IMG/VR virus record: IMGVR_UViG_3300025630_000044
Location: 1 to 27,925 of that record
Source of the DNA: a virus
Strand: one strand, 5' to 3'
Length of the DNA: 27,925 bases
Positions 1-27,925 of this stretch are shown here, piece by piece. Each line of letters starts with the position of its first letter. Positions within the stretch are counted from its first letter, which is position 1. Both the position numbers and the translations under genes were made by a program. A model generated the notes under the pieces. That model worked only from the letters and a program-made list of their open reading frames with translations. It had not been told where the DNA came from and searched no databases.

Positions 1-345
1 ACTGGCCAATATATCAAAATGCGCTTTGATATCACAGGGCCGACGCATGAGGGCCGCGTGGTGTTCGCCAACATCAACATCAACAACCCGAACCCGACCG
101 CCGAGAAAATCGGGCGCGGCCAGCTGCGCCAGATGCGTGACGCAATTGGCATGGGCGAACTGAAAGACACTGATCAGTTGATCGGTGGAGATCTCCAGAT
201 CAAGCTGTCCGTCAAGCGCGACGAACAATATGGCGACAGCAACGATGTTAAAGGCTTCAAGCCGATTGGTGGCGGGTCCGTAGCGCCGCAACCGACGCAA
301 TCGGCTCCGGCAGGGGCTTCCGCATCGCCGCCGTGGGCTAAGTAA
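1..345 (+). CDS. DUF669-like phage protein (putative ssDNA-binding), 5' truncated
   Basis: The frame is open to the first base of the window, so the N-terminus is missing; an internal ATG at 19 is unlikely to be the start. The visible 114 residues begin TGQYIKMRFDITGPTHEGRV, followed by NININNPNPTAEKIGRGQL and a low-complexity Gly/Ser/Pro/Gln tail ending PPWAK. The FDITGPTHxGR and NPNPxAExIGRxQL segments are characteristic of phage DUF669 proteins. These usually lie in replication or recombination modules and are thought to be single-strand-binding-like; their biochemistry is less settled than that of true SSBs. An acidic-free disordered tail after an OB-like core fits that idea only loosely. 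The downstream neighbours are a RecB-type nuclease and a helicase, which supports a DNA-metabolism role. Family call is good; function is inference. Confidence 0.8.
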   Translation, partial: TGQYIKMRFDITGPTHEGRVVFANININNPNPTAEKIGRGQLRQMRDAIGMGELKDTDQLIGGDLQIKLSVKRDEQYGDSNDVKGFKPIGGGSVAPQPTQSAPAGASASPPWAK

Positions 346-351
346 TTGAAT

Positions 352-408
352 GGCTGCTTCGGCAGAGCCGGTGGGATTTTGCCTATAGGTCCGCGACCGG
401 CGTTTTTT
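352..408 (+). terminator. UUCG hairpin overlapping a terminator-like hairpin (possible attenuator)
   Basis: Two hairpins share bases. The first is GGC-TGC, a TTCG tetraloop closed by C-G, then GCA-GA-GCC (352-369, GA bulge). The second pairs GCCGGT (367-372) with ACCGGC (396-401), with a possible inner GGA/TCC stem, and is followed by GTTTTTT (402-408). The shared GCC at 367-369 makes them mutually exclusive. The T-run ends just before the GGAGAG ribosome site of the nuclease gene. It may terminate or attenuate transcription between the DUF669 gene and the nuclease. The loop of the second hairpin is long, so confidence is moderate. Confidence 0.45.
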
Positions 409-419
409 CGGAGAGAACT

Positions 420-1472
420 ATGACGGCAATCCCAGAACCAAACATATCAATTCAAAACTTAATTGATAAACACCATCAATCGCAGCAGGAACCGCCGCGA
501 CCTCACCTTGGCGCAAGCCAGCTTGGTCATCCTTGCGATAGGTGGCTTTGGTTATCGTTCCGCTGGGCCGTGATTGAGGATTTCGACGGGCGCATTCTCA
601 GACTGTTCCGACGCGGACGCGAAGAAGAAGCCAACATCATTAAGGACCTTGAGGCAATCGGGGTGGTGTTCTCCAATCATCAGCAGTACGTCGATTTCGG
701 TTCCCACGTCGGCGGGTCAACGGACGGCATGATTGATGGTGGCGTTCCAGAAGCGCCTAAGAAGCGACACGTTGCTGAGTTTAAGACGCACTCCAAGAAG
801 TCATTTGACGATCTGGTGAAGAATGGCGTTCAGAAATCCAAGCCGATGCACTGGTGCCAGATGCAGCTTTACATGAGTGGTACGGGTGTTGACCGCGCAT
901 TATATTTTGCCGTTTGCAAGGACGATGACCGCATTTACACAGAGCGCGTACACCTGGACCGCGCCGCCGCGAAGCAGTTAATTGAGCGCGGCCACCGCAT
1001 TGCGCTGGCGGAGCGCATCCCCGATCCAATTTCGACCGATCCTAGCTGGTACCTTTGTCGATGGTGTCCGGCTCATAGCTTTTGCCATAAGGAAAAACTA
1101 ACAAAGCAAGTCAACTGCCGCACCTGCGCCCATGCGACGGCAGAGGATGACGGCGAGTGGTCGTGCGCCAGATGGGAAAGCAAGGGCATCCCGGTCGACT
1201 ACCAGCGCACCGGCTGCGCCAGCCATGTGTTGCACCCTGATCTGGTGCCGTGGCCAATGAAGGATAGCGGATCGCCGCATGAGGCGGTTTACGAAATCAA
1301 CGGGACGGATGTTCGCAACGGCGAAGGTGACGCTCACGTTTTTACGTCGCAAGAGTTGATAGTCGGTGGCGATGCTTGCGCTCACGAATTAGTGCGCGGC
1401 GTGCGCGAGACATTTCCGGGCGCCACGGTGAAGGAGGTCAGGATGATTGAGGAAGAAAAGATTCCGTTCTGA
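420..1472 (+). CDS. PD-(D/E)XK nuclease with Cas4/AddB-like cysteine cluster
   Basis: 350 residues; ATG preceded by GGAGAG. The RecB-type nuclease core is visible: Glu in RGREEE (67-70), Asp102 in GGSTDGMID, Glu120-x-Lys122 in AEFKT and Gln147 in QMQLYM. Cys39 (GHPCDRW) together with Cys213, Cys216 and Cys222 (CRWCPAHSFC) reproduces the one-plus-three cysteine spacing of the 4Fe-4S domain in AddB and Cas4. A second cluster follows: Cys233, Cys236, Cys249 and Cys266 (CRTC...WSC...GC-x2-H), probably a zinc-binding tail, with about 80 further residues of unassigned sequence. Members act on DNA ends, usually as exonucleases. The stop overlaps the helicase start (TGATG), so nuclease and helicase are probably made together, perhaps as a phage analogue of an AddAB/RecBCD-like end-processing pair. 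The partnership is inference. Confidence 0.85.
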   Translation: MTAIPEPNISIQNLIDKHHQSQQEPPRPHLGASQLGHPCDRWLWLSFRWAVIEDFDGRILRLFRRGREEEANIIKDLEAIGVVFSNHQQYVDFGSHVGGSTDGMIDGGVPEAPKKRHVAEFKTHSKKSFDDLVKNGVQKSKPMHWCQMQLYMSGTGVDRALYFAVCKDDDRIYTERVHLDRAAAKQLIERGHRIALAERIPDPISTDPSWYLCRWCPAHSFCHKEKLTKQVNCRTCAHATAEDDGEWSCARWESKGIPVDYQRTGCASHVLHPDLVPWPMKDSGSPHEAVYEINGTDVRNGEGDAHVFTSQELIVGGDACAHELVRGVRETFPGATVKEVRMIEEEKIPF

Positions 1473-3049
1473 TGCTTCGTGATTATCAGCAAAGGACAAT
1501 CAATGAGCTATATTCGTGGCTTAGTTCAAATCGTGGCCATCCTTGTTTGGTGCTGCCTACAGGATCGGGGAAAAGCCATATCGTCGCGGCGCTATGTAAG
1601 GACGCCGTGAAAAATTGGCCTGACACGCGCATTCTAATGCTTACCCATGTCAAAGAGTTGATTGAGCAAAATGCAGAAAAGATGCGCCAGCATTGGCCTA
1701 ACGCACCGCTTGGGATTTACTCGGCGGGACTGCGCTCGAAGCGATTAGATCAGATCACCTTTGCTGGCATTCAGTCTATACGCAATAAGGCGGCGCTAGT
1801 CGGTCACGTTGATTTGGTCATTATCGACGAGTGCCACCTTGTTTCGCACAATCAGGAAGGTGGATACCGAACGCTGATTGACGAGTTGACGCAGATCAAT
1901 CCGAAGCTACGGGTCATAGGGCTGACGGCCACCCCTTACAGATTGGGCCACGGACTAATCACCGATGCCCCGGCGTTGTTTGCCGATCTAATAGAGCCGG
2001 TGAGTATCGAAGAACTAATCTATAAAGGCTACCTCGCGCCGCTGCGGTCGAAGGTGACGGACCTTACGCTTTCGACCGAAGGCGTTCACAAGCGGGGCGG
2101 AGAGTTCATCGAGTCCGAACTACAAAAGGCGGTCGATACCGTCGACCAAAACATAAAGATCGTGCGCGAAGCGATTAGGTTGGCTGGCGACAGAAAAGCG
2201 TGGTTATTTTTTTGCACTGGCGTAGATCACGCTTATCACATTCGAGACGAGTTGCGAGAACAGGGAATTAGCGCCGAAACAATAACAGGTAAGACGCCCG
2301 CCGGGGAGCGTGGCGATATTATTCACAGGTTCAAGTCAGGCGAGATTAGGGCGCTGACGAACGCCAACGTGCTAACCACCGGCTTCGATTATCCCGACAT
2401 TGACTTGCTCGTTATGGCGCGACCGACTGCGAGTGTGTCTCTATATGTTCAAATGGCAGGCCGCGGTATGCGTCCTAAAAGCCATACAGATCATTGCCTC
2501 GTCCTAGACTTTGCTGGTGTGGTGCAGACGCATGGGCCGATCACGGCGGTTGATCCTGGCCGCAAATCAGGCGAAGGCGAAGCGCCGGTAAAGGTCTGCG
2601 AGAATTGCGACGAGCTGGTACATATATCGGCCAAGGAATGCCCCGCTTGCGGCGAACCGTTCCCGGAGCCGGAAGCAAAAGACGAAGGCGCGAAGCTCCA
2701 CGACGACGACATTATGGGCTTGGACGCGTTAGAGATGAACGTGTCGGGATGGTCATGGCGTAAGCATATTAGTCGATCGAGCGGCAAGGAGATGGTCGCC
2801 GTGTCGTATTACGGTGCACTGACCGACGATCCGATTATTGAATATTTGCCAATCACGCACGATGGATATGCGGGCCAAAAGGCGCTGCGAACCTTGGGGG
2901 CTATAGCGAATAGTGCTGGCGTCGATACAAACGCGGCGGCTGGCCTTGAGGATCTGACATGGCTTATGAACGCCGCGGAGCCGCCGAGCGTTTTGAAATA
3001 CAAGCGCGACGGCAAATTTTATCGGGTATTGGCAAGGGATTGGTTATGA
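1472..3049 (+). CDS. SF2 DExH-box DNA helicase with zinc ribbon
   Basis: 525 residues. Helicase superfamily 2 motifs appear in order: Walker A LPTGSGKS (28-35), motif II DECH (119-122), motif III TATP (152-155), motif V region TTGFDYPDID (302-311) and motif VI QMAGRGMRP (327-334). A Cys4 ribbon follows (Cys376, Cys379, Cys390, Cys393; CENC...CPAC), then a roughly 125-residue C-terminal domain of unknown role. This is the UvsW/RadD-like phage helicase layout: ATP-driven branch migration or duplex unwinding. The ATG overlaps the nuclease stop by one base, and the stop overlaps the VRR-NUC start (ATGA), so three DNA-processing enzymes are translationally linked. Helicase identity is firm; the substrate (origin, fork or recombination intermediate) cannot be read from sequence. 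Confidence 0.92.
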   Translation: MLRDYQQRTINELYSWLSSNRGHPCLVLPTGSGKSHIVAALCKDAVKNWPDTRILMLTHVKELIEQNAEKMRQHWPNAPLGIYSAGLRSKRLDQITFAGIQSIRNKAALVGHVDLVIIDECHLVSHNQEGGYRTLIDELTQINPKLRVIGLTATPYRLGHGLITDAPALFADLIEPVSIEELIYKGYLAPLRSKVTDLTLSTEGVHKRGGEFIESELQKAVDTVDQNIKIVREAIRLAGDRKAWLFFCTGVDHAYHIRDELREQGISAETITGKTPAGERGDIIHRFKSGEIRALTNANVLTTGFDYPDIDLLVMARPTASVSLYVQMAGRGMRPKSHTDHCLVLDFAGVVQTHGPITAVDPGRKSGEGEAPVKVCENCDELVHISAKECPACGEPFPEPEAKDEGAKLHDDDIMGLDALEMNVSGWSWRKHISRSSGKEMVAVSYYGALTDDPIIEYLPITHDGYAGQKALRTLGAIANSAGVDTNAAAGLEDLTWLMNAAEPPSVLKYKRDGKFYRVLARDWL

Positions 3050-3387
3050 GGTCAGAACATGAAGAACAACGCGAATTGGTTAAATGGTTTCGGCAGACTT
3101 ATCGTGGCGTGAAAATATACGCCATCCCGAACGGCGGGCATCGCAATAAGATCGTCGCCGCCAAGCTAAAAGCCGAGGGCGTTTTGCCTGGCGTGTCTGA
3201 TCTGCACGTTCCGGCTTGGAATTTATGGATTGAAATGAAGCGCGAGAAAGGCGGGAGGCTGTCGCCGGATCAAAAATCGTGGGGCGAATACGTCGAGGCG
3301 TTAGGGCATACGTTTATCGTGGGAAACGGCTTTGAGGACGCCCGAAAAAAAATCGAATTATTTTTCGATAAGGGGTTTACAGGTTAA
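3046..3387 (+). CDS. VRR-NUC domain endonuclease
   Basis: 113 residues. The longer open frame reaches back to 2959, but the ATG at 3046 forms an ATGA junction with the helicase stop and has GGCAAGGG upstream, so it is preferred. The whole protein is one VRR-NUC domain: EHEEQRELVKWF near the N-terminus, IPNGGHRN (27-34), LPGVSD with Asp52, and Glu63-x-Lys65 in LWIEMKREKGG followed by Gln76. This PD-(D/E)XK variant is found in FAN1-type structure-specific nucleases, and stand-alone copies are common in phages as putative junction or flap endonucleases. Its position after a helicase and a RecB-like nuclease fits recombination-dependent replication or repair. The last bases contain the -35 box of the next promoter. 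Confidence 0.88.
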   Translation: MRSEHEEQRELVKWFRQTYRGVKIYAIPNGGHRNKIVAAKLKAEGVLPGVSDLHVPAWNLWIEMKREKGGRLSPDQKSWGEYVEALGHTFIVGNGFEDARKKIELFFDKGFTG

Positions 3388-3404
3388 GCCAACTTATATA
3401 TATT
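3376..3404 (+). promoter_or_regulatory. sigma70-type promoter for the small-gene operon
   Basis: TTTACA (3376-3381), a 17-base spacer, then TATATT (3399-3404): five of six matches to both consensus boxes with ideal spacing. Transcription would start near 3411, about 26 bases before the ATG at 3437. The -35 box lies inside the end of the VRR-NUC gene, so the small-gene block can be expressed separately from the nuclease-helicase genes. Confidence 0.65.
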
Positions 3405-3436
3405 CACATCATAAACAACGCAAACGGAGACGACAG

Positions 3437-3835
3437 ATGACAACTTTCATCGAAACAGACGGCGGCAGGAGCCATTACTTCAAGGGCAAGGCTGGCGATT
3501 GCGCCGCCCGCGCTATGGCAATCGCGCTGCAACTTAATTACAAGCAGTGCTACGATGAACTTGCAAAAGCACATAGCGCGAAAACAGGCAAAAAAACAGC
3601 GCGTAACGGAATCTACAAAGATGACTTTGACGCGGTTCTTAAGCGCCACGGTTGGGTCTGGCACCCAGCGCCTAAGTTTATCGGGCGCAAGGCGCGCTAT
3701 AGCGACATGCCCAACGGGCGCATCATTGCACGGATGGCCAGACACTTCACCGCCGTAATAGATGGCGTTGTCCATGACACTTGGGATTGCCGAGACAAGA
3801 TGGTTTACGGGTACTGGATGGCAGCGGCGCAATAA
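3437..3835 (+). CDS. putative papain-like-fold (cysteine peptidase-like) phage protein
   Basis: 132 residues. The frame is open upstream to 3332, but the ATG at 3437 follows a clear GGAGA site and lies just after a strong promoter. The sequence has GDCAARAMAIAL with Cys22 at the start of a helix, NGIYKDDFDAVLKRHGW in the middle, and RHFTAVIDGVVHDTWDCR with His103 on a strand followed by Asp114/Asp117. Cys-helix, His-strand then Asp/Asn is the order of a papain-like catalytic triad. The protein resembles small phage proteins with the pattern GDCxxRAxAxA...HxxAVxDGxxxDTW. No signal peptide, so it acts in the cytoplasm. It is the first gene after the promoter, suggesting early expression. Peptidase activity is inference; it could be a non-catalytic relative. 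Confidence 0.6.
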   Translation: MTTFIETDGGRSHYFKGKAGDCAARAMAIALQLNYKQCYDELAKAHSAKTGKKTARNGIYKDDFDAVLKRHGWVWHPAPKFIGRKARYSDMPNGRIIARMARHFTAVIDGVVHDTWDCRDKMVYGYWMAAAQ

Positions 3836-3876
3836 GCGCCCCTGCCGACCATTGATCTTAAAAAAGGAGAAGACGA

Positions 3877-4113
3877 ATGACCAACACGAAACACACGCCT
3901 GGGCAAATGAACAAACTTCTCATTCAAATCGAACGCAAGCACACGCTCGCGGTTAATGCCTTGGCGCGATCACTTAGAAGTGGCCCCAGCACGGCAACGG
4001 CGCAGAAGCACCGTGACGACTACGAACGTCATTTTATTGATTTTGACGAAAAGGTCGCCTTGATGCGCTGCCTAATCAAAGGGAGCACAAAACAGAGATG
4101 CCGGGAGGTATAG
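3877..4113 (+). CDS. small hypothetical phage protein, helical and basic
   Basis: 78 residues; ATG preceded by AAAAAAGGAGAAGACGA, a strong ribosome site. I do not recognise a family. The sequence looks mainly helical and charged: MNKLLIQIERKHTLAVNAL, a Ser/Thr/Ala linker (SGPSTATAQ), then KHRDDYERHFIDFDEKVALM and a basic C-terminus. A two-helix hairpin is plausible. No membrane segment and only one or two cysteines. It is second in the promoter-driven small-gene run, and its stop is followed within six bases by the next ATG. Confidence 0.7.
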   Translation: MTNTKHTPGQMNKLLIQIERKHTLAVNALARSLRSGPSTATAQKHRDDYERHFIDFDEKVALMRCLIKGSTKQRCREV

Positions 4114-4118
4114 AACAA

Positions 4119-4268
4119 ATGACTTACGCAGAAATTTTGATCGAAGAAATCAAACGCGGCCATATTACATTCCATGCTGCCGCCGACCGCCTTCAAGAAT
4201 TGTCCTGCATGAGCCGCCGCAAGGCAGAAGAGCTTTTGAAGCCTGCGCGTATCGTGGAAGTGAAGTGA
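4119..4268 (+). CDS. 49-aa hypothetical helical protein
   Basis: 49 residues starting MTYAEILIEEIKRGHITFHA. The GGGAGG just upstream (inside the end of the previous gene) is an excellent ribosome site, which is the main support for this short gene. Predicted all-helical, with MSRRKAEELLKPA near the end; the two helices around HAAADRLQELSCMSRRKAEELL could form an HTH-like pair, but the match is too short to claim DNA binding. Its stop overlaps the GTG of the next tiny gene (GTGA). Confidence 0.6.
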   Translation: MTYAEILIEEIKRGHITFHAAADRLQELSCMSRRKAEELLKPARIVEVK

Positions 4269-4345
4269 AATTGTTTGTTTTTGGCGTTGTTTTCGCCGGG
4301 ATCATGGGGCCGATTGTCGTCCTTGGCTGGGCGGTTTTACAATAA
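4265..4345 (+). CDS. 26-aa single-pass membrane miniprotein
   Basis: Reads MKLFVFGVVFAGIMGPIVVL and then GWAVLQ, starting at GTG in a GTGA overlap with the preceding stop. Nearly the whole peptide is one hydrophobic helix with a single N-terminal lysine, so it should insert in the inner membrane. No family recognised. Coupled translation and the absence of any gap support a real gene; the small size keeps confidence modest. It might modulate host membrane functions or be an early membrane-active peptide; nothing in the sequence decides this. Confidence 0.45.
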   Translation: MKLFVFGVVFAGIMGPIVVLGWAVLQ

Positions 4346-4355
4346 AGGTAAACTT

Positions 4356-4565
4356 ATGAAACACGACATTAAAACCATGACTTACTGCAAACCCGGCTCG
4401 GCTTGGGACACTTGGCGCAAGGCTGGCGCACGATGGCGCAAGGAAACATGCGCGACAACGCCGGGCGCAACCATCATTGCGGCAAATGCCTATGCCTCGC
4501 AAGGCACGGGCGAGAATGAACGCAACGCCCGGAAGCGGGCATTTATTGAAGGTGCAAGCAAATGA
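4356..4565 (+). CDS. 69-aa hypothetical basic protein
   Basis: 69 residues from the ATG at 4356, following AAAGGT. The frame extends upstream to 4275, but that start would overlap the membrane miniprotein and lacks a ribosome site. Sequence: MKHDIKTMTYCKPGSAWDTW, then a basic Trp/Lys/Arg stretch, an alanine-rich middle and ENERNARKRAFIEGA at the end. Two cysteines (11 and 32). No recognised family. The first four residues MKHD and their 12 bases are repeated at the start of the gene at 4636. Its stop overlaps the next ATG (ATGA). Confidence 0.6.
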   Translation: MKHDIKTMTYCKPGSAWDTWRKAGARWRKETCATTPGATIIAANAYASQGTGENERNARKRAFIEGASK

Positions 4566-4630
4566 TCCGCGAAACAATCGTTTTAACCATCATGCTTGCG
4601 GGCTTTGTTGCTTGCATGATCGTTTGGTAA
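4562..4630 (+). CDS. 22-aa membrane miniprotein
   Basis: Reads MIRETIVLTIMLAGFVACMI and then VW, a single hydrophobic helix after a short charged start, in an ATGA overlap with the preceding gene. Architecture matches the 26-aa and 45-aa membrane peptides nearby. Support is the stop-start coupling and the hydrophobic profile; at 22 codons a chance reading frame is possible. Confidence 0.38.
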   Translation: MIRETIVLTIMLAGFVACMIVW

Positions 4631-4635
4631 AAACC

Positions 4636-4956
4636 ATGAAACACGACCTCGCCCATCTGACGGACGAATATTTGGCTGCTGCTCTTGAAAGCACAAGCGT
4701 TGGGCCGGATCACAAGCGCCGCATTAAGTCTGAAATTGATCGCCGTGTTTGGGCCCTTATCTCACAGGCATACGTTGACGGAGCTGAAGAATGCGACGAT
4801 TGCCTTATGAACCTGACTGAGAGCGATGTTAATTGGTCAGGTTGCGAGTTAGGTCAGAACAATTGGGACACGCCAGAGATGTGTCCGGCGTTTGAGCGAG
4901 TGACAATAGAACCCCAAATTAAGCGAGAGGAAAAGACCGATGACGCACCCGAATGA
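4636..4956 (+). CDS. hypothetical protein with four-cysteine cluster
   Basis: 106 residues starting MKHDLAHLTDEYLAAALEST. The longer frame to 4477 runs across the two preceding genes, so the ATG at 4636 is preferred. The N-terminal 50 residues are helical; the middle carries CDDC (53-56), Cys70 and Cys83, a possible zinc-binding Cys4 set with uneven spacing. The C-terminus is charged and probably disordered. It begins with the same MKHD as the gene at 4356, although the rest of the two proteins differs. No family recognised. Confidence 0.62.
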   Translation: MKHDLAHLTDEYLAAALESTSVGPDHKRRIKSEIDRRVWALISQAYVDGAEECDDCLMNLTESDVNWSGCELGQNNWDTPEMCPAFERVTIEPQIKREEKTDDAPE

Positions 4957-5236
4957 CCGAACCAGCACCGTTGACGCTGAGGAAGTTATGCGCTTGCGGA
5001 CGGTGATCGCGGAACAGCACGACGAAATCGAACGGCTGCGGGCTGAACGCGACGAACTGGCGGCGACGTTGCGGGAGATTGAAAGGTTTGGTCACGGCGA
5101 TGGGCACGGTCGCGGGTACACTTGCGCCAACGTTGCACAAGCCGCCCTCGCCAAGCTGGAAGGCAGAAAACATGAGACACCCCCACCCGCCGCTGCGGAA
5201 ATGGGTGGGCGGAAACCCCAGGAAAAGGACGTTTGA
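4940..5236 (+). CDS. coiled-coil hypothetical protein
   Basis: 98 residues, start overlapping the previous gene by 17 bases, with GAGAGG upstream. Residues 14-50 form an obvious heptad-rich coiled coil (EEVMRLRTVIAEQHDEIERL, then RAERDELAATLREIE), followed by a His/Gly-rich turn GHGDGHGRGY, a short helix ANVAQAALAKLEG and a basic Pro-rich tail. Similar small proteins with an N-terminal coiled coil and a C-terminal AALAKLEG-type helix are common in phage accessory runs, without known function. It probably oligomerises. Confidence 0.62.
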   Translation: MTHPNDRTSTVDAEEVMRLRTVIAEQHDEIERLRAERDELAATLREIERFGHGDGHGRGYTCANVAQAALAKLEGRKHETPPPAAAEMGGRKPQEKDV

Positions 5237-5238
5237 AA

Positions 5239-5376
5239 ATGAAAGCAAAGAAAGATCAGACCATAGCGGCATTCGTTGTTCTGCTGCTTTTAGTCTTGGC
5301 AGTTGCCTCCGTCGCTTTGGCGGTTGCATGGGAGATTGGTAAAGCGGTAGCCGTCTGGAAATGGATTGTGAGTTAA
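5239..5376 (+). CDS. 45-aa single-pass membrane protein
   Basis: Reads MKAKKDQTIAAFVVLLLLVL, continuing AVASVALAVAWEIGKAVAVW and KWIVS. A basic N-terminus (three lysines) followed by about 22 hydrophobic residues predicts an N-in membrane anchor with a short amphipathic tail. The ATG is two bases after the stop of the coiled-coil gene and has AGGAAAAGGA upstream. Could be a small inner-membrane effector; no family recognised. Confidence 0.55.
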   Translation: MKAKKDQTIAAFVVLLLLVLAVASVALAVAWEIGKAVAVWKWIVS

Positions 5377-5402
5377 CCCCGATAACAAGCGGAGATAGAT
5401 CG

Positions 5403-5684
5403 ATGAAACTCAATGTCGGAAAACACGTCAAGGTCCACCTCCCAGGCGAGTGGCCGTTTGCCATTGTGACGGCTGTTCACCACGAAACCGTGATCCAAGC
5501 GCGGATCGACAGTCACCTTGTATCCGGCCTGCACGACTTCGCGTTCGGTGATGTGCTGACGTTTCAGTATCGCGGGACGCCGCAGATGCCGGAGCACGCC
5601 GCCTGGGAAGTCGCACCGGCTTGGGAGCAGATGCCGACAGGGCCTCGCGAAACCGACGCGCAGCCTGCCCTTTCTCACCCGTAA
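5403..5684 (+). CDS. small beta-rich (SH3-like) hypothetical protein
   Basis: 93 residues from the ATG at 5403, with GGAG at 5391; the in-frame ATG at 5361 overlaps the membrane gene and lacks a site. The sequence alternates short strands: VGKHVKVHLPGEWPFAIVTA, VIQARIDSHLVSG, FAFGDVLTFQYRG, then a Trp/Pro-rich C-terminus. The GxxVxVxLPGExPxAxV ... FGDVLxF pattern is typical of small phage beta-barrel proteins of unknown function that look like SH3/KOW folds. No catalytic residues evident. The last well-supported gene of the plus-strand block. Confidence 0.62.
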   Translation: MKLNVGKHVKVHLPGEWPFAIVTAVHHETVIQARIDSHLVSGLHDFAFGDVLTFQYRGTPQMPEHAAWEVAPAWEQMPTGPRETDAQPALSHP

Positions 5685-5692
5685 ACGAGCCC

Positions 5693-5806
5693 ATGCGAAA
5701 TTTTCGACGCCACCTTCTAACAACCACGTGGACGCCGTTCCGGCTTCCCGATGAGGTCATTTTCCGAATGATCCACCGGGGGCGCGGCATTCTGTTTTTT
5801 GCGTAA
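5693..5806 (+). CDS. doubtful 37-aa ORF at the end of the early block
   Basis: Starts MRNFRRHLLTTTWTPFRLPD and ends RGRGILFFA; very basic. No convincing ribosome site (only AAACGAGCC upstream), no family and no coupling to the preceding stop. It may be untranslated 3' sequence. Listed because the stretch would otherwise be empty. Confidence 0.22.
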   Translation: MRNFRRHLLTTTWTPFRLPDEVIFRMIHRGRGILFFA

Positions 5807-5811
5807 CCTAG

Positions 5812-5837
5812 CGAAATAAGGACGATGTATTATTTCG
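5812..5837. terminator. hairpin at the convergence of the two gene blocks
   Basis: CGAAATAA (5812-5819) and TTATTTCG (5830-5837) are perfect inverted repeats around a 10-base loop; the right arm contains the stop codon of the minus-strand holin gene. It sits exactly where the plus-strand and minus-strand operons meet. The stem is A/T-rich and has no clear T-run on either side, so it would be a weak bidirectional terminator or transcript-end stabiliser. Confidence 0.35.
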
Positions 5838-6219
5838 TCGTAAACTTATCCAACAGCCCAGGCGCGACCTTTTCAACAGTGCGTCCGACGACATAGCCGC
5901 CAAGGCCGATTTTCATAAGGTCGTACAGGCTGAGATATTCCGCCTCGCTCATACCGGGGGCGGTCCACCCCAGCCACCGGGCCACGATCAGGGCAACGAA
6001 CGTCAACATTGTCAAGGGACGCCAGTTTGCCGCTAACCAATGTTGGGACGCGGCCTCCGTGTTGATAATCCCCGCCGCCGCCTTGCCGATTTCGGCGGAT
6101 TGCTTTTGAAGTTCCGCCATGATTTCGAGTTTCGCCATATCCCGCTTTTCGGTATCGGGGAACAGGCGGTCGATGACTTGCCCGACGACGGGCATGACGG
6201 CGCTTATGATTGGTAACAT
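5830..6219 (-). CDS. holin, GTA_holin_3TM-like
   Basis: 129 residues from the ATG at 6219, which forms a TAATG junction with the endolysin stop; the longer frame to 6270 lies inside the endolysin gene. Features: hydrophobic N-terminus MLPIISAVMPVVGQVIDRLF, an amphipathic helix (25-50), IINTEAASQHWLAANWRPLT leading into a membrane helix (about 68-84), and a last hydrophobic segment (about 102-114). The INxEAxSxxxxxxxWRP motif and layout match the three-TM holin family first described in gene transfer agents of Rhodobacter. It would form the membrane lesion that releases the adjacent M15 peptidase. This is the last gene of the late block. Confidence 0.78.
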   Translation of the reverse strand: MLPIISAVMPVVGQVIDRLFPDTEKRDMAKLEIMAELQKQSAEIGKAAAGIINTEAASQHWLAANWRPLTMLTFVALIVARWLGWTAPGMSEAEYLSLYDLMKIGLGGYVVGRTVEKVAPGLLDKFTTK

Positions 6220-6578
6220 TATGCGTATGTCCAAACCCAAGGCCGGGGCAGGCCGTTTACATTCTCGCAATCGTCAAGATGGATAAAGCGCTTCTCATAC
6301 GGGCCGTGCTGCTTGACGCCGATCCCGACGAAGCCGAACCGGGGCGCGGCCTGGACAACCTTGAATGCACGCTCACCGGAAACAGCAATATCAACCGCAC
6401 GGCCCAACAGGTGCGGGGAATTATCTGCCCCGCCTACCCGCTTATTGTGCTCCGGGTCGCGGAATGAGGAATTGACCGGCAGCGCGAAGCCCAAGTCCTG
6501 ACGCAGCGCAATCAGCTTGTCCATGAAATCGCCATCCATGCGCTTGTCAACTTCCGAAAAATAAGGCCAATCGCTCAC
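6219..6578 (-). CDS. M15-family peptidase endolysin (D-Ala-D-Ala carboxypeptidase-like)
   Basis: 119 residues, a complete single-domain Peptidase_M15 protein. Zinc site visible: SPHLLGRAVDI with His56 and Asp63 (the SxHxxGxAxD signature) and His100 in RFIHLD; SSFRDPEHN upstream is the conserved substrate-binding segment. Members cut the peptide stems or cross-links of peptidoglycan. No signal peptide, so export depends on the holin encoded directly downstream. The ATG overlaps the preceding stop (ATGA). No muramidase or transglycosylase gene was seen elsewhere in the window, so this is the only evident wall-degrading enzyme. Confidence 0.88.
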   Translation of the reverse strand: MSDWPYFSEVDKRMDGDFMDKLIALRQDLGFALPVNSSFRDPEHNKRVGGADNSPHLLGRAVDIAVSGERAFKVVQAAPRFGFVGIGVKQHGPYEKRFIHLDDCENVNGLPRPWVWTYA

Positions 6579-6796
6579 AAGTATTCCTCCCTATATTCGC
6601 GCTCGGGAACCTCAATAAGCAGATCAAGCCCGCTGCGGCAGAGCCGCTTGACGGCATCGCGGTCAAGAAGCGTCATAGTCTTGACCTTGCCGTTAATCTT
6701 TTCGCACAACGCGAACTGGCCCTTGGAATGTTCAAAGGCCGCGAAGCAAAGGGACCGGCCCTTGATTTCAGTTACGTCGGGCATTGCGCACCGCAT
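6575..6796 (-). CDS. small hypothetical protein in the lysis cluster
   Basis: 73 residues from the ATG at 6796, with GGAT eight bases upstream; a second in-frame ATG at 6784 would give 69 residues. The sequence reads as a small alpha/beta protein: TEIKGRSLCFAAFEHSKGQF, KINGKVKTMTLLDRDAVKRL, then LLIEVPEREYREEYL. Three cysteines in the shorter version. No recognised family. It is coupled to the endolysin by an ATGA overlap and lies 15 bases after the metallophosphoesterase stop, so it is expressed with the lysis genes, but nothing shows a lysis role. Confidence 0.65.
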   Translation of the reverse strand: MRCAMPDVTEIKGRSLCFAAFEHSKGQFALCEKINGKVKTMTLLDRDAVKRLCRSGLDLLIEVPEREYREEYL

Positions 6797-6811
6797 GATG
6801 TATCCAATCCG

Positions 6812-7858
6812 TCATCGGCCATCTTTTTCCCTTATGATTTTCAGGTATTCGCAGCCGTCCTCAATGTCCTCAAACATACGGACAAACTCGACGGCGCTTT
6901 TGGCCTTCGGGCGGATAACGAACATGATGGATGCGCCGTTCTGCTGTGAATTGAACCCGTGCCGGTCGGCGTGGTCATCGATCCACTTGTAGCCCCGGAC
7001 GCGGGCAAGGTTCGCAATCGCCCCGTTGGGCATTTCCTTGCGCTTCGTCGCCCAGGTGTGGTGATGGCCAGCGACATAAATATCCGCATCCTCATCCATA
7101 TAAGCGGCGCGTTCCTGGCCGTGCAATTCGTTCCACATGGAATGGCCCTTGTGGTTATGGGCCGCGTCCCACCGGCACTCCTTCCCGTTTGGAAACACAA
7201 GACGGAACCGTGCGCGCCAGTCGATCATGGGAACAATGGACCCGTTGATAGCCCGCATATAATCGGTAAACCCGGAGCCCATTGTATCGTGGTTGCCGTC
7301 AAGCCATACGAGCCACTTGACGCCGGAATCCTTCAGGAACCATTCGGCAAGCTTCCGTTCCGTCGCCTTGGAAACGTCATTTTCCGCATAGAGCCGAACA
7401 AGACGCCCGCCCCAGTTGTCAACGGTGTCGCCTATGTTGATTCCGTAGGCCCCTGGCGTTTCGGAAATCAGCTTGCAATCGCGCCGTAACAGCGAAACAT
7501 TGCAGCCGTTTGATCCCAAATGGGGATCGCCAAAGACGCAGACCCCTATAGGAAGGTCCGACTTGACCTTGATTGGAAACCAATGCAGCGATCTGTGATG
7601 GTCCTGACGCTTCGCGAAGCGTTTTTCCATCGTGTCGAGTATGGTTTTCGCATCAACATCGTCATCAGGGAAATTGGGAAGTTCAACAACGTCATCCCGA
7701 AATGGTAAGCATCGCTCCTTGAACTCTCTCACATGACGGCGGACGGTTGATTCATTCATTCCCAACGCCTTGCCGGTCTTTGTGGCGTTCTCGTCGTGCG
7801 CGAGATAGGACTTGTATACCTCGCGCAGCTTTTCTTCTGATCGCGCTGTTGCTACCAC
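6812..7858 (-). CDS. metallophosphoesterase with N-terminal HTH-like segment
   Basis: 348 residues from a GTG at 7858, chosen because AGGGG lies eight bases upstream and the start follows the previous stop by one base. The frame stays open to 8107, but that extension has antisense-like composition and overlaps the neighbouring gene. Calcineurin-like phosphoesterase motifs: GDPHLG (110-115), GDTVDNW (143-149), GNHD (188-191), a His-rich NHKGHS (235-240) and GHHH (264-267), enough for the two-metal site. Residues about 24-46 (TKTGKALGMNESTVRRHVRE) look like a helix-turn-helix of the kind used to bind DNA. Could be a DNA or nucleotide phosphodiesterase. Its place in the lysis cluster is unexplained. 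Confidence 0.82.
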   Translation of the reverse strand: MVATARSEEKLREVYKSYLAHDENATKTGKALGMNESTVRRHVREFKERCLPFRDDVVELPNFPDDDVDAKTILDTMEKRFAKRQDHHRSLHWFPIKVKSDLPIGVCVFGDPHLGSNGCNVSLLRRDCKLISETPGAYGINIGDTVDNWGGRLVRLYAENDVSKATERKLAEWFLKDSGVKWLVWLDGNHDTMGSGFTDYMRAINGSIVPMIDWRARFRLVFPNGKECRWDAAHNHKGHSMWNELHGQERAAYMDEDADIYVAGHHHTWATKRKEMPNGAIANLARVRGYKWIDDHADRHGFNSQQNGASIMFVIRPKAKSAVEFVRMFEDIEDGCEYLKIIREKDGR

Positions 7859-7859
7859 A

Positions 7860-8252
7860 TCAAAGCCCCTGTGACTGTTTTGGGAATTTGTCGGCGAGTT
7901 TGGAGATAACAAGGACGTAGAGAAACGGGCCGCCGGGACTGTTGGGAATATGGACCTGCAACAACTGCGTCGGCTCGCCGCTATAATCCTTGTATTCCAT
8001 GATGACCGCCTTAACGACGGCACCGAAAACGGCGTTGGAAAATCGGCAATCCCCGCTTTGTATAAAGGCGCGGAGAACGCGGTCTGCGATAATTTCTGAT
8101 TGGGCATCCGCCTCCGCTATAGTCTCCGCAGCGTCACGGCTGCACCCGCCGTTTATCGGGATTTGCATCCCGGGTTGAAAGCCGCCCGCGAATACAGCCG
8201 ACGCAAAAACAAGCAGAACACCTAGAAAAGCGCCGATCAAAAAACGGCGCAT
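7860..8252 (-). CDS. secreted hypothetical protein with signal peptide
   Basis: 130 residues from the ATG at 8252 (TGATG junction). N-terminus MRRFLIGAFLGVLLVFASAV-FAGG is a classical signal peptide, with likely cleavage after AFA at about residue 22. The mature part carries two cysteines (37 and 69) that could form a disulphide in the periplasm, a helix CSRDAAETIAEADAQSEIIA and several strands. No lipobox, so it is not an Rz1-like lipoprotein. No recognised family; a periplasmic helper in lysis is possible from context only. Confidence 0.68.
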   Translation of the reverse strand: MRRFLIGAFLGVLLVFASAVFAGGFQPGMQIPINGGCSRDAAETIAEADAQSEIIADRVLRAFIQSGDCRFSNAVFGAVVKAVIMEYKDYSGEPTQLLQVHIPNSPGGPFLYVLVISKLADKFPKQSQGL

Positions 8253-8614
8253 CACACGATCCAATTCAACAAAAGAGCCTTGATGGCGTCTATCTTCATA
8301 CCCATCGCGGCAAGGAGGCCGACAGCGGCCAGGATTAAGAACCACCGGATTACCCGCCAGAAAAGTGCTGTCAAATTATCCCACATGGTCCCGTAGAACT
8401 TTTCACACCGCTTGCGGCTTTCTTCCAGGAAAGCCATGTTTTTCTGCATGGTCAGCGGGTCGGTTGCGTCCATACCAAGGCTTTTGAATGCCGCTTCAAT
8501 TGCCGTAGGGACGGCCTCTTGCGCCGCCTGACGGGCGGCCTTGTTTGCCACGCGATCAATCAATTCCCGCGTTGATCCGTCGTCTCTCCGGTTTTTCTCC
8601 CCGTGGGCCGTCAC
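8252..8614 (-). CDS. tail-anchored membrane protein, DUF6127-like
   Basis: 120 residues from the GTG at 8614, which overlaps the previous stop (GTGA) and follows GAGGGGGG; the longer frame to 8665 lies inside the neighbour. N-terminal 80 residues are helical and cytoplasmic (RVANKAARQAAQEAVPTAIE, AAFKSLGMDATDPLTMQKNM, AFLEESRKRC); one membrane helix at about 90-106 (RWFLILAAVGLLAAMG) and a short hydrophobic end. The LGxDAxDPxxMQxxMxFL pattern followed by a C-terminal TM resembles DUF6127 proteins, common in alphaproteobacterial phages beside lysis genes. Function unknown. Confidence 0.65.
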   Translation of the reverse strand: MTAHGEKNRRDDGSTRELIDRVANKAARQAAQEAVPTAIEAAFKSLGMDATDPLTMQKNMAFLEESRKRCEKFYGTMWDNLTALFWRVIRWFLILAAVGLLAAMGMKIDAIKALLLNWIV

Positions 8615-9171
8615 GCTATGCCCCCCCTCAGTGCAATGGCCGCACCGATCCACGCGGCTTCCCACCCTTCGCAGAAATGCGCGATGTAGCGAGCAATAAG
8701 ACCCGGTTTGTAATCATCCATGAAACCACCTTCCGCGATAAAGCGTTTGCGGCGGGCGTCCTCCAACGCCTCAAGGCGAAGCTGGTAACGGCGCAGCGGG
8801 ACTTGCGTAAGGTTCGCCGCAAAGCACATGGCGGTGATTAGAACAAAGTCGCCAAGGAACCGGCCTGTCGCCCAAAAGTGACCCATTGCAATCGGCAATA
8901 TCAGAACAGCGGGAAGCGACCGCCACGCCATCACGCGGTAGGACCGCCAGCCCTCGGGGTCAACTGTCCGGTCGTAGCCCCTGATGATGCACCAGAACGC
9001 GATTACGCTGACGGCGATGTTATAAAGCCCTGTCGGCGCGTCATGCCCAACCGAAATCCCCGAACCGATAATGAATACGAGCGTCCACCCCATTGCTTCG
9101 GACAGGCGGTAGCCGCGACCGTCGTAAACCCGCCAGATGATTGTGGCGATGATGATTGCCAAGTATTCCAT
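8611..9171 (-). CDS. multi-pass membrane protein of unknown function
   Basis: 186 residues; the ATG sits in a TAATG junction with the tail-protein stop. Hydrophobic segments at about 2-13, 28-41, 50-64, 85-98, 106-120 and 170-183 predict five or six membrane passes, with a charged helical loop (LRRYQLRLEALEDARRKRFI, about 126-145) between the last two. No recognised family. It heads the membrane and lysis cluster and could be an accessory holin or antiholin, or a superinfection-exclusion protein; the sequence does not decide. Confidence 0.65.
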   Translation of the reverse strand: MEYLAIIIATIIWRVYDGRGYRLSEAMGWTLVFIIGSGISVGHDAPTGLYNIAVSVIAFWCIIRGYDRTVDPEGWRSYRVMAWRSLPAVLILPIAMGHFWATGRFLGDFVLITAMCFAANLTQVPLRRYQLRLEALEDARRKRFIAEGGFMDDYKPGLIARYIAHFCEGWEAAWIGAAIALRGGIA

Positions 9172-11594
9172 TATTTTGCTCTCAACTGACCGGCCCCGGC
9201 GGGAGGTGGCTGAACGATTGCAACGCCGATATTTGTGTTGACGTTGAAAGCCGAGCTCGACGTTCGAAGCTTTACGCCGTTCGTGAGAACATCGTGCATG
9301 GTAAAGGTAAATTCGGCGGCTGAAAGGTTCGCGTATAAACCTTTATCAATCACGTTTTCTGTATCGCGGACGTTATCCGTCAAGTGCCAGTTTGTTGCGG
9401 CGTCCGCGTTTTTCTGGAGCATCCACACCGAAGCGCCACCAAAGTAAGCGACGGCACCATCCGCGTTTGAATTGCCTTCATATTGTACTTTCTTGCAAAG
9501 ATCGGTTTCCCAAAAGACCCACAAGATATGGACCTTTGTCGATTGATTGACTTCGACTTGGTTAGTTAAGTTAATAACGGTTGATGATGGGGCAACCGGC
9601 CACTTGTTTGCAGTGGTGGTGAAAGCGTTGGGTAAGTTTAAATAGCCATAACCAACGCCATACCCTTCATGGTAAACAGCGGGGTGATCTCCGTCTGTTG
9701 TCTCTTTCGACCAGCACATAAACGGCGCGCCCAAGGCTTGTAGAGCAGAGGGGATGCCGATGGTCTGACTTGCAGAGCCATTTCCGGTGTACTTCCCAAT
9801 GGCTACCCCCAGCGTTGCGTTCCATATCCACTCACAAGATATGTCCCCGTCCGTGTTCGTCTCGCTGTCCGGTAAATTGAAGGCGTACATGATATAATTG
9901 TTGCTGGTCTTGGCGACGTTAAGCGCATCCGTCCCACCACTTGTCAGCGTGACCGTTCCAGCAGATTGACCAGAAGCATAACCATTACCCGCCGATGTTG
10001 TGTATCCACCAGCCGTGTTGCTCGACCAATAGCCATTAGCGTATCCAAATAACGTATCGTACCAATGCCAGTCTCTAGCCGTGGTGCGGTTCTTAATTAT
10101 AATTGCGTTGGCATTCGTTAGCCCTGTATCTACCTCTTGCGTTCCAGTTGTAGCAATCGTTCCGGCATATGCAGTCACTGAAAAATGATCGGAAACAATC
10201 GTTTCAGATTTCGTCAGGTTCGCGGTGTTGATTGACTTCGCACCGGTCGGCGGCGAGCCGTTGCCCCACTCGCTTTCAAAAACGCGGATCGTCCATTGCG
10301 GTGTTCCGTAACCACAAGCGTTGATCGTCCAAAATCCCGTCAGGCCACTGACCGCAACGCCTTGGGAAACGAATGAACCAGTGCCGCCGGTCTGCTTATA
10401 AAACGTGACGGACCCGCCGCTAATGTGAACGCCGATAACATCGCCCGTGGTATACGTCGCACCATAGGCAGAACCTGAAACTCCACCACTTGTGAAGTTG
10501 CCGCTGTCGCTTCGATACAAAGCAACCGTGCCGCTTGTCGCGACGACTTGATTGTCGGTTCCGTCTGTCGGTACGATTGATTTATCAGCGAGGCCAAGAA
10601 ACGAAATTGATCCAATGGCGTCTACGTCAAATTCAATCCACCAATTTTCTTCAACGTCAAAATATAGGGTGCCAAGCGCACCTTCATTGTTTGACGACCC
10701 AGTATCGCCCGTCGCCGTCCTGTTCCCGTTCGTCGGTGCGCCGGGAGCAGAATAATTGATCGCGCTAAATGTAAGGCCGCTCCCCTGCTCCCCGCCTTGA
10801 TAATCTGACGCCGTGTCGATTGACTGCGTAATCGAACCGTTGTTCGTCCAATCTGAACCGTTGGTCGACTGATCTTCGCCCAAGTCCGCGCCGTTAGAAA
10901 AATCGAGATAACAGCTATTCGTGCCCGCCGCATCGACCAGCGACTTGAACGCTTTTAGTTCCGCCGTCGGCCCTGTCGAAACGAGATAGTCGGTCGGGTC
11001 CAATAGCGTATTATTCAAAAACGCAAACAGGCTCAAATACGCGCCAAGGTATTGTGAGGCAACGTGCTGGGTCCGTCCGATATTGTGGACCCCGGTGCTG
11101 TTCCAAGCTGAACTCGCGTTCAACGCCGGATCAGTTGTCGCGCTGTAAGTCGCGTCCTCGCCATTGATCCGAACTTTCATTCGGTCGGCGGCTGTCGCAT
11201 TCCCGCTATCCCAGATAAACTCAAGGATCGTGTATTGCGTATCCCGAAAGACGTTGGTGACGGTGCGCGACCCTCCGCCTTCGGCCCAAACAATCGTGTC
11301 GTTCGTCGTGTTGTAGTAACACTGACACGTTGCCGTTGACGAAAAAATCCCCTGGTAGGTGCCAAAGATATTTCGTTTCAAGACAACGATTGTGCTGTGC
11401 TTCGTTAAAGTTCCCGCACCTGCTGGCGTCCGTGAAAAGTAATCATCGACGCCATCCATAAGAGCAGAATTGGGCGTCGTGAAACCCCACGGCGCTTGCC
11501 CGCCCATGATACCCACCGGCGGCAGCATGAGCGAACACAGCCTGCGCTGCTGGTATTCAAAATCGGGATGAAGGTCGGTGATCTTGGTCGCCAT
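9171..11594 (-). CDS. large tail protein with lectin-like, SPRY-like and DUF7483-like domains
   Basis: 807 residues; ATG directly after the tail-fibre stop (TAAATG). Domains by pattern: a short helical N-terminus (1-40, probably docking to the tail); a LamG/ConA-like sandwich (about 44-236) beginning at the typical DGVDDYFSR; a SPRY-like sandwich (about 305-442; NWWIEFDVD, TGDVIGVHISGGSVTFYKQ, PQWTIRVFESEW); then a DUF7483-like region (about 465-805). This last region holds two related units, one starting near VTAYAGTIATTGTQEVDTGL and one near IGKYTGNGSASQTIGIPSAL. All of these folds bind surface glycans or build spikes, so a receptor-binding or side-fibre role is likely. Its position after the T7-type fibre suggests it attaches to or accompanies it. 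Composition is more A/T-rich than the fibre gene next door. Confidence 0.7.
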   Translation of the reverse strand: MATKITDLHPDFEYQQRRLCSLMLPPVGIMGGQAPWGFTTPNSALMDGVDDYFSRTPAGAGTLTKHSTIVVLKRNIFGTYQGIFSSTATCQCYYNTTNDTIVWAEGGGSRTVTNVFRDTQYTILEFIWDSGNATAADRMKVRINGEDATYSATTDPALNASSAWNSTGVHNIGRTQHVASQYLGAYLSLFAFLNNTLLDPTDYLVSTGPTAELKAFKSLVDAAGTNSCYLDFSNGADLGEDQSTNGSDWTNNGSITQSIDTASDYQGGEQGSGLTFSAINYSAPGAPTNGNRTATGDTGSSNNEGALGTLYFDVEENWWIEFDVDAIGSISFLGLADKSIVPTDGTDNQVVATSGTVALYRSDSGNFTSGGVSGSAYGATYTTGDVIGVHISGGSVTFYKQTGGTGSFVSQGVAVSGLTGFWTINACGYGTPQWTIRVFESEWGNGSPPTGAKSINTANLTKSETIVSDHFSVTAYAGTIATTGTQEVDTGLTNANAIIIKNRTTARDWHWYDTLFGYANGYWSSNTAGGYTTSAGNGYASGQSAGTVTLTSGGTDALNVAKTSNNYIMYAFNLPDSETNTDGDISCEWIWNATLGVAIGKYTGNGSASQTIGIPSALQALGAPFMCWSKETTDGDHPAVYHEGYGVGYGYLNLPNAFTTTANKWPVAPSSTVINLTNQVEVNQSTKVHILWVFWETDLCKKVQYEGNSNADGAVAYFGGASVWMLQKNADAATNWHLTDNVRDTENVIDKGLYANLSAAEFTFTMHDVLTNGVKLRTSSSAFNVNTNIGVAIVQPPPAGAGQLRAK

Positions 11595-13001
11595 TTACGC
11601 CACCGCCGCGTGGTCGCCAAACATGATCCAGGTGTCCGTTGCCGTCTTGAGCAAAGACACGCCGGAATACTGATTGCTGATCGCCGCCCCGCCAGCCGAC
11701 ACGCCGTTGACCGTGACGCCCGTATCGCCCGTGATTGTGACCGCGCCAGCGCCGCCAGCGATTACGTCGATCCGCGCCCCGACCGGGAACGCCACGCTCG
11801 CGTTCAGCGGGATCGTCACCGCCACCGCCGACGCATTCGTGCAAGTCACGACCTTGAAGGCGTCACCAATGACGAACGTGTAGGTCGTTCCGGTCTGCGC
11901 GTTGATGGAGCCGGTTATGTGAACCGGGTCAACCGCGCCGTCCGCGATTTGTGCGCTGTCAACGCCGCCCGTCGCCACCGAAAACGTGGTGCCCGATTGT
12001 GAGATAGTCGTGCCGTCTGCCTGGATATTGGAAGCGAAGGAAGCCAGCCAGTTGTCTGGCGTGGCATCGTCCGAGATGAAGTCGATAATCGTGCCAACAT
12101 TCGACAGGGTGTAGTTGCCGTTGACGCCGTTGATGTAGTCCGTCCCGTCGCGGGCGATGGTGATGGTGTTGTCGGCGTTTACAACTTCAAAGCGGAACAC
12201 CATACCCTCGTCGCTGCCAATGGCCGGAAGGTTGATCGTGATCGCGCCACCGCTGGCGTCCAGCTTGTAGTATTTCCGCGTGTCGGTCGTTTCCAGGTTC
12301 GTCGTGCCGGTCGTGATGTTCGTGATTGAAACCCATCCATAAGCCGCAGCTTGGGCCTGAGTTGCAAAAGATTGGGCATCAGACGCCGACGACGAGGCCG
12401 CACTCGCAGATGAAGCGGCGGCGCTTGCACTCGCAGCAGCAGCCGTTTCGCTGGCAGACGCAGCCGCCGCGCTTGCTGCTGCTAATGTCGCCTGTTCATC
12501 AGGATCGTAGGTTGAATTCTCTAGGGCTGTGGCTCCAGCATTCCATTTGAGCGCCTTCCCCGCGCTCGGATCAGGCACAGTCGTTGATGCGCCGCCGCTG
12601 TACGTGTCTGAATACTTAAACGCTTTGTCACCATCCGCCGCCGCCTCTTGAGCGATAAGCGTTAAACGATCAAGCGCATCCTCATGGCTTTCAGCCGGGA
12701 AGGGATCGTTTTCAACATAATCCGTTTCTTGGGTCTTGGTCGTGTTGCGCTTGATAAGCCATTTAACCGTGTTGGCTGGCGCTACAGCAGCGGTAACGGT
12801 TCCGGTCGTGCCAGAACCGCCGGACACCGTAAAATCGGTGCCGTTGGATTTTGTCGTCTCCGCACCCGTCGCAATAACGCGCTCAATAACGGTCAATTCG
12901 GCGCTTGTGCTAGTGCCAAAAAACGGGAAAGTCGTCGGAAAGGCGGTCGTTGAACCATCGCCCGTATAAATCACTTCTGTAGTTGTGCTAGAAATGGTCA
13001 T
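11595..13001 (-). CDS. tail fibre with T7-type N-terminal domain
   Basis: 468 residues. The first 120 residues match the T7 gp17-like attachment domain: YTGDGSTTAFPTTFPFFGTS near the start and NDPFPAESHEDALDRLTLIA at 98-117, which binds the tail tubes. Residues 171-220 are an Ala/Ser-rich collagen-like or coiled shaft (ASAAAASASETAAAA and following). The remainder is beta-rich, with repeats such as TGTTNLE...YYKLDASGGAITINLP and AVAVTIPLNASVAFPVGARI that resemble the carbohydrate-independent shaft or head domains of phage fibres. ATG follows AAGAGGAACAGGCACA. It probably trimerises and bridges the tail to the host receptor, possibly with the 807-aa protein as tip. Confidence 0.82.
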   Translation of the reverse strand: MTISSTTTEVIYTGDGSTTAFPTTFPFFGTSTSAELTVIERVIATGAETTKSNGTDFTVSGGSGTTGTVTAAVAPANTVKWLIKRNTTKTQETDYVENDPFPAESHEDALDRLTLIAQEAAADGDKAFKYSDTYSGGASTTVPDPSAGKALKWNAGATALENSTYDPDEQATLAAASAAAASASETAAAASASAAASSASAASSSASDAQSFATQAQAAAYGWVSITNITTGTTNLETTDTRKYYKLDASGGAITINLPAIGSDEGMVFRFEVVNADNTITIARDGTDYINGVNGNYTLSNVGTIIDFISDDATPDNWLASFASNIQADGTTISQSGTTFSVATGGVDSAQIADGAVDPVHITGSINAQTGTTYTFVIGDAFKVVTCTNASAVAVTIPLNASVAFPVGARIDVIAGGAGAVTITGDTGVTVNGVSAGGAAISNQYSGVSLLKTATDTWIMFGDHAAVA

Positions 13002-13038
13002 TGTGCCTGTTCCTCTTGGGCGTTTATATCATAAAAAC

Positions 13039-15054
13039 TCATTGCCGGACACCTTCTTGCGGCCCCAAAGCCTCAATAAAGTCATATACCTCCTCAGCAA
13101 TGTATTGTTCTTCTGCGGCGATAGCTAAGAGTTGACCAATCTTCCCACCAATTTCGCTGGTCGAATTAACTGGTGACGCAAGCCATTTAACAAAGCGCGG
13201 CGAAGTCATTAGCTTTGCTATTTGATTGGGGAACAATAACCGCCCCGCCACATTTCCCGCCATCCGAGCAGCGCCAGCGGCTATTCCTCCCGGCTGACCA
13301 GTTAGACCAGCAACGCCAATGTTTGAAACGTCAATGCCAAGCGCGGAAAGCGTATCAAGGGCAAATGTTGCACGCGCCGTATTAGAAAAGTTTTTAAGTC
13401 TTGCGCTTTCAGACATATCTTTCATCAGGCCGAATAACTCGTCTAATCCGGTTCGCAATTCAGACCCTTTTGCGCCAAAAAATGCGTCTTTAGCTTCGTT
13501 TGAGATATTGCCGTAATTTGTAACGAATGTGTTGATGGAAAACTCTGTGTCCAATTCATTGCCAATTCGTTTATATCCAAGTTTTTGCAAAACTGTTGCA
13601 GAAACATCGGACCATTCTTCCGGCGTAAATTCATTTTTTAGCCGCGTCAGAACTGTACCGCCGTCAGTGCGCTCATTCATCAAAAAGCGATAAACTTTTT
13701 CCGGCGCGTCATACTTGGCAATTTTATCAAAAAGGTCTTGGTTTGTTGCCTTCCATTGCGCTTGAAACTTCATTGTCTCGTCCCACTTCTTACGAAGTGC
13801 TGCGCCGCCTATGCGATCAACCCCATCCTTTAGATCGGAAGTCATTGCTCTATAAAGGTCGCTATATAATGGGCGCTGCAATGCATCAGTTTCAAACGCC
13901 TCGGAAACCACTCGAAAATCAGTGCGAAATTCACGAAACATTCGATATGGAATAACGCCGTTATTGGCTTGAGCGTCAGCAATAATTCCATCAATTTGCG
14001 CCAATGCCCCTTTATATTTAGGGCCAAAAACATTTGGGCTGTCAGATATTTTGGCGACCCATTCGCGGCGTAATTGTTTGAGGTTATCAATTCCAAACAT
14101 CGTATCGGGACCAATAACCTGATCTAACTCGCCTTCTAACTTGGCAACTTGAGCGTGATAACGCTTTTGCGCCGCACCAACAGCGGCTTGGACTTTAATG
14201 CCAGTTTCCTGTTGAGACCGCGCTTTTCCAACTTTTGACGCCATTTTGGTAACAGCCGCCTCAGTTTCCTTGACCACTTTTTCAATTTGGTTCTTCATTC
14301 GCGTGGTGGCAGTCGGCGCAGCATCCAGTGCGCTTTCAATGGACCCGGCCCCGCGCCCTCGCGTCACAGCGCCAGCGGTCGGCGTTATGTCATACCCCGT
14401 CAGTGCTTGGAAAATCTTTTGAGACTTTTGATCTGCGCCAAGAACGCCTTTAATTGCCTTTGACGCATACGGCAACGCATATCGACCGATCAACTCGCCG
14501 CCACCAGCCATTGCCGAAGCTGTGGCTGTGTCAACCGCCATTTCTCCAAGGGATCGCGTATCATCAACGCCTAAGACGGTGCTGGCAAAAAAATTAACAC
14601 CGACATCCGCGATTGCTGTCCCGGCAACAGCACCACCAACGCCGCCAACAACAGCCCCGACCGTCCCGCCGACCGCTTGAGCGCCTTCGCGCACAATGTC
14701 GTAAGTGTCCTTGAGTGTAAAACCACTGCCGAACAGCCCGCCTTTTGTTTCATCAAATAACACAAGGCGTTTTCTTTTTGGGTCGGTATAAACAAAGTTT
14801 CCATCGCCATAAGGAACGGCATCAGGAAAATGTTTTCTCAATTCAGAAAGCCGATCTTCCTCTTTTTGCGCTAAATTAACTTTTAAACGAACATCACTTG
14901 GCGCACCTGTGCGCTTATCAATAGACGCATCAAATTGAGGCGTCTGGCGATAGTTATTGAGCGCCGCGTTAATTTCTTGGTCGCCCCAATCGTCAGGCAC
15001 GCTAAACGTCATGCCGCCATATTTCAATCTGCGAACCTGACCGGCTTGGGTCAT
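13039..15054 (-). CDS. internal virion / DNA ejection protein (671 aa)
   Basis: 671 residues, ATG in a TAATG junction. N-terminus has MTFSVPDDWGDQEINAALNN, then basic and acidic segments, then a glycine-zipper-like hydrophobic stretch (126-162; AVGGTVGAVVGGVGGAVAGT) that could insert into or cross a membrane. The middle is long alpha-helical (about 250-470), and a second Gly/Ala-rich hydrophobic stretch lies at about 575-615. Large helical proteins with glycine zippers, placed between internal virion proteins and fibres, are the ejection proteins of T7-like and related podoviruses, which form the trans-envelope channel. I see no transglycosylase (SLT) motif, unlike T7 gp16. Role is by position and architecture. 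Confidence 0.65.
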   Translation of the reverse strand: MTQAGQVRRLKYGGMTFSVPDDWGDQEINAALNNYRQTPQFDASIDKRTGAPSDVRLKVNLAQKEEDRLSELRKHFPDAVPYGDGNFVYTDPKRKRLVLFDETKGGLFGSGFTLKDTYDIVREGAQAVGGTVGAVVGGVGGAVAGTAIADVGVNFFASTVLGVDDTRSLGEMAVDTATASAMAGGGELIGRYALPYASKAIKGVLGADQKSQKIFQALTGYDITPTAGAVTRGRGAGSIESALDAAPTATTRMKNQIEKVVKETEAAVTKMASKVGKARSQQETGIKVQAAVGAAQKRYHAQVAKLEGELDQVIGPDTMFGIDNLKQLRREWVAKISDSPNVFGPKYKGALAQIDGIIADAQANNGVIPYRMFREFRTDFRVVSEAFETDALQRPLYSDLYRAMTSDLKDGVDRIGGAALRKKWDETMKFQAQWKATNQDLFDKIAKYDAPEKVYRFLMNERTDGGTVLTRLKNEFTPEEWSDVSATVLQKLGYKRIGNELDTEFSINTFVTNYGNISNEAKDAFFGAKGSELRTGLDELFGLMKDMSESARLKNFSNTARATFALDTLSALGIDVSNIGVAGLTGQPGGIAAGAARMAGNVAGRLLFPNQIAKLMTSPRFVKWLASPVNSTSEIGGKIGQLLAIAAEEQYIAEEVYDFIEALGPQEGVRQ

Positions 15055-17252
15055 TAGATAACTCCACCCGTCAAAAACCTGTCTCTAATTTCAGCCGTAG
15101 ATATTTCTCGACCGCTAGGCAACGTGATTACATAATCGTTCATCAAGCTGTCACCGGACATAGAAAGCAATTTATAAGCCTCTTGCATTTCCGGGTCATC
15201 TGCGAACAATCCACTAGCCACCATTTGATCCCTGATTGCAGACATTTCAACAACTTGACCATCTGGAAGCTGTATAATGTCATCAGTACTGACAACTTGC
15301 TCAATCCCACCAACCAAATCCATAGCAGTTTTCATTTCTCCCGGCGTGGCGGTGGCGCTGTTTTGCTCAACTGGTGCTACAGCGGCAACGGGCTGCGGCG
15401 TTTCTTGTTGTGGTTGCTGCGGTTGCTGTTGAATTGTCGCGGGTTGAGCCGTGGGCGTCTTGTTTGGCAAGAATTGGTCAAGCGGGACAAATGTGACACC
15501 ATCTTGGCCTTCAATCATACGAGCGCGACCACGCAAATAACTCTCAGGTGGCGGTGGTGGTGGCGTATAACCTTGTTCCGGCAGAACGAGAGACATATTA
15601 GATTGGAAATTTGCGCGTTGCTTCTCCAATGTTTTCGGCAACTCGTTAATCAGCTTAACAAGCGTGTCGGCAGTCGGCGCGACATTATCAGGGTCGAGCG
15701 TTCCGTCCGATCCCATGTAAAGCTTGCTTTCAAACTCGGTTGTCTGACCGACAGCGCCAGTTTCAGCCTTGAGTTTTTGAAGCGTGTCCATCAACGCCGT
15801 TAACTGCAATTTAGGCAAAAGACCACGGAATGTCGCCGCCTTGCTTTCCGGGTCGGCAAACGCGGTAACATCGCCATAAACGCCACCGACCCGGAAAGCA
15901 AACTCACCATTTTGAGCTTTGATTTTCGCCTCATTGATAGCGTTTTGAATGTCTTGCGGGTTGTCCGTTAGCGGCTCTGTATCGGTCAGGGCAAATAGGG
16001 CTTTAACCGCTATGGTGTAGTTTTCATGGATTTGATTGGATACATTCTCAAGTCCTTCGCGTGCCGGAATGTAATTAACCCGCTGATCCATTCTGTTAAG
16101 GTAATCTGGATCATCTGCGAGTCGCGCCTTGACATATTCCGCGTCTTTACCAGCCATGACGTTTTGGCCACGCTTATGCTGCTCAAAAATAACGCGGTCG
16201 CGGTGGTCTTGATCTGTTTTTGGATTATAAACAGGATCAAGCCCCATAACTTTCCTTGCGTCTTTGTAAATTTGAGAATTAGGATCAAGTGAGTTAAGAT
16301 AAGCCAGATTTTGCTGAACGGCTGTCGGCTGCAAGCCGGAAGCCCATTTTCCTGTCGTGATATAGCTTTGCTGCGCTGGCGTGGCGCGAGTTATATCGGT
16401 AACGCCCAACTCCCGCATGCGTTCCTCACGCGCAAGACTCCGTTCTGCCGCAAGATCGGCTCTTGCCTTTTTATGAACAGCAAGATCGGTGACAAGTTTT
16501 TGATATTCCTGCCGCGGCAACGAGTCGATAACGCTTTGTTGCTTCAATTGCCTTTCAACGTGATCATATTCCTCCATCGCAATCATACGATTTAGACTGC
16601 CGACAATCATTGTTCCTTGTGCAGCTTCAATCTTAGAAATCATTGTAAGATTATCGTATGATTTAGCAAAATCGCCGTCCTCTCTTGCCAACTTAACAAC
16701 AGCGGCATTACCTTCCGCAAGCGTCATATCCCCACGCGCAACGGCGGCAGAAATGGTGCCGATTTCCGTATTCCATTCCTCATCCATAATGGCGCGGTTT
16801 GCAGAATTATGCTTTGCGATAAATCCGGCCTCAAGGCTGGTGATTTGTTCTTCGATGCGCTCTTGAAGCCTTGCCCGACTATCCTCGGAACCAGTATGCG
16901 CCTCAAGTGCTTTTGATCTTAAATCTGCGAGGCTTTTCTTGTACGCAAGAACAGCGTCCTTGCTGTCCATTCCGCGCACGTTTCCACTTGCGTCTGGCAC
17001 CCCTTCTGCCTCAATACGATCAAATTCATCTTGAGCAGCTTGCGCGAAAGAACGAAAATCTTTTCTTCGCGCAACGCCATCCTCTCTTGATTGAATACGC
17101 TTCCCCGCTGCCTGCAGCGCACTAGCAACTTCACTAACAGCGCCCGTGAGTTGAGCCATATTGTTTTCGCCAGCCAATGACATAGACGCATATTGCTGCC
17201 CTGTCGTGCCGGGGATGCTTTGCTGTCTTTGATAAACCGGAACTCGTGCCAT
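15054..17252 (-). CDS. internal virion protein (732 aa), T7 gp15-like by position
   Basis: 732 residues; ATG with AGGCAAAG upstream. Largely alpha-helical: N-terminal MARVPVYQRQQSIPGTTGQQ, then coiled segments (about 60-300). After residue 560 it changes to a disordered linker with six prolines in a row (564-569) and a Gln/Pro/Ala-rich stretch (about 599-630). The last 76 residues contain a duplicated motif: IIQLPDGQVVEMSAIRDQM (659-677) and VITLPSGREISTAEIRDRF (708-726). Helical gp15-type proteins assemble inside the capsid and are ejected with DNA. Its place between the gp14-like gene and the second ejection protein supports this. The repeated C-terminal motif could be a docking tag. Family similarity is weak, so the name rests on synteny. 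Confidence 0.62.
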   Translation of the reverse strand: MARVPVYQRQQSIPGTTGQQYASMSLAGENNMAQLTGAVSEVASALQAAGKRIQSREDGVARRKDFRSFAQAAQDEFDRIEAEGVPDASGNVRGMDSKDAVLAYKKSLADLRSKALEAHTGSEDSRARLQERIEEQITSLEAGFIAKHNSANRAIMDEEWNTEIGTISAAVARGDMTLAEGNAAVVKLAREDGDFAKSYDNLTMISKIEAAQGTMIVGSLNRMIAMEEYDHVERQLKQQSVIDSLPRQEYQKLVTDLAVHKKARADLAAERSLAREERMRELGVTDITRATPAQQSYITTGKWASGLQPTAVQQNLAYLNSLDPNSQIYKDARKVMGLDPVYNPKTDQDHRDRVIFEQHKRGQNVMAGKDAEYVKARLADDPDYLNRMDQRVNYIPAREGLENVSNQIHENYTIAVKALFALTDTEPLTDNPQDIQNAINEAKIKAQNGEFAFRVGGVYGDVTAFADPESKAATFRGLLPKLQLTALMDTLQKLKAETGAVGQTTEFESKLYMGSDGTLDPDNVAPTADTLVKLINELPKTLEKQRANFQSNMSLVLPEQGYTPPPPPPESYLRGRARMIEGQDGVTFVPLDQFLPNKTPTAQPATIQQQPQQPQQETPQPVAAVAPVEQNSATATPGEMKTAMDLVGGIEQVVSTDDIIQLPDGQVVEMSAIRDQMVASGLFADDPEMQEAYKLLSMSGDSLMNDYVITLPSGREISTAEIRDRFLTGGVI

Positions 17253-17261
17253 TGTCTTTGC

Positions 17262-17765
17262 CTATTTTAAAAGTGAGAGGCCTTTTGCCCCTGTTAAAAG
17301 AGTTGAACCAGCGCTGAAATAGCTTTGTTTTTGCGCCGCCCTGCCTTCTGCGCGTCGAAGTGTTGCGGCTTGTTGTGCGGCGTCTGCGCTCATTTTGCCG
17401 CCATACCGGATCGCCAGCGCGTCCAATTCGGCTTCCTCGGCGCTAAAACCAAGAACGTCACCAGCGTCTAACAACTCACCGCCGCCAGCGGCGATATTAG
17501 CACGCTGCGTGCCGCCCATACGCGCAATCATGGTGCGCTGGCGTTCTTCGTCATATTCCGCCTTTTGCCGAGCGGCGATGGCTTGGTTTTCGGCAACTTG
17601 CGCGTTGTATTGGGCGATTTTGTTTTGGTTTTTTCCTTGCTGAATAGAACCAAGCGCAGAAAATCCCGTCATTGCGCCCATAGCAACAGAGCTAACTGCC
17701 GCCGCTGTAGCTGCCGACGCCTCGCTAACGCCTAACGCAATCATCGCTTCTGGGCCTACACACAT
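17262..17765 (-). CDS. T7 gp14-like internal virion (core) protein
   Basis: 167 residues. An Ala/Ser-rich hydrophobic helix near the N-terminus (about 14-41; ASAATAAAVSSVAMGAMTGF) is followed by a coiled coil (about 45-85) and the segment TQRANIAAGGGELLDAGDVL, then helices with IRYGGKMSADAA. The phrase RAxxAAxGxxLxxGDVL...A..DALAIRY is typical of phage gp14-family virion core proteins, which insert in the outer membrane as the first part of the ejection channel. The ATG lies one base after the tail tubular B stop, with AAGGTG upstream. Confidence 0.72.
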   Translation of the reverse strand: MCVGPEAMIALGVSEASAATAAAVSSVAMGAMTGFSALGSIQQGKNQNKIAQYNAQVAENQAIAARQKAEYDEERQRTMIARMGGTQRANIAAGGGELLDAGDVLGFSAEEAELDALAIRYGGKMSADAAQQAATLRRAEGRAAQKQSYFSAGSTLLTGAKGLSLLK

Positions 17766-17766
17766 A

Positions 17767-19818
17767 TCACACCTTCGTCGTATTCAATTCGGGCATAATC
17801 GCCACCACGCTCATAGGCAATGGTTGATCTTGCACGATGGTTATGTATCCGTCTTTATCCCACGTTCTCGGAAACTCGACTTCCTTATCGCCAGAGAATA
17901 ACGCAGGAGGGGCGTCTTGGCTATCCGCAGATGAACGAAACGGAATTAAATCAAGCGTATCGCTATTCGGCCCCTGTTTGGCTCCGAGCGTTTTATAGAA
18001 ACGATAGGTGATCCGCGAAATGCGCTTTTTCTTGCCCTGTGCGGTGCCGTCAGCAGCCCCGGCTTCTATCCGAAGGGTTTGGAGCGTCGAAGTGTACGGA
18101 AGGCCCACATGGGCGACTGTGGCCGTCCTAGAGAGGGTAATAGAACCGCTTGACACCGTTACGTCAGGATGCGTTGCCCCATCGGCCAAAACCGACACAG
18201 TTTCGCCCTCAAGGTGATCCAATCCGGTAAGCGTTTGAACGCCGCCGCCGCTGTATGTGAGCATACTGTCAAGGAACGTGGCTTGCGTTGTCGTTGTCGC
18301 GCCTTCCGGCAACCCTGCGGTCATAAATTCAACGTGTTGCACCGTCGCGCCGTTTATTATGCGTTCAACAATTAGCCACAAATCATCGCGTGTGCCGTCC
18401 TCGGATGGGATAACAGCCACGCTTTTTACTTTGGCGTTAGTACCGCCAATGGTGTGCTTATGCCAGCCCACAACGTCCTGGGCGCGTTCGTATGTCATGC
18501 CTAAAAGCGTGCCGTCAGAACGAACCATCCAAACGATGCTGTCCGGCTCTTGCTGGTAGGCCATATCAATAACGCCGCCCTCGGTAATATGTTCTGCAAG
18601 AATAGACAAGTCAGGCGCGGTGTATGCGTCAGTCTCAAATTGATAAACGTATTCGCGCACTTTGCGTGAAGCCCGTTGCAGGAACAAAACCGAGTTACCA
18701 ACTTGCGGCGGCGTCACTTGAGCCGATCCGAATGTGGTCTGCCGCACAACCCGCGTATTCGTCGGGCTGATCGGGTTGTTTGTGTCGCCCTGAGAAACGA
18801 TAAATTCACCACCAGCAGTGCCGACCGAAAGCACGCGCCCCGCACGCATCCACCGAATGACGTTCACTTGGTCCGTGGCGATGGTATAGACGAAGCCGTT
18901 GTCATCAACCACGGTGCCGTCGCGCTCCGTTGGCGCATAGTTTTCATAATCAGCCGACACACTAAAGAACATTGATTGAGGACGGTCTTTAGTAGCGCCC
19001 CAAACCAGCCTTTGCTCGAAAAAGGTAACGACCGCCGGATAGCCGGTTGTGTCGCTAAACGCGCCCAATCGCCAGTTCTCGGTTGCCGTTCCAGCCGACG
19101 CATTTTCTCCGCGAATTGTGGCCGTCACCTGTGTTGCGCTGGTATATGCAGTGATTTCAAGCCATGTCCAATCGCTTGCCGGATCACGCCAGCGAATAGA
19201 GCGGCCCACATCGGTTGATGCAAATGTATTAGCTGACGCCGTGACCGTCACGCTGCCGGTCGTGCCGGAAAGCGCAAGCGTCGTCGTGCTTGTGTTCGTC
19301 GCATTATACGGCCCGTCGAGAAAATCAATTTCCGTCAGCGTCCAATTCGTATCACCAGTGCGGGATAGCTTGCGCGGCGCGTAATCCTCATGCGCGATAT
19401 AAAGAACGTCAGCCGACTGTGTAATTACCAATTCAAAAACATCAGACGCCGCGTATGGCGTCGAAATCTCATAAGCGCCCGTTTTGTTAAACTCAATAGA
19501 AAACACGCCATCGAACGGGCCAGACGTAATTTGTCCATAATTCTTGTAAAAGCGAATGTATTGATCGCCAAATTCCAGAATATAGGCTTGCGTGACGCTA
19601 AACTCAAAAGGCAAAAGCCGCGTAGCGTCAGCGCTTGTCTTTACGGTGGCGGCGTAATACGTCCCGCCACGCCGCGCCGCTGGTCCGTGCTTTTGAACCA
19701 GCATATTCGTCATGGTTTGTACGCCATTGGCATATTTTGAAATATCAACGCGCCCGTACAGCTTCGGAGACAACTCCCCAGCCGTAAAGTTGGTGTTCAT
19801 TGGCGCGGAGCGAGGCAT
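17767..19818 (-). CDS. tail tubular protein B-like nozzle protein
   Basis: 683 residues; the ATG overlaps the previous stop (TAATG). A second ATG at 19800 starts MNTNFTAGELSPKLYGRVDI, which is the conserved N-terminus of the family, so the true start could be either. NFTAGELSPKLYGRVD...Y.NGVQTMTNMLVQKHGPAARRGGTYY is the hallmark of phage tail nozzle proteins (T7 gp12 type), followed by long beta-rich domains (for example LPFEFSVTQAYILEFGDQYI). It forms the hexameric distal tube that holds the fibres and closes the DNA channel. It follows the tail tubular A homologue, as in T7-like phages. Confidence 0.85.
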   Translation of the reverse strand: MPRSAPMNTNFTAGELSPKLYGRVDISKYANGVQTMTNMLVQKHGPAARRGGTYYAATVKTSADATRLLPFEFSVTQAYILEFGDQYIRFYKNYGQITSGPFDGVFSIEFNKTGAYEISTPYAASDVFELVITQSADVLYIAHEDYAPRKLSRTGDTNWTLTEIDFLDGPYNATNTSTTTLALSGTTGSVTVTASANTFASTDVGRSIRWRDPASDWTWLEITAYTSATQVTATIRGENASAGTATENWRLGAFSDTTGYPAVVTFFEQRLVWGATKDRPQSMFFSVSADYENYAPTERDGTVVDDNGFVYTIATDQVNVIRWMRAGRVLSVGTAGGEFIVSQGDTNNPISPTNTRVVRQTTFGSAQVTPPQVGNSVLFLQRASRKVREYVYQFETDAYTAPDLSILAEHITEGGVIDMAYQQEPDSIVWMVRSDGTLLGMTYERAQDVVGWHKHTIGGTNAKVKSVAVIPSEDGTRDDLWLIVERIINGATVQHVEFMTAGLPEGATTTTQATFLDSMLTYSGGGVQTLTGLDHLEGETVSVLADGATHPDVTVSSGSITLSRTATVAHVGLPYTSTLQTLRIEAGAADGTAQGKKKRISRITYRFYKTLGAKQGPNSDTLDLIPFRSSADSQDAPPALFSGDKEVEFPRTWDKDGYITIVQDQPLPMSVVAIMPELNTTKV

Positions 19819-20420
19819 TAGCTTGTCCCGTTTACATCAACCGTCAAAGATGCTGCGTAATTCAACCGACTATCAAGCCAAGTATCAGCTACAATCTGCG
19901 GCTCTCCGCTTTCTTGCCCGTCAATCGACCGCGCATCCGTAATTTTCATGCGGTAAACTTCCATCATGTTTTGATAGAGGCTGTTACTATCAGCCAGCGG
20001 GATCGCTAACTCAGCCGCTAATCGTGCGGAAAGCGCCTCAACAAACATCGGATCGTATTGCGTCGGGTCTGTGACCTCGGCCAGATAAATAATTTTTGCC
20101 GTGCCTTCGTCGGTCAGAAGGTTACGCCCTTCAATCACATAAACCATGTCTTTTTCTTCCATTTGGATCACTCGCAGACAATCCGTAGGAAGCGCAAAAG
20201 AGTTTCCATAGCCAAAGGCCGGGGCGGTATCGTTAAGAGCAAGCTGCACGCGCCGAAGCGCAAAATTCCAAATGTGATCCCGCAAAACAGCGTTACGCAC
20301 TTGGCTGAAAATCAAATTGACGGCACGCGCCGCCTCACTGTTTTCTGTAAAATTGATAATAGAAGAAGCGCCGATGCGAATTAGCGCATTGTTGGCAATC
20401 TGCACATTAGATGTGGACAC
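19818..20420 (-). CDS. tail tubular protein A-like adaptor (gatekeeper)
   Basis: 200 residues from a GTG at 20420 with GAGGTGAGAA immediately upstream. Matches the gp11 / tail tubular A family: VQIANNALIRIGASSIINFT at the N-terminus, NLIFSQVRNAVLRDHIWNFA, FALPTDCLRVIQMEE, and YDPMFVEALSARLAAELAIP followed by LYQNMMEVYRMKITDARSID. Twelve copies form a ring between portal and nozzle. Size is normal for the family. The GTG start and the hairpin just upstream (20442-20465) may tune its level against the abundant capsid and decoration proteins. Confidence 0.87.
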   Translation of the reverse strand: MSTSNVQIANNALIRIGASSIINFTENSEAARAVNLIFSQVRNAVLRDHIWNFALRRVQLALNDTAPAFGYGNSFALPTDCLRVIQMEEKDMVYVIEGRNLLTDEGTAKIIYLAEVTDPTQYDPMFVEALSARLAAELAIPLADSNSLYQNMMEVYRMKITDARSIDGQESGEPQIVADTWLDSRLNYAASLTVDVNGTS

Positions 20421-20441
20421 TTCTCACCTCGTAGATGGTTG

Positions 20442-20465
20442 GGGGAGGAGCCAAAACCCCTCCCC
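20442..20465. other. G/C-rich hairpin between decoration and tail-tube genes
   Basis: GGGGAGG (20442-20448) pairs perfectly with CCTCCCC (20459-20465) around a 10-base loop. On the transcribed minus strand it follows the decoration-gene stop and precedes the GTG of the tail tubular A gene, without a T-run. It may protect the upstream mRNA end or attenuate read-through rather than fully terminate. Confidence 0.5.
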
Positions 20466-20472
20466 GTTTCCA

Positions 20473-20982
20473 TTAGTCAACGACGTATTCAACGATGAAC
20501 GAAACATCGCCAGCCGCGCCGGTAGCCGCAGCCGTCGAGACGGTCATCGCCAAGTAATACGTTGCGGCTTCCGGTTGGGCGCTGTCGCCAGCATCTTCCC
20601 AAACCTTCTGTCCGCAAGTATTGATGTTTGCCGCTTCAAAACGGTACTCGGTGAAGGCCGTAGCGGCCTGACCAAGCGTAATGTCCGTCGCATAAAAGTC
20701 GGCATCCTTCGCGGTGCCGCTGGTGTCGTACAGCCCAACGTCCCAAAGCAGGGCCGGGGAGCCGTTTGAGTCCAGATCGTCCGACGCCAGCTTGATCGAA
20801 GTGATCGAAGCGTTGGTCGGGATCGGGGCCAGCATAATAATGTCACCAGTGCCGGAACCGTCAGCCGCAACCGCAACAGTACCCTGTGCGACACGGACGC
20901 GACCGCCCAACTCTTGCGTGGCATTAGCAACCGAAGGAGTGGCTTCCAGATTGGCAACCAGATCAGAGTTTTGAGTAGCCAT
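20473..20982 (-). CDS. probable capsid-associated structural (decoration) protein
   Basis: 169 residues; ATG with GGAGAA upstream, 12 bases after the capsid gene stop. Beta-rich throughout: RVRVAQGTVAVAADGSGTGD, IIMLAPIPTNASITSIKLAS, ALLWDVGLYDTSGTAKDADF, and a C-terminal YYLAMTVSTAAATGAAGDVS. Proteins of this look (GxGDxxxLxxIPxxAxIxxxxL...DVGLY) are frequent directly beside phage capsid genes and are found in virions. Placement and fold suggest a decoration or head-completion protein. I cannot name a specific family. Confidence 0.6.
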   Translation of the reverse strand: MATQNSDLVANLEATPSVANATQELGGRVRVAQGTVAVAADGSGTGDIIMLAPIPTNASITSIKLASDDLDSNGSPALLWDVGLYDTSGTAKDADFYATDITLGQAATAFTEYRFEAANINTCGQKVWEDAGDSAQPEAATYYLAMTVSTAAATGAAGDVSFIVEYVVD

Positions 20983-20994
20983 GATCTATTCTCC

Positions 20995-21873
20995 TCAGCT
21001 TTCGGTGCAAGGCGCTTCAAGAACGCGCTTTTCTTCCATACGAGTGCCGCCAATGGCCATCGAAAGGAATACTTGGGTCGCATAGTTCTTGTCAGCACGC
21101 TCACTGATTTTGGTCACAACGTCTTGACCGAGGCCAAGCAGCAGACCGTCCATTTGGAAGGCAAAGCAGCGGCGGTCGCCGTTGCCATCCACCGGCACCA
21201 ACTTGGAACCGTCGATGCGGTTGCCGTTGACGCTGATGAATTTGAAGCCCATGAACGTATCGACTTCGCCACGAGCCAGTGCCTTGACCGTATTGAAATC
21301 CGAACTTTTGATTTCAGTGGTGTTCAGCAGAGATTTGATCTGGCTGGCGGTGCAAACGATGCAACGGCCTTCGTCCGGCACATCGTCGCCGTCAAAGGTT
21401 TCTTTGATCGAAAGCAGAGTCGTCAGGTTCATGTTAGACGCTTGCGCCGAAAGGGCGGTTTGCGCTGCCGTTGCCGTGGAGCCGGAAACGCCCGTGTAGG
21501 CGGTGCCGAGCGCCGCGTCGATCAGGACTTCGTCCATCGCACGACCCATCGCTTTCGCGGCGGCTTGTGCGTACTGCGAAGTCGGATCAATCAGCATCCG
21601 AACCTTGTCTTCATTGTCGATTAGATCAGCCCAATCGAAATCTTCCAGGGAAACCCGACGACGAGCGTGCGGGGTGTCGATCTGCGGAGTATCCGCATGA
21701 CGCGACGGACGACGACGAGCGGCGGTAGCGCCGATCTGCTCAAAAAACGCATTTTTGCCGACAACAGCTTCTTCGCGAACTTCACCCCGCAACTTGGAAC
21801 CATCCTGCTGGACAAGGTGCTGAACATTCGCTGAATACTGCTCGACAAAGGCGGTAGTAACTTGAACGGACAT
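20995..21873 (-). CDS. major capsid protein
   Basis: 292 residues from the ATG at 21873, which follows AAGGAGAATGGATC; the frame is open to 21939 but without a site. Resembles phage capsid proteins of the HK97-fold group seen in T7-like and BPP-1-like podoviruses: VTTAFVEQYSANVQHLVQQD at the N-terminus, RRRVSLEDFDWADLIDNEDK, AAKAMGRAMDEVLIDAALGT, CIVCTASQIKSLLNTTEIKS, FMGFKFISVNG and a C-terminal MAIGGTRMEEKRV. The gene is isolated from the scaffold by a terminator and has its own extended -10 promoter and a leader of about 120 bases, consistent with a need for very high expression. Confidence 0.87.
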   Translation of the reverse strand: MSVQVTTAFVEQYSANVQHLVQQDGSKLRGEVREEAVVGKNAFFEQIGATAARRRPSRHADTPQIDTPHARRRVSLEDFDWADLIDNEDKVRMLIDPTSQYAQAAAKAMGRAMDEVLIDAALGTAYTGVSGSTATAAQTALSAQASNMNLTTLLSIKETFDGDDVPDEGRCIVCTASQIKSLLNTTEIKSSDFNTVKALARGEVDTFMGFKFISVNGNRIDGSKLVPVDGNGDRRCFAFQMDGLLLGLGQDVVTKISERADKNYATQVFLSMAIGGTRMEEKRVLEAPCTES

Positions 21874-21913
21874 GATCCATTCTCCTTTGTTGAATGTTAC
21901 AGTTTGGTTTTGC

Positions 21914-22000
21914 GGGGTGTCGCCAATATGACGGCCCAAAAGCGCCTAAACTCTTGAGCGGGTCCAATGCGGAGTGTCCACAAAGATTGAAAGGCGTGTC
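21914..22000 (-). repeat. three GACACNCC repeats in the capsid leader
   Basis: On the minus strand the 8-mer GACAC-N-CC occurs three times between the promoter and the capsid ribosome site: 22000-21993 (GACACGCC), 21978-21971 (GACACTCC) and 21921-21914 (GACACCCC). All have the same orientation, with spacings of 22 and 57 bases. No ORF covers this leader. They could be protein- or RNA-binding sites in the 5' untranslated region; chance is possible because the unit is short. Confidence 0.35.
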
Positions 22001-22001
22001 T

Positions 22002-22010
22002 AATATAACA
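22002..22010 (-). promoter_or_regulatory. extended -10 promoter for the capsid gene
   Basis: Minus-strand TG-T-TATATT (22010-22002) matches an extended -10 element (TGnTATAAT, five of six in the hexamer). No good -35 hexamer lies 16-18 bases upstream, where the sequence is TTCCAT-like, as expected of an extended -10 promoter. It lies between the terminator at 22033-22070 and the capsid gene, giving a leader of about 120 bases. Confidence 0.5.
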
Positions 22011-22011
22011 C

Positions 22012-22022
22012 ATTGTGACAAT
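22012..22022. promoter_or_regulatory. candidate operator palindrome ATTGTGACAAT
   Basis: ATTGT-G-ACAAT is a perfect inverted repeat around one base. It lies immediately upstream of the extended -10 element, in the -15 to -30 zone, where a bound protein would activate or block RNA polymerase. The same TGTNACA core recurs at 25730-25740. Confidence 0.4.
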
Positions 22023-22032
22023 AATGGAACAT

Positions 22033-22070
22033 AAAAAAACCCCCCGCCGACGATGCTTGTCGGCAGGGGG
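22033..22070 (-). terminator. strong rho-independent terminator upstream of the capsid gene
   Basis: Read on the minus strand: a 12-bp stem (CCCCCTGCCGAC with GTCGGCGGGGGG, one T-G wobble; 22070-22059 and 22051-22040), a 7-base loop, then seven Ts (22039-22033). It lies 26 bases past the stop of the AT-hook gene and ends the terminase-to-scaffold transcript before the capsid promoter. Confidence 0.92.
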
Positions 22071-22095
22071 CGCGACAGGGAGGAAAAGGGAAAAC

Positions 22096-22251
22096 TCACC
22101 CGTCGCTTTTTGGTGGCCTACCTCTACGTTTTGGCTTTTCGTCGCCTCCCTTGATCCAATCATAATATGTTTGAGCGTTCCTGACGGTTAGGTCTGGCTG
22201 ACCGGCTTGCCCCAACTCAAGGCATTTTAGTTTCAATTCCTCTTCAGTCAT
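22096..22251 (-). CDS. 51-aa protein with C-terminal AT-hook-like motif
   Basis: 51 residues: MTEEELKLKCLELGQAGQPD, then LTVRNAQTYYDWIKGGDEKP and KRRGRPPKSDG. Starts in an ATGA overlap with the scaffold stop. The first part resembles the short phage proteins of pattern ELxLKxLELA...AxxYYDWI often found next to capsid genes. The KRRGRPPK tail is a canonical AT-hook core (RGRP flanked by basic residues), which binds the minor groove of A/T-rich DNA. It may be a DNA-binding or packaging accessory, or a regulator acting at the A/T-rich promoter just downstream; the latter is speculation. It fills a gap that would otherwise look non-coding. Confidence 0.72.
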   Translation of the reverse strand: MTEEELKLKCLELGQAGQPDLTVRNAQTYYDWIKGGDEKPKRRGRPPKSDG

Positions 22252-23072
22252 GCCGCGTCACCGTGAGCGCGTTCAAACAAACGCTGCACTTGCTTGACCA
22301 AGCCAGCGTGTTCTGGATGACGGCGGTTCGTATAAGCTGGGTTTGCCATAATCTTTTGAGCCTCCATGCGCGCTTCCTCTGGCGTTAGAGCCGTCTGCCC
22401 GCCGTTTGTCGGTCCAATAAGTTCTTTGTCCGGCATTGTTGCCTTGGCGATCTGTGCGAATGCTTCAAGCACGGCGGGGTGATTGCCGAGACCAGATGCG
22501 TCCATAACGCCAGCAAGTTCATCACCTCCGTACTTTTCAAACGCTTTCTTTGCAAAATCGACATTCTGATCGTAAGCCCTACCCCATTTTTCACGAAGCG
22601 CCGCCTCGCCTTTTTCTAGCGAAGCTGCTTGTTGGTCGGCCATTTGCGACATGCCTTGACCTTGCAATTCAGCGTACCAACCAAACAACTCGGAGACTTG
22701 CTGCTGGTTCATGCCAAGTGAATGCGCCTTTTCCCGAAAAGCGTTCATCGTGCCTTCGTCAAATGCCGACTTCACTTCGTCTGGGATATTGTCCGGAAAA
22801 GCCAATTCGTATTCAGTCGCATCCTCTGGGCGACCGAGGAAATTGTAAACATCGTTCCAATCGTCCTCGGTGACGGGCTTGGTGATCTTATCCCGACCAA
22901 GATGCGATTGAAGGTTGATATGCGCTGCCGCCAGCTTTTCGATGCTGTCGTATTTGCCAAGTGTGGGGTTTTCTCGAATGTCCTCCGGCAAGGACGAGCG
23001 CCATGTTTCTTCTGCGGCGTTCGCTTCCGGTGCCGCAGTATCCGCTTGAGCGGGTGCGTTTTCTTCAGACAT
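22248..23072 (-). CDS. scaffolding-like protein
   Basis: 274 residues from the ATG at 23072, with AGGAG ten bases upstream; a TTG nine bases earlier is too close to that site. N-terminus is Ala/Glu-rich and disordered (MSEENAPAQADTAAPEANAA), then WRSSLPEDIRENPTLGKYDS, a helical core (SAFDEGTMNAFREKAHSLGM, QQQVSELFGWYAELQGQGMS) and a basic helical C-terminus (HPEHAGLVKQVQRLFERAH). Acidic start, helical middle and basic end, between portal and capsid, is the usual design of podovirus scaffolds. It would guide procapsid assembly and then leave. LPEDIRENPTLxKYDSIEKLAxAHxNLQ is commonly annotated as phage scaffold-like. Confidence 0.78.
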   Translation of the reverse strand: MSEENAPAQADTAAPEANAAEETWRSSLPEDIRENPTLGKYDSIEKLAAAHINLQSHLGRDKITKPVTEDDWNDVYNFLGRPEDATEYELAFPDNIPDEVKSAFDEGTMNAFREKAHSLGMNQQQVSELFGWYAELQGQGMSQMADQQAASLEKGEAALREKWGRAYDQNVDFAKKAFEKYGGDELAGVMDASGLGNHPAVLEAFAQIAKATMPDKELIGPTNGGQTALTPEEARMEAQKIMANPAYTNRRHPEHAGLVKQVQRLFERAHGDAA

Positions 23073-23322
23073 TACTTTCAATCTCCTGTGCTAATTCAAG
23101 GAACCGCTCCGGCGTTTCATCCAAAGCGGTAAGGATCATAAGGGCGGCGTTACGCATACCCTCATTAAAAATGGCGTCCTCCGACCTTTGTCCGTGGACA
23201 TAGGACGGCTGTAGGACGCCACATTCACGGCAGATGTGAGACAAGACGCGCTTGCCCTCATTGCTGCCGAACACTAAACGATAATCAGCTTTGAGCGACT
23301 TCGTTGGCTGACTTTGCGACAT
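23065..23322 (-). CDS. Bbp19-like phage protein
   Basis: 85 residues; ATG with AAAGGGGTGTAA upstream, overlapping the end of the portal gene by 38 bases. Sequence pattern YRLVFGSNEGKRVLSHICRE ... IFNEGMRNAALMILTALDET ... RFLELAQEIESN matches the Bbp19 family of small helical proteins (named from Bordetella phage BPP-1) that sit between portal and scaffold in many podoviruses. Function unknown, probably head assembly. Two cysteines (31, 34) in CREC could bind a metal, or may be incidental. Confidence 0.7.
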   Translation of the reverse strand: MSQSQPTKSLKADYRLVFGSNEGKRVLSHICRECGVLQPSYVHGQRSEDAIFNEGMRNAALMILTALDETPERFLELAQEIESNV

Positions 23323-24919
23323 TTACACCCCTTTCGATCAAGCCCATCGCTTGTTCACCTGCCGCCATTTGCTGCATCATGGCTTGGGCTTGCGCTTGGG
23401 CTTGTTGTTCCTCTTGAATTTCCTGATCTGTCTTAAGAAGTTGCGGTGGCACGCCGTTAATGTCAGCAATATACCGCACCGTGTCTGCGCCTTTAATCGT
23501 TGCGGCGGCTTGCGGGTCAAATGCCGCAACCGGACCAGCCAATTCAAGCGTCCTCATAATGCCTTGCGTTTCTTGCTGGCGCTGCGCTCGTGCCAGCGGC
23601 GACACGTATTCGATTTGCAGGTCAGCGCCTTCAATCACTTCCGGCGGCATTGGCATACGATCAGAGCGGACCAGCACGCCAAATATGCGTTCAATCATCG
23701 GGCCGAGAAATTCAGACTGCAAACGTCCGAGGGTAGGGCCAAGCAGTCGCAACGTGCGCTCTGTGCGTTCAATAACTTCCGTCGCAGTCATTTGCGGCCC
23801 ACCTTGGAACTGCAACTGATCCAGATAAAACGTCATCCGCACGCGGCTGCGTACATCTTCCATCATCTCAAAGCTGATTGGAATGTTGCCGCCTGTTAAA
23901 AGCGGTTCGATACGAGCGCCGGAAGATGCGCGGTAATAATTCAACCCGCCTGGAATGGTGCGGACGGGACCAAGCACGCCGTCGTCGGGAACGAGCAACG
24001 GCGGATCAACAATCTTTTGCCCCGCCTTGATGGTCGTTTTCATCATTTCTTGGAGCATTTTAATATCGGGCAGCGCCGTCATCGCCGGGGATCGACCGAA
24101 CACCTCGCCAACCGACTTTGACCAACGAGAAACCATATACGGCATTTCGTCAAATCCGCCCTCGCGGAGAACGTGCTTTTCTTTTTCGTCTAGATAAACC
24201 GAAGCGACGGGTTTTTGGTCGGCCCTGTCGCTGCCGGTGCGCCCAACATCATAACGCGGATAAACGCAATGAAGAATGTCGCATTCTTTGTCGTATTCTT
24301 TCTTTTCCCACAGCCGCTTCATGCGAACGGATAGGGCATCCTCGCCAAACTTTTGAACGATCTGGCGCAACGGCATTTTGAACGAGCGAAACACCGTATC
24401 AACAATGCCGTCGGCGTTTTCAGCTATGTTCAATTCATCAACGTGGATTGTGCGAAAATAAAGTCCGTCCCGATTGGTCGCTTCGCCAATAAACATACAA
24501 GCCGTGCCAATAGAGCAAAGCTGCAAATAGTATTCGTGAATGTGAGAAGCGAACGCCACATCCGGCGACGACAATTCATCAATGATCGCGTGAGTGCTAT
24601 CCTCAAGCCATTTTTTGACTTCGTTGTTTTCGGATAACTTTTCTTGCCCTTCTTTGAGTCGCAGAGAAAACCATTCTTGAGCCGGGTTGGTCAGCATACC
24701 GTGCAGACCAGCCGCAAGCATTTCGTTGGCGTGAATGCCGGTCGAGTCATAGACCAGCGTGGTACGCTTGTCGCCCTTCGACCGCTTTACATTGAAATCG
24801 GCGCTGTTGGGGATCACAAAATTGGCAACGTCCTGCCAGTGATTTTCCCACGTACCCTTTTGCGCTTTTAGCTTGTCCTTGCGCTTACAAATATGCGCGA
24901 TTTCAGTGTCCGTAATCAT
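23285..24919 (-). CDS. portal protein (head-to-tail connector)
   Basis: 544 residues, ATGA junction with the upstream gene. Clear member of the T7-type head-tail connector family: LKAQKGTWENHWQDVANFVI, NEMLAAGLHGMLTNPAQEWF (conserved GLHGMLTNP), LYFRTIHVDELNIAENADGI, WSKSVGEVFGRSPAMTALPD, PQMTATEVIERTERTLRLLG (conserved TATEVxER) and VSPLARAQRQQE. The C-terminal 50 residues are Gln/Ala/Met-rich and probably disordered or lining the barrel. Twelve copies form the vertex through which terminase packages DNA and to which the tail tubular A ring binds. Confidence 0.93.
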   Translation of the reverse strand: MITDTEIAHICKRKDKLKAQKGTWENHWQDVANFVIPNSADFNVKRSKGDKRTTLVYDSTGIHANEMLAAGLHGMLTNPAQEWFSLRLKEGQEKLSENNEVKKWLEDSTHAIIDELSSPDVAFASHIHEYYLQLCSIGTACMFIGEATNRDGLYFRTIHVDELNIAENADGIVDTVFRSFKMPLRQIVQKFGEDALSVRMKRLWEKKEYDKECDILHCVYPRYDVGRTGSDRADQKPVASVYLDEKEKHVLREGGFDEMPYMVSRWSKSVGEVFGRSPAMTALPDIKMLQEMMKTTIKAGQKIVDPPLLVPDDGVLGPVRTIPGGLNYYRASSGARIEPLLTGGNIPISFEMMEDVRSRVRMTFYLDQLQFQGGPQMTATEVIERTERTLRLLGPTLGRLQSEFLGPMIERIFGVLVRSDRMPMPPEVIEGADLQIEYVSPLARAQRQQETQGIMRTLELAGPVAAFDPQAAATIKGADTVRYIADINGVPPQLLKTDQEIQEEQQAQAQAQAMMQQMAAGEQAMGLIERGVNVAKSANEVAQS

Positions 24920-25488
24920 TTAAAATACGCCATCGCGTGAATTGACATATCAACAATGGTGACGTTTGCGGTTGATGTTTCGTTTGTAACATGAACCTCA
25001 AGGTAATCATTTGTTGCCATAATTGCGTGGCAAATTATCGTTACCGCCTCCTCATCAGAAGTGCTAGTGACGTACTGAGTAACAAGGCTATCCGTAATCG
25101 TTGCGCCAGACGCGCCGCTGTCGTCGTATAGGTACATTTTAAAAGATACGTTTTGATTGTTTGACGCTGCTTTGACAGATAGATTTGTTTTAACAATTAC
25201 CAAACGTTCTGCAGCTCCGATGTATCGAAGCCTGTTAGAAGTGCCGCTATCATCATCAAACAAATACTCATCGCCGGAAAGCGCGGTAGTTCCAGCAACT
25301 TTGTAATACGTCCCCGCCGAAGAAATCGTTGTCGCTGTGCCGTTGCTTTGCATTGACGTATTGCTAAAACCTGGGCGCATTGACACGATTAAATCGCGCA
25401 TATCCTGAGCGGTGATCGAGTTGGCTGCTTGACCATTCTGGAATAGGTTGGTCAGTAAATCGCTTTCTGTGCGGATTGTGTCAGCCAT
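24916..25488 (-). CDS. virion structural protein, probable head or tail appendage
   Basis: 190 residues. The N-terminal helical segment ESDLLTNLFQNGQAANSITA-QDMRDLIVSM is the ISxQDLRDxxVS-type docking segment seen at the start of many phage fibres and appendages. The rest is beta-rich (YYKVAGTTALSGDEYLFDDD, AERLVIVKTNLSVKAAS, VTIICHAIMATNDYLEVHVT, VDMSIHAMAYFK), resembling a jelly-roll or TNF-like C-terminal domain. Location between the terminase genes and portal is unusual for a tail fibre and fits a head fibre or portal-associated protein. The specific role is unknown. Confidence 0.6.
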   Translation of the reverse strand: MADTIRTESDLLTNLFQNGQAANSITAQDMRDLIVSMRPGFSNTSMQSNGTATTISSAGTYYKVAGTTALSGDEYLFDDDSGTSNRLRYIGAAERLVIVKTNLSVKAASNNQNVSFKMYLYDDSGASGATITDSLVTQYVTSTSDEEAVTIICHAIMATNDYLEVHVTNETSTANVTIVDMSIHAMAYFK

Positions 25489-25710
25489 TTACGCGCCCAA
25501 CATTTTCTTGCCGCCAACGGTGGGAGAATTCGGATCGCCTGACCCAAGACCCTGCCCGCCGGTCAAAATCGTGCTTTGACGGCCTTTAGCCGCAGCGGCT
25601 CGGCGTCGAGCCTCAACTTCGGCGGCTCTCACTTCCTCGTCTGACTTTTTCGGAGGCTCCGGCGGCGGGGCCGGAGGCGGGAGTTTAGGACCGGAAAAGA
25701 TGCCGCCCAT
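25489..25710 (-). CDS. small GRxSTILTG-motif phage protein
   Basis: 73 residues. N-terminus MGGIFSGPKLPPPAPPPEPP is a proline-rich tail, followed by a helical KSDEEVRAAEVEARRRAAAA and the conserved GRQSTILTGGQGLG, then a flexible end. This architecture (MGGxFS + poly-Pro + Arg-rich helix + GRxSTILTG) is a widespread but uncharacterised small phage protein, usually between terminase and portal genes. Its stop directly abuts the next ATG (TAAATG). Probably virion or assembly related, from gene order only. Confidence 0.75.
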   Translation of the reverse strand: MGGIFSGPKLPPPAPPPEPPKKSDEEVRAAEVEARRRAAAAKGRQSTILTGGQGLGSGDPNSPTVGGKKMLGA

Positions 25711-25729
25711 ATCAATTGCCTTGTGTTAT

Positions 25730-25740
25730 CTGTGTCACAG
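25730..25740. promoter_or_regulatory. candidate operator palindrome CTGTGTCACAG
   Basis: CTGTG-T-CACAG is a perfect inverted repeat around one base, in the 40-base gap between the GNAT gene and the GRxSTILTG gene, one of the few gaps in the right block. It shares the TGTNACA core with 22012-22022. No convincing promoter hexamers accompany it. Confidence 0.3.
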
Positions 25741-25750
25741 TGTATCAGTT

Positions 25751-26206
25751 TTAGCACACTAGCGGTCGTCTGTATATTGTAAATTTGTCCGTAAAGCCAA
25801 GGCGCTCGTACAATTTGCCAATTCTTTCCGGCTTAATGCCAGCCGACACACCAAGCGCCGGGGTTTTAACGCCGCGTTCCTCGCACCATTGAACGTAATT
25901 TTTAATCATACGAACGCCGACCATGCCGTTGCGATGCTCCGGCGTTAGAAATATCGCCAGATCGCCGCTCGTTAGGTCGTGGCCAAAGAAATGCGGCGCA
26001 ACGTAACCAGCGCCGAATCCTACAATCTCGCCATCAACCTCTGCTACCACGCCCCAATAAACATTAGGGTTGTCAACAATCAGAACGCCCAATTCCATGG
26101 CCTTAATCGGATCAAAATCAAGGTTTGCATAATAACTTTCGTGGTGCATTTCAGCGCCGAGAGCGACGGCGGCTGGCAAATCGTCAAGGGTGACGGGGCG
26201 GATCAT
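25751..26206 (-). CDS. GNAT-family N-acetyltransferase
   Basis: 151 residues, a complete GNAT fold. N-terminal MIRPVTLDDLPAAVALGAEM, strand WGVVAEVDGEIVGFGAGYVA, acetyl-CoA pyrophosphate-binding segment LTPEHRNGMVGVRMIKNYVQ (R92-N-G-M-V-G97) and motif B region KLYERLGFT. Transfers acetyl from acetyl-CoA to an unidentified amine. Similar acetyltransferases are embedded in the packaging region of several phages. Targets might be phage structural proteins, host proteins or small molecules; nothing here tells. ATGA junction with the 40-aa gene upstream shows it is part of the late transcript rather than a separate moron. Confidence 0.88.
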   Translation of the reverse strand: MIRPVTLDDLPAAVALGAEMHHESYYANLDFDPIKAMELGVLIVDNPNVYWGVVAEVDGEIVGFGAGYVAPHFFGHDLTSGDLAIFLTPEHRNGMVGVRMIKNYVQWCEERGVKTPALGVSAGIKPERIGKLYERLGFTDKFTIYRRPLVC

Positions 26207-26325
26207 TTCTTTTTCTTGCCAGCTTTCTTCGCAGCAATAGCGATAGCCTGTTTCTTTTTGTATCCTTCGGTCAGTAGGGTTTTAATGTTTGCGCTCATTG
26301 ATCCTAATCCTGATTTTAATGGCAT
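26203..26325 (-). CDS. 40-aa lysine-rich phage protein (MPLKSG...KKQAIAIA type)
   Basis: 40 residues: MPLKSGLGSMSANIKTLLTE, then GYKKKQAIAIAAKKAGKKKK. The start forms a TGATG overlap with the large-terminase stop, with GGAG just upstream; an internal ATG at 26298 is less likely because MPLKSG is the family N-terminus. The pattern MPLKSGxxxxxxSxNIxxLxxEGYxxKQAxAIAxxKAG is shared by many very short phage proteins lying in packaging regions. Strongly basic, so DNA or RNA contact is plausible. Function unknown; easily missed because of its length. Confidence 0.82.
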   Translation of the reverse strand: MPLKSGLGSMSANIKTLLTEGYKKKQAIAIAAKKAGKKKK

Positions 26326-27635
26326 CACTCCATCACCGCCACTTGCTGTTTACCCCACATGGTCACGCTTTCCTCATAGTTCGCCGGGTCGTAGTCCATA
26401 TCAGCCACCGCTTGCTTTCGTAACGCATACGGGTCTGACTTACGAATAATCGACGGAAATAAATCCGTCAATGCCCACACCAGCGCGTCAACCCGATCTG
26501 GCGATCCTTCGCCTTCGTAACCCGCCGCAGTCACTTGGCACATTTGCGCCTCAAGCGTTGGGAAGCTGCCGACATGGTGAACGCGACCGAGAGCGTAAAG
26601 CGCACTCACCGGCTCGGCCCGAACGTGTTTGCCCCGCGTTGCGTGGACTTCAACGATTGGCAATCCCTGCCGCACCGTTTCAAGGGTGTGGCGGCACATA
26701 TCGCCGCCTTGGTTCTTTTCGATCACAATGGCGTCGGCCTGATAATAATCATAGAGCGCCACGGCACGCTGCGCCCATTTGCGAGGGCTTCCTTTCGTCG
26801 TTCCGTCCTCAATCACGTAAGCTGAGTTACCGTCCTTCCCGGCAACAAGAATACCATGTTCGTCGCTGTATTCCTCACTGCTCACCGCCGGGTCAATTGC
26901 GACCACGATGCGATCAAGGTCTTTTGGCGCTTCATCAACTCGTGCGTCCTCAATATCTGCCATCGTCCAAATTGCGCCGACCGCTTGCGGTTCGTAATCA
27001 CCAAGCCAGATGTGAGCATATCGGTCTGGCCGCGCCTTTTTATCGAATAGACGCTCCGCTTCCAATTCTTTCGGAAAGTGCGGATTGGCGTCGTAATTAA
27101 CGTGAACGATCACACAATCTTTTGGCGGTTCTTTAGCGACAAAGAATTGATCGACCGCATCCATCCGAAGGCGCGGGTTGTAGCTAAACCATAACTCAGA
27201 ACCGGGCGTGCGGATCGTAGGGCGCAACATCTCAAGGCTGCGGCTGGTCATCGTTTGGCTTTCTTCGCACCACGCCACGTTAAAGCCCTCAAGTGATTTG
27301 ATCGACTCCGCTGTATGGTCCTGCATCCCTTGAAAGATAATTACGCCGTCACCGGGTGTAATAATGCGGTCGTTTTGAATGTTGAACAGATCGGCCACGC
27401 CAAGCTGCATGATTTTATCCTCAATCAATCTCTTGGCCGACTCTCGCAGGGACTTTTGAACCTCACGCACGCATACCGCTCGAAAACCTTTGTTCGCCGA
27501 TGCGTTAGTGACAAGAGCCTCTGCAAAATTATGTGACTTACCGCTGCCCCTGCCACCTTTGGCGACCTTGTAACGGCTCGGCTTCCACAGCGGCTTAAAC
27601 GCCGGGGCTGGGTTAGGAGTTATTCTTGCTGCCAT
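26325..27635 (-). CDS. terL: terminase large subunit (PBSX-like)
   Basis: 436 residues from the ATG at 27635, with GGGGCGGTG directly upstream; the frame continues to a TTG at 27653 without a better site. ATPase domain: Walker A GGRGSGKS (27-34), VREVQKSLRES adaptor region, Walker B VAWCEE (120-125), and WFSYNP coupling motif (149-154). Nuclease domain with RNase H fold: Asp248 in VAIDPA, Glu306 in VIEKNQGGD, and Asp380/Asp383 in SPDRVDALVWAL. The motor packages DNA into the procapsid through the portal and cuts concatemers. Overlaps the small subunit gene by 23 bases and the next gene by one base. Confidence 0.94.
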   Translation of the reverse strand: MAARITPNPAPAFKPLWKPSRYKVAKGGRGSGKSHNFAEALVTNASANKGFRAVCVREVQKSLRESAKRLIEDKIMQLGVADLFNIQNDRIITPGDGVIIFQGMQDHTAESIKSLEGFNVAWCEESQTMTSRSLEMLRPTIRTPGSELWFSYNPRLRMDAVDQFFVAKEPPKDCVIVHVNYDANPHFPKELEAERLFDKKARPDRYAHIWLGDYEPQAVGAIWTMADIEDARVDEAPKDLDRIVVAIDPAVSSEEYSDEHGILVAGKDGNSAYVIEDGTTKGSPRKWAQRAVALYDYYQADAIVIEKNQGGDMCRHTLETVRQGLPIVEVHATRGKHVRAEPVSALYALGRVHHVGSFPTLEAQMCQVTAAGYEGEGSPDRVDALVWALTDLFPSIIRKSDPYALRKQAVADMDYDPANYEESVTMWGKQQVAVME

Positions 27636-27925
27636 CACCGCCCCAAAGCACAATCGGCCCGCCGTCAGCGCCAGTTACTTCGTGCTTTTGCTTTTCGGAC
27701 CAGCCCATGCGGGTCGCTGTCCACCACTTAATCATCTGCGGGTCGCCAGCTTTTGCCCGTTGGAATGCAGCGCCGCCTATTGTGGAATTGGCTTTAATCG
27801 CCGCCGTTTCGATTTCCTCATTGAAATGCTTTTGCAGCGTTTCGACGGCAATGCCGCCGGGGACAATAGCACGAGCCACTTGCTCTTGCGGAATGCCCAC
27901 AGCAATCATCTGGCTAACGTATTTA
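27613..27925 (-). CDS. terminase small subunit-like HTH protein, 5' truncated
   Basis: The frame is open to the window edge; the visible 103 residues end GGPIVLWGGDGSKNNS. An internal ATG at 27909 lies inside the conserved segment, so the real start is outside. The pattern MIAVGIPQEQVARAIVPGGI-AVETLQKHFNEEI is an HTH of the kind found in small terminase-like proteins. It is followed by the typical GAAFQRAKAGDPQMIKWWTA, TRMGWSEKQKHE region. It would recognise the packaging site and recruit the large subunit. Immediate position before the large terminase supports the call. Confidence 0.75.
   Translation of the reverse strand, partial: KYVSQMIAVGIPQEQVARAIVPGGIAVETLQKHFNEEIETAAIKANSTIGGAAFQRAKAGDPQMIKWWTATRMGWSEKQKHEVTGADGGPIVLWGGDGSKNNS

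Follow-up and report, generated by a model that had tools for sequence, protein, structure and literature searches.

Gene order and predicted promoter upstream of the capsid gene

The window analysed here is a single stretch of 27,925 nucleotides from the DNA of a water-borne phage, and the locus of interest is the interval 21874-22251, read on the minus strand. The major capsid gene (20995..21873, minus strand; phrog_3437, E 4.3e-76) begins with an ATG at 21873-21871. It is preceded by a leader of 122 nt, counted from the predicted transcript start (21995-21874, minus strand), in line with the untranslated leader of about 120 bases proposed in the earlier note, and a Shine-Dalgarno sequence, AGGAGA (21881..21886, minus strand), stands at the leader's end, 7 nt before the capsid ATG. 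The non-coding part of the interval covers 222 bases (21874-22095), and 22096-22251 is a conserved small gene of 51 codons on the minus strand, lying between the capsid-assembly/protease gene and a terminator. Its 51-aa product carries YYxW and RGRPPK motifs and has no match in PHROGs or Pfam. Forms of 51-58 aa with an invariant YYxW (also at L212:5622-5798) are conserved from the window to HTVC010P, and the gene sits between the capsid-assembly/protease gene and the capsid gene in the window and relatives alike; in the window form, the C-terminal RGRPPK end resembles an AT-hook. The small gene is seemingly missing from some relatives (e.g. L231, L240, L277), in which the leader RNA described below is kept. 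In these three and in L233, where the gene also seems absent, an inverted repeat with matched changes, AAYCCCTT...AAGGGRTT, lies upstream of the leader and brackets an AT-rich, promoter-like stretch. The window's late gene cluster also includes an acetyltransferase gene (25751-26206; phrog_1249, E 3.5e-31), flanked by terminase and portal.

For comparison we took 80 capsid-encoding relatives from viral contigs, collected extra close relatives by leader patterns, and added two further sets, one of 80 relatives of the HTVC010P capsid and one of 23 loci in assembled bacterial genomes; conservation of promoter and terminator was counted in close relatives, over 24 upstream sequences that differ from one another. 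Akkermansia assemblies (L322-L325) also encode a distantly related capsid (31-32% identity), and their G+C-rich leaders look rich in hairpins.

Between the small gene and the promoter we found a rho-independent terminator on the minus strand (22032..22071), in which a G+C-rich stem of 13 bp (22071-22039) is followed by a T-run, giving a U-run in the RNA, with a folding energy of -27.9 kcal/mol. The strong terminator that had been placed at 22033-22070 is real, and a terminator-like hairpin with a T-run, differing in sequence, lies upstream in 22/24 distinct relatives. The extended -10 element TGTTATATT of the capsid promoter (22002..22010, minus strand), likewise claimed before, bears out in comparison: in 21 of the 24 distinct relatives, a hexamer carrying A2 and T6 stops exactly 6 nt short of an invariant GCCTT, a fixed spacing from the predicted start. 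This GCCTT (21991..21995, minus strand) marks the predicted transcript start, inferred from the -10 spacing. At the 16-18 nt distance of a sigma70-type promoter the window has a weak -35 hexamer, GTTCCA (22030-22025, minus strand), with 3/6 matches, and relatives mostly have 4/6; the extended -10 may offset the weak -35 in the window. In HTVC010P-type leaders, CC[CT]TTG and TATAA[AG]-like hexamers are found exactly 18 nt apart in all 45 matched leaders, with or without small gene overlap, and this pair is a possible late promoter signal. In close relatives, the comparison supports a capsid operon set apart by a terminator and its own predicted sigma70-like promoter, as the earlier note had it. 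The separation is not general, because Pelagibacter-type leaders have the promoter and, by eye, no terminator.

The 11-bp palindrome ATTGTCACAAT that had been taken for an operator is present (22012..22022), and we judge it a chance feature. It is broken in near-identical relatives, reading ATTGCCACAGT in L095 and CTTGCCACAGT in L187, and the window holds 18 palindromes of this 5+1+5 type where about 27 are expected, which is no enrichment. On these results we reject it as an operator.

A scan of the 20 main ORFs of the window showed no T7-type RNA polymerase gene, in line with the earlier note, nor does the genome of Skadi, from the same phage group, have one (PMC10504331). It is therefore plausible that host polymerase drives the predicted capsid promoter, and the authors of the study on the HTVC010P-type phage group also infer host polymerase use (PMC10504331). 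As for the phage factor suggested to act together with host polymerase, its part may be played by the leader RNA, in place of a protein bound to the palindrome.

A structured RNA at the predicted start of the capsid transcript

The earlier note had described the leader as untranslated, and comparison supports in it a conserved structured RNA of ~85 nt, running from 21995 to ~21912. The covariance model R1 matches the whole element at 21908..21996 (minus strand) with 67.7 bits and finds no second match in the window at E<=1. It has three helical elements, all on the minus strand, and two of them, the hairpins P2 and P4, hold asymmetric loops that are conserved. P2 (21958..21981) is a hairpin, GUGG-ACAC-UCC..GGA-C-CCGC, in which a 4-nt bulge lies opposite one C, a module that recurs in HTVC010P-type and other relatives. 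P3 (21937..21956; CAAGAG/CUUUUG) pairs in 91.7% of cells, failing in L014 and L145 and partly in L205. P4 (21913..21938) is a hairpin, UGGG-C-CGUC..GGCG-ACAC-CCCG, with a bulge on the 3' side, and the bases at its outer end compete with P3 or are stacked on it. Across the close-group alignment the conserved pairing blocks are GUGG-ACAA-UUCC..GGAA-C-CCGC for P2, CAAGC/GCUUG for P3 and GGG-C-CGUC..GACG-AUAA-CCC for P4. The GCCUU at the predicted +1 is complementary to AGGC (21947-21944) in the P3 loop, making a possible fourth helix, P1, an H-type pseudoknot that would link the 5' end to the P3 loop. P1 has no two-sided covariation, being invariant save for wobble changes and one lost end pair.

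Support for the fold comes from compensatory changes, which exceed controls. From an unfitted MAFFT alignment of the close group RNAalifold recovered P4 in full and P2 in its outer part, and in the model-fitted alignment, which is biased towards the structure, 97.4% of cells pair, compared with at most 47.0% for slid structures. Two-sided changes occur at 7 of 19 pairs in close relatives, and the covariation score was reached by 0/500 shuffles. At one P2 pair U-G is the commonest type, which points to an element acting as RNA rather than as DNA. Folding energy alone was tried as a measure of significance and rejected, since the single-sequence thermodynamic fold of the leader was no better than shuffles (z -0.30). 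Such non-significance can occur with short or pseudoknotted RNAs.

Leaders of more distant phages carry related structure. From 46 HTVC010P-type leaders, again in an unfitted MAFFT alignment, RNAalifold found P2, a middle hairpin and the inner part of P4, with two-sided changes at 13/19 pairs and with a P2 geometry equal to that of the window (a 4-nt A-rich bulge opposite one C). Counted over 23 pairs in these leaders, 13 show two-sided changes, and once the outer part of P4 is included the share of paired cells is 99.0%, compared with a maximum of 47.5% for slid structures. A loop base and a downstream base covary in all 46 parsed leaders (A/C in 29, C/G in 17), a count inflated by the relatedness of the sequences, and this coupling suggests a tertiary contact. 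A P2 descriptor matched 26/28 close, 9/13 intermediate and 55/64 HTVC010P-type leaders, compared with 4.5-10% of shuffles, and among the 85 leaders matched by a stricter version the third outer pair is seen as all six standard pair types. The P2 module is present in HTVC010P itself and also before capsid-like genes at phage-like loci in alphaproteobacterial assemblies (L305, L306, L308, L316). In HTVC010P, P2 overlaps the end of a small gene, so coding constraint contributes there; some relatives lacking that gene keep P2. A P4-like hairpin with a 3' bulge was found in 12 of 13 intermediate leaders, compared with 6.9% of shuffles, and P4 of the HTVC010P type was matched only by a descriptor with a wider internal loop, so that the resemblance to the window is looser for P4 than for P2. 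Pelagibacter-type leaders (L032-L081) have a supported structure of their own that includes a P4-like hairpin but not the standard P2; they are linked to the window RNA by position, promoter anchoring and the P4-like hairpin only, and homology is unproven. A single model for all leaders was tried and abandoned, R1 recovering only the close group and R2 only the HTVC010P type together with L069, L067 and L066. Judged by matched mutations, a folded leader appears to be kept over a large phage group that includes phages of Pelagibacter, an abundant bacterium of the ocean.

The position of the RNA is nearly fixed relative to the promoter. The first helix strand follows the -10 element by 6 nt in 21/24 close relatives, by 5 nt in nearly all Pelagibacter-type leaders and by 9-10 nt in 43/45 of the HTVC010P type, whereas the distance from P4 to the ATG varies (34-41, 27-77 and 18-68, respectively). 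Because the former is near-fixed while the latter varies, we read the RNA as tied more closely to where transcription is predicted to start than to the ribosome binding site. No genome or contig searched holds more than one copy, and each copy lies ahead of the capsid gene; R1 found no second copies elsewhere in the genomes. Weak R2 matches in G020 and G027 (E 0.004-0.2) were rejected as extra copies: they are AT-rich and lack most of P2 or many pairs, and the best of them lies inside a coding frame, so they were treated as chance.

Candidate roles of the leader RNA

Comparison supports four things: that the leader is a folded RNA, that it stands where the transcript is predicted to begin, that it occurs singly and that it always precedes the capsid gene. 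The RNA probably controls late-gene expression. As to how, the reading we place first, tentatively and at less than even chances, is that a dedicated late promoter gives rise to a transcript opening with a cis-acting RNA that modifies host polymerase in the manner of HK022 putRNA. The late promoter would be followed by a transcript opening with the ~85-nt structured RNA, then by a linker with the Shine-Dalgarno sequence and the capsid gene. The nascent RNA would fold on leaving host RNA polymerase, the bulged hairpins P2 and P4 together with the buried 5' end would form a binding surface acting in cis on the late transcript, and the modified polymerase would then read through the ~12-kb capsid-to-tail operon in phages that have no polymerase of their own. 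No strong intrinsic terminator was seen downstream of the capsid gene on the same strand, the terminator described above lying upstream, and this counts against put-like action because an antiterminator would have no strong terminator to overcome.

Nearly as likely, if likewise short of probable, is protection of the mRNA 5' end, in which the folded leader would keep the opening nucleotides of the transcript out of reach of 5'-end-dependent decay (RppH, RNase E or RNase J) and make the mRNA long-lived, as production of the most abundant virion protein requires. Stem-loops at the 5' end stabilise the ompA and T7 gene 10 mRNAs. In two leader types the first helix strand coincides with the predicted +1, and in the third it is within a few nt of it, an anchoring that fits 5'-end protection as well as put-like action; with the conserved terminator lying upstream, transcripts would start at the leader. 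The conserved bulge sequences, the coupled loop base and the complex fold, however, exceed the needs of a protective 5' hairpin. The two roles could coexist; between them we infer put-like action first, narrowly.

Translational autoregulation, in which the capsid protein, the capsid-assembly protein or the product of the small basic gene would bind the bulged hairpins and repress or activate capsid translation, strikes us as unlikely. The RNA always lies directly before the capsid gene and two similar bulged hairpins could serve as repeated binding sites, and P22 scaffold and T4 gene 32 offer precedents. Autoregulation fits less well because spacing to the start codon is loose, with a variable distance from P4 and whole hairpins inserted in some leaders while the -10 distance is nearly fixed, and because pairing of the Shine-Dalgarno sequence is unconserved. 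In predicted folds that sequence pairs with the coding region, not the leader, and those early capsid codons vary at silent sites, so sequestration by the leader was rejected, there being no conserved switch. The small gene, moreover, is missing from many genomes that have the RNA.

We consider it highly improbable that the leader is a ligand-binding riboswitch sensing a metabolite during infection. Conserved internal-loop residues and the possible pseudoknot do resemble aptamers, and a glutamine riboswitch is reported in methylophage Melnitz and Pelagibacter phage Mosig (PMC9004378), but between P4 and the ATG the leader has neither a terminator nor a conserved Shine-Dalgarno-sequestering expression platform, and no Rfam riboswitch matches it. 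Least credible of all is a reading along the lines of the earlier note, with a DNA-level operator and promoter and nothing beyond an ordinary untranslated leader, for while the terminator and -10 element are real, the palindrome is neither conserved nor enriched and compensatory pair changes, including G-U pairs, occur across the leader.

Returning to put-like action, its wider form, that HTVC010P-type phages share a hitherto undescribed family of regulators made of RNA only, working on host RNA polymerase where the late operon begins, is a more speculative step that we would call doubtful. If true, such a family would stand in for the antiterminator proteins or phage-encoded polymerases that serve elsewhere among phages. 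Phages of the HTVC010P type, which rank among the commonest viruses of the sea, switch on their late genes without an RNA polymerase of their own; a conserved RNA at the predicted capsid transcript start is a concrete, testable candidate for that switch, and Pelagibacter phage isolates carry such an RNA.

Comparison with known systems

The leader is a candidate RNA family absent from Rfam: no Rfam 15 family scored above its gathering threshold in 18 sources, and under permissive settings the window leader and those of two relatives gave chance-level matches only. No description of the RNA was found in the open-access articles searched. The RNA also accounts for short genes that gene callers place before the capsid gene; the short hypothetical genes annotated over the leader region at L216:424-516 (Lederberg_17) and L222:386-475 (UOF81360.1) are probably spurious.

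Like this locus, T7 has a promoter of its own for the capsid gene, phi10, and, with the gene 10 leader, a transcript whose 5' end is structured. T7 gene 10 relies on the phage's own polymerase and a simple 5' hairpin, whereas at the locus described here the promoter is sigma70-like, the conserved RNA is larger and a terminator precedes them. The manA and wcaG motifs are, like the leader, structured RNAs of marine metagenomes and phages, but they accompany metabolic genes and are found in cyanophages (PMC2864571). HTVC010P-type phages (Ubiqueviridae, e.g. Skadi) share the window's capsid family and late gene order, and the leader RNA is present in the HTVC010P-type isolates read; the published annotation of this group reports promoters near replication genes and no terminators or riboswitches (PMC10504331).

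A parallel in layout is offered by HK022. The putL RNA lies just downstream of its own promoter, is ~70 nt long with two bulged stem-loops and its 5' end in a helix, and binds host RNA polymerase without a dedicated trans-acting protein, the resulting antitermination persisting for at least 10 kb (PMC9378689). Set against that published description, the likeness is one of layout only: a folded RNA just downstream of a promoter for host polymerase, a predicted one in the window, with two bulged stem-loops, a 5' end in a helix, here a possible one, and a long operon to follow. HK022 has two put sites per genome, serving early operons, whereas the leader RNA occurs in one copy, precedes the late capsid operon and has a possible pseudoknot between P1 and P3.
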